Part shown: piece after piece, positions 1 through 64,000 of the stretch
Layout of the letters: every line of letters begins with the position of its first letter
How positions within the stretch are numbered: the first letter of the stretch is position 1
NCBI RefSeq assembly: GCF_014651515.1
Contig: NZ_BMXA01000001.1
Location: 682,001 to 746,000 of the forward strand
Length of the DNA stretch: 64,000 nucleotides
From: Arenicella chitinivorans
GTDB lineage: Bacteria; Pseudomonadota; Gammaproteobacteria; Arenicellales; Arenicellaceae
Reading direction: 5' to 3'
Program-made: the position numbers and the translations under genes
The notes under the pieces: model-generated
Told to the model about the DNA's origin: nothing
What the model saw: only the letters and a program-made list of their open reading frames with translations
Database searches by the model: none

Positions 1-579
1 GGCGTGGACGATCCCAGAGTTCTTGAGATCATGCAGGATCTTCCCCGGCATATCTTCGTGGATGAAGCGCTTGCCAGTCGCGCCTATGAAAATACTGCGT
101 TGCCAATTGGTCATGGTCAAACCATTTCGCAACCGTATATCGTCGCCCTGATGACGCAGACCCTATTTAATAAACCACGCGCCAAAGTGCTCGAAATTGG
201 GACTGGATGTGGTTATCAAACTGCGATGCTGGCGCCATTCAGCGAGCAGGTAGTCAGTGTCGAACGGATTGTGAAATTACATCGGCAGGCGCGAGACCGG
301 TTGTACGATCTTGGTGTGCGCAACGTCGTTTTCCGCCACGGTGACGGCTTCGCTGGATTGACTGACTTCGCGCCCTACGATGGCATCCTGGCAGCAGCGG
401 TGTCAGAAGATGTACCCGCAGAGTTGGTTGATCAACTGGCGCCGGGTGGTCGGATTGTAATGCCGGTCGGTCGTGGTGATCGTCAGAACCTAGTGGTCAT
501 CGACAAGACAAACCACGGTTTGGTACAAAACGAAATTGAAGCGGTTCGGTTTGTGCCGCGTTTAGCTGGGTTGGGGTAA
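1..579 (+). CDS. pcm: Protein-L-isoaspartate O-methyltransferase, 5' end cut by window
   Basis: This cytoplasmic enzyme methylates L-isoaspartyl residues of damaged proteins with S-adenosylmethionine, starting their repair. The visible part carries the family signatures PRHIFVDEALA, GHGQTISQPYIVA and the SAM-binding motif VLEIGTGCGYQTA. The reading frame is open to the first base of the window and the conserved N-terminal segment is missing, so the true start lies upstream; the GTG at base 4 is unlikely to be the start. The stop is 5 bases before the next gene, so co-transcription is likely. The order pcm, membrane gene, nlpD, rpoS resembles the surE-pcm-nlpD-rpoS arrangement of many gammaproteobacteria and supports the call. 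Confidence 0.95.
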   Translation, partial: GVDDPRVLEIMQDLPRHIFVDEALASRAYENTALPIGHGQTISQPYIVALMTQTLFNKPRAKVLEIGTGCGYQTAMLAPFSEQVVSVERIVKLHRQARDRLYDLGVRNVVFRHGDGFAGLTDFAPYDGILAAAVSEDVPAELVDQLAPGGRIVMPVGRGDRQNLVVIDKTNHGLVQNEIEAVRFVPRLAGLG

Positions 580-584
580 TCCAA

Positions 585-1178
585 TTGAAATTGTTTGAAC
601 CAATGTACCGCCAGGTGCTTAAATTAGCGCGTCATCCACAGGCTGAACGTTATCTGGCCGGTGTCAGTATGGCGGAGTCTTCGTTTTTTCCAATTCCAGT
701 CGACGTGATGCTGGCGCCGATGGTATTGGCGGCCCCGCAGCGAGCTTGGCGTCTGGCCACCATTACCACCCTGATGTCTGTGATTGGCGGAATGATCGGT
801 TACTTGATCGGTCGTTTTATTTTCGACTCGTATGGCGACCAGATTTTGACCTTCTTTGATGCGCACGAAACATTCGAGATTATCCGCGGCAGTTATCACG
901 AGCATGGGCTGTTTATCATCCTTTTGGCAGGGTTTACCCCGATCCCCTATAAAGTTTTCACCATCGCGTCCGGCGTGATGAGTATCGCTTTTCTGCCATT
1001 TGTGTTGTTGTCTTTGGTGGGCCGTGGTGCTCGATTCTTTTTGGTGGCGGGTTTGATAAAGCTCGGTGGCGACCAACTGGAAGATACCATTCACAAGAAA
1101 ATCGAGTGGCTGGGTTGGGCGACCGTGATTCTTGTGGTGGTCGGAATCTTGGTGTACACCATGACACATGGATCATAA
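585..1178 (+). CDS. YqaA-type inner-membrane protein (SNARE-associated/DedA-like family)
   Basis: A 197-residue hydrophobic protein with about four or five membrane segments (near residues 40-60, 62-80, 105-130, 130-155 and 175-195). The conserved stretch AGVSMAESSFFPIPVDVMLAPM and the later GFTPIPYKVFTIASG match the YqaA/VTT-domain family, relatives of DedA proteins that have been linked to lipid flipping and membrane homeostasis; the exact role of this branch is unknown. The start is the TTG at 585, 5 bases after the pcm stop; no ATG upstream fits. It ends 3 bases before nlpD, so it is probably part of the same transcript. Family assignment is firm, function is not. Confidence 0.85.
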   Translation: MKLFEPMYRQVLKLARHPQAERYLAGVSMAESSFFPIPVDVMLAPMVLAAPQRAWRLATITTLMSVIGGMIGYLIGRFIFDSYGDQILTFFDAHETFEIIRGSYHEHGLFIILLAGFTPIPYKVFTIASGVMSIAFLPFVLLSLVGRGARFFLVAGLIKLGGDQLEDTIHKKIEWLGWATVILVVVGILVYTMTHGS

Positions 1179-1181
1179 ACC

Positions 1182-2024
1182 ATGTCGCAAGCGAGTAGAC
1201 TGATACTGATTAGCTTGCTTGTTTGTTTTACCGCTGCGTGTCGGCCACCACCCAAGGTGGCGGTGGAAGAGCGCAGTGTGCTAACTGTACGTCAGGAAAC
1301 CGAAGCGCTTGGGGGGCAGTTGATCCGCTTTGTGCAACCAGGTGACACACTTTACAGTATTTCCTTTGCGCTGGGGTTGGATGTCAACAAGCTGGCTGCT
1401 TGGAATCGCATACAAGACACCAGCAAACTTCGTGTTGGACAACGTATTCGACTCACTGAGCCGATTGGATTTACCTACCCAATCACCAAGAAAGCGGTTA
1501 AACGAACGCCATCTAAGCGCAAGAAAGCCAGCGCATCGGCGTCGTCCCATAAGCCAGTGGTGACGCCCAAGGCTCCGGCGACAAGAAACGACTCTGTGCC
1601 AGAGAAAACGACCTCAACAACGGTTTCGACCTCGACGTCTAAGCCAACGACAGGCACGTTCAGTTGGCAATGGCCAACTCGAGGAACCGTGGTTGAGACA
1701 TTTAATGCGGCGAAGGGGCAACAGGGAGTCGATATCCTAACTAATGCCGGCGAGGCAGTGGTTGCTACTCAAGCCGGTGAAGTGGTTTACGTTGGAAATA
1801 GCCTTAAAGGGTATGGCAATCTAATTATTGTAAAACACTCGGATACGTATTTAAGTGCCTATGCCCACAACGAACATATCTACGTGCAAGAAGGCCAGCG
1901 AATCCAACAGCAACAGAAAATTGCCAGTGTGGGACGCAATAACAAACGACAGACTGCCTTACATTTCCAGATTCGCAAACACGGTAAACCTGTTGACCCG
2001 ATGAAATTTCTGCCTAAACAATAG
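1182..2024 (+). CDS. nlpD: NlpD-type lipoprotein: LysM plus degenerate M23 (LytM) domain
   Basis: A 280-residue outer-membrane lipoprotein that probably activates a cell-wall amidase during daughter-cell separation. It begins with a lipoprotein signal ending FTAAC (lipidated Cys near residue 20). A LysM peptidoglycan-binding domain follows at about 52-92 ([24 protein letters not shown]), then a Lys/Ser/Thr-rich linker and an M23 domain from about 165 to 280. The metal-binding His of the usual HXXXD motif is absent (GQQGVDI) and the final HXH is reduced to ALHFQ, so the domain should not be catalytic, as known for NlpD. Its position directly before rpoS fits; in relatives the main rpoS promoter lies inside nlpD. 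Confidence 0.92.
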
Positions 2025-2064
2025 CGCTCTTCACGCGTATAGGAGTAGTATAGAAGTATCAACC

Positions 2065-3036
2065 TTGGGGGGTATCGATACTTTGAACACGAAGCAAAAT
2101 TTGCCGAAAGGTTCGCACACCACGAGCAGTAGTAGCGCCAAAGCGGTCACCAGTCCGGTGGTGCGTGAGCCGATTAACCACGACGCCGAGTTCCTTTACA
2201 TGCGGGAGATTGAGTTCGTCCCGTTATTGAGTGCAGCCGAAGAAGTGGAATTAGGACGTCGAGTACAGCAAGGTGACCAGGCTGCACGACAGCGGATGAT
2301 TGAGTCCAATTTGCGGCTGGTGGTCAAGATCGCACGCAAATACTACGCGCCAACTCTAGCGTTATTGGATCTCATCGAAGAGGGCAATATCGGCTTGATG
2401 CATGCGGTGGAGAAATACGATCCGGAGAAAGGGTTTCGGTTTTCTACTTACGCGTCATGGTGGATCCGACACGAGATTGAGCGTTCGATCATGAATCAAT
2501 CGCGTACCGTGCGTCTGCCAGTCCACGTTGTCCGAGAGCTGAACAAATACAAACGCGCCAGCTACGAATTGGTACAAACATTGCAACACGAACCCAACTT
2601 GCAGGAAATCGCTGATTGTATTCACCATTCCGTGGAGGACTTGAGTCGGTTGATGAATTTAAATCGGCGCTCTGCGTCGATGGACGAACCCCTTGGTTCG
2701 GATGGAACATCGACTTACACCATGCTTGATGCGATCGAGAATACCAATGCCGAAAATCCGATGGCTGTGGTGCAAAAGCACGAGATTGACGAGCACATAG
2801 ATCAGTGGCTGGATTATCTGGGCGAGCGACCACGAGAAATCATTGAGCGGCGCTATGGCTTGCGTCAACATGGATTATCACGCGGGGAATCACAAACACT
2901 GGAACAGGTTGCTAAAGCAGTAGGGCTGACGCGCGAACGTGTACGGCAAATCCAAATTCAGGCATTGGAGAAGCTGCAATCCATTCTGGTGAACAACGGT
3001 TATACCTGGGACGACGTTTCAGATTTCAAAAAATAG
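2065..3036 (+). CDS. rpoS: RNA polymerase sigma factor RpoS (general stress sigma)
   Basis: Group 2 sigma factor directing core RNA polymerase to stationary-phase and stress promoters. Region 1.2/2 begins at about residue 45 ([16 protein letters not shown]); the region 2 core carries [32 protein letters not shown] and [17 protein letters not shown]; region 3 follows, and region 4 ends with a helix-turn-helix, [18 protein letters not shown]. The length, about 320 residues, is normal. No ATG is available at the right place: the frame opens at TTG 2065, and a second TTG at 2083 sits about 10 bases after a GGGGGG run that could act as a ribosome-binding site. I cannot choose between them. A UUG start would make translation weak, which suits a tightly controlled sigma factor. 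Confidence 0.95.
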
Positions 3037-3075
3037 CTGTTTAAACGGTAATTTAACCGAGATTTGTGGCGACTT

Positions 3076-3093
3076 TAGCCAGTGAGCTGGCTA
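3076..3093 (+). terminator. Stem-loop after rpoS, weak terminator candidate
   Basis: A perfect 7-bp stem (TAGCCAG / CTGGCTA) closes a TGAG tetraloop in the 97-base gap between rpoS and alaC. No run of T follows, so it is a poor intrinsic terminator; it could be an mRNA 3'-end structure. Confidence 0.35.
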
Positions 3094-3133
3094 CAATACC
3101 GTGCTGTTGTGAAACCTCAACTACCTGTCCAGC

Positions 3134-4336
3134 ATGGCAAAGGATGATTTTCCGCGTATAGCGCGGCTCCCGCATTATGTCTTTAACATTGTCGGTGAAT
3201 TAAAAGCAGCTGCGCGCGCGCGCGGTGAAGATATCATCGATTTCGGCATGGGAAATCCAGACCAGCCGACGCCGCAACCTATTGTCGATAAGCTGTGCGA
3301 AGCGGCAAAGCGCGGGAATACGCATCGCTACTCGGTGTCGCGCGGTATACCACGATTGCGGCGCGCCATCAGTAACTGGTATGGGCAGCGTTATAATGTT
3401 GACATTGATCCCGAGCGCGAGGCGATTGTGACCATCGGCTCCAAAGAGGGTCTTGCGCATTTGGCGATGGCCACCGTGGATCGCGGCGACTCGGTGTTAG
3501 TGCCAAACCCAGCTTACCCGATTCATCCTTATGGGTTTATTATTGCTGGTGCTGATATTCGACATGTGCCGATCGGGCCAGGAATCGATTTCTTTGCTGA
3601 ATTGGAAACGGCGGTGCGCAATATGTTTCCAAAGCCCAAGATGTTGGTGCTGAATTTTCCCGGCAACCCGACTGCGCAATGCGTGGAGCTGGACTTCTTC
3701 GAACGTATCGTTGAAATGGCAATCGAGCATCAGTTCTGGGTAATTCAGGATCTGGCGTATGCTGACATCGTATTTGATGGTTACGTCGCGCCATCGATCA
3801 TGCAGGTGCCCGGCGCCAAAGATATCGCTGTCGAGTCGTTCAGTCTGTCAAAAAGTTACAATATGCCTGGCTGGCGGGTTGGCTTTATGGTCGGTAATCC
3901 GACCTTGATCGGGGCGCTCGCGCGCATGAAGTCGTACCTTGACTACGGTATGTTTACACCGATTCAGATTGCTTCCATTTACGCACTAGAAGCACCTGAG
4001 GCAAGTCAATGGGTTGGTGATATACGAGATATGTATCAACGTCGTCGTGATGTGCTCTGTGATGGTTTAACTGCCGCCGGCTGGCCAGTCGAGAAACCAA
4101 AGGCCACCATGTTTGTGTGGGCTAAAATACCTGAGCGGTTCCGAGAACTGGGCTCGATGGAGTTCAGTAAAATTCTGCTGCAGGAAGCCAAAGTGGCTGT
4201 GTCACCGGGTATTGGTTTTGGGGAATATGGTGACGAGTACGTGCGATTTGGCTTAATTGAAAACGAGCAACGCACGCGTCAGGCAATTCGCAATATCAAA
4301 TCTTTACTGTTACACCCGGAACGGGTGAAGACCTAA
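3134..4336 (+). CDS. alaC: Alanine-forming PLP aminotransferase (AlaC/YfdZ family)
   Basis: Class I/II aminotransferase of 400 residues that most likely makes alanine from pyruvate and glutamate in the cytoplasm. The PLP lysine is K240 in [12 protein letters not shown]. Other family marks are [13 protein letters not shown] near residue 35, the NFPGNPT segment (Asn contacting the cofactor) and [16 protein letters not shown] near the C-terminus. The ATG at 3134 gives the usual family length. It lies 14 bases before hom and then thrC, a block also seen in other gammaproteobacteria. The close DapL and AspC branches are less likely because of the YfdZ-like N-terminus ([13 protein letters not shown]). 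Confidence 0.9.
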
Positions 4337-4350
4337 TCTACGGATACCAA

Positions 4351-5661
4351 ATGAAATCAATCAAAGTCGGCATTTTAGGCTTGGGTACGGTTGGTGGTGG
4401 CACCGCCAATGTGTTGCAGCGCAACGCCGCTGAAATTACGCGCCGTGCTGGACGCGATATTGAAGTCATCATTGCTTCAGTGCGTGATTTAACGCGCGAG
4501 CGCCGGTGTGATTGCAGTAGTTTGCACCTTACAACGGACCCAGCGGAAGTCGTTAATCATCCAGATGTGGACATTGTCGTGGAGTTGATCGGTGGCGAAA
4601 CACAGGCGAAAGACCTAGTTTTGCAAGCGATTGATAATGGCAAGCACGTGGTGACGGCAAACAAGGCGCTGATTGCTTTGCACGGCAACGAGATTTTTGC
4701 TGCCGCGCAAGAAGAAGGTGTCTCCGTTCTGTTTGAAGCGGCGGTAGCTGGTGGTATCAGCATCATTAAGAGTATCCGTGAAGGGATGGCGGGCAACCGT
4801 ATTGACCTGGTCGCTGGAATCATTAACGGTACAGGAAATTTTATCCTGACCGAAATGCGCGACAAAGGCCGTCCTTTTGCGGAGGTTTTAACTGAGGCGC
4901 AGGCGCTAGGCTATGCGGAAGCGGACCCCACGTTCGATGTGGAAGGGATCGATGCGGCGCATAAACTGACAATTTTGGCCTCGATCGCATTTGGGATACC
5001 GTTGCAATTTGAGAATGTGTATACCGAAGGCATTTCCGAGCTGAGTCTGACCGACGTGGCTTATGCCGAAGAGCTTGGTTACCGTATCAAACATCTCGGT
5101 ATCGCCAAGGCTGATGCATCGGGCGTCGAGCTGCGTGTGCATCCGACGCTGATACCGGCAAAGCGCTTGATTGCCAATGTTAATGGTGTGATGAACGCAG
5201 TAATGGTGCGTGGTGACGCCGTTGGTAACACGCTGCATTACGGTGCTGGTGCTGGGGCTGAACCAACCGCCTCCGCAGTGGTGGCCGATATTGTTGACGT
5301 CGCGCGAACAATCACAGCGGACCCGCACAGTCGAGTACCGCATTTGGCTTTCCAGCCAGATGCACTGGCAAACTTGCCGATCAAGGCACAAGACGAATTT
5401 AAGTGTGCTTACTATTTACGCTTTGAAGTTAACGATGTCGCTGGTGTCATGTCGCAACTGTCAGCGCAGTTCGCCGATCAAGATATCAGTATCGAAGCAA
5501 TTACGCAGAAAGAGCCGCAACCCGGTGACGACTTCGTATCCGTTATTTTTATTACACAACGTACCTTGGAAGGGCGGGTTGACCGCGCTATAAAACGCAT
5601 CGAAGCAATGCAGGACGTGCGATGCAAAACCGTCAAGATTCGAGTTGAACACCTGAATTAA
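4351..5661 (+). CDS. hom: Homoserine dehydrogenase with C-terminal ACT domain
   Basis: Catalyses NAD(P)H-dependent reduction of aspartate semialdehyde to homoserine, the branch point to threonine and methionine. The N-terminal Rossmann motif is GILGLGTVGGGTANVL (residues 8-23). The catalytic domain has VTANKALIA, AAVAGGISIIKSI, GIINGTGNFIL and EADPTFDVEGIDAAHK. An ACT domain occupies about 355-430 (YYLRFEVNDVAGVMSQLS), the place where threonine feedback control usually acts. The protein is monofunctional, with no aspartokinase fused. It starts 14 bases after alaC and ends 6 bases before thrC, so the three genes are very probably one operon. Confidence 0.96.
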   Translation: MKSIKVGILGLGTVGGGTANVLQRNAAEITRRAGRDIEVIIASVRDLTRERRCDCSSLHLTTDPAEVVNHPDVDIVVELIGGETQAKDLVLQAIDNGKHVVTANKALIALHGNEIFAAAQEEGVSVLFEAAVAGGISIIKSIREGMAGNRIDLVAGIINGTGNFILTEMRDKGRPFAEVLTEAQALGYAEADPTFDVEGIDAAHKLTILASIAFGIPLQFENVYTEGISELSLTDVAYAEELGYRIKHLGIAKADASGVELRVHPTLIPAKRLIANVNGVMNAVMVRGDAVGNTLHYGAGAGAEPTASAVVADIVDVARTITADPHSRVPHLAFQPDALANLPIKAQDEFKCAYYLRFEVNDVAGVMSQLSAQFADQDISIEAITQKEPQPGDDFVSVIFITQRTLEGRVDRAIKRIEAMQDVRCKTVKIRVEHLN

Positions 5662-5667
5662 TTAGTT

Positions 5668-7068
5668 ATGAAATTTATCAGCACACGCGGTCAGGCACCG
5701 AGTCTGTCCTTCGAAGACGTTATTCTCGCTGGCCTGGCTTCCGACGGTGGATTGTATGTGCCCGAGGCTTTGCCGGAATTTTCGCCTGCCACCATCGCCA
5801 GTTGGGCTGGTTTGAGTTATCAAGAACTTGCGTTCGAGGTCATGCAACCGTTCGTTGACGGTGCCTTATCCAATACTGAGCTGAAGACCATAATCGATAA
5901 GGCCTACGCGGATTTTCGGCACCCGGCCATCGCACCGTTGGTGCAAACAGGCCACAACGAATGGGTCCTGGAACTGTTTCAAGGTCCGACGTTGGCATTT
6001 AAGGATTTTGCGCTGCAGTTTTTAGGACACCTGCTGGACTTTGTGCTCACTCGACGTCAACAGAAAGTGGCGGTACTGGGGGCGACTTCCGGAGATACTG
6101 GTTCGGCGGCGATTGAAGGTTGCCGACGTTGTGAGAACATCGATATTTTTATTTTGCATCCGCATCAGCGTGTGTCTGAGGTGCAGCGACGCCAAATGAC
6201 TACTGTTTTGGCGGATAATGTGTTTAATATTGCGGTAGAGGGCAACTTCGATGATTGCCAAAATGCCGTCAAAGCCAGCTTTCGTGATCAGTCGTTTCTG
6301 CCGGACGGTCGCCAGTTAGTGGCTGTGAACTCAATAAACTGGGCGCGCATAATGGCCCAGATTGTGTATTACTTCTACGCGGCACTCGCCTTGGGGGCGC
6401 CACATCGTCCCGTGTCTTTCTCCGTGCCGACTGGCAACTTTGGTGACATTTTCGCCGGTTATCTGGCAAAGCAAATGGGGCTGCCGGTACAACAGTTGAT
6501 CATTGCCACCAATGCCAATGATATTCTGCATCGTTGCATCGCTAACAACGATCACAGCAAACAAGCCTTGCAGCATTCTTTGTCGCCGAGCATGGACATT
6601 ATGGTGTCCAGTAATTTCGAACGCTTGTTGTTCGATCTCTATGGACGTGATGGCGCGCAGATACGACGCTTGATGCAAGAATTCGAAGACGGCACGATGC
6701 ATCTTGCTGAATCTGCGTTAACTTCGGCAAGGTCTTTGTTCTCCAGTTTTCGTCTTGACGATGCGCGCACACTTGAGATCATCAAAGACGTGTACACTCG
6801 TGGCGAATATCTGCTTGATCCACACACGGCGATCGGTGTGGCCGCAGCGCGAGCAGAGCGTTGGCATCAAGCACATCCAATGGTTTGCCTGGCAACCGCG
6901 CATCCGGCGAAATTTCCGGATGCCATCACTCAGGCGCTGGCGGAAAAGCAATCTGAGCCGTCATTGCCGTTACATATGCAGGATTTGTTTGACCGAGAAG
7001 AGCGGTATCAGGTGCTGCCAAATGATCTAGTGCAAATCCAGTCGTTCGTTCGCAGCACGTTATCTTGA
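5668..7068 (+). CDS. thrC: Threonine synthase
   Basis: PLP enzyme of 466 residues that turns O-phosphohomoserine into threonine, the last step of the pathway begun by hom just upstream. The N-terminus (MKFISTRGQAPSLSFEDVILAGLASDGGLYVPE) is typical of the longer bacterial ThrC group. The PLP-binding lysine is K112 in PTLAFKDFALQFL. The cofactor phosphate loop is ATSGDTGSAA, and FSVPTGNFGDIFAGY is also conserved. The ATG at 5668 is 6 bases after the hom stop. A 183-base gap then separates thrC from gspD, which therefore probably has its own promoter. Confidence 0.96.
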   Translation: MKFISTRGQAPSLSFEDVILAGLASDGGLYVPEALPEFSPATIASWAGLSYQELAFEVMQPFVDGALSNTELKTIIDKAYADFRHPAIAPLVQTGHNEWVLELFQGPTLAFKDFALQFLGHLLDFVLTRRQQKVAVLGATSGDTGSAAIEGCRRCENIDIFILHPHQRVSEVQRRQMTTVLADNVFNIAVEGNFDDCQNAVKASFRDQSFLPDGRQLVAVNSINWARIMAQIVYYFYAALALGAPHRPVSFSVPTGNFGDIFAGYLAKQMGLPVQQLIIATNANDILHRCIANNDHSKQALQHSLSPSMDIMVSSNFERLLFDLYGRDGAQIRRLMQEFEDGTMHLAESALTSARSLFSSFRLDDARTLEIIKDVYTRGEYLLDPHTAIGVAAARAERWHQAHPMVCLATAHPAKFPDAITQALAEKQSEPSLPLHMQDLFDREERYQVLPNDLVQIQSFVRSTLS

Positions 7069-7251
7069 CGCGATTGAACGCGCGTTGCTCGACATTAACA
7101 TGCTATTAACTCGCCGTTAGGAGTTCGCTAAAACGTAGTCAGTAGGCGGCTTTTTCAGTATGATGGCAAAAAAAGATAATAAGGACTCTGGTCATCCATC
7201 TACGCAACGATCAGGGTGAAAAAAACAAGCAAGAGAGCGTGATACAAACTC

Positions 7252-9675
7252 ATGAGTAAGGCCCTACTATTTCCAGGATCATTCAGGAAGATCGATCAGC
7301 GACTCTCTGCCGTCGGTGCATCGACTGCCAACTCGTCGTGGCAAACTAAACTGTCATGCTGGGCGAAGAAAATTGGCATCGCGCTGATTTGTGCGCATTT
7401 AACCTCCAACGCCGGGCTCGCTTCAGCGCAGTTGCGGGATGTGACGGATGAAGCGGAACAGCAGGGCGTGCGTCTAAACCTTCAGGATGTCGATATACGT
7501 GTCTTGATTAACACCGTCGCCGAGGTCAGTGGCAAGAACTTCATTGTCGATCCACGTGTTAAAGGCAAGGTGTCGATTATTTCTGGCGCTACCTTGGGGC
7601 CAGACGAGTTGTATGACGTGTTTCTCTCGATTCTAGAGGTGCACAACTTTGCTACAGTCGATTCTGGTACGGTGATCAAGGTGTTACCAGCGAATGTGAT
7701 TAAACAGCATCCGACGCCAACCTTGTTTACGCCAACAGCCGAGACGAATGATGCGCAGATTACGCAGATCGTCCAGCTCGAATTCGCCTCAGTGCAAGAC
7801 TTGGTGCCGATCATCCGACCGTTGATCCCGCCGACTAGCCATTTTGCGCCACACGTGCCGTCAAATAGTGTGGTGATTACCGATACCGCGGCGAATATTC
7901 AACGTGTGCTCAAAATTATTAACCGCATTGATATACCCGATAAACGCGCCAACATTCGAGTGGTCAATTTGGATCACGCCAAGGCCAGCACGTTGGCTAC
8001 CACATTGACCCAGCTGGTGACCTCGACGGCGGACCCGAAAGACGCAGCGAGCTCGGCAAAGGTCAGTATTCAACCATTCGATTCCATTAATGCCCTTATT
8101 ATCAGTGCGCCGGATGACCAGTTTGCGAAGATTCAAGCCTTGATTGGTGAGTTGGACGTCGAGCGGGAAATCGAAGGTGACGTCAATGTTATTTCACTCA
8201 AACACGCTAAAGCCGAAGATCTGGCGTCGATTCTAAAAGATATCACCGCGACCAAAGCCGATGGCGCTGTGAGCGAGTTCAATGTGCAGGCCGATGAGGC
8301 TTCAAACTCATTGATCGTAAAGGCGTCAGGAACACAGCTTAAAACGGTCAAGTCGGTCGTCGATAAGCTGGATAAACGTCGTGCGCAAGTGTATGTCGAA
8401 ACCATTATTGCCGAGGTGTCTTTAGACCAAGAAGCGGCGCTCGGTATTAACTGGAACATCGGGTCACAGGAAACGACGACAGTGACCGAGGGTACCGATG
8501 GCGGAGCTGGAACCTCGACCACCACCAGCAATCCAATCGGTATATTTGACCCGGAACGACCAGGTCAAGTGTTAGGTCGCGCGACTGCGAATCAAACGTT
8601 TGACTTAGGCACTGGCGGTTTCAATTTTTCACTGCTGGATTTCAGCAAGTATCAACTGGACGTGGTGATTAACGCATTACGATCTGATTCTAACAGCGAC
8701 ATTTTGTCGACACCGACGATTTTGACTCTGGACAATGAAGAGGCCGAGATTGTGGTTGGTCAGGAAGTGCCTTTCGTCACGGGTCGATTTAACAGTGGGA
8801 TCAACAGCGCGGTCAATCAGGGCGGGACCGATGGTAATGGCACCAATACACCCGTCGGCACTGGCTTTCAGACCATCGAGCGTAAAGACGTTGGTATCAA
8901 GTTAAAGATCAAGCCACAGATCAACGAAGGTGACACAATTCAACTGGAAGTATTCCAGGAAACTTCAAGCGTATCGCCGGTCCGTGTGGAAGGGCAAGCC
9001 GACTTAATTACCAATCTGCGCTCGATTGAGGGCGTCGTACAAGTGGACGATGGCCAGGTTGTGGTGCTCGGTGGTTTGATTACCGAGAACGTGGTGGACA
9101 CCGTCTCTTGGGTGCCTGTGCTTGGCAAGATTCCGTTGATTGGAAACCTGTTCCGCAGCAAGGGTAAGAAGGTCGAGAAGCGTAACCTGATGGTGTTCCT
9201 GAAGCCACGGATCATCCGTTCGCCGGAAGAGCTGGCGAAGTACTCCAAGACCAAATACAACGCAGTACGCCGTGATGGCCAGATTTCACGATTGAATACA
9301 TCGGACTTCCTGATTCCTGAAGTCGATCCACCGGTGTTGATCGAATACGAGGAAACGCTGGGCGAAGGTTTATTGGGGAGCGAACGCCAGGCCGAGTTGG
9401 CGCGCCGTGGCGAAGTGCGCAAGCCAGTGAAGAGTCGTATTAAGGACATCATCTTTGGTCGCACTTTTGTGTCGGACGATGAAATTTTTGAGAATGTCGA
9501 AGACGATTTCGAAATGCCACCGAAAAGGCCGAATGAGGATGAACTTCAGGATCTGGTTGATGAGCTGGAATACGGTGCTTCAGTTGAGGAATCCGTACCC
9601 AACGCTGAGGGCTCTTTACCCGACGCTGAGGGCTCTTCACCCAGTGACGATGTCATCAAGGCGGAAGACTTTTAG
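7252..9675 (+). CDS. gspD: Type II secretion system secretin GspD
   Basis: Outer-membrane multimeric channel of the type II secretion system, which exports folded proteins from the periplasm. The 807-residue protein has an unusually long N-terminal leader of about 60 residues before the cleavage-like SNAGLASAQ, then N0 (LNLQDVDIRVLINTVAEVSGKNFIVDPRVKGKV), N1-N3 domains, and the secretin C domain from about 375 to 650 (VPFVTGRF, VQVDDGQVVVLGGLI, VPVLGKIPLIGNLF). After the secretin domain comes an extra acidic tail of about 150 residues ending in a 21-bp duplicated segment at 9601-9642. The ATG at 7252 is assumed; a later start would shorten the odd leader. It is followed by gspE after 11 bases. 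Confidence 0.95.
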   Translation: MSKALLFPGSFRKIDQRLSAVGASTANSSWQTKLSCWAKKIGIALICAHLTSNAGLASAQLRDVTDEAEQQGVRLNLQDVDIRVLINTVAEVSGKNFIVDPRVKGKVSIISGATLGPDELYDVFLSILEVHNFATVDSGTVIKVLPANVIKQHPTPTLFTPTAETNDAQITQIVQLEFASVQDLVPIIRPLIPPTSHFAPHVPSNSVVITDTAANIQRVLKIINRIDIPDKRANIRVVNLDHAKASTLATTLTQLVTSTADPKDAASSAKVSIQPFDSINALIISAPDDQFAKIQALIGELDVEREIEGDVNVISLKHAKAEDLASILKDITATKADGAVSEFNVQADEASNSLIVKASGTQLKTVKSVVDKLDKRRAQVYVETIIAEVSLDQEAALGINWNIGSQETTTVTEGTDGGAGTSTTTSNPIGIFDPERPGQVLGRATANQTFDLGTGGFNFSLLDFSKYQLDVVINALRSDSNSDILSTPTILTLDNEEAEIVVGQEVPFVTGRFNSGINSAVNQGGTDGNGTNTPVGTGFQTIERKDVGIKLKIKPQINEGDTIQLEVFQETSSVSPVRVEGQADLITNLRSIEGVVQVDDGQVVVLGGLITENVVDTVSWVPVLGKIPLIGNLFRSKGKKVEKRNLMVFLKPRIIRSPEELAKYSKTKYNAVRRDGQISRLNTSDFLIPEVDPPVLIEYEETLGEGLLGSERQAELARRGEVRKPVKSRIKDIIFGRTFVSDDEIFENVEDDFEMPPKRPNEDELQDLVDELEYGASVEESVPNAEGSLPDAEGSSPSDDVIKAEDF

Positions 9676-9686
9676 TCACGAGTTGT

Positions 9687-11240
9687 ATGAGCGAGATAGC
9701 GAATGAGTTGGAGACCACCGGCGGGCAGGCAGTAGCGTCCGTGCCGGCGGATGATGCGATACCGGTGGATTCGGATATTGCACAGATTCCGTACGCCTTT
9801 GCCAAGAAACACAATGTTCTGGTGAATCTGGAGGACGATGGCACCGCGCGTGTAACCTGCGTTCAAACTCCTAAACTTCCCGTCTTATCCGAACTTAAGC
9901 GGCGACTGAATCGTCGTCTTGTGCTCGAGCGCGTGATTGCGTCAGAGTTCGATACTCAACTCCGTGCCGCCTACGATAAAGGTGGCAGTCAGGCCACCCA
10001 GTTAATGGATGACATGGGTGATGATTTGGATCTTGAGCGGCTTGCGGACGAGATGCCGCAAACCACGGACCTGTTGGAAGCCGACGACGATGCGCCGATT
10101 ATTCGCCTTATCAACGCGCTGCTGACTCAGGCAATTCGGGAAAATGCCTCCGATATTCACCTTGAGGCCTTCGAGGAAGAGTCCGTGGTCCGTTTTCGAG
10201 TGGATGGTGTGCTGCGCGATATTCTCAGTCCGCGTCGAGAGATGCATGGCGCATTGGTATCACGTATCAAGGTGATGTCGAAGCTCGATATCGCTGAAAA
10301 ACGCCTGCCTCAGGATGGTCGCATGTCATTGCGCGTGGCCGAGCACCCAGTTGACGTGCGGGTCTCGACCTTGCCGACTCAGCATGGCGAGCGCGTCGTA
10401 TTACGGCTGCTAGATAAGCAAAGTGCGCGACTCGACCTGGAAAAGCTCGGCATGCCGGCTGATATTCTCCGAACATTTGAGGTGTTGATTCGTAAACCTA
10501 ACGGCATTTTGCTGGTAACCGGGCCAACCGGTTCAGGTAAAACCACCACGCTGTACTCCGGCTTACACCGACTGGATCGTAAACGACTGAATATTTTGAC
10601 AGTGGAAGATCCAGTTGAATACGATCTAGATGGTGTTGGTCAAACCCAGATGAATAGCAAGATTGGGCTGACGTTCGCCAGCGGCTTGCGTTCGATTCTG
10701 CGGCAAGACCCAGACGTGGTCCTGGTTGGTGAGATTCGCGATCTGGAAACAGCGGAAATCTCGGTTCAAGCCAGTTTGACTGGTCACTTGGTACTGTCAA
10801 CGCTGCACACTAACACCGCAGTTGGTGCGGTCACGCGTTTGGTGGACATGGGCGTTGAACCGTTTTTGATTGCATCCAGTTTGGTTGGTGTGCTGGCCCA
10901 GCGTCTCGTACGACGTTTATGCCCGGATTGTAAGTTACCGCATGAGCCCGATGATGCTGAGCGAGAATTACTGGGGATGTCGGCGACGCAGGAATCGACT
11001 CTGTTTAAACCACAAGGTTGCCCGAATTGTGAGCAAATTGGTTATCGAGGTCGATTAGGTATCTACGAGCTGATTGAAATGAATGAAGGAATGCGGCGTT
11101 TGATCCATGACGAAGCCTCCGAGGATTTGCTCACCAAACACGCACGCAAAACATCTCGGAGTCTAATGCATAACGGCTTCGACCGAGTGTTGCAAGGTGA
11201 GACCACCGTGGATGAAGTGTTCCGCGTGACGCAGTCCTAA
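9687..11240 (+). CDS. gspE: Type II secretion ATPase GspE
   Basis: Cytoplasmic hexameric ATPase that powers pseudopilus assembly. The N-terminal domain (to about residue 125) is of N1E type. The catalytic part has a Walker A motif GPTGSGKTTT with K285, an Asp box (LTVEDPVEY), a Walker B region (DPDVVLVGEIRDLETA) and a His box (TGHLVLSTLHTNTA). A zinc-binding tetracysteine module is visible as CPDC at about 412 and CPNC about 40 residues later, as in true GspE proteins. The length of 517 residues is normal. It starts 11 bases after gspD and is followed by gspF after 12 bases. Confidence 0.96.
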   Translation: MSEIANELETTGGQAVASVPADDAIPVDSDIAQIPYAFAKKHNVLVNLEDDGTARVTCVQTPKLPVLSELKRRLNRRLVLERVIASEFDTQLRAAYDKGGSQATQLMDDMGDDLDLERLADEMPQTTDLLEADDDAPIIRLINALLTQAIRENASDIHLEAFEEESVVRFRVDGVLRDILSPRREMHGALVSRIKVMSKLDIAEKRLPQDGRMSLRVAEHPVDVRVSTLPTQHGERVVLRLLDKQSARLDLEKLGMPADILRTFEVLIRKPNGILLVTGPTGSGKTTTLYSGLHRLDRKRLNILTVEDPVEYDLDGVGQTQMNSKIGLTFASGLRSILRQDPDVVLVGEIRDLETAEISVQASLTGHLVLSTLHTNTAVGAVTRLVDMGVEPFLIASSLVGVLAQRLVRRLCPDCKLPHEPDDAERELLGMSATQESTLFKPQGCPNCEQIGYRGRLGIYELIEMNEGMRRLIHDEASEDLLTKHARKTSRSLMHNGFDRVLQGETTVDEVFRVTQS

Positions 11241-11252
11241 AGGTCAACACCG

Positions 11253-12479
11253 ATGGCAACCTTCGAATATCAGGCCTTAAACGCTAAGGGGAGAACGGTC
11301 AAAGGGGTCACCTCGGGTGATCACGCCAAACAGGTGCGGGCTGAATTGCGCGCTCAGGGACTGATTCCCTTAAACGTAAAGTCGATTTCCGAAAGTGCCG
11401 CGAGTAAGTCGGATCAAAAAGGCCGTCCGTCTCGCCGCATCAAAATCAGCACTAATGAACTGTCGATTATGACTCGTCAGATGGCCACGCTGCTGGAATC
11501 GGGTATGACGGTCGAGGAAACCTTAAGTGCGGTAATCAAGCAGTCGGAAGGACACAAAGTCAAAACGGTGATCAGCGATATACGATCCATGGTCACCGAA
11601 GGCTACTCATTGTCAGATGCGATTGCATTGTATCCGAATAGCTTTCCAGAGATTTACCGTGCTTCCATTGCGGCCGGTGAGCAATCGGGCACCTTAGATA
11701 ATGTCTTGGACCGGTTAGCAGACTATCTGGAAGACAGTCACGCGATGCAGCAAAAGATTACGCAAGCCATTGTGTATCCGATCTTCTTGTTCTTCGTTTG
11801 TGCAGCGATTCTGGTGGTGCTGATCGTGGTTGTGGTGCCAAAGATCGTCGGTGTGTACGAAGACACCAAACAAGAATTGCCAACGCTCACCAAGGTTGTA
11901 ATCAAGATTTCAGACTTCATGGTCAATTATGGTGTTATCGTGGGGATCGGATTAGTCGTGTTGGTGGTACTGATTCGATTGTTATTCAGGCAGGATAAAC
12001 CTAAGCTGTGGTTACATCGGACTTACTTGAAAATCGTAGGCTTGCGTAAGATGGTGCAGAACATCGATTCGGCCAGAATGTCACGTACCTTGTCGATCAT
12101 GGTTGGTTCGGGCGTGCCGATTCTATCGTCCATGCGTGCCAGTCAGGCGGTGATGACGAATCGCGTATTGCAGCAAGACTTGCAGCAGGCAACCGAGGAA
12201 GTTTCTCAAGGTGTCTCAATTGGTCGAGCACTGGATCGCAGCGGCCATTTTCCACCGCTATTAGTACACATGGTATCGAGTGGCGAAAACAGCGGTCGGC
12301 TAGGGCATATGCTTGAAAAAGCAGCCACCGCCACCGAGAATGAAATGCAAACTCGAATCAGTATGATGGTCAGTTTGCTTGGGCCAATGATGATCTTGAT
12401 CATGGGGTCGATGGTAATGACGATTATTCTTGCCATTCTGATGCCAATGATGAAACTCCAAGAAATGGTGAATTTTTAG
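11253..12479 (+). CDS. gspF: Type II secretion inner-membrane platform protein GspF
   Basis: Polytopic inner-membrane protein that couples the GspE ATPase to the growing pseudopilus. The 408 residues contain two repeated T2SSF domains (about 75-198 and 277-400), each beginning with a pattern such as LSIMTRQMATLLESGMTVEE or ARMSRTLSIMVGSGVPILSS. There are three membrane segments near 175-195, 225-245 and 380-400. The N-terminus MATFEYQALNAKGRTVKGV is a family hallmark. It lies in the tight gspDEFG run. Confidence 0.96.
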   Translation: MATFEYQALNAKGRTVKGVTSGDHAKQVRAELRAQGLIPLNVKSISESAASKSDQKGRPSRRIKISTNELSIMTRQMATLLESGMTVEETLSAVIKQSEGHKVKTVISDIRSMVTEGYSLSDAIALYPNSFPEIYRASIAAGEQSGTLDNVLDRLADYLEDSHAMQQKITQAIVYPIFLFFVCAAILVVLIVVVVPKIVGVYEDTKQELPTLTKVVIKISDFMVNYGVIVGIGLVVLVVLIRLLFRQDKPKLWLHRTYLKIVGLRKMVQNIDSARMSRTLSIMVGSGVPILSSMRASQAVMTNRVLQQDLQQATEEVSQGVSIGRALDRSGHFPPLLVHMVSSGENSGRLGHMLEKAATATENEMQTRISMMVSLLGPMMILIMGSMVMTIILAILMPMMKLQEMVNF

Positions 12480-12512
12480 TGCAATGAGCTGTGACTCATT
12501 GAAGGAGCAAAA

Positions 12513-12950
12513 ATGAAGAAAACTTATACGCAACGTTCTACACAGGCCGGTTTCACGTTGATCGAAATCATGGTCGTCGTGATTATTATCGGTTTATTAT
12601 CGGCGATGATTATGCCGAACCTGTTCAAATCTAAGCACAAAGCCGATGTCGTCAAAGCACAAAATGACATTAGCAAGATTGAAAGCACCTTGGCGTTATA
12701 CCGGTTGGATAATTTTCAATATCCCACTACCTCAGAGGGTCTGGATGCATTAATTACCAACCCGGGTAAGAATACGTGGAATGGTCCCTATCTAGATCGA
12801 AAGCCGAAAGACCCTTGGCAGAACGACTATCAGTACGTGCGTCCCGGCACACACAATCCAGACAAATTTGACCTCTGGAGTATGGGGGCGGATGGTGCCA
12901 CGGGTGGTGAAGGCGATGCAAAGGATATCGTCAACTGGGAGCAGGGCTGA
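12513..12950 (+). CDS. gspG: Major pseudopilin GspG
   Basis: Main subunit of the type II secretion pseudopilus. It has a short leader and the prepilin peptidase site AG|FTLIEIMVV, with Phe+1 and the conserved Glu+5, followed by a hydrophobic helix (VVIIIGLLSAMIMPNLF). The C-terminal half carries the GspG pattern YPTTSEGLDALITNP, WNGPYLDRKPKDPWQNDYQY and the Asp-rich calcium-binding end SMGADGATGGEGDAKDI. The RBS GGAG (about 12502-12505) precedes the ATG. The stop abuts the stop of the convergent mobA with no spacer, so the gsp operon ends here; gspC and gspH-N are not in the window. Confidence 0.96.
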   Translation: MKKTYTQRSTQAGFTLIEIMVVVIIIGLLSAMIMPNLFKSKHKADVVKAQNDISKIESTLALYRLDNFQYPTTSEGLDALITNPGKNTWNGPYLDRKPKDPWQNDYQYVRPGTHNPDKFDLWSMGADGATGGEGDAKDIVNWEQG

Positions 12951-13544
12951 TCAACCACGCAATTCCTCAAGGTAGTTGAGGTTCTGAAATTCTGTGGCGT
13001 GGTCCGAGCAATCCAGTTCGACCGCGCCGTTTTTTCGCAGCCAGCGGTGCATGGCACGATTCCCGTCGGCATAGCTTGCCAGCAATGAATCCCAGGTTGG
13101 CCTTGGCAATAGACAATGCAAGGATTGCAGTCTCTCTCCGTTATGACAGACCACCGCAGAATTTGGATTGGCGTTGGCCAGTGACACCAAGGATTGCCAC
13201 AGTTTCGTCGTGACACCTGGCGTATCGCACGGCGAAACGAGTAGTCCCTGAATCGTCGATGATGGCACGCACCCTTCAATTGAGCGACAAATACCGGCCA
13301 TGGGGCCAAGGTAGGCCGACGATTCGGAATCATGCAGCACACGTCGCGCAAACTGTGCATACTGCTCATGATTTCGATTTGCGCTAATGATCAGGTCACA
13401 GACACAGGGTTGCATCGCCATGGCTGTCCACGCGACAAGCGCGCGACCTTGATATGCCTGAAGACCTTTGTCTAGTCCTTGCATTCGGCGACTTGCCCCG
13501 CCAGCCAAAATAAGCCCCGCCAGATTGGATGTGTCTAGTTGCAT
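12951..13544 (-). CDS. mobA: Molybdenum cofactor guanylyltransferase
   Basis: Adds GMP to molybdopterin to make the guanine dinucleotide form of the molybdenum cofactor. The nucleotidyltransferase motif LAGLILAGGASRRMQGLDKG stands at the N-terminus, and a metal-binding region is visible in LLVSPCDTPGV. The frame is open to a TTG at 13610, but the family N-terminus starts close to the ATG at 13544 (MQLDTSNLAGL), which I prefer. The usual Gly after SRRM is Gln here (SRRMQGLDKG). It converges on gspG with no intergenic bases and is divergent from the GH97 gene. No other molybdenum gene is in the window. Confidence 0.85.
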   Translation of the reverse strand: MQLDTSNLAGLILAGGASRRMQGLDKGLQAYQGRALVAWTAMAMQPCVCDLIISANRNHEQYAQFARRVLHDSESSAYLGPMAGICRSIEGCVPSSTIQGLLVSPCDTPGVTTKLWQSLVSLANANPNSAVVCHNGERLQSLHCLLPRPTWDSLLASYADGNRAMHRWLRKNGAVELDCSDHATEFQNLNYLEELRG

Positions 13545-13705
13545 ATTGATTGAAAATGACTGTTGATGGAGAGCCTCTGGTGTGCGAAGTGTGTACGAAC
13601 CAAGTGACAAGAGTGACAGTCATTAAACTACGCATTCGTATTCATTCACGACTAATCACGAATTATTTTATAGTGAACCGATTCAAACTAGAACATAAAT
13701 AGAGG

Positions 13706-15775
13706 ATGGAGATGACTGGTCTTAAATCGTTTCTAATTACCGTGAGCTGTGCCGCCATAGTACTTAGCGCAACGGCTGGTGCGGCAACCCATACGGTGAC
13801 TTCACCAGATGGCGCGATACAAGTGCATGTGTCGGATGATGGTGGTGAATTACGCTACCGTGTTAATCGGGCTGAGAAAGTAATTATCCAGCCGTCGTTG
13901 CTGGGTATGCGTTTCGCTGCGCATCACGGGTTTGATGCAGATTTGCAAATAGTCGGTGCGAAGGAATCGTCGAGTGACACGCAGTGGGAACAGCCCTGGG
14001 GCGAACGTCGTGTTGTGCGAGACCATCATAATGAATTGACGCTGGAAGTGAAACGCAATAAACCAGAACAGTCGCTGACTTTGCGCGTTCGCGCGTTTAA
14101 TGACGGCATTGGTTTTCGTTACGAAGTGCCAAAACAGCCCAACCTGAAGGACCTCACGATCACAGAAGAGTTCACTGAATTTAACATGGATGAAAAAGCC
14201 ACTGCGTGGTGGATACCCGCACGTAAGTGGAATCGTTATGAGTATTTGTACCAAAAAACCACGGTCGATGAGATGGAGATGGTGCATACACCGGTTACCA
14301 TGCGTTTGACCAATGGTGTGCATGTGAGTCTACACGAAGCCGCACTGGTGGATTACGCGGGCATGTCAATCGAGCATCGACGCGGTCCGAATCTGGTGGC
14401 TAATCTGGCGCCTCGTTCAGACGGTGCACTGGTGAAAGTGAGTACCCCGTTCAAATCACCTTGGCGCACCATTCAAATCGCCGAACAAGCGGTTGGCTTA
14501 GTAAATTCCGACTTGATTCTAAACTTGAATGAGCCAAACAAAATGGGCGATGTGTCTTGGTTTAAACCAGGAAAGTATGTTGGTATCTGGTGGCAACAAC
14601 ACATCAAAGATCGCACTTGGGGTAGCGATGGCATTCACGCGGCAACCACCGAGGCGACCATCGAGTACATGGATTTTGCTGCTGAAAACGGTTTCGATGG
14701 CGTGTTGGTCGAAGGATGGAATATCGGCTGGGATGGCGATTGGTACAACAACGGTGATGTATTTAGTTTTACCGAAACCTACAATGATTTCGACATCGAG
14801 AAAGTCGCTGCATATGGCCGCAAGGTCGGCGTGCGCCTAATCGGTCACCACGAAACATCTGGCAATATCTCCAATTACGAGAAGCAATTAGATGACGCAT
14901 TGGACTTGTATCAAGCCAACGATGTTGCGATCATCAAAACCGGTTACGTGGCGGATGCTGGCAAACTTAAGCGGATCGACGAACAAGGCATTGTGCGCTA
15001 CGAGTACCACGACGGCCAGCACAATGTGAATCATCATCAGCTGGTGATCGACAAAGCGGCTGAGCATAAAATCGCCATCAATCCCCATGAGCCGGTCAAA
15101 GACACCGGTCTGCGCCGCACCTATCCGAACTGGGTCAGTCGTGAGGGCGCACGCGGACAAGAGTTTAACGCTTGGGGTGTGCCGCCGAATGGCCCAAACC
15201 ATGTGTCTAATCTGGTGTTCACGCGTATGTTGTCTGGCCCGATGGACTACACCGCTGGCGCGTTCGATTTACGACCGAGTGAACGTCCACCTGTGACCAA
15301 AGAAATGGGGCGCCATGACAAGCGGTCGCGCATCGAGCACACATTGGCCAAAGAGCTATCCTTGTATGTGACGATCTACTCGCCGATTCAGATGGTGATG
15401 GATCTGCCGGAAAACTACGCTGCACGCCCTGATGCCTTTCAGTTTATTAAAGACGTACCAACGGATTGGGAACAATCAATCGCGTTGTCCGGTGAAGTGG
15501 GCGAATATTTGGTTATTGCTCGGCAAGATCGTAATTCGTCGGACTGGTATTTGGCCGCACACACCAACGAAAAAGCACGCACCTTGAATGCCGACTTACG
15601 CTTTCTGGGCGAAGGGCAGTATACCGCGCAAATCTACCGCGATGGAGAAAATGCCGATTACGATGCCGCCCCCTATGATATTGTGATCGAGACCCGTGAA
15701 GTGAATGCAGAAGAGTCACTGTCGTTTGATCTCGGCCGCAGCGGCGGTGCGGTAGTAAGGTTTATCAAGCGATAA
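13706..15775 (+). CDS. Glycoside hydrolase family 97, SusB-like alpha-glucosidase
   Basis: Periplasmic or secreted glycosidase with a signal peptide at residues 1-28 (ending TAGAAT). An N-terminal beta-sandwich runs to about residue 285, a (beta/alpha)8 barrel follows (GIWWQQHIKDRTWG, GFDGVLVEGWNIGWDGDWYNN), and a C-terminal beta-domain ends the protein. Glu residues expected for the inverting GH97 branch are present: E383 in HHETSG, E462 in NPHEP and E486 in GQEFNAW. GH97 also contains retaining alpha-galactosidases with an Asp nucleophile, but the Glu pattern points to the inverting alpha-glucosidase type. 689 residues is the usual length. The gene stands alone with its own terminator and no sus partner beside it. 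Confidence 0.92.
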   Translation: MEMTGLKSFLITVSCAAIVLSATAGAATHTVTSPDGAIQVHVSDDGGELRYRVNRAEKVIIQPSLLGMRFAAHHGFDADLQIVGAKESSSDTQWEQPWGERRVVRDHHNELTLEVKRNKPEQSLTLRVRAFNDGIGFRYEVPKQPNLKDLTITEEFTEFNMDEKATAWWIPARKWNRYEYLYQKTTVDEMEMVHTPVTMRLTNGVHVSLHEAALVDYAGMSIEHRRGPNLVANLAPRSDGALVKVSTPFKSPWRTIQIAEQAVGLVNSDLILNLNEPNKMGDVSWFKPGKYVGIWWQQHIKDRTWGSDGIHAATTEATIEYMDFAAENGFDGVLVEGWNIGWDGDWYNNGDVFSFTETYNDFDIEKVAAYGRKVGVRLIGHHETSGNISNYEKQLDDALDLYQANDVAIIKTGYVADAGKLKRIDEQGIVRYEYHDGQHNVNHHQLVIDKAAEHKIAINPHEPVKDTGLRRTYPNWVSREGARGQEFNAWGVPPNGPNHVSNLVFTRMLSGPMDYTAGAFDLRPSERPPVTKEMGRHDKRSRIEHTLAKELSLYVTIYSPIQMVMDLPENYAARPDAFQFIKDVPTDWEQSIALSGEVGEYLVIARQDRNSSDWYLAAHTNEKARTLNADLRFLGEGQYTAQIYRDGENADYDAAPYDIVIETREVNAEESLSFDLGRSGGAVVRFIKR

Positions 15776-15802
15776 AACCACAATCGTACCTCTGTGTACC
15801 GG

Positions 15803-15828
15803 ACAGGCCGCCTCGTGCGGCCTGTTTT
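15803..15828 (+). terminator. Intrinsic terminator after the GH97 gene
   Basis: A 9-bp perfect stem, ACAGGCCGC / GCGGCCTGT, with a 5-base loop (CTCGT) and a short T run, 28 bases after the GH97 stop. Confidence 0.8.
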
Positions 15829-15953
15829 GCGTTGCGAGCTCTGACACGGGATTATCGTGCCGGGTTGACTCGACTATAATTCGGGTCTGGCAGATAGTAT
15901 TACGTAAGGGTTTCATGTACTCTGCGCTGCTTCTAACACTTTGAGAACCAAAC

Positions 15954-17351
15954 ATGAAATTTGCCGATCTTGGCCTGTCCAGCTCCTTATTGGAAACCCT
16001 TGACGATCTTGGCTACCAGACGCCATCACCGATCCAGGCTCAGGCCATTCCGCATGTGTTGCAAGGCAAGGATGTGATGGCTGCCGCGCAAACCGGGACC
16101 GGTAAAACCGCGGGTTTTACTTTGCCGGTCATTCAGCGCCTAAGCGAGACACCCAAACCCAGTGGTAACGGCAATCAAGTGCGAGCCTTGGTGTTAACCC
16201 CAACCCGCGAATTGGCGGCCCAAGTTGCCGACAGCGTGAAAACTTACGGCGCTGGTTTAGGTACGCGTTCGGTGGTTGTGTTCGGCGGCGTCAAAATCAA
16301 TCCACAAATGCAGCGTTTGCGCGGTGGCACCGACGTTTTGATCGCAACGCCGGGCCGGTTAATTGATCTGCATACGCAAAACGCAGTGCGTTTTGATAAT
16401 CTCGAGGTACTCATACTGGATGAGGCCGATCGTATGTTGGATATGGGGTTTATTCACGATATTCGGCGCATTATTAAGTTGCTGCCTAAGCGACGTCAGA
16501 CACTGCTGTTTTCGGCGACCTTTTCAAAAGATATTCGCGAACTGGCTAAGACCATTGTGCATCAACCGGTGGAAGTATCGGTTAGCCCACCGAACAGTAC
16601 CGTTGACACGGTCAAACAAAGTATGATCGCCGTCGAAAAGTCCGATAAAACCAAAGTGCTGACACGGTTAATTAACGACAACGACTGGTATCAGGTGTTG
16701 GTTTTTTCACGTACTAAACACGGCGCAAACCGTCTGGTTCGTCAGCTCGATGGCAAGGGTGTGAACGCGGCTGCGATTCATGGTAACAAGAGTCAGGGAG
16801 CTCGTACCAAGGCGTTGGCTGAGTTCAAGTCCGGTAAGTTACGTGTGTTGGTGGCGACTGATATTGCCGCTCGCGGTATTGATATCGACCAGTTGCCACA
16901 TGTGGTGAACTTTGACTTGCCGCAGGTGGCTGAGGATTACGTGCACCGGATTGGTCGCACCGGGCGTGCAGGCGCGAGCGGTGAAGCAGTCTCGCTGGTC
17001 AGTCATGACGAATTTAAGTTGCTCGTTGATATAGAAAAGCTGATTGGTAAAACTGTGCCACGGGTTGAGCTGGATGGGTATGCACCGCTGAACCAATTGC
17101 CAGACTCGCCGACTCCGTCGAAAAATAAGCCGAAAAAACCTAGACCAAATAAGAAAAAAACGAGTCGTCCCAGAAACCACCAAGCTAAAGATACGGATGC
17201 CGATAAATCAGGGCGAGGTGAGTCGCGTAACCAATCCGCGACCGGTGACAAGGACCAGGCGCTGCGTCCAGGTGGTTCGCCCTACGGTGCCGGAAATAAA
17301 AAGCGGCGACGTAATCGTCGTCGCAAACCGAGCCCCTCAAGGTCAGACTAG
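15954..17351 (+). CDS. rhlE: DEAD-box ATP-dependent RNA helicase, RhlE-like
   Basis: RNA helicase that unwinds short RNA duplexes in ribosome assembly or mRNA turnover. All core motifs can be read: Q motif ([14 protein letters not shown]), motif [10 protein letters not shown], Ia PTRELA, Ib TPGR, motif II DEAD, motif III SAT, and [12 protein letters not shown]. After the helicase core (to about residue 370) comes a long basic, low-complexity tail rich in Lys, Arg and Asn, which probably binds RNA; such tails are usual in RhlE. The N-terminus [21 protein letters not shown] also fits RhlE better than DbpA or SrmB. ATG 15954 gives the family start. Confidence 0.9.
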
Positions 17352-17371
17352 TGGGGCGACCTTAAGCGTGT

Positions 17372-17782
17372 ATGTTTAGTCGGTTCAGCCCACTACAGCG
17401 AAGCTTGGTGGCGTCAGCCTGCGGCTTCGCTTTTTATGGAGCTTGGGCGGCGTTGGTAAACCTAGAACACGGCGCGCGGGCGGCAGCAAAAGCAGCGTGT
17501 GTACAAGGACTGTATAGCTTTACCGTGACGCTGGGTATGACCTTAGTATTGGAAACCGTGTTTAAAGTAATGAGTCGCTATTTTAAGGCACGCTGGTTGA
17601 TAGATTGGACCACGATCGCCACTGCTTGTGGTGCCGTCTTTTCCGGCTCATGGTATGTCAATGTGTTGGCTGGAACGCCAGAGGTGTTTCGTACCGTGGT
17701 TCTCGGCTATGTGATCGGTGGCGTGTATTGCATCTTATATGTAAGGGGGCTGGCGCAGGCACATCGTAACCTGCACGACTGA
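17372..17782 (+). CDS. Small hypothetical membrane protein, four predicted TM segments
   Basis: I do not recognise a named family. The 136-residue protein has hydrophobic segments at about 8-30, 44-66, 77-100 and 105-126, with the polar/aromatic pattern AACVQGLYSFTVTL between the first two, and a positively charged loop MSRYFKARW. No signal peptide or catalytic motif is seen. It follows the helicase gene by 20 bases on the same strand, so it may be co-transcribed. The coding frame is clean and codon use is like that of the neighbours, so I take it as a real gene of unknown function. Confidence 0.7.
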   Translation: MFSRFSPLQRSLVASACGFAFYGAWAALVNLEHGARAAAKAACVQGLYSFTVTLGMTLVLETVFKVMSRYFKARWLIDWTTIATACGAVFSGSWYVNVLAGTPEVFRTVVLGYVIGGVYCILYVRGLAQAHRNLHD

Positions 17783-17853
17783 GTCAGGGTAATGCGAACG
17801 TCGACGTAACACGTTTTTCTGGTATTCTGGCGCAACCTTTTAACTGTTCAGAG

Positions 17854-19278
17854 ATGCCTGTGAAAATTATTCAATCATGCAGTATCGCGTTGTTCTCTGT
17901 TGGCTTAGTCGGTTGTGCAAGTGTACCGTCGACTGGGACCACCACCAGCCCATCAGCCCCGACAGCTGAGCGCGCCTCACCGTTTTCCTCAACTTATTCG
18001 ATTCCTCCTGCGCCAGCGTATGTACTGTCAGGGGCAACAGTCCTCACGGGGTCTGGCGAGCAACTTGACAACGCTTCAGTCGTATTTGCTGACGGGAAGA
18101 TCGTTGCTGTTGGGGCTGAGATCGATGTTCCAGAAGGCGCTGTATCGATCGATGCCCGTGGTAAGTGGATTACACCTGGGATCATCGACGTACATTCGCA
18201 TATGGGTGTGTATCCAAATCCATCCGTCGAATCACACAGCGATGGGAACGAAATGGTCGCCCCGGCGACGGCGAAAGTCTGGGCTGAGCACTCAGTTTGG
18301 CCACAAGACCCAAATTTTGAGAAAGCGCTGGCCGGTGGCGTGACCACTGCACAAATACTGCCGGGCTCTGCCAATCTGTTTGGTGGCCGTGGGGTTACGC
18401 TCAAGACCATACCCTCAGTGACGATGATGGGTATGAAGTTCCCCGACGCACCGCACGCACTCAAGATGGCCTGCGGTGAAAACCCCAAACGCGTGTACGG
18501 CGAGAAAGGCGGCCCAGGCACACGCATGGGCAATATGGCGGGCTATCGATCTGCGTGGATTGCGGCCCAGTCTTATGATAAGCAGTGGGATGAGTATGAA
18601 GCCAAGGTTGCGAACGGTGACAAGTCGGCTCAGGCGCCGGAACGAAATCTCGAGATGGAGACACTGCGCGGCGTTCTGGATGGCGAAATTCGGATTCACA
18701 ATCATTGTTATCGCGCCGATGAGATGGCGAATATGATTGAATTGTCTAAGGAGTTTGGTTATCAGATTGCTGCCTTTCATCATGCCGTTGAGGCGTATAA
18801 GGTCGCGCCCTTGTTGGCTGAAAATGATATTTGCGCTGTGGTCTGGGCAGATTGGTGGGGCTTCAAACAGGAGGCCTACGATATGATTCGTGAGAACGCT
18901 GCGTTGATTGAGTTCGCCAAGGGCTGCGCGATAATCCATTCGGACGATGAAACGCAAATTCAGCGTCTCCCGCAAGAAATCGGTAAAGTCGTCAGCGCTG
19001 CAAAGCAAATTGGGATCGATATCCCGGTCGCTACGGCCATTCGATGGGTCACTTCCAATTCTGCAAAATCAATTGGTTTAGAAGATCGTATCGGGAGTTT
19101 GGCCCCCGGTATGAACGCAGATGTCGTGCTCTGGAGCGGAAACCCACTCAGTGTCTACACGAAAGCCGACAAAGTCTGGGTCGATGGCGCACTGCGTTTC
19201 GATCGTCGCAACCCTGATATCAATACCACCAGTGATTTTAATCTCGGCATTATTACCCCAACGGAGGATCGACCATGA
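17854..19278 (+). CDS. Amidohydrolase-superfamily lipoprotein, active-site residues present
   Basis: A 474-residue metal-dependent hydrolase exported as a lipoprotein: the signal ends LVGCASVPSTG (Cys near residue 21), followed by a Ser/Thr/Pro linker. The amidohydrolase core has GKWITPGIIDVHSHMG with the metal-binding H114 and H116, further His in RIHNHCYRADE and FHHAVEAYK, and an Asp in IHSDDE. The C-terminal SIGLEDRIGSLAPGMNADVVLWSGNP is typical of the imidazolonepropionase/dipeptidase-like branch. The substrate is unknown; periplasmic peptide or lactam hydrolysis is possible. Its stop overlaps the start of the next amidohydrolase gene by 4 bases (ATGA), so the two are translationally coupled. 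Confidence 0.85.
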   Translation: MPVKIIQSCSIALFSVGLVGCASVPSTGTTTSPSAPTAERASPFSSTYSIPPAPAYVLSGATVLTGSGEQLDNASVVFADGKIVAVGAEIDVPEGAVSIDARGKWITPGIIDVHSHMGVYPNPSVESHSDGNEMVAPATAKVWAEHSVWPQDPNFEKALAGGVTTAQILPGSANLFGGRGVTLKTIPSVTMMGMKFPDAPHALKMACGENPKRVYGEKGGPGTRMGNMAGYRSAWIAAQSYDKQWDEYEAKVANGDKSAQAPERNLEMETLRGVLDGEIRIHNHCYRADEMANMIELSKEFGYQIAAFHHAVEAYKVAPLLAENDICAVVWADWWGFKQEAYDMIRENAALIEFAKGCAIIHSDDETQIQRLPQEIGKVVSAAKQIGIDIPVATAIRWVTSNSAKSIGLEDRIGSLAPGMNADVVLWSGNPLSVYTKADKVWVDGALRFDRRNPDINTTSDFNLGIITPTEDRP

Positions 19279-20543
19279 AACTTAATTGGCTAAAAATTGC
19301 AGGCATTAGCGCTTGTTTGCTGGTTTCGACGTCCGTGCAGGCGGATACCTTGTTGATCAAGAACGCGAAGCTGGTCGATGGTGTGGAGCGTGCCGAAGGC
19401 GTGGTCGATATCGCGGTACGTGACGGCCGTATCCAACAAATTGGTACGGACTTGACTGCCGACGACACGACTCGAGTTATTGATGCCGCCGGTAAGCCGG
19501 TCACGCCAGGATTGTTTAATGTAAACACGCAAATCGGTTTGATGGAAGTCGGCGCGGTGGCGGCCTCGGTGGATGCGAGGGCGATGCGCGAAGATGTCAC
19601 CGCCTCACTGCGCGTTGCTGACGCTTACAACGCGTCATCGACGGTGGTGCCCTATAACCGGATGCTCGGCATCACCAACGCGGTAGTTCAGCCAGGTAAT
19701 GGCACGAGCTTGATCGCAGGCACGGCCGCGGTCGTAAAGCTGAGTGCGACTGACGGTGTGGTGGAACCCGGCGCTGCGATGGTGGTCAACCTGGCCGATA
19801 CCGGCAGTGCATTGACTGGCGGGTCCAAGGCTGCGGCAATGGCGAAATTGCGCGAGGCATTAGAAGATGCGCGCGACTACGCGCGCAACACGACGCAGTT
19901 CAATTCTGGCAATCGCCGAGATTACAGTCTGTCGCGACACGATCTAGCAGCGCTCAAACCGGTTATAGAGCGCAGAATGCCGCTGTTGGTCTATGTAGAG
20001 CGGGCATCGGATATCGAGCGCGTGTTGCGATTAGCCGCGGACCTTCGGATCAGTCTTATTTTGTCTGGCGTCAGTGAAGGCTGGCGGGTAGCGGACAAAA
20101 TTGCCAAGGCTGAAGTGCCGGTGATCATCGATCCGATTCGTAACTTGCCGAATTCGTATGAATCCTTGGGTGCTCGGCTAGATAACGCCAAACTCATGCA
20201 CGAGGCCGGCGTGACATTAATGTTTACTGGGATGGGATGGCAGACTACGCATAATGCGTATCTTGTGCGTCAGTCTGCCGGTAACGCGGTTGCAAATGGC
20301 TTGCCGTACAACGCTGCCATTCAAGCGATTACCTCTGCGCCGGCTAAGATCTTTGGCGTGCCTCAGTACGGGCATCTCAAAGCCGGTGCGAGTGCCACCT
20401 TAGTGGTCTGGTCCGGTGATCCGCTTGAGGTCATGAGTAACCCGGAGTTAGTGCTGATTGATGGCCAGATGTACCCCTTGGAAAGTCGACACACGCGACT
20501 TCGAGACCGGTACTTTCAAGCGATCCAGCAATATACGAACTAG
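19275..20543 (+). CDS. Amidohydrolase-like protein lacking metal ligands (pseudo-enzyme partner)
   Basis: A 422-residue exported protein (signal peptide 1-24, ending SVQAD) with the amidohydrolase fold: the N-terminal beta domain (LLIKNAKLVDG), the barrel, and the C-terminal KIFGVPQYGHLKAGASATLVVWSGDPLEV. The HXH site is replaced: the segment TPGLFNVNTQIG has N82 and N84 where the upstream paralogue has H114 and H116. I also do not find the later His and Asp ligands (VERASDIER, SGVSEGW, FTGMG). It is therefore probably catalytically dead and may form a complex with the active product of the overlapping upstream gene. That partnership is inference from coupling. Confidence 0.8.
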   Translation: MKLNWLKIAGISACLLVSTSVQADTLLIKNAKLVDGVERAEGVVDIAVRDGRIQQIGTDLTADDTTRVIDAAGKPVTPGLFNVNTQIGLMEVGAVAASVDARAMREDVTASLRVADAYNASSTVVPYNRMLGITNAVVQPGNGTSLIAGTAAVVKLSATDGVVEPGAAMVVNLADTGSALTGGSKAAAMAKLREALEDARDYARNTTQFNSGNRRDYSLSRHDLAALKPVIERRMPLLVYVERASDIERVLRLAADLRISLILSGVSEGWRVADKIAKAEVPVIIDPIRNLPNSYESLGARLDNAKLMHEAGVTLMFTGMGWQTTHNAYLVRQSAGNAVANGLPYNAAIQAITSAPAKIFGVPQYGHLKAGASATLVVWSGDPLEVMSNPELVLIDGQMYPLESRHTRLRDRYFQAIQQYTN

Positions 20544-20571
20544 ATAGCGCGCCCCACGACGCAATAAAAAA

Positions 20572-20598
20572 GGCCATCGAGGTTCGATGGCCTTTTTT
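20572..20598. terminator. Bidirectional intrinsic terminator between convergent genes
   Basis: A 9-bp stem GGCCATCGA / TCGATGGCC with a 3-base loop, preceded by AAAAAA and followed by TTTTTT, so it can end transcription of both the amidohydrolase operon and the convergent receptor gene. Confidence 0.92.
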
Positions 20599-20630
20599 GG
20601 TTTGCCACATAGGGCAAAAGTCGCTTCAGC

Positions 20631-22877
20631 TTAGAACTTGTATGTCAGATCTACACCGTATACGCGGCCTTTGGCCAGTGGTGCAAAGCTACCACCCAAT
20701 GGAATCGGACCTAAGAATTCCGGTAACTGCGTGTCGCCACCATGCTTAACTTCGTCGGTTAAGTTCTTTCCGAAAATACCAAAAGACCAGCGGCCATTAG
20801 CGGATAAGAAGTCGATTCCAGCATTGAGAATAGCTTGTTCACCGATAAATCCAAGGTTGTTGTCAGTGTAAGCGGATTCATCTCGATACGCATAGGATAT
20901 GCGAGATACCGCGGTACCCCAGTCACCAACATCGGAGTCGAGCGTCAATCCAACACTGTAGGTCAATTCCGCAGCACGAGGTAAATCTAGGTTTTTATCA
21001 ACATCGTTGATCACGCCATCGCCATTCAGGTCAAATCGCACCGCGTCGTAACCTGGGTCGATGTAACCGAGCGATGCATTGAATACTAAGCGATCCGTCA
21101 GTGGGAACAATCCTTCGATCTCGAGGCCTGTTATTGTTGCATCGGCAGTGTTGCGAATTACCTGTACCACACCAGAAATTGGATCGGCCAAGTTGATCTC
21201 ACGTTGCATGTCGTCGATTTGGTTGTAGAAAATCGCGCCTGTGATGCGACCACCGTTGCGCAATGAGGTTTTGAAACCGGCTTCAAAATTGTCTACGGTT
21301 TCTTCATCGAACGGGCCTGGACCAAAATTCACGGTGTCAATGGCAGTGTTACGAAGGTTGTAACCACCAGAACGGAAACCGCGTGTCCAGTGCGCGTACA
21401 TCATGCTTGTGTCACTGAGGTTGTAGGTCACACCAATTTTTGGTGACACGTTACTCCAGCTCTTTTGGTCTTGAAAGTCGTATGGACACGTGCCATCAAT
21501 CACACTACATGGTGCATTGACATTGCGTACTAATGACGCGATGTCTGCTGACTTTTCTTCGTCGGTGTAACGCAATCCCAGATTGACCACCATTTGATCG
21601 GTCAAATCATAATCAAGCGAGGCGAAAAGCCCAAGCGTTTCAACCGAATAATCACCGCCACCGTCTTGCGTTAAGCCAAAAAACCCTGGTGGGGCCACAA
21701 CGCCGAGCAAGCGGCGATTCTCGTTGTACTTTAGGTCATTCTTAAAGTAGTACGCACCAAGGGTGAGCTGTGATCGATCTCCAACTTCACCTGAATAGCG
21801 AATTTCATTGCTGATTTGGTCGTTGTCGATGCCATTAGGAGAATGGAACAAGCTGATTGGCGTGGCGTCCACGTCCACCGAGCCCTCAGATTCCATTTTC
21901 CGGTAACCGAAAACATTGGTGATGGTGCCGTTATCGAGTTCATACTCGATGGTGCTACGGAAAAAATCGGATTGTAAATCGATGTACCCAGTTTCATCGA
22001 TAGACAAGTCAAATGAATCGCGATCAAAATCTGCGGCGCCATTGGCAATACCACTGCCATTACGGTGGTTTTGCGATGCTGGGCCGTGGCCCTCTGTCTC
22101 GAAGTAATCGTAGATAGCGGTAATGGAGAGTCGCTCAGTTGGAGTCCAAACCACCATCGGTCGAATCGCTAATGTGTCTGACTCGCCGTGTGCAGCCCCA
22201 GTAAACTGGTTGAAAAAATACCCATCATCTTTGTTACTGTAAACTGAGATTTTGGCAGCCAATGTGTCACTAACTGGACCACCGACTGTTCCTTGAAGGT
22301 AAACACTCGGCTCTTCACCGCCGGTTTCATAGGCGGCTTTGATCTTGCCACCGAACTCATCACCAGGTTTGGCCGAGTTCAACAACACCGCACCACCTGT
22401 GACGTTACGACCAAATAGCGTGCCCTGAGGACCGCGCAGTACTTCGATGCTCTCAAGATCGAACACGTCTAAGATAACGCCCGCGTTCGTGCCTAAATAG
22501 ACACCGTCAACGAAGGTACCGACGGTCGGGTCGATGCTTGGAATGGAACTATTAATGCCCAGGCCCCGAATTGAAAAGTTGGCGACGCTGCGCGACGTTC
22601 CAACATCGTCGAATGCCACGTTGGGTAACCCAACACTGAGACTTTCGATATCGCGAACTTTGAGCACATCAAGTTGATCTGCATTGAAGGCAGTCACCGC
22701 GATTGGAACATCAAGAATTGACTCCTCTCTCTTTCGTGCTGTGACCACGATTTCTTCTAGTAGTTTGGCACTGGCTCTGGATTCCTCCTGAGCGACTGCC
22801 GTCGGCGTACTGACCATAGCGGCTATGGCTGCGGAAACGGCAGACAGCCGGAATACCCAACTTAATGGTTTTTTCAT
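20631..22877 (-). CDS. TonB-dependent outer-membrane receptor, substrate unknown
   Basis: A 748-residue outer-membrane beta-barrel importer powered by TonB-ExbBD. The signal peptide ends near residue 29 (STPTAVAQEE). The TonB box region follows (LEEIVVTARKREESILDVPIAVTAF), then the plug domain (LPNVAFDDVG, SIRGLGINSSIPSIDPTVGTFVDGVYLG, LESIEVLRGPQGTLFGRNVTGGAV) and a 22-strand barrel ending in the usual aromatic residue (YGVDLTYKF). The plug is of the large 'ILDVP' group common in marine and sphingomonad-like bacteria; members import diverse organic compounds, and no siderophore signature is visible. A good RBS (AGGAGGA) precedes the ATG. It is a single gene; its substrate cannot be deduced from neighbours. 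Confidence 0.92.
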   Translation of the reverse strand: MKKPLSWVFRLSAVSAAIAAMVSTPTAVAQEESRASAKLLEEIVVTARKREESILDVPIAVTAFNADQLDVLKVRDIESLSVGLPNVAFDDVGTSRSVANFSIRGLGINSSIPSIDPTVGTFVDGVYLGTNAGVILDVFDLESIEVLRGPQGTLFGRNVTGGAVLLNSAKPGDEFGGKIKAAYETGGEEPSVYLQGTVGGPVSDTLAAKISVYSNKDDGYFFNQFTGAAHGESDTLAIRPMVVWTPTERLSITAIYDYFETEGHGPASQNHRNGSGIANGAADFDRDSFDLSIDETGYIDLQSDFFRSTIEYELDNGTITNVFGYRKMESEGSVDVDATPISLFHSPNGIDNDQISNEIRYSGEVGDRSQLTLGAYYFKNDLKYNENRRLLGVVAPPGFFGLTQDGGGDYSVETLGLFASLDYDLTDQMVVNLGLRYTDEEKSADIASLVRNVNAPCSVIDGTCPYDFQDQKSWSNVSPKIGVTYNLSDTSMMYAHWTRGFRSGGYNLRNTAIDTVNFGPGPFDEETVDNFEAGFKTSLRNGGRITGAIFYNQIDDMQREINLADPISGVVQVIRNTADATITGLEIEGLFPLTDRLVFNASLGYIDPGYDAVRFDLNGDGVINDVDKNLDLPRAAELTYSVGLTLDSDVGDWGTAVSRISYAYRDESAYTDNNLGFIGEQAILNAGIDFLSANGRWSFGIFGKNLTDEVKHGGDTQLPEFLGPIPLGGSFAPLAKGRVYGVDLTYKF

Positions 22878-23263
22878 AGTTCCTCCTCTGGATTAGGATT
22901 AATTCGTGGTGCTCATTCTTAGGTAGTTATACTGAGCTACGGTCAAGAATGTCTTAATTTCCTTAGGTTTGCAATGCCTCAGGATTATAGGGCTTATGCT
23001 TTGTGTGAATAACACTTTAAAAATAATCGGTTTCCAGTTGCTTTTGTGCGTTCGACTGTGGCTTGCACTTGTCCATTTTCTGTATTACGCTGGCGACTCT
23101 GACAGTCAATAGAAGTCTATGTGTTGGGAGCGCAAATTGGAGACTGGCTGTTGGAAAGCGTGGTTCGAATCGGTTTGTTTTGCCTGGGCAAGCGCGGAAG
23201 TACCAAATAATAAACGCAGAGTACCGACATACTCTGACTTCCAACACATAATGGGGTAACGAA
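22878..23263. other. Gene-free divergent promoter region (386 bases)
   Basis: Upstream regions of the receptor gene (minus) and the hemerythrin-like gene (plus). I see no credible small gene. A 10-bp inverted pair, TATGTGTTGG at 23118-23127 and CCAACACATA at 23241-23250, brackets the leader of the hemerythrin gene; it may be chance or a long-range leader-RNA stem. Confidence 0.5.
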
Positions 23264-23812
23264 ATGTTTGATTTCGTCGGAAAATTCTTTAAAGGGCGAC
23301 CGGAGAAGAAGGCAACTACGACCAAGGCTCAGGCACAAGCCAAAGCAGCAAAACGCCGACCTTCCGCAAGTCGCGGCACAACTGGCATCAAGTATGACGC
23401 GGCCTTAATTGACAATCTGGAACACGACCATGAACAGCTCGTTGAGTTGTTTGGCAAGGTTTGGAAAGAAGGATACGAGGCCAGCGATTTCGAAGCTTTA
23501 TCCGCCCATCTAGTGGAATTCAAAACGTTGTTCCAGAGTCACCTCCTTAAAGAGAACGTCAAGTTCTATGCTTACTTGGAACAGACGATGCGAACCGATT
23601 CACATTCCTTAAGTGTGGTTCGTGAATTTAGACGCGACATGAACGACATTGCCAATGCGGTCATCAGTTTTTGCAAAAAGTATGAACGTTCTGAATACAC
23701 CAAGGTCGCGAAAGACTCATTCAAAAAAGAATATCAAGGGATTGGTCAGGCCTTAGTTCGACGAGTTCAGCTCGAAGAGCGCGACCTCTACTCGTTATAC
23801 GCGCCCGTCTAA
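23264..23812 (+). CDS. Hemerythrin (HHE)-like domain protein
   Basis: A 182-residue cytoplasmic protein. Residues 1-42 are a basic, Ala/Lys-rich low-complexity leader; from about 45 a four-helix domain reads DNLEHDHEQLVELFGKVW, FKTLFQSHLLKENVKFYAYLE and RRVQLEERDLYSLY. His and Glu spaced over these helices resemble a hemerythrin-like HHE domain, which binds a di-iron centre for oxygen or NO sensing or storage. The metal ligand set is not complete by eye, so I call the domain and not the activity. A stem-loop follows the gene. It stands alone, upstream of the electron-transfer cluster, in the same direction. Confidence 0.65.
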   Translation: MFDFVGKFFKGRPEKKATTTKAQAQAKAAKRRPSASRGTTGIKYDAALIDNLEHDHEQLVELFGKVWKEGYEASDFEALSAHLVEFKTLFQSHLLKENVKFYAYLEQTMRTDSHSLSVVREFRRDMNDIANAVISFCKKYERSEYTKVAKDSFKKEYQGIGQALVRRVQLEERDLYSLYAPV

Positions 23813-23819
23813 TTCTGTC

Positions 23820-23848
23820 TCGGCAGCCCCGCGTTCAGGGTCTGCCGA
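23820..23848 (+). terminator. Stem-loop after the hemerythrin-like gene
   Basis: TCGGCAG / CTGCCGA 7-bp stem with a 15-base loop that itself has CCC and GGG able to pair. Only a poor T tract follows, so termination strength is uncertain. Confidence 0.4.
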
Positions 23849-24090
23849 CAAATTCGCTGTGTTCGATATTCACTTATTTTATATAGGAGGGCAGATTCTT
23901 ATAGCGTAATCCACTCAGTGAGTTGGTCTGTCATTAAGATTGTTCGCGCATCACTTTGACTCGAGGATGACGAACAGCGTTTTTGGTGATTAGGTCTGAG
24001 TAATCACTGAACTGGTTCAGGTGCCTTGTTTTGTAACCCTACATATACAAACTTGGCACACAAACTCCTACACCACCCATCGTTACTACC

Positions 24091-26013
24091 TTGGATACAA
24101 TTGTCATTGTTGGCGCTGGTCCAGCAGGCGTCAAAGCGGCTACACAATTGCTGGAAAAAAGCGAGCAGGTACAGGTTAAAATTTTCAACGGTGAGCGCGT
24201 TCTACCCTACAATCGCGCGAGACTGTCGTACTATCTGGCTGGTGAGATCGGCTTAAGCGATCTCGAAAACCGCCTGCCAGAGTCCGACGCCCGCTTACAG
24301 GAATATGATGGCTGTCACATTCGCCAAGTCGATACGCAGTCAAAAACCGTCATAGACGAGCACGGCCATGTTCATGAGTATGACCGTCTCATTATTGCGA
24401 CCGGCTCATCCGTCTCCACACCAGCAATTTTTGGCGATGACAAGTCCGGCGTATACAGTTTTCGTTCTCTGGACGATGCACAACGTTTGCTGCAACTCCG
24501 TGACGCCAACCAGGATGTGTTTGTAGTTGGTTCCGGCCCGCTAGGAATCGAAACGGCGCTGGCCATGAAAACCCAAACTAATCAGGTCTATCTGCAGGTA
24601 CGCAACAGCCTGTTTGCTAAGGGTCTGGACTCACATGCGAAGGGTGTATTGATTGACTATATACGCTCTAATGGCGTGATCGTACACGATCAGGTTTTAG
24701 TGGAGCGGATTCATGGCAATGGTCGTGTCACTGGCGTGCGATTGAGCGACGGGCGCGAAATCCCAGTTGAAATCGTAATTCTGTGTACCGGCATTTCACC
24801 GTTTGTCGAGTTGGCCAGCGCGGCAGGAATTGACGTCGAGCGCGGGATCGTGGTGGACGATTTTATGCAGACCAACTGCCCAAATGTTTACGCAATCGGT
24901 GAGTGTGCGGAACACGCCGGCACAACCTATGGTCTGGTGAGTCCCGGTTATGAACAGGCCGAAATCTGCGTCGATCATATATTGCATTCGCCACGTCGTT
25001 TCTCCGGCGCCAATAGCGAGCTGCAATTCCACTTTCGTGGATTCTCGAGTCAGGTGTTAGGCGCGCCAGAGCAGCCAGGTAATACTGTGCTTGTTTACCG
25101 CAATACGTTAAAAAATGTTTACCGCAAACTGGTGCTTGATGGGCGGCGGTTGATCGGCGCCACGATCATTGGTGATTGGGGCGAAGCAGGCCGAGTTGCG
25201 AGTCGGATTAAAACACGTAAACGCGTCAGCCGCAGTGCCATGCGATTGTTCGAAAAGCGTGGCAATCTCTGGAGTGAGCAGCGCATTTCGATTCTGGATC
25301 AGCCCGAGGACTACATCGTTTGTCTGTGTAAAAACGTGACGCGTGGTGAAATTTCAGCCTGCATGGAAAAAGGCTACCGCAGCCTGCCAGCGCTCGGTGA
25401 GCAATTACAGGCCGGTGTCACTTGCGGTTCGTGTCAGCCGTTATTGAAACACATGATAAAGGAGCCCGTGCCGAACCTGATCATGCGTCATTATCGCGCG
25501 ATTTTCATGGTGTCTATCCTGTCGGTATTGATTATTGGTCTCACGTTTATGGCCCCCAAACTGCCGTTCGAGCGCTCAGTTCAGTTTTCTTTCCAGTTCG
25601 AGAAAATTTGGTATGGCAGTGTTTACAAGCAAACAACAGGGTACGTGCTGCTGGGGTTGTGTGCACTCAGCGGTGCGTTGTCGTTGCGCAAACGTTGGAA
25701 AAAAGTCTCGGTTGGCAATCTCGACAACTGGCGGTTCGTGCACACGATTCTTGGCTTTGTGGCGTTGCTGGCATTGATTGTGCACACCGGCTTCCGGCTC
25801 GGGCAGAACCTCAGCTTTGCGTTGATGATGGTGTTCTTGTTGGCGACGCTAACCGGCTCGCTGGTGGGGATTTTTATGTCGCGAAATCATCATTGGACTG
25901 ATCTCAAATTAACTCAGTACCGGGCCTGGTGGTCGCGAGTCCATTACAGCTTGCTGTGGCTATTACCGGCACTGTTGATATTCCATATTTTTTCTTCGTA
26001 CTACTTCGCATAA
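24091..26013 (+). CDS. FAD/NAD(P) oxidoreductase fused to a [2Fe-2S] BFD domain and a di-haem-type membrane domain
   Basis: A 640-residue three-part fusion. Residues 1-310 form a pyridine-nucleotide-dependent flavoprotein of the NirB/rubredoxin-reductase type: FAD motif IVIVGAGPAGVKAA (3-16), NAD(P) motif VFVVGSGPLGIETAL near 145-160, and YAIGECAEH. Residues about 405-455 are a BFD-like [2Fe-2S] domain with C411, C413, C445 and C448 (CLC ... CGSC). The last 170 residues hold about five membrane helices; two of these carry HX13H pairs, H551/H565 and H618/H632, a pattern that in ferric-reductase-like proteins binds two haems b. I infer electron flow from NAD(P)H via FAD and Fe-S to membrane haems. 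The TTG at 24091 is the only start that keeps the complete FAD motif. It is followed by a multihaem cytochrome gene after 58 bases. Confidence 0.8.
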   Translation: MDTIVIVGAGPAGVKAATQLLEKSEQVQVKIFNGERVLPYNRARLSYYLAGEIGLSDLENRLPESDARLQEYDGCHIRQVDTQSKTVIDEHGHVHEYDRLIIATGSSVSTPAIFGDDKSGVYSFRSLDDAQRLLQLRDANQDVFVVGSGPLGIETALAMKTQTNQVYLQVRNSLFAKGLDSHAKGVLIDYIRSNGVIVHDQVLVERIHGNGRVTGVRLSDGREIPVEIVILCTGISPFVELASAAGIDVERGIVVDDFMQTNCPNVYAIGECAEHAGTTYGLVSPGYEQAEICVDHILHSPRRFSGANSELQFHFRGFSSQVLGAPEQPGNTVLVYRNTLKNVYRKLVLDGRRLIGATIIGDWGEAGRVASRIKTRKRVSRSAMRLFEKRGNLWSEQRISILDQPEDYIVCLCKNVTRGEISACMEKGYRSLPALGEQLQAGVTCGSCQPLLKHMIKEPVPNLIMRHYRAIFMVSILSVLIIGLTFMAPKLPFERSVQFSFQFEKIWYGSVYKQTTGYVLLGLCALSGALSLRKRWKKVSVGNLDNWRFVHTILGFVALLALIVHTGFRLGQNLSFALMMVFLLATLTGSLVGIFMSRNHHWTDLKLTQYRAWWSRVHYSLLWLLPALLIFHIFSSYYFA

Positions 26014-26071
26014 CCCCATGAGTGAAGGGACGATTTTCAAATGATAACAACAATAACCATAACGAGATTAC

Positions 26072-27466
26072 ATGCGGTTTTTTCAGCGGGTTGGATTCTT
26101 ACAATATGGCGCGGCAGTGACTCTGCTGCTGAGCGCGTTCCTGGGCTACAACTTATTTGTCGGAGGCAAAGATTTGTTTCTACCGGGTAGCAGTACCAAA
26201 GGACATCATCAAATCGAAGCGCAATGTGACGTGTGTCACGCAACGCCGTTTGATACCGACGATGCAATGCAGCAAGCTTGCTTGAGTTGTCACAGCGATG
26301 CGCTGCAAAAGGCCCGGGACACACACCCAATGAAAAAGTTTACGGATCCGCGCAATGCCGACCTGCTTGCGAGCCTTGACGCGACTCAGTGTGTCACTTG
26401 CCATATTGAACATTCGCCTGAGGTGACCGGTCAGTTTGGCGTCACGTTGCCACCGGATTTCTGCTACTACTGTCATCAGCAGATCGCAGAGGAGCGGCCC
26501 AGTCATGAAGAATTTGAGTTCAACACTTGTGGTAATGCAGGCTGCCATAATTTTCACGACAATAAAGCATTGTATGAATCGTTTTTGGCGAAGCATATTG
26601 ATAAACCCGCGTTGTTGTCCGAAGCGCGGTTGCGCGTGCCAAATGCCTTTGCGGTGTGGCAGCAGCGCAACCCAGATGCAGCACCGCTGCCTGCCACTGC
26701 GCATGATGGTAGTGAGATACCGGGAACTGAACCTGCCTTGATCTCGGCGTGGCAATCCAGCTTACATGCACAGGTCGGCGCGAACTGTTCTAGCTGCCAT
26801 GCAAACCCGTTAGCACGAACCGATTCCACGGCCTCTAGCTGGCGCAGCGGTCATGACCTGAGTGTGGCATCGTGTACGGACTGTCATACGGCTCAGGTCG
26901 ATGGTTTTAAGCAAGGCTTACACGGTATGCGGCTGGCCTCTGAGTTGCCACCTCTCAAGGTCTCTGACGCCCGTTTGCCCATGCATACGGACGCAGCCCA
27001 CAAGAGTCTCACTTGCAGTAGTTGTCACGATCCCCATCAGCCCGATTTACAGTTTGCTGCCACCGAAGCCTGCCTCGGTTGTCATGCTGATGAGCACAGT
27101 TTGAACTACACAAAATCGGCACACTCGACGCTTTGGCGTCAGGAAGTTGCTGGCCAAGTGGATGCCGGAGTGGGCGTCAGTTGTGCCAGTTGCCACATGC
27201 CGCGTATCAAGAAGGGCAAGCTGGTGTCGGTAGAACATAATCAGAGCCTCACTTTGGAGCCGAATAGCAAAATGATTCGGCCAGTCTGTCTTGAGTGTCA
27301 TGGACTGGAGTATTCGATCGCAGCATTGTCAGATCGAAATCTGATTCGACGAAATTTCTCTGGTGCGTTTGATGCAACGCATCCGAGCTTTGCACTGGTA
27401 CGGGAACGCATTGCGGCTAAAAAGGCGCAGAAACAGCGTGCACGTGCTACCAAATCCAACCAATGA
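26072..27466 (+). CDS. Membrane-anchored multihaem cytochrome c (about 11 haems)
   Basis: A 464-residue periplasmic electron carrier held by an N-terminal membrane helix (residues 10-30, uncleaved or signal-like). I count ten CXXCH haem sites (CDVCH, CLSCH, CVTCH, CYYCH, CSSCH, CTDCH, CSSCH, CLGCH, CASCH, CLECH) and one CX4CH site, CGNAGCH, at residues 153-159, as known from some cytochrome c3 proteins. Additional His residues can serve as distal ligands. The C-terminus is Lys/Arg/Ala-rich. The family is cytochrome c3 / NapC-NirT-like in layout but I recognise no catalytic site of nitrite or hydroxylamine reductases. It lies between the flavoprotein and the DUF3365 gene and overlaps or nearly touches the latter, so the three probably act together. 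Confidence 0.88.
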   Translation: MRFFQRVGFLQYGAAVTLLLSAFLGYNLFVGGKDLFLPGSSTKGHHQIEAQCDVCHATPFDTDDAMQQACLSCHSDALQKARDTHPMKKFTDPRNADLLASLDATQCVTCHIEHSPEVTGQFGVTLPPDFCYYCHQQIAEERPSHEEFEFNTCGNAGCHNFHDNKALYESFLAKHIDKPALLSEARLRVPNAFAVWQQRNPDAAPLPATAHDGSEIPGTEPALISAWQSSLHAQVGANCSSCHANPLARTDSTASSWRSGHDLSVASCTDCHTAQVDGFKQGLHGMRLASELPPLKVSDARLPMHTDAAHKSLTCSSCHDPHQPDLQFAATEACLGCHADEHSLNYTKSAHSTLWRQEVAGQVDAGVGVSCASCHMPRIKKGKLVSVEHNQSLTLEPNSKMIRPVCLECHGLEYSIAALSDRNLIRRNFSGAFDATHPSFALVRERIAAKKAQKQRARATKSNQ

Positions 27467-27483
27467 CTCACAGAGACCACCCT

Positions 27484-28050
27484 ATGAAAGCAAAATCGTT
27501 AATTCCTAGCATTTCTTCTTTGGCCCTATTGACTGTTCTCGGTGCTCACACCGCCGTCGCAGAGATCAGTCCACAACGTATGGCTGATGCGATCTATGCC
27601 GTGATCGAATCCGACCGAGCGGTGTATACCAAAAACGTGGTGAACCGCTTGCAAAATGAAGAGGAGGTCATTGATGCGCACGAGTATTGGGAAGATGAGC
27701 AAGCTTTGCCGTTACCCGCGCAAATGTTGCGTATGGGGGCAGAAGAAGTTGCAGAAAAAGATCTGGGCATCACGTATGCACTATTGAGCACCTGGCCGAT
27801 CAATAAACAAAATGAGGCAGTCACTGAGATCGAAAAGAAAGGCATGGAGTTTATTGTTGCGAACCCGACACAGCGTTTTTATTCCGAAGAAGTACTGGCT
27901 GGCGAGCGGTATTTTACCGCGATCTATCAAGACATCGCGGTTTCCGATGCCTGCGTAAAATGCCACAATGATCATTTGGATAGCCCGCGCGACGATTTTA
28001 AAATAGGTGATGTCATGGGCGGCGTGGTGCTGCGTATTAAGCTCGATTAG
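27484..28050 (+). CDS. DUF3365 (Tll0287-like) periplasmic haem protein
   Basis: A protein of about 188 residues with a signal peptide ending at about HTAVAE and a single haem site CVKCHNDH near the C-terminus, followed by DSPRDDFKIGDVMGGVVLRI. This end is typical of DUF3365 proteins, a PAS-like haem c fold also found as a sensor input domain. The frame opens with an ATG at 27463 overlapping the cytochrome stop (ATGA), but the ATG at 27484 starts directly at the signal peptide MKAKSLIP and is preferred. It may be the redox partner, acceptor or a sensor of the upstream electron-transfer pair; the context suggests an electron-transfer role. Confidence 0.85.
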   Translation: MKAKSLIPSISSLALLTVLGAHTAVAEISPQRMADAIYAVIESDRAVYTKNVVNRLQNEEEVIDAHEYWEDEQALPLPAQMLRMGAEEVAEKDLGITYALLSTWPINKQNEAVTEIEKKGMEFIVANPTQRFYSEEVLAGERYFTAIYQDIAVSDACVKCHNDHLDSPRDDFKIGDVMGGVVLRIKLD

Positions 28051-28118
28051 GTTTCATGACGCGATGATGAGTTGCGCGTGATACCCTGCTTCTTTTTTGA
28101 CTTAACCGGTTCTAAATC

Positions 28119-29120
28119 ATGATCCAAGCTTATGCGGCGTTTGAGCCTAAAGGGGAACTCAATCCCTTTGAATATGATCCAGGTGCATTGGCGCCAAACG
28201 ATGTGGAAATTAACGTTGAGTATTGTGGCATTTGCCACAGCGACCTCAGTGTATTGGACAGCGATTGGGGCAAAACGGCGTACCCAATGGTGCCCGGTCA
28301 CGAAGTGGTTGGAACCATAGGCCAAGTCGGTGACCAGGTTCAGGGGGTTGAGGTCGGTGATTATGTCGGCCTTGGGTGGCATGCTGGGTATTGCGATCAT
28401 TGTGCATTGTGTGACAGCGGTGACCATAACCTCTGTCAACAAAGCCAAGCGACCATCATCGGTCGTCACGGCGGTTTTGCAGACAAAGTTCGGGCTGCGG
28501 CAAACAGTGTGGTCAAACTACCGAATGGCCTGGACCCGAAATCCGCTGGGCCTTTGTTTTGTGGTGGTATTACGGTGTTCAACCCGCTCGTCCAATACGC
28601 CGTGAGACCGACCGCCAAAGTCGGCGTGATTGGCATTGGTGGTCTTGGGCATATGGCGTTGCAGTTTCTCAACGCGTGGGGTTGTGAGGTCACCGCGTTC
28701 ACCTCCAGCGAGAGTAAGCGTGACGAGTTGAATCGCATCGGTGCACATCATATTTTAAATTCACGTGACCCGTCTGCGCTGAAACAGGCGGCGAGACGAT
28801 TTGACCTGATTATTTCCACGGTAAACGTCTCGTTGGACTGGAATGCTTATCTCGGTACGTTGGCACCACGTGGACGTTTGCATTTTGTTGGTGCTGCGCT
28901 GGAGCCTCTAAATGTCGGTGTGATGAATTTGATGTTTACACAGCTCAGCGTGTCGGCCTCGCCAATAGGCAGCCCGGCAACCATTCGTCAAATGCTTGAT
29001 TTTGCCAACTTGCACGATATTCGGCCCATTATTGAGACCTATAAGTTCGATCAGGTGAACGATGCCATCGCGCGGCTCCGTAGCGGCGAAGCGCGATATC
29101 GAGTCGTGTTAGAGCGATAG
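28119..29120 (+). CDS. Zinc-dependent NAD(P) alcohol/aldehyde dehydrogenase (cinnamyl-alcohol type)
   Basis: A 333-residue medium-chain dehydrogenase/reductase of the YahK/AdhC-like group, which interconverts alcohols and aldehydes in the cytoplasm. The catalytic zinc site is seen in CGICHSDLSV and PGHEVVGTI; the structural zinc loop has Cys residues in YCDHCALCDSGDHNLC. The cofactor-binding motif is GVIGIGGLGHMALQF; the following TSSESKR suggests preference for NADP(H). The length is slightly short for the family. It starts 68 bases after the DUF3365 gene and is 2 bases before the EVE gene. A role in detoxifying aldehydes is possible. Confidence 0.88.
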   Translation: MIQAYAAFEPKGELNPFEYDPGALAPNDVEINVEYCGICHSDLSVLDSDWGKTAYPMVPGHEVVGTIGQVGDQVQGVEVGDYVGLGWHAGYCDHCALCDSGDHNLCQQSQATIIGRHGGFADKVRAAANSVVKLPNGLDPKSAGPLFCGGITVFNPLVQYAVRPTAKVGVIGIGGLGHMALQFLNAWGCEVTAFTSSESKRDELNRIGAHHILNSRDPSALKQAARRFDLIISTVNVSLDWNAYLGTLAPRGRLHFVGAALEPLNVGVMNLMFTQLSVSASPIGSPATIRQMLDFANLHDIRPIIETYKFDQVNDAIARLRSGEARYRVVLER

Positions 29121-29125
29121 GTGTG

Positions 29126-29608
29126 ATGACTCAGTACTGGTTGTTTAAATCTGAGCCTGACGAGTACAGCATTGATGATTTGGCGGCCGAGCCAAGTGGT
29201 GTTGGGGTCTGGGATGGTATTCGAAACTATCAGGCTCGAAATCTGTTACGCGACAAAGTCAAGCAAGGCGACAAGGCGTTCTTTTATCACAGCAGCTGCA
29301 AACAAGTGGGTATAGCAGGCAGGATGACGGTAGTGCGTGCAGGGTATCCGGACCCAGCGCAGTTCGATCAGGGTAGTGGGTACTATGACGCGAAAGCGAG
29401 CATGAACACGCCACGGTGGTACTGTGTCGACGTCTCTTTTGAGCAAAAATTTGCACGTACTGTGTTGTTAAGCGAACTGAAAGAACTGGCTGCTGAGATC
29501 GAGTCACCGCCGGCCGAGATGGTGTTGTTGAACCAGAGTCGCCTATCGATTCAGCCAGTAACGGGACCACAATGGGCATACATTGTGGCGTTGGCTCAGA
29601 ATTCGTGA
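29126..29608 (+). CDS. EVE-domain (PUA-like) protein
   Basis: About 160 residues consisting of one EVE domain: YWLFKSEPDEYSIDDL at the start, VGVWDGIRNYQARNLLRDKVKQGDKAFFYHSSC, and the C-terminal LLNQSRLSIQPVT. EVE proteins are PUA-like folds that bind modified bases in nucleic acid; this housekeeping-like form is common near cellular redox or RNA genes and its ligand is not known. The start is the ATG at 29126 rather than the GTG one codon earlier. It follows the alcohol dehydrogenase gene closely, so the two are probably one transcript. Confidence 0.92.
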   Translation: MTQYWLFKSEPDEYSIDDLAAEPSGVGVWDGIRNYQARNLLRDKVKQGDKAFFYHSSCKQVGIAGRMTVVRAGYPDPAQFDQGSGYYDAKASMNTPRWYCVDVSFEQKFARTVLLSELKELAAEIESPPAEMVLLNQSRLSIQPVTGPQWAYIVALAQNS

Positions 29609-30196
29609 AGACGCGCTCGGGGTCAACAGAGTCCTCGACGGTAATCAACAGAGTCCTCGACGGTAGGCAACAGAGTCCTCTGCAATAAAAAGAAACGTCC
29701 ATGTTGGTAGGGTTCAAGTCGGATACGGGAATTGAGCCTACTTCCATCGTTTCGCACCACAGGAGCATGGGGGGCGAACTCCGCTGGTACATGCGCACAG
29801 TAAACAACCGTCGTCGACCCTGACACCTCATGCTGCAATGAGATATTGGTTGATTGAATGACGTCACGTTCAACAGAATTTTAATGATAGGTTCTGGTCA
29901 TAAGTCGTGCAATTCCCTGCCAGGGAAGGGCGGCTACTTTTTCGAGTAATTAGAAGACAGGCTCGTGCTCAGCGTAGATTGCGTACGGCGGGTTTTTAAG
30001 GATCTCGGCACAGCAACGTCTTATGCACCGCGTAGGCAACAATTCTAAGCCTCGCTTAACAAGTACGCGGCGTGCACCTCGTTTGACATTTTTGAGAATT
30101 GATCACATAGCGCGCGTGATCGCACAACTCAACGAATCGCCTGTTGTTGGCGAAATACATCGTGCTGGCTGGCACGGCGTATCCGAGTTGTTGGTT
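29609..30196. other. Gene-free stretch (588 bases)
   Basis: Between the EVE gene and the 3' end of the XRE regulator gene. It begins with a 22-bp-period tandem repeat (listed separately). Short open frames on both strands have no recognisable domain or ribosome-binding site and I do not call them. No RNA gene could be identified; a decayed gene is possible. Confidence 0.4.
29624..29687 (+). repeat. Short tandem repeat, period 22 bp, about 2.9 copies
   Basis: The unit contains CAACAGAGTCCTCGACGG. Copies begin at 29624, 29646 and 29668; the third diverges in its second half. Each copy contains the near-palindromic core AGAGTCCTC. It starts 15 bases after the EVE stop. Function unknown. Confidence 0.85.
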
Positions 30197-31051
30197 TTAC
30201 CGCGCGAGACGGTGGAACAACGCATCCGCTGCCTCATCCATCGGGTAAATCATTTCAATTCGGATATCACTGAGCGCTGCCTCGACCATGCCTTCGAAGC
30301 GTAACACTGTCATGTAGGTCGAGTAGATCTTTCCTTCAATGACGAGCTTCGGGTACATAACCATCGACCCTAGACGCGAATCTTGCGATTCTTCAGGACG
30401 TCTGACATCCTGCATATGGGCAAGGGCTCGCTCTGTTAACTCCACCAACTTTGGGTCGCCGCTGCGGGCGACTTCAAACCGTCGCCGATCGATAAAAGCC
30501 CAAGCGAGTTCCGACCAGTTTGCGATTCGTTTACGGATTGCAGTCGATGCAAAGAAGTCGTCAATTGACTGTTCTGGCGAGCGTTGACTCATGCCCGGAA
30601 ACAATCGCTGAAAGGCCGTGTTCTCAAACAGAATCTGTGCTCGCGTATCGACGGCACAGGCAGGATAGGGATCGTGACTTGTCAGGACCGCTTCGACCAC
30701 ATTGGCGAGCAGCTGCGTATTCTCGCCGTTAGGACGATAGGGTATGTAGTTTATCGGGAGTCCAGCAGAAGTGAGCAGGATGTTTTGTTCAGATATATTC
30801 AGCTCAAGTGCTTTACACAGCCGCTGAACCAATTCTAAGCCTGGCCTGGAACGCCCAGTTTCAATAAACGAGATGTGTCGAGGCGTGGTGTCGGCAATTT
30901 CTGCCAAACGCAACTGACTTAGCTTTCGCCGCGCACGCAGTACACGCAAACGTTCTCCAAACGAATTCGGGGCGCGAACACCATCGGATTTTAAATTAGA
31001 CATATGCAACGGGGGGATCTGATGACCCAATTCATCATACGTAACCGACAT
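30197..31051 (-). CDS. XRE-family regulator with MmyB-type ligand domain
   Basis: A transcription regulator of up to 284 residues. A Cro/C1-type helix-turn-helix lies at about 32-88 (FGERLRVLRARRKLSQLRLAEIADTTPRHISFIETGRSRPG), followed by an MmyB-like PAS-type domain from about 105 (YPACAVDTRAQILFENTAFQRLFPG to GMVEAALSDIRIEMIYPMD), which in relatives binds a fatty acid or similar small molecule. The first ATG is 31051; a second in-frame ATG at 31003 would give 268 residues. A palindrome, GTAACC-N6-GGTTAC, covers the 31051 start, which may be an autorepression site. The usual dehydrogenase partner of this family is not beside it. Confidence 0.88.
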   Translation of the reverse strand: MSVTYDELGHQIPPLHMSNLKSDGVRAPNSFGERLRVLRARRKLSQLRLAEIADTTPRHISFIETGRSRPGLELVQRLCKALELNISEQNILLTSAGLPINYIPYRPNGENTQLLANVVEAVLTSHDPYPACAVDTRAQILFENTAFQRLFPGMSQRSPEQSIDDFFASTAIRKRIANWSELAWAFIDRRRFEVARSGDPKLVELTERALAHMQDVRRPEESQDSRLGSMVMYPKLVIEGKIYSTYMTVLRFEGMVEAALSDIRIEMIYPMDEAADALFHRLAR

Positions 31052-31058
31052 TGGTTAC
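31041..31058. promoter_or_regulatory. Palindrome over the XRE start codon, candidate autoregulatory operator
   Basis: Perfect inverted repeat GTAACC-GACATT-GGTTAC; the ATG of the regulator (complement at 31049-31051) lies in the 6-base centre. Position and symmetry suit binding of a dimeric XRE repressor; this is inference. Confidence 0.45.
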
Positions 31059-31389
31059 CTGCATTCCTGCTCGTCGACTCCCCGTTTCAGGCTATAAAAT
31101 ACCCAGCCTGTGCGCCGCCTCTTAAAACTACGAGTGGATACGTTGAATGATACTACCATCAACAACTGTCTAGCAATGCTTGAATCGACGCGTTTGTCGG
31201 CGATTAGCGGACCGAAAACGCTCAGTACCGCCACGCTGAAAGTCCGTTGATGCGCTGTTTTTAAGGGGCGGACTGCCTAACCGACAGGAGGATGTGCATT
31301 CTGCTTGGCAACATCGTCTGTTTGCACTTAAGTGAGTAAGGCAATGGTAATCACTAACTAAGTGGCGAAATGATCTGCATGCAGTTTAC
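31052..31389. other. Gene-free intergenic stretch (338 bases)
   Basis: Upstream of the XRE gene (minus) and of the DUF5808 gene (plus). An AGGAGG at 31286-31291 is followed immediately by ATG/GTG codons that open only 13-15-codon frames, which I do not call. No other structure seen apart from the palindrome at 31041. Confidence 0.4.
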
Positions 31390-31671
31390 ATGCGCCGGCG
31401 ATATGCGCAAAATGAAGATCGAAGCAGGATGACATCGTTGGAGTGTATTTTGGCCGAGTCAGAGATTAATCAACAAGAGTGGCAAGATGAACGGAATTGG
31501 GTAACCTGGTTCGGCATCTACAGTAGCCGTCGAGACTCTCGGCTTTGGGTGCCAAAACGCATGCCTGCGCTGGGTTGGACCATCAATTTCGGACATCCGC
31601 GTGGCCCGCTGTTGTTCTGGTGCATTTTGGGGGTTCTTGCTCTGCTAGTTTTGCTCGCAGTTTATCTCTAG
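31390..31671 (+). CDS. Small DUF5808-like protein with C-terminal membrane helix
   Basis: A protein of 93 residues, or 80 if the internal ATG at 31429 is used. The centre, NWVTWFGIYSSRRDSRLWVPKRMPALGWTINFGHPRG, follows the DUF5808 pattern: Trp, a short Tyr-containing strand, Asp-X-Arg-Leu-X-Val-Pro-Lys-Arg, then Gly-Trp-Thr-X-Asn. A hydrophobic helix (LLFWCILGVLALLVLLAVYL) closes it, so it probably sits in the inner membrane. DUF5808 is of unknown function and often occurs beside or inside membrane proteins. Neither start has a good ribosome-binding site. It is a single gene. Confidence 0.65.
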   Translation: MRRRYAQNEDRSRMTSLECILAESEINQQEWQDERNWVTWFGIYSSRRDSRLWVPKRMPALGWTINFGHPRGPLLFWCILGVLALLVLLAVYL

Positions 31672-31813
31672 ACACCGCCAATTAAACGCCATAGCCCACA
31701 CGGATGCGAGCAGACACACACTCTTGACCGTTGCGTTGTACGGCATCGCGAATCCGCGGTCTCTGTGCATTCAATTAAGCCTAAATGATTGTGCGGAATC
31801 CTGGCTATTTGAC

Positions 31814-31873
31814 TTGCATTTATTTCTCTTAATGAATATCATTCGCATCCCTAAATAGGAATGATTAGCATTT
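31814..31873 (+). promoter_or_regulatory. Fur-type promoter of the exbB-exbD-exbD-tonB operon
   Basis: Two Fur-like sites: AATGAATATCATTCGCAT (31831-31848) and AATGATTAGCATTT (31860-31873). A candidate sigma-70 promoter overlaps the first: TTGCAT at 31814, a 17-base spacer, TATCAT at 31837. Iron-loaded Fur would block it. The 10-mer TAAATAGGAA at 31852-31861 recurs at the second iron promoter in this window (61071). Confidence 0.75.
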
Positions 31874-31898
31874 AGATTATATTTGAAGGTGATGCTCC

Positions 31899-32552
31899 AT
31901 GGGCGAACTGTTTGAACTTGTGATAGCGGGTGGTCCGGTCGTGGCGATCTTACTGCTGTGCTCCATTCTTGCTACGGCGATCTCACTGCTCAAGAGCTGG
32001 CAGCTGTGGTTAATGCGAGCACGTCCGCATGCCAATGCCGAGCGTGCTCTCCATCATTTACGCCAGAATGAGCGGAATCAAGCCGCACTGATGCTGAATA
32101 ACTCGCAGAACCCGCGTGCGCAATTGGTCAAACAAACGATCGGTTTATTGGATAAAACCAGTCTGACAATCGATGAGGTTCGCAATGAGTCTATGCGCAT
32201 AGCGCGGGTGTCGATGGCGAAACTCACTAGCTTTCTCAGGCCGCTTGAGGTCATTGCGGCGACTGCACCCTTACTCGGTTTGCTGGGGACGGTGCTCGGT
32301 ATGATCGAGGCGTTTCGCGCAATGGAGTCCGCCGGTGCGCAAGTTAATCCAGCTATATTGTCAGGTGGTATCTGGCAGGCCTTGTTGACTACCGCCGTTG
32401 GTTTAGCGGTCGCAATTCCAACGTCGATTGTGCACAGTTGGTTCGAACGCAGGGCTGAACGTGAAGCGGCTGCAATGCAAGATGCATTAGACCAAGTCTT
32501 TACCTTGGAAGCGGCACGCCGCGACCTTGGTGAAAGCAAAAAGATTGCGTGA
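31899..32552 (+). CDS. exbB: ExbB/TolQ-family proton channel
   Basis: Inner-membrane protein of 217 residues that, with ExbD, uses the proton gradient to energise TonB. It has three membrane segments (about 10-32, 118-140, 157-180) and the family pattern LRPLEVIAATAPLLGLLGTVLGMIEAFRAM followed by ALLTTAVGLAVAIPTSIVH. A Fur-type promoter lies upstream, so the operon should be switched on by iron shortage. The GTGA overlap with the next frame, whose ATG is at 32555, shows tight coupling to exbD. Confidence 0.95.
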   Translation: MGELFELVIAGGPVVAILLLCSILATAISLLKSWQLWLMRARPHANAERALHHLRQNERNQAALMLNNSQNPRAQLVKQTIGLLDKTSLTIDEVRNESMRIARVSMAKLTSFLRPLEVIAATAPLLGLLGTVLGMIEAFRAMESAGAQVNPAILSGGIWQALLTTAVGLAVAIPTSIVHSWFERRAEREAAAMQDALDQVFTLEAARRDLGESKKIA

Positions 32553-32554
32553 GT

Positions 32555-32998
32555 ATGTCGACCGTCGATTCGCGCTCGATATGGTCTCCACGCCGCCGTC
32601 GTGCGATCAGCCTGACCGCCCTGATCGACGTGGTGTTCATATTGCTGTTGTTTTTTATGCTCACATCAACCTTTACGCGATGGAAAGCGATTGAGCTGGA
32701 AGCGCCACAAACCAGTGTGCATCAGACTGCCGACAACGTTGCTGCGCTAGTAGGACTGCGCGCGGATGGTGCTCTGGTGTTCCATGCCAGCGACATTAGC
32801 CTGGCTTCGGCGAGTGAATTAAGCAGTAGCTTGTTTGTAGATGTGCCGCGTGATCATGCTGTGGTGGTGTTGCCAGACTCTGATGTCAGTGTGCAACAGA
32901 TCGTATCCACGATCGAAGCTCTGCAGGCCACTGGTTGGTCGAAGGTTTCATTGGGCGACGTGCAACACAACGCAGCAAGCAGTACAGCCGGAGATTGA
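32555..32998 (+). CDS. exbD: ExbD-family TonB energiser, first copy
   Basis: About 147 residues: a short basic N-terminus, one membrane helix with the essential Asp (SLTALIDVVFILLLFFMLTSTF), and a periplasmic domain. The frame opens with a GTG at 32549 that overlaps the exbB stop; I prefer the ATG at 32555. It is followed by a second, shorter ExbD-like gene after 3 bases. Works with ExbB as the stator that drives TonB. Confidence 0.93.
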   Translation: MSTVDSRSIWSPRRRRAISLTALIDVVFILLLFFMLTSTFTRWKAIELEAPQTSVHQTADNVAALVGLRADGALVFHASDISLASASELSSSLFVDVPRDHAVVVLPDSDVSVQQIVSTIEALQATGWSKVSLGDVQHNAASSTAGD

Positions 32999-33001
32999 AC
33001 A

Positions 33002-33394
33002 ATGGGTTTACTATCTGCACGGCGTGTGAGTAATAACGACCAAAGCCTAATTCCATTAATCAACATTGTGTTTTTGTTGCTTATATTCTTCATGATTGCG
33101 GGTCAGATCAGTGCGTTCGATCCGCGCGATACGGTACCCCCGGCATCGACCAGCAAGGAAGCTGTCGACCAAACTGCAGTGAGCCTGGTTCTTGATCGGC
33201 AAAATCAATTGTTTTGGGATGGTGAAGCGATTAGTCCGCAAGTCTTGTCGGATCGAGCTGCGCAGTTTGATGGTGACATCAAATTGACTGTTGACCACAC
33301 CATGTTAGCAAAAGACCTAGACGCCGTATTGTCGGTATTCAGGCGCCACGGCGTTGCGTCACTTACGTTGGTGGCACGGAGCCCCGAGAGCTAA
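33002..33394 (+). CDS. ExbD-family TonB energiser, second copy
   Basis: A 130-residue ExbD paralogue: N-terminal MGLLSARRVSNNDQSLIPLINIVFLLLIFFMIAGQI with one membrane helix. The proton-carrying Asp of ExbD (as in LIDVVF of the first copy) is Asn here (LINIVF), so this copy may be unable to relay protons by itself. The periplasmic part differs strongly from copy one. ExbB with two ExbD genes is known from other marine and xanthomonad-like bacteria, where the second copy has a substrate-specific role. Directly followed by tonB. Confidence 0.88.
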   Translation: MGLLSARRVSNNDQSLIPLINIVFLLLIFFMIAGQISAFDPRDTVPPASTSKEAVDQTAVSLVLDRQNQLFWDGEAISPQVLSDRAAQFDGDIKLTVDHTMLAKDLDAVLSVFRRHGVASLTLVARSPES

Positions 33395-33397
33395 GTG

Positions 33398-34285
33398 ATG
33401 AGTGCAGTAAAGTGGTTAATCGCTGGTTTGTTGGCCATTGGGTTGCACGTCGCTGCCGCCATGATCATCACCACTATCAACACGCAGTCGGTGCTGTTAT
33501 CTGGCGCAGAAAACGACGGAGAGCAGGGCGTTCATATCGGACTTGGTATGGATGGGTATCTGGTCGAACAGGTGGGTAGCGAGTTGGTTGAAGCCGAAAA
33601 GGTTGAACCGGAACCCAAGCCGGAACCTAAACCGGAACCTAAACCGGAACCTAAACCGGAACCTAAACCGGAACCTAAACCGGAACCTAAACCGGAACCT
33701 AAACCGGAACCTAAACCGGAACCTAAACCGGAACCTAAACCGGAACCTAAACCGGAACCCATAGCTGCGGCGCAGCCGCAATTAACGACAGTCGAGACTG
33801 TCGCACCAGCAGCGATCACCATACCAGACCTGGACCCAGAACAAGACCAGGTATCCGAATCGAACCCAGTTGTGAAACCGCGGAAACAGTCGTCAGAGAG
33901 CACATCGACTGACAAAGTCAAACATCCCGCGTCTAAACGCACTCGCGCAACGGGCAAGGCCGATCACCGACAACGAGGGAGTCGAAAAGGGCGTGCACGA
34001 GACTTTCAGATGGTCTTGATGGCACATCTCAATCGGCACAAAACGTACCCTAGCGCGGCTAAGAAAGCCAAATTACAAGGCACGGTCGAACTCCAGTTTT
34101 CGATTAATCAGTCTGGCCAAGTGCTAGCCGCATCCATTCGAACCAGTTCCGGACACACCCAATTGGATGCGGCGGCGCTCGAGATGTTGCGGCTGGCAGA
34201 ACCGTTGCCGCCATTCCCCGATGAATTTAATCGTGAGGTGCTAACCCTCGCGATACCCGTTGAATACTCATTAATTACAAAGTAG
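33398..34285 (+). CDS. tonB: TonB, energy transducer with Pro-Glu-Pro-Lys spacer
   Basis: About 295 residues: an N-terminal membrane anchor ([19 protein letters not shown]), a long rigid periplasmic spacer made of EPKP repeats (about residues 70-121, encoded by a 12-bp tandem repeat), a basic linker, and the C-terminal TonB domain from about 205 ([51 protein letters not shown]). It bridges ExbBD to outer-membrane receptors. The ATG at 33398 is preferred to the GTG one codon before. The next gene, a siderophore receptor, starts 8 bases later. Confidence 0.95.
33608..33760 (+). repeat. 12-bp tandem repeat tract inside tonB
   Basis: Eleven perfect copies of CCGGAACCTAAA (33620-33751), flanked by one variant unit (CCGGAACCCAAG, 33608-33619) and a partial unit (33752-33760). 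The unit is a multiple of three, so gain or loss keeps the frame and changes only the spacer length by four residues. Confidence 0.97.
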
Positions 34286-34293
34286 GTAAGAAA

Positions 34294-36627
34294 ATGTCAT
34301 TAAAATCAGGATACAAGGTTGAGACAGGTGCGGTTATTCCGAGCAGTCTGCGATACAGCCGAACAGCTTCCCCAAGTTTAAGCACACTCGCGCTTGGCGT
34401 GTCTGCCGCCTTACTGGGTAGCCCAGTGATGGCTCAGAGCGCCGATGATGAGCCGATGGTACTTGACACATTGCAGATTGAAGAGCGTGCCATTGATACT
34501 AACCCATACACCGAGCCGGGTGCGCCCTATAAAGCCAATGTGTCAGGTGATCAGCGCCGAGTCAACCCGATTGCCGACACACCAGCCACCATCAGCGTGT
34601 TGACGCAAACGCAGATCAAAGAATCAGGTAAGTCGGATTTGCGCGAAGTGTTAGCGGCGCAGCCAGGCGTGACCTTGGGAACTGGTGAGAATGGAAACGC
34701 CTTCGGTGATCGCTACATCGTACGTGGCCATGAAGCGCGCAGTGATGTGTTCGTGGATGGTTTACGCGACCCAGGCATGACCACGCGTGAGAGCTTCGCA
34801 ACCGAACAGGTCGAAATTACTAAAGGTCCAAGTTCAACCTTCGCAGGGCGTGGTTCAAGTGGTGGAGCGATCAACAGTATCACTAAACAGGCGAGCTCCG
34901 AGTACAACTTCAACCATGTGGAAGCCGCGTTGGGTTCAGACGATTATCGTCGGGTTACTCTAGACAGTAATAACCGATTTTCGGATTCGTTTGCAGTGCG
35001 TGCCAATGTGTTGCACACGTATGAAGATGTACCGAACCGTGCGCCTGCAAGTCGTGAGCGTAATGGCGTGGCGTTGTCGGCGCTGTGGCACGCTTCTGAG
35101 CGTGTTAATCTGACAGCCGATTACTATTATCTGGAGGCGCAGGACGCGCCGGATTTGGGCACCTATATTGTCAGTGGCGGTGAGCCAGTCGACGATCTGC
35201 CGGTGTATTTGCAACAGCAGGACTTTTTGGAGTCGGATGTTGAGACGTTTACGTTGCGTTTAGATACTGAAATTAATGCACAGCTAAACTTCGCCAATGC
35301 GACACGATTCGGGACCACTGACAACGGCTATGTCGTCACCGGTGCGCGTGGCACCAACCGGGATGAGAGTGATTTGTTGGCTCCGGGCGCAGCCACGATT
35401 GGGTTGAGTACCCATCAGGGCTGGCAGGAAGTCGAGTATTTCGTTAATCAATCAAACCTGTATCTCGATACACAGATTGCGGATATGAATCATCAGTTTG
35501 TATTCAGTCTCGAGTATTCAGATATGAGCGTGGTGAACGGCGTATTCAATGTGGAAAATACCGGCGCTACCAACTGTATTACTGGGGGACGCCGGGGCGC
35601 AAACCCGAATTACTGCATCGTCGACCCGAGTGGCGCAACGGTAGCCAATATTGACTCGTTAATGGGGCGTCAGATCACTCGCGGTGGCTTTGACTCAGAC
35701 TACAATATCGACACGATCTCGGTGGCGGTGATGGACACAATTGAGTTGAGCGATCGCTGGAGTGTCTTCCTGGGGCTGCGACTCGACAGCTTTGATTATC
35801 AAAATAATGTTGTTGGTGGCGGTGCGACTGAGCCGACGACCTACGAATACTCCGACGAGTTGTGGAATGGGCACGTAGGTGCGGTCTACAACGTGTCTGA
35901 GCAAGGTAACATTTATCTAACCTACAGTTCCGCGACCAACATAAACGGTGGCGAGTCTGACGTAGGTGGAAACTGCGGTTATGGCGGTATTTGTGGTGGT
36001 ATTGAAACGATCGCCCTGAGTGAGCCAGAGCAGGTCTCAAACCTCGAGTTGGGTACGAAATGGGAATTGTTGGACGGTAAACTGTTGGCCACCGCATCGG
36101 TGTTCCAGATTACTAAGGACGACATTATGGAAGGTGAGGACTACTCCGTGGTTGGCACGTTGAATACAGGTAAAAATCGAGTACAAGGCGTCGAGTTCTC
36201 AGTCGTGGGCAATCTGACAGACCGCTTGAGTACCCAGTTCGGTGTCTCTACCATGGACTCTGAAGTACTGGCATCAGTTGACCCAGATAACATTGGTAAG
36301 CGACTAAGTAACTTCGCAGATGACAGCGTTTTCATGCAATTGAAGTACCAGGCCTCGCCCAAGTTCGCGGTTGGCGGATCGATCACGTACTCAAGTGAGC
36401 TGTTTTCAGGTCAGCCGGATGCAGCCGCAAGTGAAACATACAAAGTACCCGGCTACACCGTGGTTGATATGTTCGCCAGCTATGCGTTTTCGGACACAAT
36501 CAGTGCACGCGTGAATATCGGCAATCTGACTGATGAAGATTACTACTTAGCGTCTTACCGCAGTGGTGCTTTCACTTACATTGGTGATGCGCGACGAGCC
36601 GATTTGAGTGTTAAGTTCGAGTTCTAG
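34294..36627 (+). CDS. TonB-dependent siderophore receptor, Fiu/catecholate-like
   Basis: A 777-residue outer-membrane receptor. Signal peptide region to about residue 47 (ending SPVMAQSAD, preceded by a long polar start), plug domain with DTPATISVLTQTQIKESGKSDLREVLAAQPGV, FGDRYIVRGHEARSDVFVDGLRDPGMTTRESFATEQVEITKGPSS and GRGSSGGAINSITK, then a 22-strand barrel ending VKFEF. The SDVFVDGLRDPG segment is typical of Fiu-like receptors for monomeric catechols. It lies in the Fur-controlled exbB-tonB operon, and the PiuC/YbiX gene further downstream repeats the fiu-ybiX pairing of E. coli, which supports iron-catecholate import. Confidence 0.93.
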   Translation: MSLKSGYKVETGAVIPSSLRYSRTASPSLSTLALGVSAALLGSPVMAQSADDEPMVLDTLQIEERAIDTNPYTEPGAPYKANVSGDQRRVNPIADTPATISVLTQTQIKESGKSDLREVLAAQPGVTLGTGENGNAFGDRYIVRGHEARSDVFVDGLRDPGMTTRESFATEQVEITKGPSSTFAGRGSSGGAINSITKQASSEYNFNHVEAALGSDDYRRVTLDSNNRFSDSFAVRANVLHTYEDVPNRAPASRERNGVALSALWHASERVNLTADYYYLEAQDAPDLGTYIVSGGEPVDDLPVYLQQQDFLESDVETFTLRLDTEINAQLNFANATRFGTTDNGYVVTGARGTNRDESDLLAPGAATIGLSTHQGWQEVEYFVNQSNLYLDTQIADMNHQFVFSLEYSDMSVVNGVFNVENTGATNCITGGRRGANPNYCIVDPSGATVANIDSLMGRQITRGGFDSDYNIDTISVAVMDTIELSDRWSVFLGLRLDSFDYQNNVVGGGATEPTTYEYSDELWNGHVGAVYNVSEQGNIYLTYSSATNINGGESDVGGNCGYGGICGGIETIALSEPEQVSNLELGTKWELLDGKLLATASVFQITKDDIMEGEDYSVVGTLNTGKNRVQGVEFSVVGNLTDRLSTQFGVSTMDSEVLASVDPDNIGKRLSNFADDSVFMQLKYQASPKFAVGGSITYSSELFSGQPDAAASETYKVPGYTVVDMFASYAFSDTISARVNIGNLTDEDYYLASYRSGAFTYIGDARRADLSVKFEF

Positions 36628-36653
36628 TTCTGATCTTCACTTAGGGTTACACT

Positions 36654-36692
36654 GGGCTGGTCGTGTTTGACGCGATCAGCCCTTTTGTTTTT
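36654..36692 (+). terminator. Intrinsic terminator after the siderophore receptor
   Basis: GGGCTGGTC pairs with GATCAGCCC (one G-T wobble) over a 11-base loop, followed by TTTTGTTTTT. It ends the exbB-tonB-receptor operon 27 bases after the stop. Confidence 0.85.
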
Positions 36693-36727
36693 GAATATAG
36701 ACACATTCCTTTGCTGTATAACGACGC

Positions 36728-37834
36728 ATGTCATCAAACTACCCGATTTATCCTAAATTGTCCGCTATTCCCAATGATCTGCTGACGCTAAACGATTACG
36801 CCGAAATGGCGGTGCAGTTTATGCCCCCCGAGGTGTTTGAGTATGTTGACAGTGGTGCTGGGGAAGAGCTAACCCTGCACGGTAACCATGCGGTGTTCGA
36901 GGACTATCAAGTGTATAACCGCGTGCTGACGGACCTGACACATGCGCACACCTACACCAAGCTATTGGGGCAAACGTTTCGCCACCCGATTTTACTCGCG
37001 CCTGTGGCACACCAAGGATTGGTTCACGAACAGGCAGAGCTCGCAACTGCGCAGGGTGCGGATGCCGTGGATGCCGGTCTGGTGTTGAGCACCTTGGCCA
37101 CAGCCAACCTGGAAGCAGTGGCTGAGCAAACGGCGAGTCCTAAGTGGTTTCAATTGTATTTTCAGACTGATCGGGCTGACACATTAGCGCTGGTACGCCG
37201 TGCGGAAGATGCTGGTTATACCGCGCTGGTGGTGACCGTGGATGTGCCCATCAATGGTCTACGATATCGGGTTCAACGCGCTGGTTTTACGCTGCCATTG
37301 ACCGCACAAGACCTGGACCAAACCGCAGCTAAGCCGATTGAATTAAGCGCGGATGACAGCGTGATTTTCCAGGGCATGATGCGCACTGCGCCGCAATGGC
37401 GAGACCTTGATTGGTTGCGCCGTCAGACTAGCTTGCCAATTTTACTTAAGGGAGTCAGCCATCCAGATGATGCACAACGCGCCTTAGACTCTGGTTTGCA
37501 GGGCGTGGTGGTGTCAAATCATGGTGGTCGCGGGCTGGATCGCGTACCCGCAAGTCTGGCGTTATTGCCAGCGATTCGCAACACGCTTGGTGACGACGCC
37601 ACGGTGCTGCTTGACGGCGGTATTCGCTCCGGAGCAGACGTCTTCATCAGCCTGGCTCTGGGTGCGGATGCGGTGCTAATCGGGCGACCCCAGATTTACG
37701 CGCTGGCCATTGCCGGTGCACTTGGTGTGGCACATATGCTTAAGTTACTGCGAAATGAATTTGAACTGACCATGGCACTGACAGGTTGTGCTGGGATCGA
37801 AGATATAACCCCGTCGTCGTTGTTTCGACATTGA
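36728..37834 (+). CDS. FMN-dependent alpha-hydroxy-acid oxidase/dehydrogenase
   Basis: A 368-residue flavoenzyme of the lactate/glycolate oxidase family, oxidising a 2-hydroxy acid with FMN. It has FQLYFQTDRADT, VVTVDVPINGLRYR, the catalytic His in VVSNHGGRGLDR, LLDGGIRSGADVFISLALGADAVLIGRP for FMN phosphate, and no membrane-binding insertion as in LldD, so it is likely a soluble oxidase. The exact substrate is unknown. It follows the terminator and precedes piuC by 13 bases; the oxidase could serve hydroxy-acid siderophore fragments, but this is only suggested by location. Confidence 0.88.
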   Translation: MSSNYPIYPKLSAIPNDLLTLNDYAEMAVQFMPPEVFEYVDSGAGEELTLHGNHAVFEDYQVYNRVLTDLTHAHTYTKLLGQTFRHPILLAPVAHQGLVHEQAELATAQGADAVDAGLVLSTLATANLEAVAEQTASPKWFQLYFQTDRADTLALVRRAEDAGYTALVVTVDVPINGLRYRVQRAGFTLPLTAQDLDQTAAKPIELSADDSVIFQGMMRTAPQWRDLDWLRRQTSLPILLKGVSHPDDAQRALDSGLQGVVVSNHGGRGLDRVPASLALLPAIRNTLGDDATVLLDGGIRSGADVFISLALGADAVLIGRPQIYALAIAGALGVAHMLKLLRNEFELTMALTGCAGIEDITPSSLFRH

Positions 37835-37847
37835 GAGCGAGACCATC

Positions 37848-38531
37848 ATGCTTATCGTCATTGAAAAGGTATTGACCCAAGACCAAGTTGCCGAAGTTCG
37901 AGACGCTCTAATGAATGCGCCTTGGCACGACGGCAAAGCCAGTGCCGGTGGCTTGGCCGTAAATCGCAAGTCGAACCAACAATTACTGGATTCGTCGGAC
38001 ACGGCCAAGCAGTTGCAGCAACAGCTCTTAACTGCGCTCGGCGGCAACGCAAACTTCATTTCTGCCGCATTGCCACATAAGATTTACCCGCCGAAATTTA
38101 ATTGTTACCAGCAGGGTGACACGTATGGCAACCACATTGATGGCGCGATCATGACACTGCCGCATAGTGGCGAGTCGCTACGAACGGATATTTCAGCCAC
38201 CCTGTTTTTGTCGGATCCCGAAGAATACCAGGGTGGTGAGTTGACGGTCGAAACCACCTACGGGGCACAACCGGTGAAGCTCGCAGCTGGTGATATGGTT
38301 TTGTATCCGGCGACCAGTTTGCATCGGGTTAATCCAATTACATCCGGCGAACGAGTCGCCAGTTTTTTCTGGATTCAGAGCCTAGTGCGGGACACAGACC
38401 AACGCAGCAACTTGTACGATCTGGATCAGTCGGTGCAGTCGTTAACATCGGTACTGGGGCCCGAACATGATGACGTGGTGCGCTTATCCGGTGTGTATCA
38501 CAACCTGGTTCGCCGCTGGTCCGACTGTTAA
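37848..38531 (+). CDS. piuC: Fe(II)/2-oxoglutarate dioxygenase, PiuC/YbiX family
   Basis: A 227-residue PKHD-type hydroxylase. The iron-binding triad is visible as H96-X-D98 (GNHIDGA) and H159 (SLHRV), exactly at the family spacing; NRKSNQQLL and LFLSDPEEYQGGEL are also conserved. PiuC genes are usually next to catecholate siderophore receptors (fiu-ybiX, piuA-piuC) and are thought to modify or process the imported ligand. Here the receptor is one gene upstream, past a terminator. It ends 5 bases before the stop of the convergent DUF3300 gene. Confidence 0.94.
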   Translation: MLIVIEKVLTQDQVAEVRDALMNAPWHDGKASAGGLAVNRKSNQQLLDSSDTAKQLQQQLLTALGGNANFISAALPHKIYPPKFNCYQQGDTYGNHIDGAIMTLPHSGESLRTDISATLFLSDPEEYQGGELTVETTYGAQPVKLAAGDMVLYPATSLHRVNPITSGERVASFFWIQSLVRDTDQRSNLYDLDQSVQSLTSVLGPEHDDVVRLSGVYHNLVRRWSDC

Positions 38532-38536
38532 TTTGT

Positions 38537-40021
38537 TTAGCGGGGATTGATACGAGGTCGTTGATTCACAGTATCACGACGTTGATGCCCTGTGCTGCGT
38601 GACGACGACCGTCGTTGTTGGGTGCGTTGTTGTGGGCGTTGTGCCGGCACTGAGCGTGTGGTTGGCGCTGCTGTTGAGGTTGTGCTGCGTTGCGGCACAC
38701 CAACGACAGGACGCTGGCGTTGTTGAACCTGGTTGTTTCGTTGTGGTCGATCCTGGGTGCGCGGAATCGCACGCTGATAATTGCTACCAGTTGATCGCAC
38801 TTGACGCTGTTGATTGGGTGTGGCTTGGCGTGGCCGATAATCCGATTGACTGCGTGTCGTCGATCGACGAACAGGGCGTTCGACGTGTCGACTTGCAGCT
38901 CGATTCACCGCATCTGGGCGACGTACTCGCTCACGGTTGGTAGTCCGATCTGGACGATTACTTTGGGGGACAGCGGTGCGTCTGGGTTGTGTGTTCCGGT
39001 CGCGGATAGGCACGTAACGGCGCTGAGTTGTTTGTGGTCGTCGATCGCGAACATGGCGATTTATACCGTCGCTATAGACACTGTTTCGACGCGTTCTTGT
39101 GTGTTCTGGGTAGCGTTGGCTACGATAGCCATCGCGATACTGACCGCGGTCTGACAGATAGTGATGGCGCACGCGTTGGTTGCGGTAGGTCACACCACGA
39201 CGATGACGAGGATTGTGATGCCAGCGTTGGCCGTGCTGATGGCGCACGATCTGACGATAATTGTAATAATCGTTTGGCCGGTAATACTGGCTATTGATGC
39301 GCACGATGTGGCGATCATGCCAAGAAAACGTATTAAAAAAGAATCCGAACGAGATCGATACCCGAGGGCCCCAGTAGAACCGTCGACGGTCGTTGCGTGA
39401 ATAGTAATTATAGGCGTAGGGATAATCCCAGTAGATTGGGTCGTACATAGACCAGCGCCAGTTCCCGTACACGCGCCGAGTATCGTAATAGGGAATGTAC
39501 ACGACGCGTTCTTCAACGGGCTGAATGATTATTTGATCGTTGTCGCGAGACACGCGTAACTTATCTAGGTCATCCAGACTTCCGGCATCGGCTGCCAACT
39601 GGCGTAGATCCTGGATGCTGGCCAATACGCGCTCTTCATTATCCAGAAATGCCTCACCTAAGGCTTGCGTCCAGTCCAGGTCTTCACTCATGCGTTGCAG
39701 AATGTTTGGGAATGCCACCAGCGCCTGTACACTTGGGTCCCAGTCCATATCCGCGACCGCTTCCACCGCAGTGGAACCCGCGACTTCAGGGTGGTCCTCA
39801 CTCCAGCGTTCGGCCTGTACGACTTCCAGCGGGTATGTGGCGGCGATCAATATATGTGACAGGATCGTATCTGGATACAGGGCGATGGGCGACAATAGTC
39901 GTTCTAATTCGCCTTGGCTTAATTCTTCAACTGTTGATTCCTGGGCCGCAGCCGCACTCCAGCCGCCGAATACCAATAACAGCAGGGTGAGAAAACGTGC
40001 TCGAAAAATTAAACCCATCAT
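38537..40021 (-). CDS. DUF3300 exported protein with long Arg/Gln-rich tail
   Basis: A 494-residue protein with a signal peptide (1-27, ending WSAAAAQES). The DUF3300 domain covers about 32-200 (LERLLSPIALYPDTILSHILIAATYPLEVVQAERW, MDWDPSVQALVAFPNILQRMSEDLDW). Then comes a Tyr/Trp/Arg segment (YGNWRWSMYDPIYWDYPYAYNYYSRN), and the last 250 residues are low complexity, dominated by Arg, Gln, Asn, Thr and Ser with almost no hydrophobics, hence probably disordered and strongly basic. Function unknown; location periplasm or envelope. Upstream, at 40079-40095, lies a CTTGAG-N5-CTTAAG direct repeat (on the coding strand) that resembles the box in front of the histidine-kinase operon. Confidence 0.88.
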   Translation of the reverse strand: MMGLIFRARFLTLLLLVFGGWSAAAAQESTVEELSQGELERLLSPIALYPDTILSHILIAATYPLEVVQAERWSEDHPEVAGSTAVEAVADMDWDPSVQALVAFPNILQRMSEDLDWTQALGEAFLDNEERVLASIQDLRQLAADAGSLDDLDKLRVSRDNDQIIIQPVEERVVYIPYYDTRRVYGNWRWSMYDPIYWDYPYAYNYYSRNDRRRFYWGPRVSISFGFFFNTFSWHDRHIVRINSQYYRPNDYYNYRQIVRHQHGQRWHHNPRHRRGVTYRNQRVRHHYLSDRGQYRDGYRSQRYPEHTRTRRNSVYSDGINRHVRDRRPQTTQRRYVPIRDRNTQPRRTAVPQSNRPDRTTNRERVRRPDAVNRAASRHVERPVRRSTTRSQSDYRPRQATPNQQRQVRSTGSNYQRAIPRTQDRPQRNNQVQQRQRPVVGVPQRSTTSTAAPTTRSVPAQRPQQRTQQRRSSSRSTGHQRRDTVNQRPRINPR

Positions 40022-40403
40022 TGATTACCTCTTTACCTAACAGACACACCTTGCCTGTTTTCGCACCATTATGCACGTCTTAAGCTGAACTCAAGCTGAA
40101 CAGCCAGGCTTGAGGATGCGGTATCGCGCTTTCAAATATCTTCTGGCACTGAATGATGGCGGCCGTTCGGTCACCGATCGTCGCTGTCAGTTGGTGATAA
40201 CCAGTCCTCTGAATTAACCATCAGTTTACATGCCGCATTGCTTGTACGACCTGTAAACGATCGTCGACCGGCGCGGCTAGAAGCGTAAAGTGTCGTCGAT
40301 GTGGATACTCTGCAGGGCGATCCGGATCTAGAGCGCACCATGCAAAATGTACGATGCTCGCCCAGTCAGTAGCGCTCATTTCTGTGTATCCGAGAAGCGC
40401 TGG
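40022..40403. other. Gene-free stretch upstream of the DUF3300 gene (382 bases)
   Basis: Contains the direct-repeat box at 40079-40095 about 58 bases before the DUF3300 start. The rest, up to the 3' end of the beta-helix gene, shows no gene, repeat or terminator that I can support. Confidence 0.5.
40079..40095 (-). promoter_or_regulatory. Direct-repeat box (PmrA/QseB-like) before the DUF3300 gene
   Basis: On the coding (minus) strand: CTTGAG-TTCAG-CTTAAG, two half-sites with an 11-bp period, 58-74 bases upstream of the start codon. It fits the known pattern (C/T)TTAA(G/T)-N5-(C/T)TTAA(G/T) for OmpR-family regulators of the PmrA/QseB kind with one deviation. Confidence 0.55.
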
Positions 40404-41849
40404 TCATTGTTTAGACGTTTTTGGCTCGTCTTCAAGTAACAGCATTAGCGGCGTCAATGGCGCCGAGCGGTGTTGGAATGCTCCGAGATCAATAGCACCA
40501 CTGCGCGGTTTACCGGTGATGTCGATGGCCGGTGCCAGCAGCGTGCTTCCAGCGCCAATCGCTGGTGACGATGCAGTGAGCTGGTAGTTGCCACTGTCTG
40601 GGGAGCGAAAAATCGTTTGGTAGTTGCTGTGATCGGACGGGCTAATTAGCGGATCGAGGTTGTGGTCAAGGCTTACCCCGGTGCTGATCGACGCCAAACG
40701 CCCGATATTGTTTCGCACCACATTGCCTCTGCCATGCGTTCCATTTTTGTGTGTGGTTAGGCGAATCCAGGGCACCATGCGATCGTTATCGTGGGCAGGG
40801 CTGTCGACCACCGTGTTGTTTACGATTCTGGAATTGTTGGCACCATACAAACTGATGCCATGCCAGTGGCTGACCGCGAGTAAATTGTTTTCGATGATCC
40901 AGTTATTGTAGTAACCATCAAAGCACCCAATTCCCTGAAAGGTCGAAAGCAATGCTGGGTTTGGGTGATCAGAATTGGTGTGGAACTGGTTGCCACGCAG
41001 TACCACGCCGACCACCGGTTTACCGTCACGCGACCAACTTTGAAAGCCGTCGTCATGATTGCTGTTCACTTTGAAGGCATTGGCCACAAAGTTGTACTCG
41101 AACACGCCGTAGTTTCCAAGGCCACGCAGTGCGTCGCCAGAGAAATTGATCACCGAGTTATGTTGCACGGTCACGTGATCCGCGCTGACGGTAATACCAA
41201 ACCCAATATTTGAAATCGTATTATGGCGGATCACACTGTGCTCGCCATCCACCGAAATACCGCTTTTGGCGCGACTTAGCCAGTCGTTTACCGACCAGTT
41301 TCGAATTTGTTTGGCGCTGTACAGCGTGTTGTTGGTGATGGTGATATGGCTACTCGGTCCGTTATAACTATGCGACTCAACGCGAATCAAATTGCTTTCA
41401 TCTGTTTCGCCAAACTCGGGGCTGATGGTCAAGCCTGAGACTGTCCAGCGTGCGGAGGATTGAAAATGCAGTTGGCTGGCAGTGGGGGTTTGATTGTTGC
41501 CGGCTCGAACGGTAATGGTTCGGCTATTTTGATACCAGTGAATGTCGATTTTGCCATGGTAGCCGGACATTAGTATGAGCGTGTCACCGCCTTTTACCGG
41601 CGCACCGGCATTGTGTGCTACCTTGCCGCCGCCAGGTTTGTAAGGCCGGTTCCAGCGTTGAGATTCAATTAAACCATGCTCGATGACTTCTTGCAGAGTG
41701 CGCCAAGGTGATGATTGACTACCATCATTGCTGGTACTCCCGGTTGCCGGGTCAATATAAAATGTTGCTGCGCTGGCGACGTTTGGCAGCAAACTTAGTA
41801 ACAGTAAGGTGAGAGAAAATCGAGTTGCTGGATGAATTAGGGGCGGCAT
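40404..41849 (-). CDS. Secreted right-handed parallel beta-helix protein
   Basis: A 481-residue exported protein (signal peptide ending near residue 27, LPNVASAATF). The start ATFYIDPATGSTSNDGSQSSPWRTLQEVIEHG is the typical opening of DUF1565/PL-type beta-helix proteins, followed by many short turns rich in Asn (ITITNNTLYS, SVIRHNTISNI, VTVQHNSVINFSGD, VVLRGNQFH, RIVNNTVVDSPA, NVVRNNIG). Such folds include polysaccharide lyases and epimerases but also non-catalytic surface proteins. I see no lyase active-site motif I can name with confidence. A role on uronic-acid polysaccharide is possible. The gene is alone on the minus strand. Confidence 0.82.
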   Translation of the reverse strand: MPPLIHPATRFSLTLLLLSLLPNVASAATFYIDPATGSTSNDGSQSSPWRTLQEVIEHGLIESQRWNRPYKPGGGKVAHNAGAPVKGGDTLILMSGYHGKIDIHWYQNSRTITVRAGNNQTPTASQLHFQSSARWTVSGLTISPEFGETDESNLIRVESHSYNGPSSHITITNNTLYSAKQIRNWSVNDWLSRAKSGISVDGEHSVIRHNTISNIGFGITVSADHVTVQHNSVINFSGDALRGLGNYGVFEYNFVANAFKVNSNHDDGFQSWSRDGKPVVGVVLRGNQFHTNSDHPNPALLSTFQGIGCFDGYYNNWIIENNLLAVSHWHGISLYGANNSRIVNNTVVDSPAHDNDRMVPWIRLTTHKNGTHGRGNVVRNNIGRLASISTGVSLDHNLDPLISPSDHSNYQTIFRSPDSGNYQLTASSPAIGAGSTLLAPAIDITGKPRSGAIDLGAFQHRSAPLTPLMLLLEDEPKTSKQ

Positions 41850-42024
41850 TGTGTGGGCTCGGGTCAGGCTTGGGCCAACCCATTAAACCATTAGATTACG
41901 GTGGTGCTCAAGTCGAGCTTGGTTTCCGAGCTGAGGATTGAGTCCATTCCGAGCCCGACACCGACTTGCCGCGTCAATGCGTGCTGTAACAGCAGACGCG
42001 CTCGTTTCTGCTAGGGTCGCGCGA

Positions 42025-43275
42025 TTATCGCTCTGGGACCGGATTCCGATGATGCGCGTCTGAGGCAAACGACAATGTCACCACATACCGGCCATGGGCG
42101 TGCTCTGGTTTTGAGGTCAATGTCCAGCCAAAGCGGGCACAAAGCCGTTCCACAATCGTTAGGCCAATGCCAAAGCCAGGCGCGGCTTCACCAGCTAGCG
42201 TCATGCGATTACTGAGTGAGAGCGTGTCTGGCTCGAGACACAGAGTCAATCGCTGATCGGCTGCGTGACTCACGGCATTTTGAATCAGGCTGCGCAATAC
42301 CACGTTCAGTACCGTTTGCGGGATCGGATATGGCGCCGTGTTGGAGAGGTGGTTTTTAATCTGTAAATCGAGCTGGCGCGATTGCGCTATTTGCGTGGCG
42401 ATGGTGACCACGTGATTAGCATTGACCTGATCGTGCGCGCTGAGTTGACGATCACTGGCTAACCATAAAAACACCTCAACGATCTGCTGCATATGTTCGG
42501 ATGCGCGGGATAATCGATCGAGTTGTGCGGGCAGGGGGCGGTCAGACATTCGAAGCAGCTCGATGCTCGAGGTCACCACCTGAATCGGTGTGCGCAGTTC
42601 GTGACTGACGTTTTTGTTGAATTCGTACTCACGCTGGTAGGCAAGCCGTTCGTTTTCCATTGCCAGTGCCAGTCTTTTGGCTAGATGTCCAACTTCATCG
42701 TCGGAAAATTCGCGTGCCAAAGTAATCGCGGCGTCATCGAGTTCTTTGTCGCTCAGATGCTGAGTCAGGTACCGCAGCGGTAAAAAAGCAGAGCGAGTGA
42801 TCCAGTGTGCCGCGACCACGCCGAGAACCGCGACCAATAAGGTAAGCAAGACGATCATTCCTAGCACTGTTGTTCGTGATGAGCGAACTGCCAGCAACGC
42901 ACTCACATCATACGCTAAATAATACGGGTCGCCTGATGTGGGCTCGATATAGTGCGCAACGAACAGCGCATGGTTGGCGTCGAAGAACTCGTGGATGCCG
43001 GTGTCTCGTTCGACCCTTGCGCGAAACGCATCTGGTAATGTGGCAGGCAAGTCATCAGTTTTAGTGAATAGTTGGATTTCTCGGTTAATGGTGCCCCACG
43101 TTGGTATCCCCTCGCTATGATCAATACGTTGCTTTTCAAGCCGCAGTTGATTAATAAAAACTTGATCTTCGATCACATAAACCAGGAGGAAGATCAGTGC
43201 GCCAAACCCCAGGCTTAGCACAAGCGTTAAGGCAATTATGGCGTTGCGAATACGGTTTGAAATGGCAATCGACAT
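42025..43275 (-). CDS. Sensor histidine kinase of the operon's two-component pair
   Basis: A 416-residue inner-membrane kinase. TM1 at about 15-35, a periplasmic sensor of about 100 residues, TM2 at about 135-160, a HAMP-like linker, the phospho-accepting H225 in NVSHELRTPIQ, then the ATPase domain with the N box LIQNAVSHA and G box GFGIGLTIVERLC. It is the last gene of a minus-strand operon, 17 bases after the response-regulator gene. The periplasmic domain is not one I recognise. It phosphorylates the paired regulator. Confidence 0.93.
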   Translation of the reverse strand: MSIAISNRIRNAIIALTLVLSLGFGALIFLLVYVIEDQVFINQLRLEKQRIDHSEGIPTWGTINREIQLFTKTDDLPATLPDAFRARVERDTGIHEFFDANHALFVAHYIEPTSGDPYYLAYDVSALLAVRSSRTTVLGMIVLLTLLVAVLGVVAAHWITRSAFLPLRYLTQHLSDKELDDAAITLAREFSDDEVGHLAKRLALAMENERLAYQREYEFNKNVSHELRTPIQVVTSSIELLRMSDRPLPAQLDRLSRASEHMQQIVEVFLWLASDRQLSAHDQVNANHVVTIATQIAQSRQLDLQIKNHLSNTAPYPIPQTVLNVVLRSLIQNAVSHAADQRLTLCLEPDTLSLSNRMTLAGEAAPGFGIGLTIVERLCARFGWTLTSKPEHAHGRYVVTLSFASDAHHRNPVPER

Positions 43276-43292
43276 GATGAACCTGGGGAGCG

Positions 43293-43979
43293 TTACTCGG
43301 TCTCGGTTTGTGGATCGCGAATCGCATAACCGACACCACGCAGTGTGTGCAGCATCTGGTCCGCAAACCCTTTATCTAAAGCGTGACGCAGTTCGTGGAT
43401 GTGAGATCGCAGCGGGCTGCTTTGTGGCGGGTCTTCGCCCCACAGAGCGTATTCTAGATCACGTCGGGACACCGCATTCGGTGATGCCCGCATCAACATC
43501 TCAAGAATGGTTAGAGCGGCATGGTGTAGCGCGAGTACCTGCCCTTGACGCGTGGCCAGTTGGGCATCCACCAGAAGACTTAGGTCGCCAACGTGAAGCT
43601 CGCGAGACTGATTCGCCTGATTGCGTAACGCCAGTGCGTCTACCCGAAGTCCCAATTCTTTCAGCTCGAATGGCTTGACCAGATAATCCCAAGCCCCGCT
43701 ATGGAAGCCGCGCACTTTGTCGGTCAATGAGTCACGCGCGGTCAGCATTAAAATGGGTGTCTGCCGTTGGTGCTCAACGCGTAGACGCTGTGCCAGTGAA
43801 AAGCCGTCTAAGCGTGGCAGATTAATGTCCAACACCAGTAGGTCGACGGGCAGTTCCAAGGCTAAGTGTAACCCCATTACACCGTCGCTGGCGAAGTCGA
43901 CATCGTGCCCTTCCAGACTTAGATAATCCCCAACATTAGCGGCAATATCGGGGTTGTCTTCAATGATTAAAATCCTCAT
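43293..43979 (-). CDS. OmpR-family response regulator
   Basis: A 228-residue DNA-binding regulator. Receiver domain: acidic E7/D8, phosphorylated D51 (LLVLDINLPRLDG), T at LMLTARD and K at YLVKPFELKEL. The winged-helix output domain runs from about 130 (RDLEYALWGEDPPQSSPLRSHIHELRHALDKG, LRGVGYAI). Its start overlaps the stop of the permease gene by 4 bases. The 11-bp spaced direct repeats before the operon and before the DUF3300 gene are good candidate binding sites, since OmpR-type proteins bind such repeats. Confidence 0.95.
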   Translation of the reverse strand: MRILIIEDNPDIAANVGDYLSLEGHDVDFASDGVMGLHLALELPVDLLVLDINLPRLDGFSLAQRLRVEHQRQTPILMLTARDSLTDKVRGFHSGAWDYLVKPFELKELGLRVDALALRNQANQSRELHVGDLSLLVDAQLATRQGQVLALHHAALTILEMLMRASPNAVSRRDLEYALWGEDPPQSSPLRSHIHELRHALDKGFADQMLHTLRGVGYAIRDPQTETE

Positions 43980-46444
43980 AGCCTGAACGCCTCACTGGGT
44001 GATAACTGGGTTTGGCGATGGCCAGCCAGAAAACCGATCAGTGCAAAGAGTCCTAAGACACTGCTGACCACGAGTGAGAGATAGACGAAATCCATACGAT
44101 AGTGTAGCGCAAATAGGTTTTGAAACATCAGTCCGGCGCAGAGTTGAACAGCGATAACACCAACCAAGCAGCCAGTCGCGGCAAGCATAATCTGCTCTAA
44201 CAGTGCCATGCTGTACACACCTCGACGCTGCAAACCCAGTGCGCGCATCACGGTAGCGGGTACGCGTCTAAGGCTGGCATTGACGGTGGCGGCTGCCACA
44301 ATTGACAAGGTGGCAATAATAAGCAACATACCGAGTGCGGTGTTCATCAACCGCGTGAGTACGAGCATCGTGGCACGGATTCGATCAATATGTTGAGCCA
44401 GATCAGTTAGCCTGAGTGTGGGAAACGCGGCACTTAGGCTAGCCAGGCCAGCGCGTGTATCCCGCGTTGCTAACAGCCCCCCCATGCGCGTCTGCGGGTA
44501 GTCTCGCAGCGTCTGCGGGGCGAACATAAACCAAAACATCATACGAGATCCACCAGCTTGAAATTCGCGCCTGCTGGTGATTTTGGCGTCTAGATGACGT
44601 GCCCCGATTGCGAACCGGAGTGTGTCGCCCAGTTTAAGGTCTAGATCTGCCATGACCTCACTTTCGACTGAAACTTCATTGATGGATCTCGGCCAACTAC
44701 CTTCCAGTAGGCGGTTGTTTTTCGGCAAGGCATCCGCGTAAGAAAGGTTGACAGCCGAGCGCGCTTGTTCACGCGTCTCACTCTCACGCGAGAGATACGC
44801 GGCTTTTTCGACGCCGTTGATATGCGTGAGGACTGCTCGCACGACCGGGTGCGACTGACGTAATTCCATGAAGTTTGCTGCTAAATGTTGCCTGAACTCG
44901 GGCTCCATGGCGGCAGGCAGGTTGGTGAAAATATAGTTGCCGTCCTGGTCCAGACTTTGTAAATGCAGCGTGTCCAAAAAACTGCCGCGCAGTGTGGTGG
45001 TGAGCAGCACTGCCAGCACGGTTATCGCCACCGTTACCAACGGAGCCGTATTGCGGTGTGCGCTGCGCCCAAGACTGCGAATGGCAATCTTTAAGGGGCC
45101 GCGCAACACGCGATGCCATTGCGCGGTGAGCTTAGTGAGGATCCAGCCGAACAACATGGTCAGAATCACCACCAGCATCACCGTGCCAATCAATAGTGTG
45201 GTCAGTTGAGGGTTGTCACTGCTGAGCCAGAGCCATACAGTCAGTGCCAGGCCAACCAATACACTGCTCAGGTATGAACTGCGCAGGTTCGTTTTGATTT
45301 GTTGCAGCGCTGCCGTGACAGGTACTCGACTCAAGGCCAGTAAACCCGGCACCACAAACCCAATTACCAACGCAACGGCTAGCAATAGGCTAGGCCACCA
45401 TTGTGCGAACTGCATTTTGCTTGCGGTCAAAGTCATGTGTGGCTCGGCCAGCGATAATAGCCAAGGCTGGGTTAAGAACGCGCCGAGGTAGCCCAATGTG
45501 CTAGCCAAAAGTGCAGTGGCTGAGAAGATCAATCCAAGCGCGCTGATTACCACACTCTTGCCTACCCCCATGGCGCGTAATACGGTCGCGGAGATACTGA
45601 ACTCGTTTAGCAAGTGTTTGCTTAGGGTCGCCACGGTAGTGCCTGCGATCAATACCAAAAAGGCGAACACCAAGTGCAGCAAGTTAGATGCGCGTGCAGC
45701 GATTCGTGCAAATGGGTGGCGTCCACTGTCTGCGGTCAGGACCTCGAGTTCAGGCCTGGTTGCGCGTAGGTTTGTTTTTAATTGCTCAAGTGCACTGGTG
45801 CTACCTGAGTACAATAGGCGGTACTCACCGCGATTATTCTGTTCGTTAACCCCAGTGTTAGCCAGCGCTTTCAGGTTAATCATTATGCGCGGCAGGGTGT
45901 GCTGCAGTTGTGTCAATCGGTCGGGTTCCGCCAGGATTTCTCCGCTCACCACAAACTCAGCACGACCGAGCTTGACGGTGTCGCCTAGACCTAGATTCAG
46001 CGTTTGCATAGCACGTTGATCCAGCCACGCAGAATTTGGTTCGAGGTCTGCGGCATGATGTTTTAGCATGTTGTCTGCCAGTTGCACGGCGAAGCGACCC
46101 TGCACCGGGTAGGTGCTTGACACGGCTTTTAAGGAGACGGTTTGATAGGCATACGCACTGGTAGCTCCGGTGGTAAACGTGCGTGTAATCACTGGGCTTT
46201 GCAATTCTGGGTGACTAAACGCAAGTTTTGCAAACGGCACATCACTGCGTACTACCAGTGGTGCGCCCAAAAATTGACTGATATCGTCACGCAGACTTTG
46301 CTGCACGTTCAGACTGAAAAGGTTCAGACTGGCTATCACGAAGCTGCTGAGTGCCATGGTCATCACCAGCAACACAGATTCACGTGCATTCGCGCGTTTT
46401 TGAATTAGGCGACGTGCTAACCTCCATGCTGGTCGAACTAACAT
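43976..46444 (-). CDS. ABC transporter permease with two FtsX domains (YbbP-like)
   Basis: An 822-residue inner-membrane permease of the MacB/LolE-type superfamily. It has about 10 membrane segments: one near 28-50, three near 260-390, further helices near 395-420 and 475-490, and a second FtsX unit at the C-terminus (700-815). Large periplasmic domains lie between. The double FtsX layout is that of YbbP, the partner of YbbA. Such systems do mechanical work on the outer envelope or move lipids and lipoproteins rather than bulk solutes. It overlaps both neighbouring genes by a few bases. Confidence 0.9.
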   Translation of the reverse strand: MLVRPAWRLARRLIQKRANARESVLLVMTMALSSFVIASLNLFSLNVQQSLRDDISQFLGAPLVVRSDVPFAKLAFSHPELQSPVITRTFTTGATSAYAYQTVSLKAVSSTYPVQGRFAVQLADNMLKHHAADLEPNSAWLDQRAMQTLNLGLGDTVKLGRAEFVVSGEILAEPDRLTQLQHTLPRIMINLKALANTGVNEQNNRGEYRLLYSGSTSALEQLKTNLRATRPELEVLTADSGRHPFARIAARASNLLHLVFAFLVLIAGTTVATLSKHLLNEFSISATVLRAMGVGKSVVISALGLIFSATALLASTLGYLGAFLTQPWLLSLAEPHMTLTASKMQFAQWWPSLLLAVALVIGFVVPGLLALSRVPVTAALQQIKTNLRSSYLSSVLVGLALTVWLWLSSDNPQLTTLLIGTVMLVVILTMLFGWILTKLTAQWHRVLRGPLKIAIRSLGRSAHRNTAPLVTVAITVLAVLLTTTLRGSFLDTLHLQSLDQDGNYIFTNLPAAMEPEFRQHLAANFMELRQSHPVVRAVLTHINGVEKAAYLSRESETREQARSAVNLSYADALPKNNRLLEGSWPRSINEVSVESEVMADLDLKLGDTLRFAIGARHLDAKITSRREFQAGGSRMMFWFMFAPQTLRDYPQTRMGGLLATRDTRAGLASLSAAFPTLRLTDLAQHIDRIRATMLVLTRLMNTALGMLLIIATLSIVAAATVNASLRRVPATVMRALGLQRRGVYSMALLEQIMLAATGCLVGVIAVQLCAGLMFQNLFALHYRMDFVYLSLVVSSVLGLFALIGFLAGHRQTQLSPSEAFRL

Positions 46445-47136
46445 AACGACTCCTGATCTTTGGGTGCACTGTTTAAAATGCCATCTTGCAGTTGGAAGCG
46501 GTGCCGACAGCGACGAGCCAATACCGGGTCATGCGTTGCGACCACCAGACTGGTCTGAGACGTGTCAAGCAACGAAAATAACTGATCAAGTACATTGTTA
46601 GCCGTATGTGCGTCCAGATTGGCGGTCGGTTCATCGGCAAATAATATTTTTGGCTCGACTGCGAAAGCACGGCACAGGGCTACCCGTTGCTGCTCACCGC
46701 CCGACAGTTGGCTGGGGTAATGCTCGGCCCGGTGTGCCAAACCCAGTCGAGTAAGCCACTCATACGCCACGTTTAATGCGTCAGAGCGATTGAATAACTC
46801 AAGTGTCAGAGCCACGTTTTCCACTGCGGAGAGTTCCGGCAACAGGTGGAATGACTGAAACACGAAGCCAATCTGCCCAGCCCGCAATGCCGTGCGCTGG
46901 TCTTCATTGAGCGTGGTTAACTCTTCGCCGAGCAGCTGGATATGCCCGTTGTTGACGGTGTCGAGACCAGCAAGTACGCCAAGTAAGGTGGATTTGCCGC
47001 TGCCGGATGCACCCAGAATGGCGACTGAATCACCGGCGTTGACCGTCAGGTCAACGCCGCGCAAGATCTTGATCGGTTGACTGGCTGAATAGATGGTTTT
47101 GCTTAGCTTGTGGGCATGAATAACAGCGGTGCTCAT
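46438..47136 (-). CDS. ABC transporter ATP-binding protein (YbbA/LolD-like)
   Basis: A 232-residue ATPase. Walker [11 protein letters not shown] loop [18 protein letters not shown], signature [14 protein letters not shown], Walker B ILFADEPT and the H loop VVATHD are all present. The group is the LolD/MacB/YbbA family that pairs with FtsX-type permeases. Its 3' end overlaps the permease gene, and its start overlaps the stop of the hydrolase gene (ATGA). It supplies energy to the permease from the cytoplasm. Confidence 0.95.
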
Positions 47137-48008
47137 GGTTTATTCTCCGTAGCAGGTCTTTGCGATAGTTTTTCCAAGTGCGCGAGTACCAGATCGGTAT
47201 AGGTGCTCGGTAAGCGGTGGGCGCTGTCCAGCCAGACGAGGCGTTTATGCTTACTGGGGATTAAATCAAAGGTTGCCTGCGTTTGTGTCGTGGTTGAGTG
47301 CTCGTCCTGCTTGGCTGCCAGCCAGAGTACATTGGCCTGTAGGATCTGAGCGGTAAACATTCGTGGTGCAACCGGCGAGGTATCGGCGGCCACATAAGGC
47401 GGGACCATCACAACCACGTGGTCGATTGACGGATGCTGCGCGGCCAGAATCAGGCTCATTTGCGCGCCCATGCTGTAACCCATGATCAAGACCTCTTTGG
47501 GTTGATACTGCGTTCTTGCCCAGGCTAGCACGCTGGCGTAGTCGCGAACTGTGCCTTGAATTGTGTCGTGGTAGAGCGTCGGGTCGGCACTGTGCGCGCT
47601 TTTCAACAGGTCTCGTGCTGTGATGTGTGACACAGCTCGGCGGCCATGTAATCGTGCATCCAACATGATCACAGCATACCCATTCTGGCGTAAATAGTTG
47701 CTGAGTCTGCTTGCTCGCATCGAGTGATCCGTGCGGGTCCAGAAAGTTAGGTCGCTGCCCATTGGGTGCAACAGTACAGCAAGTTTGGTGTGCGGGGACT
47801 CTGGCAATAGAAGCTTACCGGTGACACTGGCACCATCGGCAGCGATAAAGCGCAATGTGGCCGACTTTTCGGACAATGATTCGAGCCTTACCTCGCGCGT
47901 CTCAGGCGGTGTGCCTGGAAGCACGGTGACCGCTGATCGGGCGATCGTGCAGGGACTGCTTAACACCATCAAGATGCTAAGCAGTCCGGGTAATACACAG
48001 GTTTTCAT
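47133..48008 (-). CDS. Exported alpha/beta hydrolase, first gene of the ABC/two-component operon
   Basis: A 291-residue exported serine hydrolase. Signal peptide 1-23 (ending SPCTIARS), core from about 55 with LAVLLHPMGSDLTFWTRTDHSMRASRL, nucleophile elbow IMGYSMGAQ (Ser as in GXSXG), acid residue near QDEH, and catalytic His in LDSAHRLPS. It is the promoter-proximal gene of hydrolase-ATPase-permease-regulator-kinase. In E. coli the lipolytic enzyme TesA stands next to ybbAP, so the position is similar although the fold is different. Action on an envelope lipid or exported ester is inference. Confidence 0.85.
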   Translation of the reverse strand: MKTCVLPGLLSILMVLSSPCTIARSAVTVLPGTPPETREVRLESLSEKSATLRFIAADGASVTGKLLLPESPHTKLAVLLHPMGSDLTFWTRTDHSMRASRLSNYLRQNGYAVIMLDARLHGRRAVSHITARDLLKSAHSADPTLYHDTIQGTVRDYASVLAWARTQYQPKEVLIMGYSMGAQMSLILAAQHPSIDHVVVMVPPYVAADTSPVAPRMFTAQILQANVLWLAAKQDEHSTTTQTQATFDLIPSKHKRLVWLDSAHRLPSTYTDLVLAHLEKLSQRPATENKP

Positions 48009-48058
48009 GAGTTAGTCTCGGTTTGTTGTTGATAACCGAAAGACTAGACGTGAGACCT

Positions 48059-48086
48059 TCAAATGAAGCTCAAATAGAATTGAAAT
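48059..48086 (-). promoter_or_regulatory. Triple 11-bp direct repeat before the hydrolase-ABC-two-component operon
   Basis: Three 6-mers on the plus strand, TCAAAT (48059), TCAAAT (48070), TGAAAT (48081), each exactly 11 bases apart. On the coding (minus) strand the pair reads TTTGAG-CTTCA-TTTGAA. It lies 51-78 bases upstream of the operon's start codon. The period and arrangement suit an OmpR-family regulator, most likely the operon's own. Confidence 0.6.
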
Positions 48087-48127
48087 CCCGCATATTTTTG
48101 CACCCAAAAGTCTCGATGCGAGATATT

Positions 48128-48883
48128 TTAGATGTTTTGCCCGCCGGAAACCTCGATGCGTTGTGCGTTGATCCAAGCGGCACCATCAGCCAGGATTGCC
48201 GCAACTGCGCCACCAACGTCGTCAGGCACGCCAACCCGCCCCAAGGCGGTGATGTCCGCGAGGTGCTGATTTACCTCGGCCGTGTCTCGCACATATCCAC
48301 CACCGAAATCAGTCTCGATGGCACCGGGCGCCAGAGTATTCACCGAAATCCTTCGCTCGCCTAATTCTCGCGCCAGATATATCGACAGTGTCTCGACCGC
48401 GGATTTCATGCTGGCGTAAGCCGAGAAGCCCGGAAAGGTCATACGTGTTAGACCGGACGACACATTTAGAATGCGACCGCCATCCCTGATCAAGGGCAAC
48501 AACGCCTGGGTCAAGAAGAAGGGACCTTTCACATGCTCATCGACCATTTTGTCGAACTGCGTTTCGGTAGTGGATTGGAAAGCTTGGAATACGCCAGATC
48601 CTGCGTTGTTGATGAGAAAGTCGATCTGTGCGGTTTGCCATGTATCGCTTAAGTGGCTCGACAATTGCGTCACAAATTCCGCAAAACGCATGGTCTGGGT
48701 AATGTCCAGCTGGACGGCGATTGCGCGTTGCCCGAACTGTTCAATCTGGTCGACTGTGTCTCGTGCTGCTTGGTGGTTGCTGTGGTAGGTGAGGATAATG
48801 TCTCGACCATTCGCAGCTAAGTGGTGTGCCATGCTGCGACCAAGGCCACGGCTGCCACCGGTGATAAGCGCAATTTTATTCAT
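48128..48883 (-). CDS. Short-chain dehydrogenase/reductase (FabG-like)
   Basis: A 251-residue NAD(P)-dependent SDR starting at the ATG of MNKIALITGG (the frame extends four codons further, to an ATG at 48895). Cofactor motif TGGSRGLGRS, NNAGSG, catalytic Ser in VSSGL, and YASMK with the catalytic Tyr and Lys. The length is typical. It is divergent from the AraC-type regulator gene (49132), a common arrangement in which the regulator controls the dehydrogenase. The substrate cannot be seen from the sequence; a 3-ketoacyl-ACP-like reduction or a sugar alcohol is possible. Confidence 0.92.
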   Translation of the reverse strand: MNKIALITGGSRGLGRSMAHHLAANGRDIILTYHSNHQAARDTVDQIEQFGQRAIAVQLDITQTMRFAEFVTQLSSHLSDTWQTAQIDFLINNAGSGVFQAFQSTTETQFDKMVDEHVKGPFFLTQALLPLIRDGGRILNVSSGLTRMTFPGFSAYASMKSAVETLSIYLARELGERRISVNTLAPGAIETDFGGGYVRDTAEVNQHLADITALGRVGVPDDVGGAVAAILADGAAWINAQRIEVSGGQNI

Positions 48884-49131
48884 GGTTTTCTCCAAGTGTT
48901 ACAGGTTCTAAGTTGCTGTTAGGGGCGCGACAAAAACCCAATATGTCTCCGATGACATTAGAAATGTGTTTATTTTGTCGTGACTTAGCATACTCAGCTG
49001 CATGGGGTAGGGTGCTGCCTGATACTCTGAATGTATTGCCTGTTTCTCTAAAAAAATAGACGGGTACTGAGCGCAGTGATACCGTTGTTAGACTAGATGA
49101 AACTCCTGGAGTAACGAATGGGTTCGCCGAG

Positions 49132-50037
49132 ATGAATACTCGACAACGACCAACGCTCGCTGCGATTGTGTCTCAATTCGCCCCCAATGAAGGTGTCAAT
49201 GGCACTCAAATACCAGGCGTCGAGTGCCTTCGATTCAGTCGAGCCGGAAGACGTCTTCCTACCGTCTACAATCCCTGTGTATGCTTTATCGTGCAAGGAA
49301 AGAAACGCGTCCTGCTGCGCGATCAGGTCTTTGAATACAAGCCGGGTGAGTTTCTGGCCGTGTCGGTGGATGTACCGGTCATTGGTGAAGTGGTGGAGGG
49401 GAGTTCGGCGCGACCATACTTGGGATTGAAAATTAGTTTAGATCAAGCGCAATTGGCTGAGTTAGTGGCCACGGGGGAACGCTGCCTCTCGAATACGCAG
49501 TTGCCCAGTCGTGCGGTATTTGTTGGTCAGAGCGATGACAAATTAAGTGATTGCATAGCGCGTATCGCTGACCTTTTATTCGCGCCGAAGGAGATCAGTG
49601 TGTTGGCCCCATTGTTACAGCGTGAGTTGTATTTTCGGCTGCTCACCAGCCCACACGCACAAAGTATTACCAAGCTGGCGCAGAGGGGCAGTCATCTGCA
49701 ACGGATAGCGCAGGCGATTCGAATACTGCGCCATCAATTCGATAAACCGGTGCGGGTCGAGTATCTCGCCAATCAGGTTGGCATGAGTGTGTCGTCCTTC
49801 CACGCGCATTTTAAACGCGTGACCGCCATGAGTCCCCTGCAGTTTCAAAAGCAACTGCGCTTAACCGAGGCCCGCCAGATGATGTTGTCGACGCAGTGTG
49901 ACGTGGTGAGCGCGGCGTATCGTGTCGGCTATGAGAGCCCGTCCCAGTTTAATCGGGAATATGTGCGGGCCTTTGGTGTGACGCCGGGCCGAGACGCGGA
50001 TCAACATCGCGTAGAGCAACTAGGCAAGCGCACGTGA
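49132..50037 (+). CDS. AraC-family transcriptional regulator
   Basis: A 301-residue regulator with an AraC_N-type ligand domain (about 15-165; FSRAGRRLPTVYNPCVCFIVQGKKRVLL, YKPGEFLAVSVDVPVIGEV) and two C-terminal helix-turn-helix motifs at about 200-285 (VEYLANQVGMSVSSFHAHFKRVTAMSPLQFQKQLRLTEA, AAYRVGYESPSQFNREYVRAFG). It probably controls the divergent SDR gene 236 bases away, whose promoter lies in the shared gap. Dimerisation and an inducer are usual for the group. The ATG at 49132 is the natural start. Confidence 0.94.
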   Translation: MNTRQRPTLAAIVSQFAPNEGVNGTQIPGVECLRFSRAGRRLPTVYNPCVCFIVQGKKRVLLRDQVFEYKPGEFLAVSVDVPVIGEVVEGSSARPYLGLKISLDQAQLAELVATGERCLSNTQLPSRAVFVGQSDDKLSDCIARIADLLFAPKEISVLAPLLQRELYFRLLTSPHAQSITKLAQRGSHLQRIAQAIRILRHQFDKPVRVEYLANQVGMSVSSFHAHFKRVTAMSPLQFQKQLRLTEARQMMLSTQCDVVSAAYRVGYESPSQFNREYVRAFGVTPGRDADQHRVEQLGKRT

Positions 50038-50121
50038 GAGAAAGCTAGGATTCTGGTGCTAAATCGGCTACCTTATGGACGGGCAGGGCGAGCAGATTAC
50101 ACGAATTAGAATAGGTAGATT

Positions 50122-51678
50122 ATGGTCGGTAAAAAATATTTAGGTGCTTCTGAGTCCGGAAGTTTGGTTGGCTACTGGTGGATTGTGGCGCTTGTTCTGA
50201 GTGTTTGCTCACACACGACCAGTGCACAAACTGGCGTTGCGCCAGATTTATTCTCTTATTCGACGCGTACCGTGGCATCTAAAATGGTTGCTGATGGCGC
50301 AGTTCAGAGTGTGAAGCCGATTGATGTGAATCGGAAAATTGCGCAATTAAAGGAAGGCGACACGCTGCAAATTCCGATGCCGGACGGCGCGTTGATGACA
50401 CTGGAGATCTATCGAACCGGCACTGCACCCAATGGTGATGTGCAGCTGTGGGGTAAAAACGATGACACTGAAGATTGGTTGGTGATCACCTTTGGTAAGA
50501 AACAAGTGTATGCAAGTTTTGGTGATGAGACGAGCAACTATTCGATCGGATGGGATCAATTAAGTGGTACGGTATTGATCGATGCTAAACAGGTGCAACA
50601 ATCAATAGATTTGGCTGATGATATTAAGGTGCCCCCTTCAAAGCTGGTGGCTCACGACGTGCGAGGCTCCAAAACTCCTGTAACTGGGCATTCGACAGGA
50701 ACTAAAGCGATCATCGGTGTGATGGCAATTTACTCTGATGAATTCTCCGCTGGTTTCTCAGATCCAGTTTCACGAATAAATCAAATGATAGCTTTCACGA
50801 ATGCTGCCTATGATCGTAGTGGCGTAAATATTCAACTAGAGTTGGCGCGGGCCCAGCAGTTAGCATTTAATAACAGCGCTTCTACTGGCACTTTACTCGA
50901 TGCTGTAACAGACAGCACTGGTGTATTCAGTACAGTGCCCAGTCTCAGAAATCAATACTTTGCTGATTTAGTAGCAGTGTTGCCATATGTAGGCAACAGT
51001 GGTGTGGCTGGCATCGCGTGGATAAATGGAGAAAGCGAAGCCTATGGGTTCTCTGTTACGCAGTTTGCCAGCTGGGGTTCCGACTCTGTATTTGCACACG
51101 AAATCGGTCATAACCTGGGTTCGGGACACGAGCGTGCTTCGGCAAATTCCGGTCAACCAAGCCCCTGTGACAATCGCTATACGTTTGAAGACTATGCATG
51201 CGGTCATGGTAATGGTTCGCAAGGCACTATTATGTCGTACTTGAATGATGCGGCTTGGAACTACGTGTTCTCTAATCCGGACCTCAACTGTAATGGCGAA
51301 CCCTGTGGTGTTCCAGCTGGCCAGAGCAACCAAGCAGATAATCGCAGAGCATTCAATTCCAGTGGTCCTCTTGTTGCAGGATTTCGCTATGATCCTTCGC
51401 GAGATGTAGATTCTGATGGGGTATTTAACGAGTACGACAATTGCCCGAATGTGGAGAACCCAGACCAAACAAATTCCGATGGTGATGCGTTTGGGGATGT
51501 GTGCGATGACGACAGTGATAATGACGGGGTGAATGACGATATCGACAATTGTCCGCTCGATGAAAATGCTGATCAAGCCGACGCTGATTCTAATGGTCTC
51601 GGTGATGTGTGCGATCCGGGTGAAATGTGCTTCCCTGTCGACGCTGGAATGGGGCGTATGGCGGTTGTCTGCCTATAA
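50122..51678 (+). CDS. Secreted zinc metalloprotease (reprolysin-like) with thrombospondin type-3 repeats
   Basis: A 518-residue exported protease. Signal peptide to about 36 (ending TTSAQTG), a propeptide-like region to about 195, then a metzincin domain of the M12B-like group with the zinc motif HEIGHNLGSGHE (H326, H330, H336; E327 catalytic) and a Met-turn in GTIMSYLN. Residues about 430-500 are calcium-binding thrombospondin type-3 repeats (DVDSDGVFNEYDNCPNVENPDQ, DNDGVNDDIDNCPLDE). The tail ends CFPVDAGMGRMAVVCL, with two Cys around a small hydrophobic strand. It may be a substrate of the type II secretion system encoded in this window; that is inference. The cysteine-rich tail is unusual. 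Confidence 0.9.
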   Translation: MVGKKYLGASESGSLVGYWWIVALVLSVCSHTTSAQTGVAPDLFSYSTRTVASKMVADGAVQSVKPIDVNRKIAQLKEGDTLQIPMPDGALMTLEIYRTGTAPNGDVQLWGKNDDTEDWLVITFGKKQVYASFGDETSNYSIGWDQLSGTVLIDAKQVQQSIDLADDIKVPPSKLVAHDVRGSKTPVTGHSTGTKAIIGVMAIYSDEFSAGFSDPVSRINQMIAFTNAAYDRSGVNIQLELARAQQLAFNNSASTGTLLDAVTDSTGVFSTVPSLRNQYFADLVAVLPYVGNSGVAGIAWINGESEAYGFSVTQFASWGSDSVFAHEIGHNLGSGHERASANSGQPSPCDNRYTFEDYACGHGNGSQGTIMSYLNDAAWNYVFSNPDLNCNGEPCGVPAGQSNQADNRRAFNSSGPLVAGFRYDPSRDVDSDGVFNEYDNCPNVENPDQTNSDGDAFGDVCDDDSDNDGVNDDIDNCPLDENADQADADSNGLGDVCDPGEMCFPVDAGMGRMAVVCL

Positions 51679-51718
51679 GCCCCATATTCTCTCGGCTGCG
51701 AGAAATTTTGCAGCCGAC

Positions 51719-52051
51719 TTAAAGGCAGCGGAACAACTCAAACGTTTGTTGGCCGTCAACGATTGGGGAGCGCACCACAATGGTGTCGGCTCCCGATTTG
51801 GCGGCCTCGTTGCGGGCCAGCGTTTCAAGTTCGGATTGAACTTTCTTGGTGCTACGATTGACCACAGTGACCTTGTTGACGGTGTTGCTGGTGACCGTGC
51901 CAAGGCTTTTGCAGCTACCGACCAAATCCGCCGGTGCGATGCGGACACGATCCGCGCCGGGATTCTTTTTGACCCAAGTACAGCCGCTGGCGACGGCACA
52001 CAGGCTCACGGCGAGCAGCCCAGTTTTGATTGACTTAGTGAGTTCGGGCAT
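51719..52051 (-). CDS. DUF4156 lipoprotein
   Basis: A 110-residue lipoprotein; signal ends AVASGCTWVKK with the lipidated Cys near residue 24. DUF4156 pattern: GCTWVKKNPGADRVRIAPADLVGSCKSLG and LETLARNEAAKSGADTIV. Function unknown; a small family of outer-membrane lipoproteins. It converges with the protease gene, whose stop is 41 bases away. The frame and RBS (AGGTAACG before the ATG) are good. Confidence 0.88.
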   Translation of the reverse strand: MPELTKSIKTGLLAVSLCAVASGCTWVKKNPGADRVRIAPADLVGSCKSLGTVTSNTVNKVTVVNRSTKKVQSELETLARNEAAKSGADTIVVRSPIVDGQQTFELFRCL

Positions 52052-52100
52052 AACGTTACCTCTTGTCAGTATTGATATAAAAAAGCTGGCGTAGAAAACG

Positions 52101-52367
52101 TCAAACCCTAAAATTACTTAGAACCTGTTGCACGGAATCCAACACGCGTTTCAACGTCGGGTACTCAGTTTCCAGGTCAAGGATGAGCGCGCCGATTTGT
52201 TCATCAAGGTTGGAATACTCATCAAAGCTGTCTGGATAAAGCGATTGTTGTTCTAGCGACACGATAATCTCGTCTAGGCGCTGTTGATATTCGCTGTCGA
52301 CAAAGTCAGCCCCTTGGTGTTGGTTTCGAAGCTGCTCAAGTAAGTCGTGAAGTTCGTTGCTTCCCAT
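52101..52367 (-). CDS. DUF4404 small acidic coiled-coil-like protein
   Basis: An 88-residue soluble protein starting at the ATG of MGSNELHDLLEQLRNQ (a longer frame to 52439 is unlikely because it adds an unmatched 24-residue leader). It consists of heptad-like helices (LHDLLEQLRNQHQ, YQQRLDEIIVSLEQQSL, LDEQIGALILDLETEYPTLKRVLDSVQQVLSNF). This matches DUF4404, a family of unknown function. It is 49 bases from the DUF4156 gene and may share its transcript. Confidence 0.85.
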   Translation of the reverse strand: MGSNELHDLLEQLRNQHQGADFVDSEYQQRLDEIIVSLEQQSLYPDSFDEYSNLDEQIGALILDLETEYPTLKRVLDSVQQVLSNFRV

Positions 52368-52726
52368 AATTGTATCGTCAAGTTGATGGTTAATAAGTAA
52401 GGTATCGCAGATACCGTGAGTCACGTGCGAAACGGCCATTAGACTCTCTAAGCTTACGCAAGATTAAAGCACGCTGGTGAATCTGTTGATACGAATTAAT
52501 CTTTCCGCGGCGTCGGTGATTGGTCTTCGCCGTCGCTCTGCTCAGGGAGGTGTCTCGTCGCGTTTGGCTGCCCGCCATGATCTGGCTGTGGTCCGCCACG
52601 TGTTGTGATCGGCGTAGGTAATTCAGCAAAACCGATCCTAATGTTCAAACTTGCTCACTGTATTGTGAGGGCCTTCTGGTTCAAACTGTTTCGAGTTGAA
52701 GATAACCCAATCACTGGAGTGACACA

Positions 52727-52834
52727 ATGAAACGAATTAAGCCGCTATTAAGACTTCTAAAATTACCGCGCCGTACGGACGCTAAACAGTGTAATTACAC
52801 CAATAATTACTATGGCGACCAATGTTGTGGTTAG
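52727..52834 (+). CDS. Possible 35-residue Cys-ended peptide
   Basis: A short frame missed by length filters. ATG 52727 is preceded by CTGGAGTGACACA, a good Shine-Dalgarno sequence (GGAG, 8 bases before the start). The N-terminal half is basic and hydrophobic (KRIKPLLRLLKLPRR); the C-terminal half is Asn/Tyr/Gly-rich and ends NYYGDQCCG with three Cys in all. The stop overlaps the 3' end of the convergent alpha/beta hydrolase gene by 4 bases. It may be a real small protein or a modified peptide precursor; nothing in the sequence proves expression. Confidence 0.4.
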   Translation: MKRIKPLLRLLKLPRRTDAKQCNYTNNYYGDQCCG

Positions 52835-53577
52835 TCGTGGCATTCACGTAGCAGTTCTGCGAGTTGGGTTTGGATAAAACGCAACTCGTGGGGTTTGGAT
52901 AAGCGGTGGTCGCCGTGTTTGACCAAGCTCAGGCTGCAATATTGGGTTTCAAGTCGTTGTAATACGGCTTCTGAGCGTTGCCAGGGGACAACGTCGTCGT
53001 CGATACCGTGAATCAGACGTACCGGTGCGAGTATGCTAATTGTGCTGTCGAGTAACGTGTATTGCGCGCCATCCTCCAGTAAGGACTGATAGATGCGGTA
53101 CGGCTCATGGTTGTCGTACTCATTCGGTACGGCATAGTATTGGCGGCCGTGAGGGTCTAGTTGTCGCGGAAAACCGGCAAGACGGGCAGGGTAGTAGTCA
53201 GTCATGTCCGCAGCACAGGCGATGAGCAGAAGTCCAGCCACGCGCTTGGGGCGTAAACGAGCTGCCAACAACGATAACCAGCCGCCCATTGAGCTGCCGA
53301 CCAACAGCACACCGGATGTGTCTGAGAGTGCATCGATGATCGTCAGAATGTCATTCAGCCAGGTCGACACAGTACAGTCTGCAAAGTCGCCTGGCGAGTC
53401 CCCATGCCCTTGATAATCGAATCGCACGTATGCGGTGTGGTTTTCCAACGCCCAGTCCTGCAATGCCACTGCCTTATTGCCGTTCCGATTGGAGTTAAAG
53501 CCACCACAAAAAAGGATGACGGGACCGTTACCCGGGGCGTAATCGTGCGCCAGATGAATGGGAAGTTGCGTGCTCAT
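52831..53577 (-). CDS. Alpha/beta hydrolase, ABHD10/acyl-esterase-like
   Basis: About 248 residues from the ATG at 53577 (MSTQLPIHLAHDY; the frame also opens at 53616). Nucleophile elbow LLVGSSMGGWLSLL, oxyanion region VILFCGGFNSNRNGNKAVAL, YVRFDYQGHGDSPG, the acid in HGIDDDVVPW and His in KHGDHRLSK. The family includes ABHD10-type esterases/thioesterases acting on acyl chains or acyl-glucuronides. The protein is cytoplasmic, without a signal peptide. No operon partner; it is convergent to the small peptide frame. Confidence 0.88.
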   Translation of the reverse strand: MSTQLPIHLAHDYAPGNGPVILFCGGFNSNRNGNKAVALQDWALENHTAYVRFDYQGHGDSPGDFADCTVSTWLNDILTIIDALSDTSGVLLVGSSMGGWLSLLAARLRPKRVAGLLLIACAADMTDYYPARLAGFPRQLDPHGRQYYAVPNEYDNHEPYRIYQSLLEDGAQYTLLDSTISILAPVRLIHGIDDDVVPWQRSEAVLQRLETQYCSLSLVKHGDHRLSKPHELRFIQTQLAELLRECHD

Positions 53578-53758
53578 TTCATGCGAATAGAGTTTCAGAC
53601 TAATTGGCTGAATCATAAACTAGTTTGATCTGTGTCAAGCCAGCCTTTTGTTAAATCGGCATACTAAACTTGCGGAAATGAATACGCAGACTGGTGCTTC
53701 AAGGCCACCACGTACAGCGGGCAGTAGTAATTAACTCGATAAATGATCAGGAGGCGTG

Positions 53759-54574
53759 GTGACCAACCACGAGAACAATACAAACACTGTGCCGTTTGTC
53801 GCGCCATGCGATCAGCTTGATTTTGTCGCGCCGTTTCGTTGGTTAGGCAAAGGGATGGATGACGCACGCCGTGCCCCCATCGCCAGTTTGAGCTATGGGT
53901 TGGTCATGGCCTGCTTAATCATGTTGTTTACGGTTCTCGCATGGCGCTATGGCAGTGCTTGGATTGTGTTTTCGTTGTTATGTGGATTCGTGTTTGCCGC
54001 CCCGATCGCCTGTGTCGGTACGTATGCAATCAGTGCACAACTGGAGCGCAATTTACCGGTGTCACTAAAGCGCACCTTGAAGGCGTGCTTTAAGCGCTAC
54101 CTAGGTTCGGAGCTGGTGTTTGCGCTGGTGCTGCTCATTATTTTCCTGGTATGGGCACGCGCGAGCTCTGCGGTGAGCATCTTCATGCCTGAAACTGGCA
54201 ATTACACCACGCAGGAAATGGTGGGGTATTACGGCGCACTGGCAATCCTGGCGTTGGTATTCCTGAGCTTGACCTTCGCCGCCAGCGTATTCTCCCTACC
54301 CATGATTATGCACCGCGACGTGGATGCCATCACTGCTGTGGTGACTTCGATTAATGCTGTGCTGCGGAACAAAGCTGTGATGGCCTTGTGGGGGTGTCTA
54401 ATCGGCGTTGGACTGGTGCTCGGAATCGCAACTGGCGGATTACTCTTAATCCTGTTCCTTCCCGCTGTTGGTCACGCCGTCTGGCACGGCTACTTAGAGA
54501 CTATTGACGCCAGTGAATTTCCGCGCCACACCAGTGGCATTACGTCGACTGAGCGCGTCAGTGAGACCGAGTGA
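53759..54574 (+). CDS. DUF2189 membrane protein
   Basis: A 271-residue inner-membrane protein of unknown function. Family marks: FVAPFRWLGKGMDDARRAPIASLSYGLVMA and GFVFAAPIACVGTYAISAQLERN. About six membrane segments (55-75, 78-98, 130-150, 175-195, 215-235, 240-250). An AGGAGG (53749-53754) precedes two in-frame GTG codons at 53756 and 53759; the second gives normal spacing and is preferred. DUF2189 proteins often sit beside cytochrome oxidase assembly genes, which is not the case here. Confidence 0.86.
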   Translation: MTNHENNTNTVPFVAPCDQLDFVAPFRWLGKGMDDARRAPIASLSYGLVMACLIMLFTVLAWRYGSAWIVFSLLCGFVFAAPIACVGTYAISAQLERNLPVSLKRTLKACFKRYLGSELVFALVLLIIFLVWARASSAVSIFMPETGNYTTQEMVGYYGALAILALVFLSLTFAASVFSLPMIMHRDVDAITAVVTSINAVLRNKAVMALWGCLIGVGLVLGIATGGLLLILFLPAVGHAVWHGYLETIDASEFPRHTSGITSTERVSETE

Positions 54575-54610
54575 CGTAGTCAGTCAGGATTTTGCTTCTG
54601 GTAATAGCGC

Positions 54611-55537
54611 TCAGCTATTGGGCTGTGCTACGTAGAACGCGAAGTGTGGTTTTAAGCTGCCGGCTTCCATTAGCCTTTCTTCGATATCAAACAGCATCTC
54701 CAGCACTGAAACAGACGCAGAGTCCGACTCTCTAAAATTACCGGCAATTCCATTCAATAAGAATTGCATCAACGCACCGATAGTCGGGTTGTATTTAATG
54801 ACCCTGAATTGCTTGTGGATGGCTTCATCGATTTGTGCTGAGCAAATTGCTTCCGATGGGTCAACTCGCGCGACGTCTTCAGGATTAGGAATCCCGACCG
54901 TGTTGCGTATTTCTCCACGGTCGTTTTTGTCATGCGACACCCGGTATTGCTGAGGGATTAGATTAAACACACTCTGCAAGAGTTTTTTTTCGTGCTCACT
55001 AAAGTCAAAACGGTTCGGCCCAATATATTCGTTCACGAACAAATACCCCGTGGGTTTCAACGCGCGTGCACAGCCAAGCAAAATTGCATCCAGGTCTGCC
55101 ATGTGGTGAAGCGACGAATTGAAGTAAATCGCGTCATAAAGATTTGGTTCCATCGTCATTTTTTCGGCATTTTGAACATGGAACTTTACGCGTTGCTCTA
55201 TACCCCGCGTTTTCGCCCTTTGGTTCGCGATTTCAATACGTTTGTCAGATAAATCGACACCATCTATGAACTGCGCGGCATCTAATTCAGCAAGTCGAAG
55301 TTCCAGCTCACCGCTGCCGCACCCAATTCCTAAAATTCGCTGACAGTCAACTGACTCAAGAAAGCTCAGGGAATAGTTGATCCAACTGCAGTAGGGTAAG
55401 CCTTCGACCAGGCCTTGATTAAATCGTTGACTGATCAGCGGGTTGGCAAGCCAGTAGGTGATGCCGAAAAAATCATCTGCGATATTGCTGTTCCAGTAGT
55501 CTGTGACGATCTGTTCTTCGGTGGACGAGGCGGCCAT
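54611..55537 (-). CDS. SAM-dependent methyltransferase, class I
   Basis: A 308-residue methyltransferase. SAM motif I is RILGIGCGSGELELRL (about 70-85), with further motifs DGVDLSDKRIEIANQRA, DAIYFNSSLHHMADL and LKPTGYLFVNEYIGPNRF. The order fits Methyltransf_25-type enzymes acting on small molecules; the EYIGPNRF segment is typical of a subgroup used on secondary metabolites and lipids. The substrate is unknown. It is on the minus strand just after the DUF2189 gene (convergent) and 97 bases from the PLP decarboxylase gene in the same direction. Confidence 0.88.
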   Translation of the reverse strand: MAASSTEEQIVTDYWNSNIADDFFGITYWLANPLISQRFNQGLVEGLPYCSWINYSLSFLESVDCQRILGIGCGSGELELRLAELDAAQFIDGVDLSDKRIEIANQRAKTRGIEQRVKFHVQNAEKMTMEPNLYDAIYFNSSLHHMADLDAILLGCARALKPTGYLFVNEYIGPNRFDFSEHEKKLLQSVFNLIPQQYRVSHDKNDRGEIRNTVGIPNPEDVARVDPSEAICSAQIDEAIHKQFRVIKYNPTIGALMQFLLNGIAGNFRESDSASVSVLEMLFDIEERLMEAGSLKPHFAFYVAQPNS

Positions 55538-55634
55538 TATTGTGTAACAGGAATTGAGTTATTCTGGTGCTGTCATAGCGTTAAGCCAGTCAGTGTAACC
55601 TGAATTGCCAAAACTAGAAAAATAAGCACTTGAA

Positions 55635-57014
55635 TTACTTTAATCCAAGTTGCCGCGCTGCTAACTGAATCGCGTTCAAGAGTCTTTCCAGATCTTCATC
55701 CGTAGTCGCCCAGGAAGAAAAGCTCAAACGAAATGCGTCGCGTTGTTTCCAATGCGTGACACCAAACCAGGCTTCGCCGCTGCGTTGAACGATCTCGGCT
55801 ATTTTTGCTAACTGGTGATGGTCTGTTGGGTGGCTGACGACCACCTGATTCAGGACCACGTCATTCACGATGTCAAATCCCATTGAGCGCAGTGAATGGG
55901 CAGCCATTTGCGCATGTCGGCAGCAACGCTGTATCAAGTCTCCTAGGCCCTCACGGCCGAGACTGTGCAGAGCAGCCCAGACGTCCATTGCTCGCGCTGA
56001 GCGTGATAATTCAGGCACCATGTCTTTTGGCGCGACGTGTGAGTCGGAAGTAAAATACGGTGCAACCGTAGACATTGCCGCATGAATGGCTGAGGAGTGA
56101 CGGCAGATTGCCACACCGCAGTCATACGGCGTGTTCAACCATTTATGCGCATCCGTTACCCAGCTGTCAGCAAGTTCGATCCCACGCGTCATGGCATTGA
56201 GTTCTGGATTAACCCTGGCCCAAAGCCCGAACGCGCCGTCTACGTGTACCCAGGCGTCTGCTGCATGGGCGCGTTCTGCAATTCTGCCGATAGGGTCAAT
56301 GGCGCCGGAGTTTACATTGCCAGCTTGAGTCAGAACAATGCAGTCTGGGCCCAGCTCGGGTAGCTTGTCGGCGCGCATCGCGCCATTCGAGTCAGTCTCA
56401 ATGGAGAGCACGTTCTGTTTCCCAAGCCCTAGCAAGCTAAGCACTTTGGTGACCGTGACATGGATTTCTTCGGAAGCAATAACACGCAACGGCGGCGCAC
56501 CGTACAGTCCGTGCTGCTCTACGTCCCAGCCCAGTTTTTGCAGTTGACGATGGCGGGCGGCTGCCAAGCAGGTGAAATTGCCCATCGTGGTGCCCGTGAC
56601 GTATCCAACCGATGCGTGTGCTGGCAACCGCAATAAGTCCAGCAGCCAGCGTGCCGCAGTACGTTCGAGCTGTAAGGCGACCGGGCTGCAGTCTTGTGTT
56701 GTTGCGAGTTGATCCCATGCAGCATTGAGGACGCGGCTACCCACTGTGGCCGGGAGGGCACCGCCAACCACTAGGCCAAAAAAACGACCACCGGTCGTGG
56801 CAACCGTGGCAGGACTGCCAGCGCGATCAAGCAAGCTCAGTGTGTCAGAAGGCCTAGTGGGTTGCTCAGGCAATTCACAATCCAATGCCGCCAATTCCGT
56901 CAATGCACTCGGTTTTGGTGCGACGTGGCGTTGATGAATTTGTTGCAGATAGGCTTCTGCCAGTTGTGCTCCGAGTTTAAGGCCCGCAATGGTTTGATCG
57001 GCGTGTGAGTTCAT
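55635..57014 (-). CDS. PLP-dependent group II decarboxylase
   Basis: A 459-residue pyridoxal-phosphate decarboxylase related to aromatic-L-amino-acid/glutamate decarboxylases. The cofactor lysine is K291 in VTDAHKWLNTPYDCG; other marks are GYVTGTTMGNFTCLAAAR (phosphate), VHVDGAFGLWARV (Asp and Ala near the ring) and RSARAMDVWAALHSLGREGL. The substrate, an amino acid, cannot be named. It is divergent from the ArsR-type regulator 105 bases away, which probably controls it, and may share a transcript with the methyltransferase gene downstream. Together these may make and then methylate an amine; that is inference. Confidence 0.9.
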   Translation of the reverse strand: MNSHADQTIAGLKLGAQLAEAYLQQIHQRHVAPKPSALTELAALDCELPEQPTRPSDTLSLLDRAGSPATVATTGGRFFGLVVGGALPATVGSRVLNAAWDQLATTQDCSPVALQLERTAARWLLDLLRLPAHASVGYVTGTTMGNFTCLAAARHRQLQKLGWDVEQHGLYGAPPLRVIASEEIHVTVTKVLSLLGLGKQNVLSIETDSNGAMRADKLPELGPDCIVLTQAGNVNSGAIDPIGRIAERAHAADAWVHVDGAFGLWARVNPELNAMTRGIELADSWVTDAHKWLNTPYDCGVAICRHSSAIHAAMSTVAPYFTSDSHVAPKDMVPELSRSARAMDVWAALHSLGREGLGDLIQRCCRHAQMAAHSLRSMGFDIVNDVVLNQVVVSHPTDHHQLAKIAEIVQRSGEAWFGVTHWKQRDAFRLSFSSWATTDEDLERLLNAIQLAARQLGLK

Positions 57015-57131
57015 TGATATATCGTTTAAATTAAATATAGGTAAATAACTATATAGATATTTTGCGAACTGTTCTACTAAATCCGGATAAACTATCTGCT
57101 TCTTTTAAAATATTTTGGAGTGTGCTGGGTC

Positions 57132-57476
57132 GTGTCTACCGCGAATGTTGACCAAGCGTTATTGAAGCAACTACAAGCATTATCGAATGCCAATCGATTG
57201 CAGATTATGGCGTGGATACTGCAGCCCAGAGAGCATTTCGAGGCACAAATCGATGGGGATTTGGTTGATGATGGGGTCTGTGTGGGCCGCATTGTCGACA
57301 AGATTGGTTTGAGTCAACCAACTGTGACGGCACACATGAAAGTCTTGGCTGATGCCGGCCTGGTGACGTCCAAAAAAATTAAGAACTGGGTATTTTACAA
57401 ACCAGTTCGTGCGGAATTGCAGCGTTTTCGTGCATTAATTAATACATTGCCGATCGATCAAGCTGACGCGAACTAA
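57132..57476 (+). CDS. ArsR-family winged-helix regulator
   Basis: A 115-residue DNA-binding protein with one winged helix-turn-helix: LLKQLQALSNANRLQIMAWIL at the start, VGRIVDKIGLSQPTVTAHMKVLADAGLVTSKKIKNWVFYKPV in the centre. GGAG at 57117-57120 places the start at GTG 57132; the frame opens at 57120. Metal-binding Cys pairs of arsenic or zinc sensors are not evident, though the loop at residues 40-50 (DDGVCVGR) has a Cys. It probably regulates the divergent PLP decarboxylase. Confidence 0.88.
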   Translation: MSTANVDQALLKQLQALSNANRLQIMAWILQPREHFEAQIDGDLVDDGVCVGRIVDKIGLSQPTVTAHMKVLADAGLVTSKKIKNWVFYKPVRAELQRFRALINTLPIDQADAN

Positions 57477-57628
57477 CGTGAATCGGCTAGACTTCGACCA
57501 TGCTTAGTCGCTTAGTCAAGCCGCAATGCATCAACCCCATCAGTTGTGATTGCACTTGCTAGCCTTGATCAGGTGAATGTCTTACGCTGATGTATACTTC
57601 GCACTCACATTTATTTTAAGAGGTTGAC

Positions 57629-57772
57629 ATGGTTTTGCATATTAGTTTGGTTCCCGTACTTTCCATTGTGGCCGGGGTGGTGATCCTGGCGCGTCCAAAG
57701 TTTCTGGCCTACGTGGTTGCGATTTACCTAATCGCGATCGGGGTGATTGATATTCTAAATATCCGCTTCTGA
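57629..57772 (+). CDS. DUF3096 small membrane protein (47 residues)
   Basis: A 47-residue protein missed by length filters, with two hydrophobic segments (VPVLSIVAGVVILARP and FLAYVVAIYLIAIGVIDI) and the DUF3096 start MVLHISLVP. RBS AGAGG (57619-57623) precedes ATG 57629. The family is of unknown function; it is common as tiny inner-membrane proteins in proteobacteria. No operon partner is seen. Confidence 0.85.
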   Translation: MVLHISLVPVLSIVAGVVILARPKFLAYVVAIYLIAIGVIDILNIRF

Positions 57773-57844
57773 TCACTCATATTCCAGGCTATGTGCTGAA
57801 GTCGGTTAAAGCGATCGATTTAGCACGGTCAACACGTGCAAGCA

Positions 57845-58609
57845 TCATGCTGAGATCGACTGTGGTGTTAAAGCTTCTTCTAGGGGTTCAGGGGCGAGCC
57901 TTTTCGCCAGTTCTTGGTTGACCTGAGTGTAGACTGTGCGTTGTTTGATCGCGTTATAGAGCAGTTGGTCCTGTGCGCAAAGCTCTTCAACCAGTGGCGC
58001 AAGGTCTTCGTCTATTTGAATGTCGTCTTGGTAAGGAGTGTCGCTTTTATTTTTGTGCGGCAGGGCGGTGTGTTGCCAGCCTAATTGTCGTGCCAGTTCC
58101 GTGATGTATTCCGCGTGATCGTCCAGTGTGCCAACGATGAAATTACCATTTTCCATCACGCGTTTCGCATCGACATAGCTTTGTTGCCCCGTGAGCATTT
58201 GGCACTGTCGATTCTTTATCATCGAGATGAACTTCGGCGACTGACGCAACGTCATTGATAAGCTGTCAGGGTCGAAGCCAAATTCCTGCCATTTTTTTTG
58301 TCCGGCGGGGTCCATGCGTGTGCGTGTGAAGTGAAACAGCGATTTCATCCGTTTGATGGGCTCACGAAGCAATGAGCAGTACAAGTTAGTTGCATTGTGT
58401 GACTTGTAGTGATGCATCGACCAGTGCCCGCCAACCACAGTATAGTCGGTTAAATCTTGCTCTCTGACGATGGGTTGTCTCGAGTCGATACCGGACCAAA
58501 AAACATTCTCACGACCATAATTTTGATAAGCAAGAGTTCGAAACGAGTTTCCCGCTGTCTTTTCGATATGAATACAGATTAATCTGGCAGGGATTGGAGT
58601 ATGCGACAT
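57845..58609 (-). CDS. Sulfotransferase-family protein
   Basis: A 254-residue protein with the 5'-phosphosulfate loop motif RLICIHIEKTAGNSFRTLAYQNYG near residue 10 and a second PAPS contact region around YCSLLREPIKRMKSLFHFTR (R and S near 80-90). This is a Sulfotransfer_2 type enzyme that moves sulfate from PAPS to a carbohydrate or small molecule; the acceptor is unknown. It is 72 bases from the DUF3096 gene, convergent. Sulfation of an exopolysaccharide would suit a marine cell, but that is only a guess. Confidence 0.85.
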   Translation of the reverse strand: MSHTPIPARLICIHIEKTAGNSFRTLAYQNYGRENVFWSGIDSRQPIVREQDLTDYTVVGGHWSMHHYKSHNATNLYCSLLREPIKRMKSLFHFTRTRMDPAGQKKWQEFGFDPDSLSMTLRQSPKFISMIKNRQCQMLTGQQSYVDAKRVMENGNFIVGTLDDHAEYITELARQLGWQHTALPHKNKSDTPYQDDIQIDEDLAPLVEELCAQDQLLYNAIKQRTVYTQVNQELAKRLAPEPLEEALTPQSISA

Positions 58610-58962
58610 AGCTAATCGGATGAAAATTGGATTGTGATCAATACGGTGATTTTGATTGTGAGTGTGTCAGTTGGCATCAAAAGTTCAATTTATAGTATAT
58701 GTTTTTGTGGACTCAAGGGCAGCGTGTCCGCTTGAGTCCGTATGCACAGCAAATTATCCATGCTTTACGGTGTGATGCGCAAGTCGCTTTTACCGAAGCG
58801 ATGCACCCGGTAAATCATGTCACAAAACCAGGGTTCAGTTACCGCAATATGCCTCGCGCCGTTGACTAGGCAAGCCAGTCTTTGATTTGCGACATACCTG
58901 TGGCTAAGGTGGGCTAAATATGGTTTGATTCCAACACGTTACGCATTGCGCTCAAAAAAACC
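58610..58962. other. Gene-free divergent region (353 bases)
   Basis: Upstream regions of the sulfotransferase (minus) and the beta-helix gene (plus). It contains the perfect inverted repeat at 58709-58739. A 23-codon frame starting at 58742 has no ribosome-binding site and is not called. Confidence 0.45.
58709..58739. repeat. Perfect 9-bp inverted repeat
   Basis: GGACTCAAG at 58709-58717 and CTTGAGTCC at 58731-58739 with a 13-base loop. No T run follows on either strand, so it is not a standard terminator. It may be an operator or an RNA hairpin. Confidence 0.7.
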
Positions 58963-60960
58963 ATGACCCGTACCCTAATAAATATTCAAACCCTGCTTCG
59001 GCCTGTTGCTTGGGCATTGATACTTGCCACCTACAGTTTAGCCACTTCAACCTTTTCAAGAGCCTCGGATGTAGACGGTGATGACCTTTTGTTGTTAGTC
59101 CCAGCAATCATTGCGTCCGGCATGCAAACCATTGAGGCTTGCACCTTGCAAGACCTAACGGCGAGCTCCGCGCCTGCGAACATTGATCTAGTTTGCGATA
59201 TCAACCTTAATGGCAGAACCGTGAGTTTGCCGCCTCGCACCACCATCAATGCTGAACGCGGTCGAATCGACAACGGCAAGCTGGTCTTTGAACGAGGCGG
59301 ATATATTGACGGTCGCTTACTCGGTTCGAGTCTTTCAATCGTAGGAACGCCACAGTTACTAGCGCCCGTGTTCCAATTTGTGCCGGAGCGATGGCAACAG
59401 ATTACCCAAGGCCCCACGACGGCAAATAAAGCGTTCCGTAACAATCAGGAGTTAGAGCGGCTGTTTAACCTAGTGAAATCGATGGGTGGCACAGAGTTTC
59501 GAATTGGTAAGTTTGATGCGTTTTTCCAGGCCAGGATGACCGCACCTGATCAATTTGTGTTTCGGCCGGCAAAAGAGGCGGTAAATTTGCCATCCGATTT
59601 TACGCTTAGAATGAGCAACAATACACATTTACGGGTGTTTCCTGCCACGCCAGGATCTGAGTTACGCGGAGGGGCGATTTTATCGGTGCGGGACGCACAA
59701 AATATCACGGTGATTGGTGGTAATTTGCACGGAGATCGAGATACTCGATACTATTCGCCAGACGATGATGGGCTGGAGGGTTCACACCTATTCTATATTC
59801 GCTCAGGCCGAAACGTCACGCTCAAAGGAATCAAGTTTTTCAATGGGTCCGCCGGCTCGATTACCGTAAACTCCTTTGGCTTTTCGTTTAATCCCGACTA
59901 TAACCCGACCGATCGACTGGTGGTTGAGAACTGTCTGTTCAGTCACAGTCGTCGCATGTCGATCTCGTTGACTGACGGGCGAAACGTTAAAATTCGGGGT
60001 AACCGTTTTATTAATAATGGTCAGCCTTCGGCAAATTCAGATGGTGGCGAGGTTGGCTACGCGATCAATATCGAGCCAGCGCGCACACGTGACAACAACG
60101 GTGACTTGTTGGAGTACCAGAAAGTCATTGATACCGAAATCTCGAATAACCAAGAGCGAGGCAGTCGTGGCGGTTTCGTCACGCTGACCATCGGACAGAA
60201 TTTGACCGTGCGTAACAACCGAATCGGTACTCGCGTAACCACCTCGTTGGTGTCGGATTCGCAGGTTGTTGATAATGTCTTTAACGCCATTGGAGAGGGT
60301 GCTGACTCCTATGCAATATTCGCGGCGGGTGCAAACAGTGAGACGGTGTTCGGCAACCTGGTTGCGCGTAACACTATTCAAGGGTATGCATCGGGCATTA
60401 TCTCGAGCACGCGGGAAACGCTGATTGCTGATAATAAGATTGTCGATACGGTGGTTGGAATGCAATCGTTTCGCAGTACCAGCGTACGATTTGAGCGGAA
60501 CCAGGTTGCCAGTTCATCACGCGGTATAAATATCACGAATACCTATAACGATGACCTCCATTTTGAAGACAATACAATCAACGCCAACAGTGGTTTTCAT
60601 ATTTACGTGGCCAATGTAAACAAGGGGGCATCAGATCGCGACAAACGAATTAGCTTCAACAACAATACCACCAACGGAGATCGGGCAGTGGTGGTGTCGA
60701 ACAGTGTTGGAATTTTGCTCACGCAGAATAATTTTAACAGTGGGGTGCAACTGAGCGACTCGTCGGCTGTGACGCTTAACTCGAATACCATACGACCGAA
60801 GAGTTTTGATGGTGTGCGCTTGTTCGGGAGCATGGCGGACTCTACGGTGCAAAACAATCAAATTTACGAGCCAACCGGGGCTGAGCGTTTGGTTTGTCTC
60901 AGAAATGACTTAGCGCAGTCGCAGAATGTGTTGATCAGTGGCAACACCTGTAGTCAGTAA
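58963..60960 (+). CDS. Large secreted right-handed parallel beta-helix protein
   Basis: A 665-residue exported protein (signal peptide region to about 34, STFSRASDVD). After a start with VCDINLNGRTVSLPPRTTINAERGR, a long beta-helix follows: ISLTDGRNVKIRGNRFIN, NLTVRNNRIGTRV, ETVFGNLVARNTIQGYASGIIS, SVRFERNQVASSSRGINIT, and many NN turns, ending LISGNTCSQ. The first 180 residues include a region (AFRNNQELERLFNLVKSMGGTEFRIGKFD) outside the helix. A polysaccharide lyase, epimerase or adhesin-like role is possible; no catalytic motif is named with confidence. It is a single gene after a divergent region. Confidence 0.82.
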   Translation: MTRTLINIQTLLRPVAWALILATYSLATSTFSRASDVDGDDLLLLVPAIIASGMQTIEACTLQDLTASSAPANIDLVCDINLNGRTVSLPPRTTINAERGRIDNGKLVFERGGYIDGRLLGSSLSIVGTPQLLAPVFQFVPERWQQITQGPTTANKAFRNNQELERLFNLVKSMGGTEFRIGKFDAFFQARMTAPDQFVFRPAKEAVNLPSDFTLRMSNNTHLRVFPATPGSELRGGAILSVRDAQNITVIGGNLHGDRDTRYYSPDDDGLEGSHLFYIRSGRNVTLKGIKFFNGSAGSITVNSFGFSFNPDYNPTDRLVVENCLFSHSRRMSISLTDGRNVKIRGNRFINNGQPSANSDGGEVGYAINIEPARTRDNNGDLLEYQKVIDTEISNNQERGSRGGFVTLTIGQNLTVRNNRIGTRVTTSLVSDSQVVDNVFNAIGEGADSYAIFAAGANSETVFGNLVARNTIQGYASGIISSTRETLIADNKIVDTVVGMQSFRSTSVRFERNQVASSSRGINITNTYNDDLHFEDNTINANSGFHIYVANVNKGASDRDKRISFNNNTTNGDRAVVVSNSVGILLTQNNFNSGVQLSDSSAVTLNSNTIRPKSFDGVRLFGSMADSTVQNNQIYEPTGAERLVCLRNDLAQSQNVLISGNTCSQ

Positions 60961-61061
60961 TCCACGGCCCGGTCGGTTCTTCTGATATTCATTTGAAGAT
61001 TGTCGGGTAACACAAGGCTATTGTAACGCGAGAGGCAATGGCCTTTTCTTTTGTCTTATTA

Positions 61062-61090
61062 TTGATAATGTAAATAGGAACCATTATCAT
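61062..61090 (+). promoter_or_regulatory. Fur-type promoter of the second siderophore receptor
   Basis: TTGATA at 61062, 17-base spacer, TATCAT at 61085: a good sigma-70 promoter. It is overlapped by the Fur-like inverted repeat GATAATG (61064-61070) / CATTATC (61082-61088), so iron-loaded Fur would occlude it. The 10-mer TAAATAGGAA in the centre is shared with the exbB promoter. Confidence 0.8.
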
Positions 61091-61205
61091 TAGCAAATGG
61101 AAATTTATCCCATTGCGCTCTTGTTGGCGGTGGGAATCGGGTTTTATTTTTGGTCTTTATCACACAACTGCATCGATGCTGGACATCCATGCACGGAGAA
61201 TTACT

Positions 61206-63275
61206 GTGAGCGTACTCTCATTATTCGTTAAATCACTTACTGTGACTTCCGCACTGGTCGTCGCACCAGCCTTCGCCCAACAAGCCGCCGATGAACCCTT
61301 GGAAGAGGTTTATGTGTATGGTGAGCAAGGAACCACTGACACAGCAACGAAGCTAAACCTATCCTTGTTCGAGACACCGCAAACGGTAACTGCAATCTCG
61401 CGTGTGCAAATCGAAGAGTTTGGCTTAACCACCATCAACGATGTATTAGATTATACGCCCGGCGTGACCGTGGAAGAGGTGGAAACTGACCGCTCGTACT
61501 ATACCGCTCGCGGTTTCGATATTGTTAATTTTCAGTATGACGGTGTCGGAATTCCTTTCATCAGCGGATTAAATTTGGGCCAACAAGACACTGCGATTTA
61601 TGACAAAGTCGAAGTGGTTAAAGGCGCCGCTGGTTTAATTACTGGGCTGGCAAACCCATCGGCAACGATTAATTACGTACGCAAGCGGCCAACCGAGGGT
61701 TTTCAAGCCGACTTGGGCCTAAATCTCGGTGAATGGCAAGGTCGTCGAATCGAGGGCGATGTCTCAGGCGCGTTCAGTGACGGTATCCGTGGTCGTGCGG
61801 TGGTAGTATACGACACCAGTGAATCGTACTTGAATCGGCACGAGGATGAGACCACCTTGGGTTATGGCATCGTCGAATTTGATCTGAGCGATCGCACTCT
61901 GTTGACCCTGGGACACAGCTACGACAACAGTCACTCAACGGGTGTTCTCTGGGGTGCGTTACCGCTGCTGTATTCAGATGGTTCACAAACGGATTACGAT
62001 GTATCGACCAATAACGCACCGGACTGGACCTTCGCCGACACCGTTCAAAACCAGACGTTTGTGGAGCTCAAACATGCAATCACGGACAGCTGGATGTTCA
62101 ATGCGATATTGACTCGTAATACCACGGACTACGAGTCGGAGTTGTTTTATGTGTACGGGGTTCCGGATCGAGAGACCGAAGTCGGCTTGTTCGGGTACGC
62201 CAGTGGTTATGAGCGCGAAGAAGAGCAGAACAATATCGACCTGTACTTCTCTGGCGATTTCAGCCTAGCCGATCGAACGCACCAACTTGTATTGGGTTAT
62301 AACAATTCTGATACCGAATTGTACGAGGCCTCCTTTTATGACCCGGTCAATGGTTATCCGGTACTTGGTAGCGATTGGGCTTTGGGTTTGTCACCGCAAC
62401 CCAATTTCAGCTTTTTCGATCCGGCTGCATCCTCCAGTGATATCGATTACAGCCAGGAAGCGTTCTACGTTGCGTCGCGGTTAAATGTGCATGGCAACGT
62501 GTCGCTGCTGCTTGGCGCGCGTGCTACCGAGTTGAAACAATCGGGCCTTAGCTATGGTGGTGCGGCAAATGCAGACGCCAAGGAAACTGTGCCTTATTAC
62601 GGCATCACTTACCGAGTACTTGACGACGTGATGCTCTATGGTAGCTATAGCGAAGTGTTCAAACAGCAAACTTGGGTGAATGCTGACCTGTTGCCGCTGG
62701 GCGCGACATTGGGTGAGAGTTCAGAGTTCGGGATTAAGAAATCGTTCAACGATGAACGTGCTGTGTTGACGGTTGCGTACTTCTCTTCGGATCAGCGTAA
62801 TTTCGGCAACTTCGTCGGCCGTAATGAGCAGAATATCGCGATCTATGAAGGTATTACATTAGAGAGTAGTGGTTACGAGATTGAGTTTTCCGGTGAATTG
62901 TTTGACGGTTTAAATATCGGTGCCGGTTTTACTGACGTGAGCGTCGAAGACCAATCAGGCGCTGATATTCGCAACTTTATTCCCAAGAAATTACTCAAAC
63001 TCTCTGCCTCCTACGCGGTACCGGCAGTCGATGGACTGAAAGTCGGGGGCATTGTTAAGTGGCAGGATGACATCACAACCGAAGATAAACGGGTTGATCA
63101 AGATGCCTTCACACTGCTGGATCTGGCCGTGCACTACCAGTTGAATGAGAACGTGAGTTTCTCAATGAACTTAGAAAACGTGACGGATGAAAAATACTTT
63201 CAGAGTCTGTACTGGGACCAGGCTTATTACGGTGCACCGCGCAATGTATCGGCATCGGTGCGTTGGAAGTACTAA
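61206..63275 (+). CDS. TonB-dependent siderophore receptor, FhuE/ferripyoverdine-like
   Basis: A 690-residue outer-membrane receptor beginning at GTG 61206, which has GGAG 8 bases upstream and begins the signal peptide VSVLSLFVKSLTVTS; the frame opens earlier at 61113 but lacks an RBS there. Plug motifs: FETPQTVTAISRVQIEEFGLTTINDVLDYTPGV, YYTARGFDIVNFQYDGVGIPF, IYDKVEVVKGAAGLITGLANPSATINYVRKRP, which place it in the FhuE/ferric-hydroxamate/pyoverdine receptor group. The barrel ends ASVRWKY. A Fur-type promoter lies upstream. It is followed by a PepSY membrane protein gene, a typical partner in iron-release. Confidence 0.94.
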   Translation: MSVLSLFVKSLTVTSALVVAPAFAQQAADEPLEEVYVYGEQGTTDTATKLNLSLFETPQTVTAISRVQIEEFGLTTINDVLDYTPGVTVEEVETDRSYYTARGFDIVNFQYDGVGIPFISGLNLGQQDTAIYDKVEVVKGAAGLITGLANPSATINYVRKRPTEGFQADLGLNLGEWQGRRIEGDVSGAFSDGIRGRAVVVYDTSESYLNRHEDETTLGYGIVEFDLSDRTLLTLGHSYDNSHSTGVLWGALPLLYSDGSQTDYDVSTNNAPDWTFADTVQNQTFVELKHAITDSWMFNAILTRNTTDYESELFYVYGVPDRETEVGLFGYASGYEREEEQNNIDLYFSGDFSLADRTHQLVLGYNNSDTELYEASFYDPVNGYPVLGSDWALGLSPQPNFSFFDPAASSSDIDYSQEAFYVASRLNVHGNVSLLLGARATELKQSGLSYGGAANADAKETVPYYGITYRVLDDVMLYGSYSEVFKQQTWVNADLLPLGATLGESSEFGIKKSFNDERAVLTVAYFSSDQRNFGNFVGRNEQNIAIYEGITLESSGYEIEFSGELFDGLNIGAGFTDVSVEDQSGADIRNFIPKKLLKLSASYAVPAVDGLKVGGIVKWQDDITTEDKRVDQDAFTLLDLAVHYQLNENVSFSMNLENVTDEKYFQSLYWDQAYYGAPRNVSASVRWKY

Positions 63276-63355
63276 ACATTCTAAGCAAAACATGTGTTTT
63301 GGCGTTGCCTGTTGTTGTGATGGGCAGCGCATTCTATTTTTAAATCAGGTGGTTT

Positions 63356-64000
63356 ATGCGTCGCACCCTTTTTAAGCTTCACAGTTATTTGGCTCTGATT
63401 GCGCTGATCCCATTGGTGATCGTGTCGCTGACCGGCAGTATTTTGGTGTTCAAGACCGAGATCGACCAATTCCTGATGCCGAATGCTGCAGCTTTGCCGT
63501 ATCACCAGCAGTCCGGCGTGATATTCTCGCGTAAAAACCACAACGAATTACAGTCGAATATTGAACAAGCCTTCCCAGAGTATATCCTTGGTGCTTGGGA
63601 GGTGTTCACCGATGGCAAGCAAGCCGATCGAGTCTACCTAGTTAAAAAAAACACAGACGATTGGTTCAAAGTGTATTTTGATCCACACGCGAACCAGGTG
63701 CTCAGTGCCCCCGTGTCGACGACCTCAAACTTGACTGATTGGTTGTTAAACCTGCATTACACATTTCTGCTCAATGGTCTTGGTGATGAGCACTCGCAGT
63801 GGGGTACGATTATTGGCTTGGTCGCGGCATTGATCCTGACTTTTCTGGGGATCAGTGGCCTGATAATTCATCGCAAATTTTGGCTGAATCTATTCAGCTT
63901 ACGTTGGCATAAAAGCTTGCGCGTGTTCTCAGGTGATCTGCATCGACTGATCGGTGCATGGGCGTCGCCCGTGATCCTGATTCTTGGAATCACTGGCATC
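63356..64000 (+). CDS. PepSY-domain membrane protein, 3' end cut by window
   Basis: The first 215 residues are visible. It starts MRRTLFKLHSYLALIALIPLVIVSLTGSILVFKTEIDQFLMP, a membrane helix and PepSY region typical of PepSY_TM proteins (related to ferric-siderophore reductases), then a periplasmic stretch, and more helices with LHYTFLLNGLGDEHSQWGTIIGLVAALILTFLGISGLIIHRKFW and SGDLHRLIGAWASPVILILGITGI. RBS AGGTGG precedes the ATG. Members often sit beside TonB-dependent siderophore receptors and are thought to reduce Fe(III) for release. The frame runs off the window edge. Confidence 0.88.
   Translation, partial: MRRTLFKLHSYLALIALIPLVIVSLTGSILVFKTEIDQFLMPNAAALPYHQQSGVIFSRKNHNELQSNIEQAFPEYILGAWEVFTDGKQADRVYLVKKNTDDWFKVYFDPHANQVLSAPVSTTSNLTDWLLNLHYTFLLNGLGDEHSQWGTIIGLVAALILTFLGISGLIIHRKFWLNLFSLRWHKSLRVFSGDLHRLIGAWASPVILILGITGI

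Follow-up and report, generated by a model that had tools for sequence, protein, structure and literature searches.

Organization of the A-B-C locus

The DNA analyzed (the window) was a stretch of 64,000 nt from the 4.03-Mb genome of Arenicella chitinivorans, positions 682001-746000. It contained three plus-strand open reading frames, designated genes A, B and C, which are listed below with the features discussed in the text.

23264..23812, + strand: hemerythrin-domain protein, 182 aa (PF01814, E 5.8e-9), separated from A by a 278-base gap
24091..26013, + strand: gene A, 640 aa; predicted NAD(P)H/FAD module, BFD [2Fe-2S] domain and five-helix membrane domain with two HX13H pairs
25321..25434, + strand: span of the [2Fe-2S] ligand cysteines C411, C413, C445 and C448 of A (Fer2_BFD 409-458; invariant 25/25)
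25741..25986, + strand: span of the candidate membrane haem-b ligands H551, H565, H618 and H632 of A (predicted helices 544-566 and 605-637; invariant 25/25)
26072..27466, + strand: gene B, 464 aa; N-terminally anchored 11-haem cytochrome c, a 5-haem c3/c7-like half followed by a 6-haem half resembling HAO/NrfA
27463..28050, + strand: gene C, 195 aa; exported mono-haem DUF3365/Tll0287 (sCache_heme) protein

The start of A was a TTG, the earliest start codon past an in-frame stop at 24034. The gap between A and B was 58 bases, B and C overlapped by 4 bases, and C may alternatively start at Met-8, which by eye gave a cleaner signal peptide. No terminator-like plus-strand site was found in the A-B or B-C junction, which is weak evidence given that the scan returned 10 sites in the region against 5.6 expected. 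The three-gene module proposed in an earlier note on this DNA was borne out in its reading frames, gap, overlap, domains and haem motifs.

Upstream of A, from 22903 to 24861, no FNR/DNR-type box was matched with up to two mismatches, and an Rfam scan of the window and of loci L051, L062 and L107 gave no match at gathering thresholds. The sequence TTGATNNNNATCAA, with up to two mismatches, occurred at 51 sites in the whole window, where 34.6 were expected and none of 100 shuffles reached that count; none of these sites was immediately upstream of A. The longest block identical across five aligned upstream regions of the hemerythrin-linked subtype (the window, L044, L045, L046 and L068) was ACCCTAC (24036-24042), about 50 bases 5′ of A. 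Directly downstream of C, at 28119-29120, lay a gene for the NADPH-dependent aldehyde reductase Ahr (505 bits, cut-off 470), a relative of which was found among the clustered neighbourhoods in L044 alone.

Gene A joins a NirB-type flavin module to a membrane domain

Pfam analysis of A identified Pyr_redox_2 (E 1.6e-52) and Fer2_BFD (E 3.1e-10) which, with the four ligand cysteines present, make up a NirB-type NAD(P)H/FAD-BFD module. The best Foldseek matches of the A model were ferredoxin-reductase-type flavoproteins such as BphA4. Against the NirB model TIGR02374, positions 1-467 of 794 were matched at 321 bits (cut-off 578). The FAD/NAD(P)H module and BFD domain are therefore common to A and NirB, the large subunit of assimilatory nitrite reductase, whereas A has a membrane domain in place of model positions 468-794. 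Misannotation of A as NirB was rejected, as this second half was unmatched.

The membrane domain was predicted to contain helices at 468-487, 510-535, 544-566, 574-598 and 605-637, the protein ending just past the fifth. Cytochrome-b-type Pfam matches to this part were weak and below cut-off. Both HX13H pairs (H551/H565 and H618/H632), like the four cysteines, were invariant in all 25 aligned homologues, and from these ligands we infer haem b in the domain. Their invariance also speaks against a membrane part lacking haem, which the earlier note had named as a way for its proposal to fail.

Two HX13H pairs across two membrane helices are the hallmark of the NOX/ferric reductase family, whose members have a ferric-reductase membrane model together with a C-terminal FNR-type dehydrogenase. 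The two pairs were present in A; the combination of membrane model and C-terminal dehydrogenase was not, and the ferric-reductase Pfam model gave no match in A at E up to 0.1. The membrane part, called ferric-reductase-like in the earlier note, is thus so in its ligand pattern and not by Pfam match. In MsrQ-like, NOX and STEAP proteins a haem-binding membrane domain can pass NAD(P)H electrons outward, according to the available part of PMC8238504, and A would resemble them in this respect. It differs in its dehydrogenase, which is of NirB type and N-terminal, and in its likely acceptor, an 11-haem cytochrome.

The HX13H pattern that A has in common with ferric reductases would also suit an envelope reductase of ferric iron or another metal, which would serve to supply iron or to send electrons outward in the manner of ferric reductases and multihaem metal-reducing systems. 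A TonB-dependent receptor gene at 20631-22877, with relatives near A in L044, L046 and L068, points the same way. The receptor gene is nevertheless on the opposite strand, L045 has no relative of it close to A, and the receptor cluster is absent from the remaining clustered neighbourhoods, so that a metal-reductase role is considered very improbable. In L051 a haem protein with four motifs was encoded a few genes from the module.

Gene B encodes an eleven-haem cytochrome with invariant histidines

B contained ten CXXCH motifs and one CX4CH (CGNAGCH, residue 153), eleven in total, behind a single N-terminal helix as membrane anchor. The CX4CH probably marks a genuine haem site, because the B protein of L072 has a CXXCH at that position and no CX4CH, its total still being eleven. 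Exactly 22 histidines were invariant in 25/25 aligned loci, 11 belonging to the haem motifs and 11 lying elsewhere; a chance array of motifs was rejected on this ground. In the simplest reading, the equality of haems and additional invariant histidines suggests that all 11 haems are bis-His ligated and that B is a wire and not an enzyme, and it argues against an open catalytic haem site.

By Pfam, the first half of B resembled cytochromes c3/c7. Structural alignment of the second half with 36 chains gave Z 4.4-8.1 for hydroxylamine oxidoreductase (HAO), octahaem nitrite reductases and NrfA, a range also reached by common arrangements and including several rows at rmsd 15-17. For residues 212-432 against HAO structures the values were, for example, Z 7.6-7.9 and rmsd 4.0-4.2 over 189-201 aligned residues. 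A profile of B likewise gave a local match to these three families around CASCHMPR. B is set apart from them by its 11 motifs, its fused 5-haem c3/c7-like half and its other invariant histidines, as many as there are haems. NrfA contains a CXXCK motif, and B has none. Plain Foldseek with the B model, which was poor at residues 37-164, gave three rows at chance level (E 7-8) and no evidence of a new fold.

Gene C encodes a stand-alone DUF3365 protein

C matched PF11845 (Tll0287-like, E 4e-18) and carried one CXXCH, at residue 164, which places it among the DUF3365/Tll0287 (sCache_heme) proteins. As described in the available part of the preprint PMC12889525, such proteins combine PF11845 with a CXXCH and may be stand-alone and exported, as is C. 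The C protein of the window has only two cysteines, both in the CXXCH; the further Cys that serves as axial ligand in the redox subtype, including Tll0287 and the Pseudomonas putida protein, is absent. By their positions, the extra cysteines of C homologues would belong to signal sequences, lipid anchors or N termini extended too far. At E 0.1, no PDB chain was reached with a profile built from 23 C homologues.

Two results in the accessible text of PMC12889525 bear on the ligand of such a haem. A Cys-less DUF3365 member of P. azotoformans bound NO tightly and released it slowly, and the P. putida protein did not gain tight NO binding when its Cys was removed. The same text assigns a redox role to stand-alone DUF3365 proteins and NO binding to DUF3365 domains fused to signalling modules. 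C could on this basis be a periplasmic NO or redox sensor that A and B keep poised, in keeping with the absence of a third Cys from its mature domain. It has no output domain, however; no kinase or chemoreceptor occurred among the identified neighbour clusters of at least five members, and an 11-haem wire would be costly for a sensor. A sensory role is accordingly rated highly implausible.

The A-B-C set is a recurrent module

Searches of other genomes placed C after B in 29/29 loci that carry B. All or part of A preceded B in 28/28 loci whose contig extends to that side. The 29 loci were the window, L044-L048, L050-L065, L067, L068, L072, L073, L105, L112 and L113. A was incomplete at contig ends in L072 and L105 and partly recognized in L112, and the contig of L113 ended inside B. 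Alignments omitted L049 and L066 (contig ends) and L068 (a near-duplicate of the window with C cut after 130 aa), except that one A alignment retained L066; several contigs were identical under more than one identifier (L006/L009/L068, L007/L011/L046 and L008/L012/L045). Tree distances of A, B and C correlated pairwise (r 0.80, 0.72 and 0.67; 0/1000 permutations each). Adjacency peculiar to one genome, the other weakness that the earlier note had allowed for, was rejected, as the order was kept across the 29 loci and the set recurred in the neighbourhoods of other genomes. These data establish A-B-C as a real, recurrent module with C as its constant last partner. As the earlier note had supposed, no description or name of the module was found in the open-licence literature, and it is apparently previously undescribed.

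In the order of the window, 7 of 109 genomes (8 loci) matched A beyond its NirB part, and an eighth, G050, matched the NirB part alone. In an even draw of 274 genomes from the class of the window, A was found in at least 21 (E 1e-60, match extending to residue 639, up to four candidates scored per genome) and B in 22, about 8% (E 1e-40); A of the 22nd B-positive genome, G156, was cut by a contig end (L105). These 22 genomes bear 17 family labels, to which G489 and G508, the latter from outside the class, add two, for a span of 19. A phylum-wide draw yielded the BFD-membrane part in at least 3 of 398 genomes (E 1e-15, up to seven candidates scored per genome), that of the window included, which indicates that the module is uncommon across the phylum. 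The 1.7-Mb genome G287 held a second, diverged A-B-C copy (L112:5766-8338), in which C followed B and a recognizable piece of A preceded it.

Oxygen- and NO-binding proteins adjoin the module

A gene for an O2/NO-binding protein adjoined the module in 22/29 loci, encoding a globin in 13, a truncated globin in 3 and a hemerythrin in 6, and was absent in the other 7. As globins and hemerythrin are unrelated, one and the same role seems to be taken by different proteins. Upstream of A, the hemerythrin gene occupied the same place in the window, L044, L045, L046, L068 and L073. All of these but L068 formed one clade of the A tree (support 1.0); L068 was not in the tree and was placed with them by 91% identity. 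Genome G013 held both subtypes, the hemerythrin-linked L046 and the ANTAR-linked L049.

Outside the clade of the window, a frequent order was ANTAR gene, A, B, C, small cytochrome c and globin, with NrtA-NrtB-NrtC-like genes near. The small cytochrome, of CBB3 type, followed C in 12/29 loci. Of 30 loci (the 29 B-bearing loci and L049; L066 and L113, both of genome G374, counted once), 9 had an ANTAR gene no more than 3 kb upstream of A. Six of the nine adjoined A on the same strand, one had a porin gene between, and two were divergent. NrtABC-like genes occurred within 8 kb of the module in 7 loci, and in G153 napA (1564 bits, cut-off 904) lay about 9 kb 3′ of A. There, a nap periplasmic nitrate reductase cluster (L111:4549-7059) followed an A-B-C-globin-NrtABC-like block.

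The globin genes, one or two genes past C in the 13 loci, recall the NasS-NasT-controlled operon narK-bjgb-flp-nasC of Bradyrhizobium. In the portion of PMC4724949 available, NasC and the single-domain globin Bjgb are proposed to receive electrons from Flp, the FAD/NAD(P)H protein of that operon. A-B-C would resemble that system, in which an NAD(P)H flavoprotein regulated by nitrate adjoins a globin, NasT exerts control, and NO arising from nitrate assimilation is disposed of. By analogy, electrons might flow inward to cytosolic nitrate or nitrite reductases, or the flavin of A might serve the cytosolic globin directly. Such schemes have no need for the membrane haems, B or C, which are the most constant parts of the module, and A has an NAD(P)H-binding module of its own; both schemes are for these reasons rated quite improbable. 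As far as the same part of PMC4724949 describes them, Flp and Bjgb are cytosolic and the operon is without membrane haems, multihaem cytochrome or DUF3365 protein.

The module goes with nitrate use

Among the 274 genomes of the class draw, an NrtA-like gene was present in 20/22 B-positive and 37/252 B-negative genomes (p 2e-13), an ANTAR gene in 19/22 and 66/252 (p 3e-8) and a NasA-like gene in 14/22 and 73/252 (p 0.001), by Fisher tests that ignore kinship. With the genus of the window excluded, the B-positive counts were 17/19, 16/19 and 11/19, respectively (p 2e-11, 7e-7 and 0.01, kinship again ignored). NrtA, NrtB, NasA and NasT were named by Pfam family and context, none passing a curated NCBIfam cut-off, whereas those named NirB and NapA passed theirs. 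G160, G287, G489 and G508 gave no NrtA-like match at E 1e-80, and 8/22 B-positive genomes gave no NasA-like match. Some NasA-negative genomes had other nitrate enzymes, namely nap in G153 and a molybdopterin reductase of another kind behind NirB-type genes in G234. The latter enzyme, which is unlike the nitrate reductase of the window genome, was encoded in a row (L106:7893-13026) with a protein of NirB size and a small one resembling ferredoxins.

No ANTAR or nitrate gene was adjacent to the module in the window, which therefore does not belong to a NasT-linked cluster. The nas-type operon of its genome, with genes for ANTAR, NrtABC-like, porin, NirB, NirD-like and molybdopterin reductase proteins, was on another contig (L074). 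For the subtype of the window the nitrate link is thus one of family and not of locus.

The available text of PMC3369931 gives the ANTAR target form as tandem hairpins with AxxGxx hexaloops. The upstream regions of A from 27 loci included 5 with such hairpins predicted, where 0.5 were expected, and 22 without, the window among them. They were present in two of six nas/Nrt control leaders scored and absent from the other four; the nas leader L108 was outside this set. A stricter hairpin rule retained 5 of 26 upstream regions, partly from other loci (L059 instead of L061).

The A-B-C family goes with nitrate use, as seen in co-occurrence, ANTAR genes and NrtABC-like neighbours, and a nitrogen-oxide role for it is, on these sequence grounds, slightly favoured. 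Export of NAD(P)H electrons to the periplasm might also take place with no nitrogen-oxide substrate, acting as a redox valve or as a bypass from NADH to cytochrome c, in which a terminal oxidase would receive the electrons by way of C or of the small cytochrome c. The CBB3-type cytochrome after C would fit such a bypass, as would the absence of nitrate neighbours from the subtype of the window and the term redox proteins, applied to stand-alone DUF3365 members in the accessible part of PMC12889525. This general function would leave the NrtA-like counts, the upstream ANTAR genes and the NrtABC-like neighbours unexplained, and is judged unlikely.

Proposed mechanism

Taken together, A, B and C probably form a trans-envelope electron conduit from NAD(P)H to the periplasm. 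The conduit put forward in the earlier note agrees, as an inference, with the gene order, the parts, the predicted topology and the invariant ligands; what that note missed was the context of nitrate uptake, ANTAR genes and O2/NO-binding proteins. Cofactor loading, direction of electron flow, complex formation, substrate and end acceptor are deduced from the predicted proteins and their gene context.

In the proposed pathway, the FAD of A would be reduced by NAD(P)H and would pass electrons to the BFD [2Fe-2S] cluster of the same protein. From there they would enter two stacked b haems, one held by H551/H618 on the cytosolic side and the other by H565/H632 on the periplasmic side, a placement that follows from the predicted helices with the N-terminal domains inside. 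The b haems would thereby span the membrane between the [2Fe-2S] cluster and B, so that A would work as NOX does without being a member of that family. The anchored 11-haem wire B would then deliver electrons to the periplasmic haem of C, and the small cytochrome c present in 12/29 loci would perhaps be a further acceptor.

Reducing power supplied to the periplasm in this way could dispose of a reactive product of nitrate or nitrite metabolism, NO being the likeliest, with NO or O2 on the cytosolic side left to the linked globin or hemerythrin. That NO is the final target of the module is somewhat doubtful, in view of the redox role assigned to stand-alone members and the failed Cys removal in P. 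putida. A more specific form is fairly unlikely: NO (or nitrite) in the periplasm would be bound and reduced at the Cys-less haem of C with electrons from A and B, and the cytosolic globin or hemerythrin would complete a reductase or scavenging system protecting both sides of the membrane. For the preferred reading as a whole, in which NAD(P)H electrons are exported to the periplasm to deal with nitrogen oxides, the chances are about even.

Nitrate metabolism is commonly depicted as located in the cytosol (Nas) or driven by quinol (Nap). The proposed conduit, if true, would add to it an exit from NAD(P)H to the periplasm. The module would also provide a testable set of partners for stand-alone DUF3365 proteins, and the flavin half of NirB would have found a second use as the entry part of a membrane conduit.

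A variant of A was found outside the class, in G508 (L072, 1-3723), where the start of the gene was missing at the contig end. In this protein an extra FNR-type flavin domain (PF00970, PF00175) lay between the BFD domain and the membrane helices, again indicating NAD(P)H as the donor.
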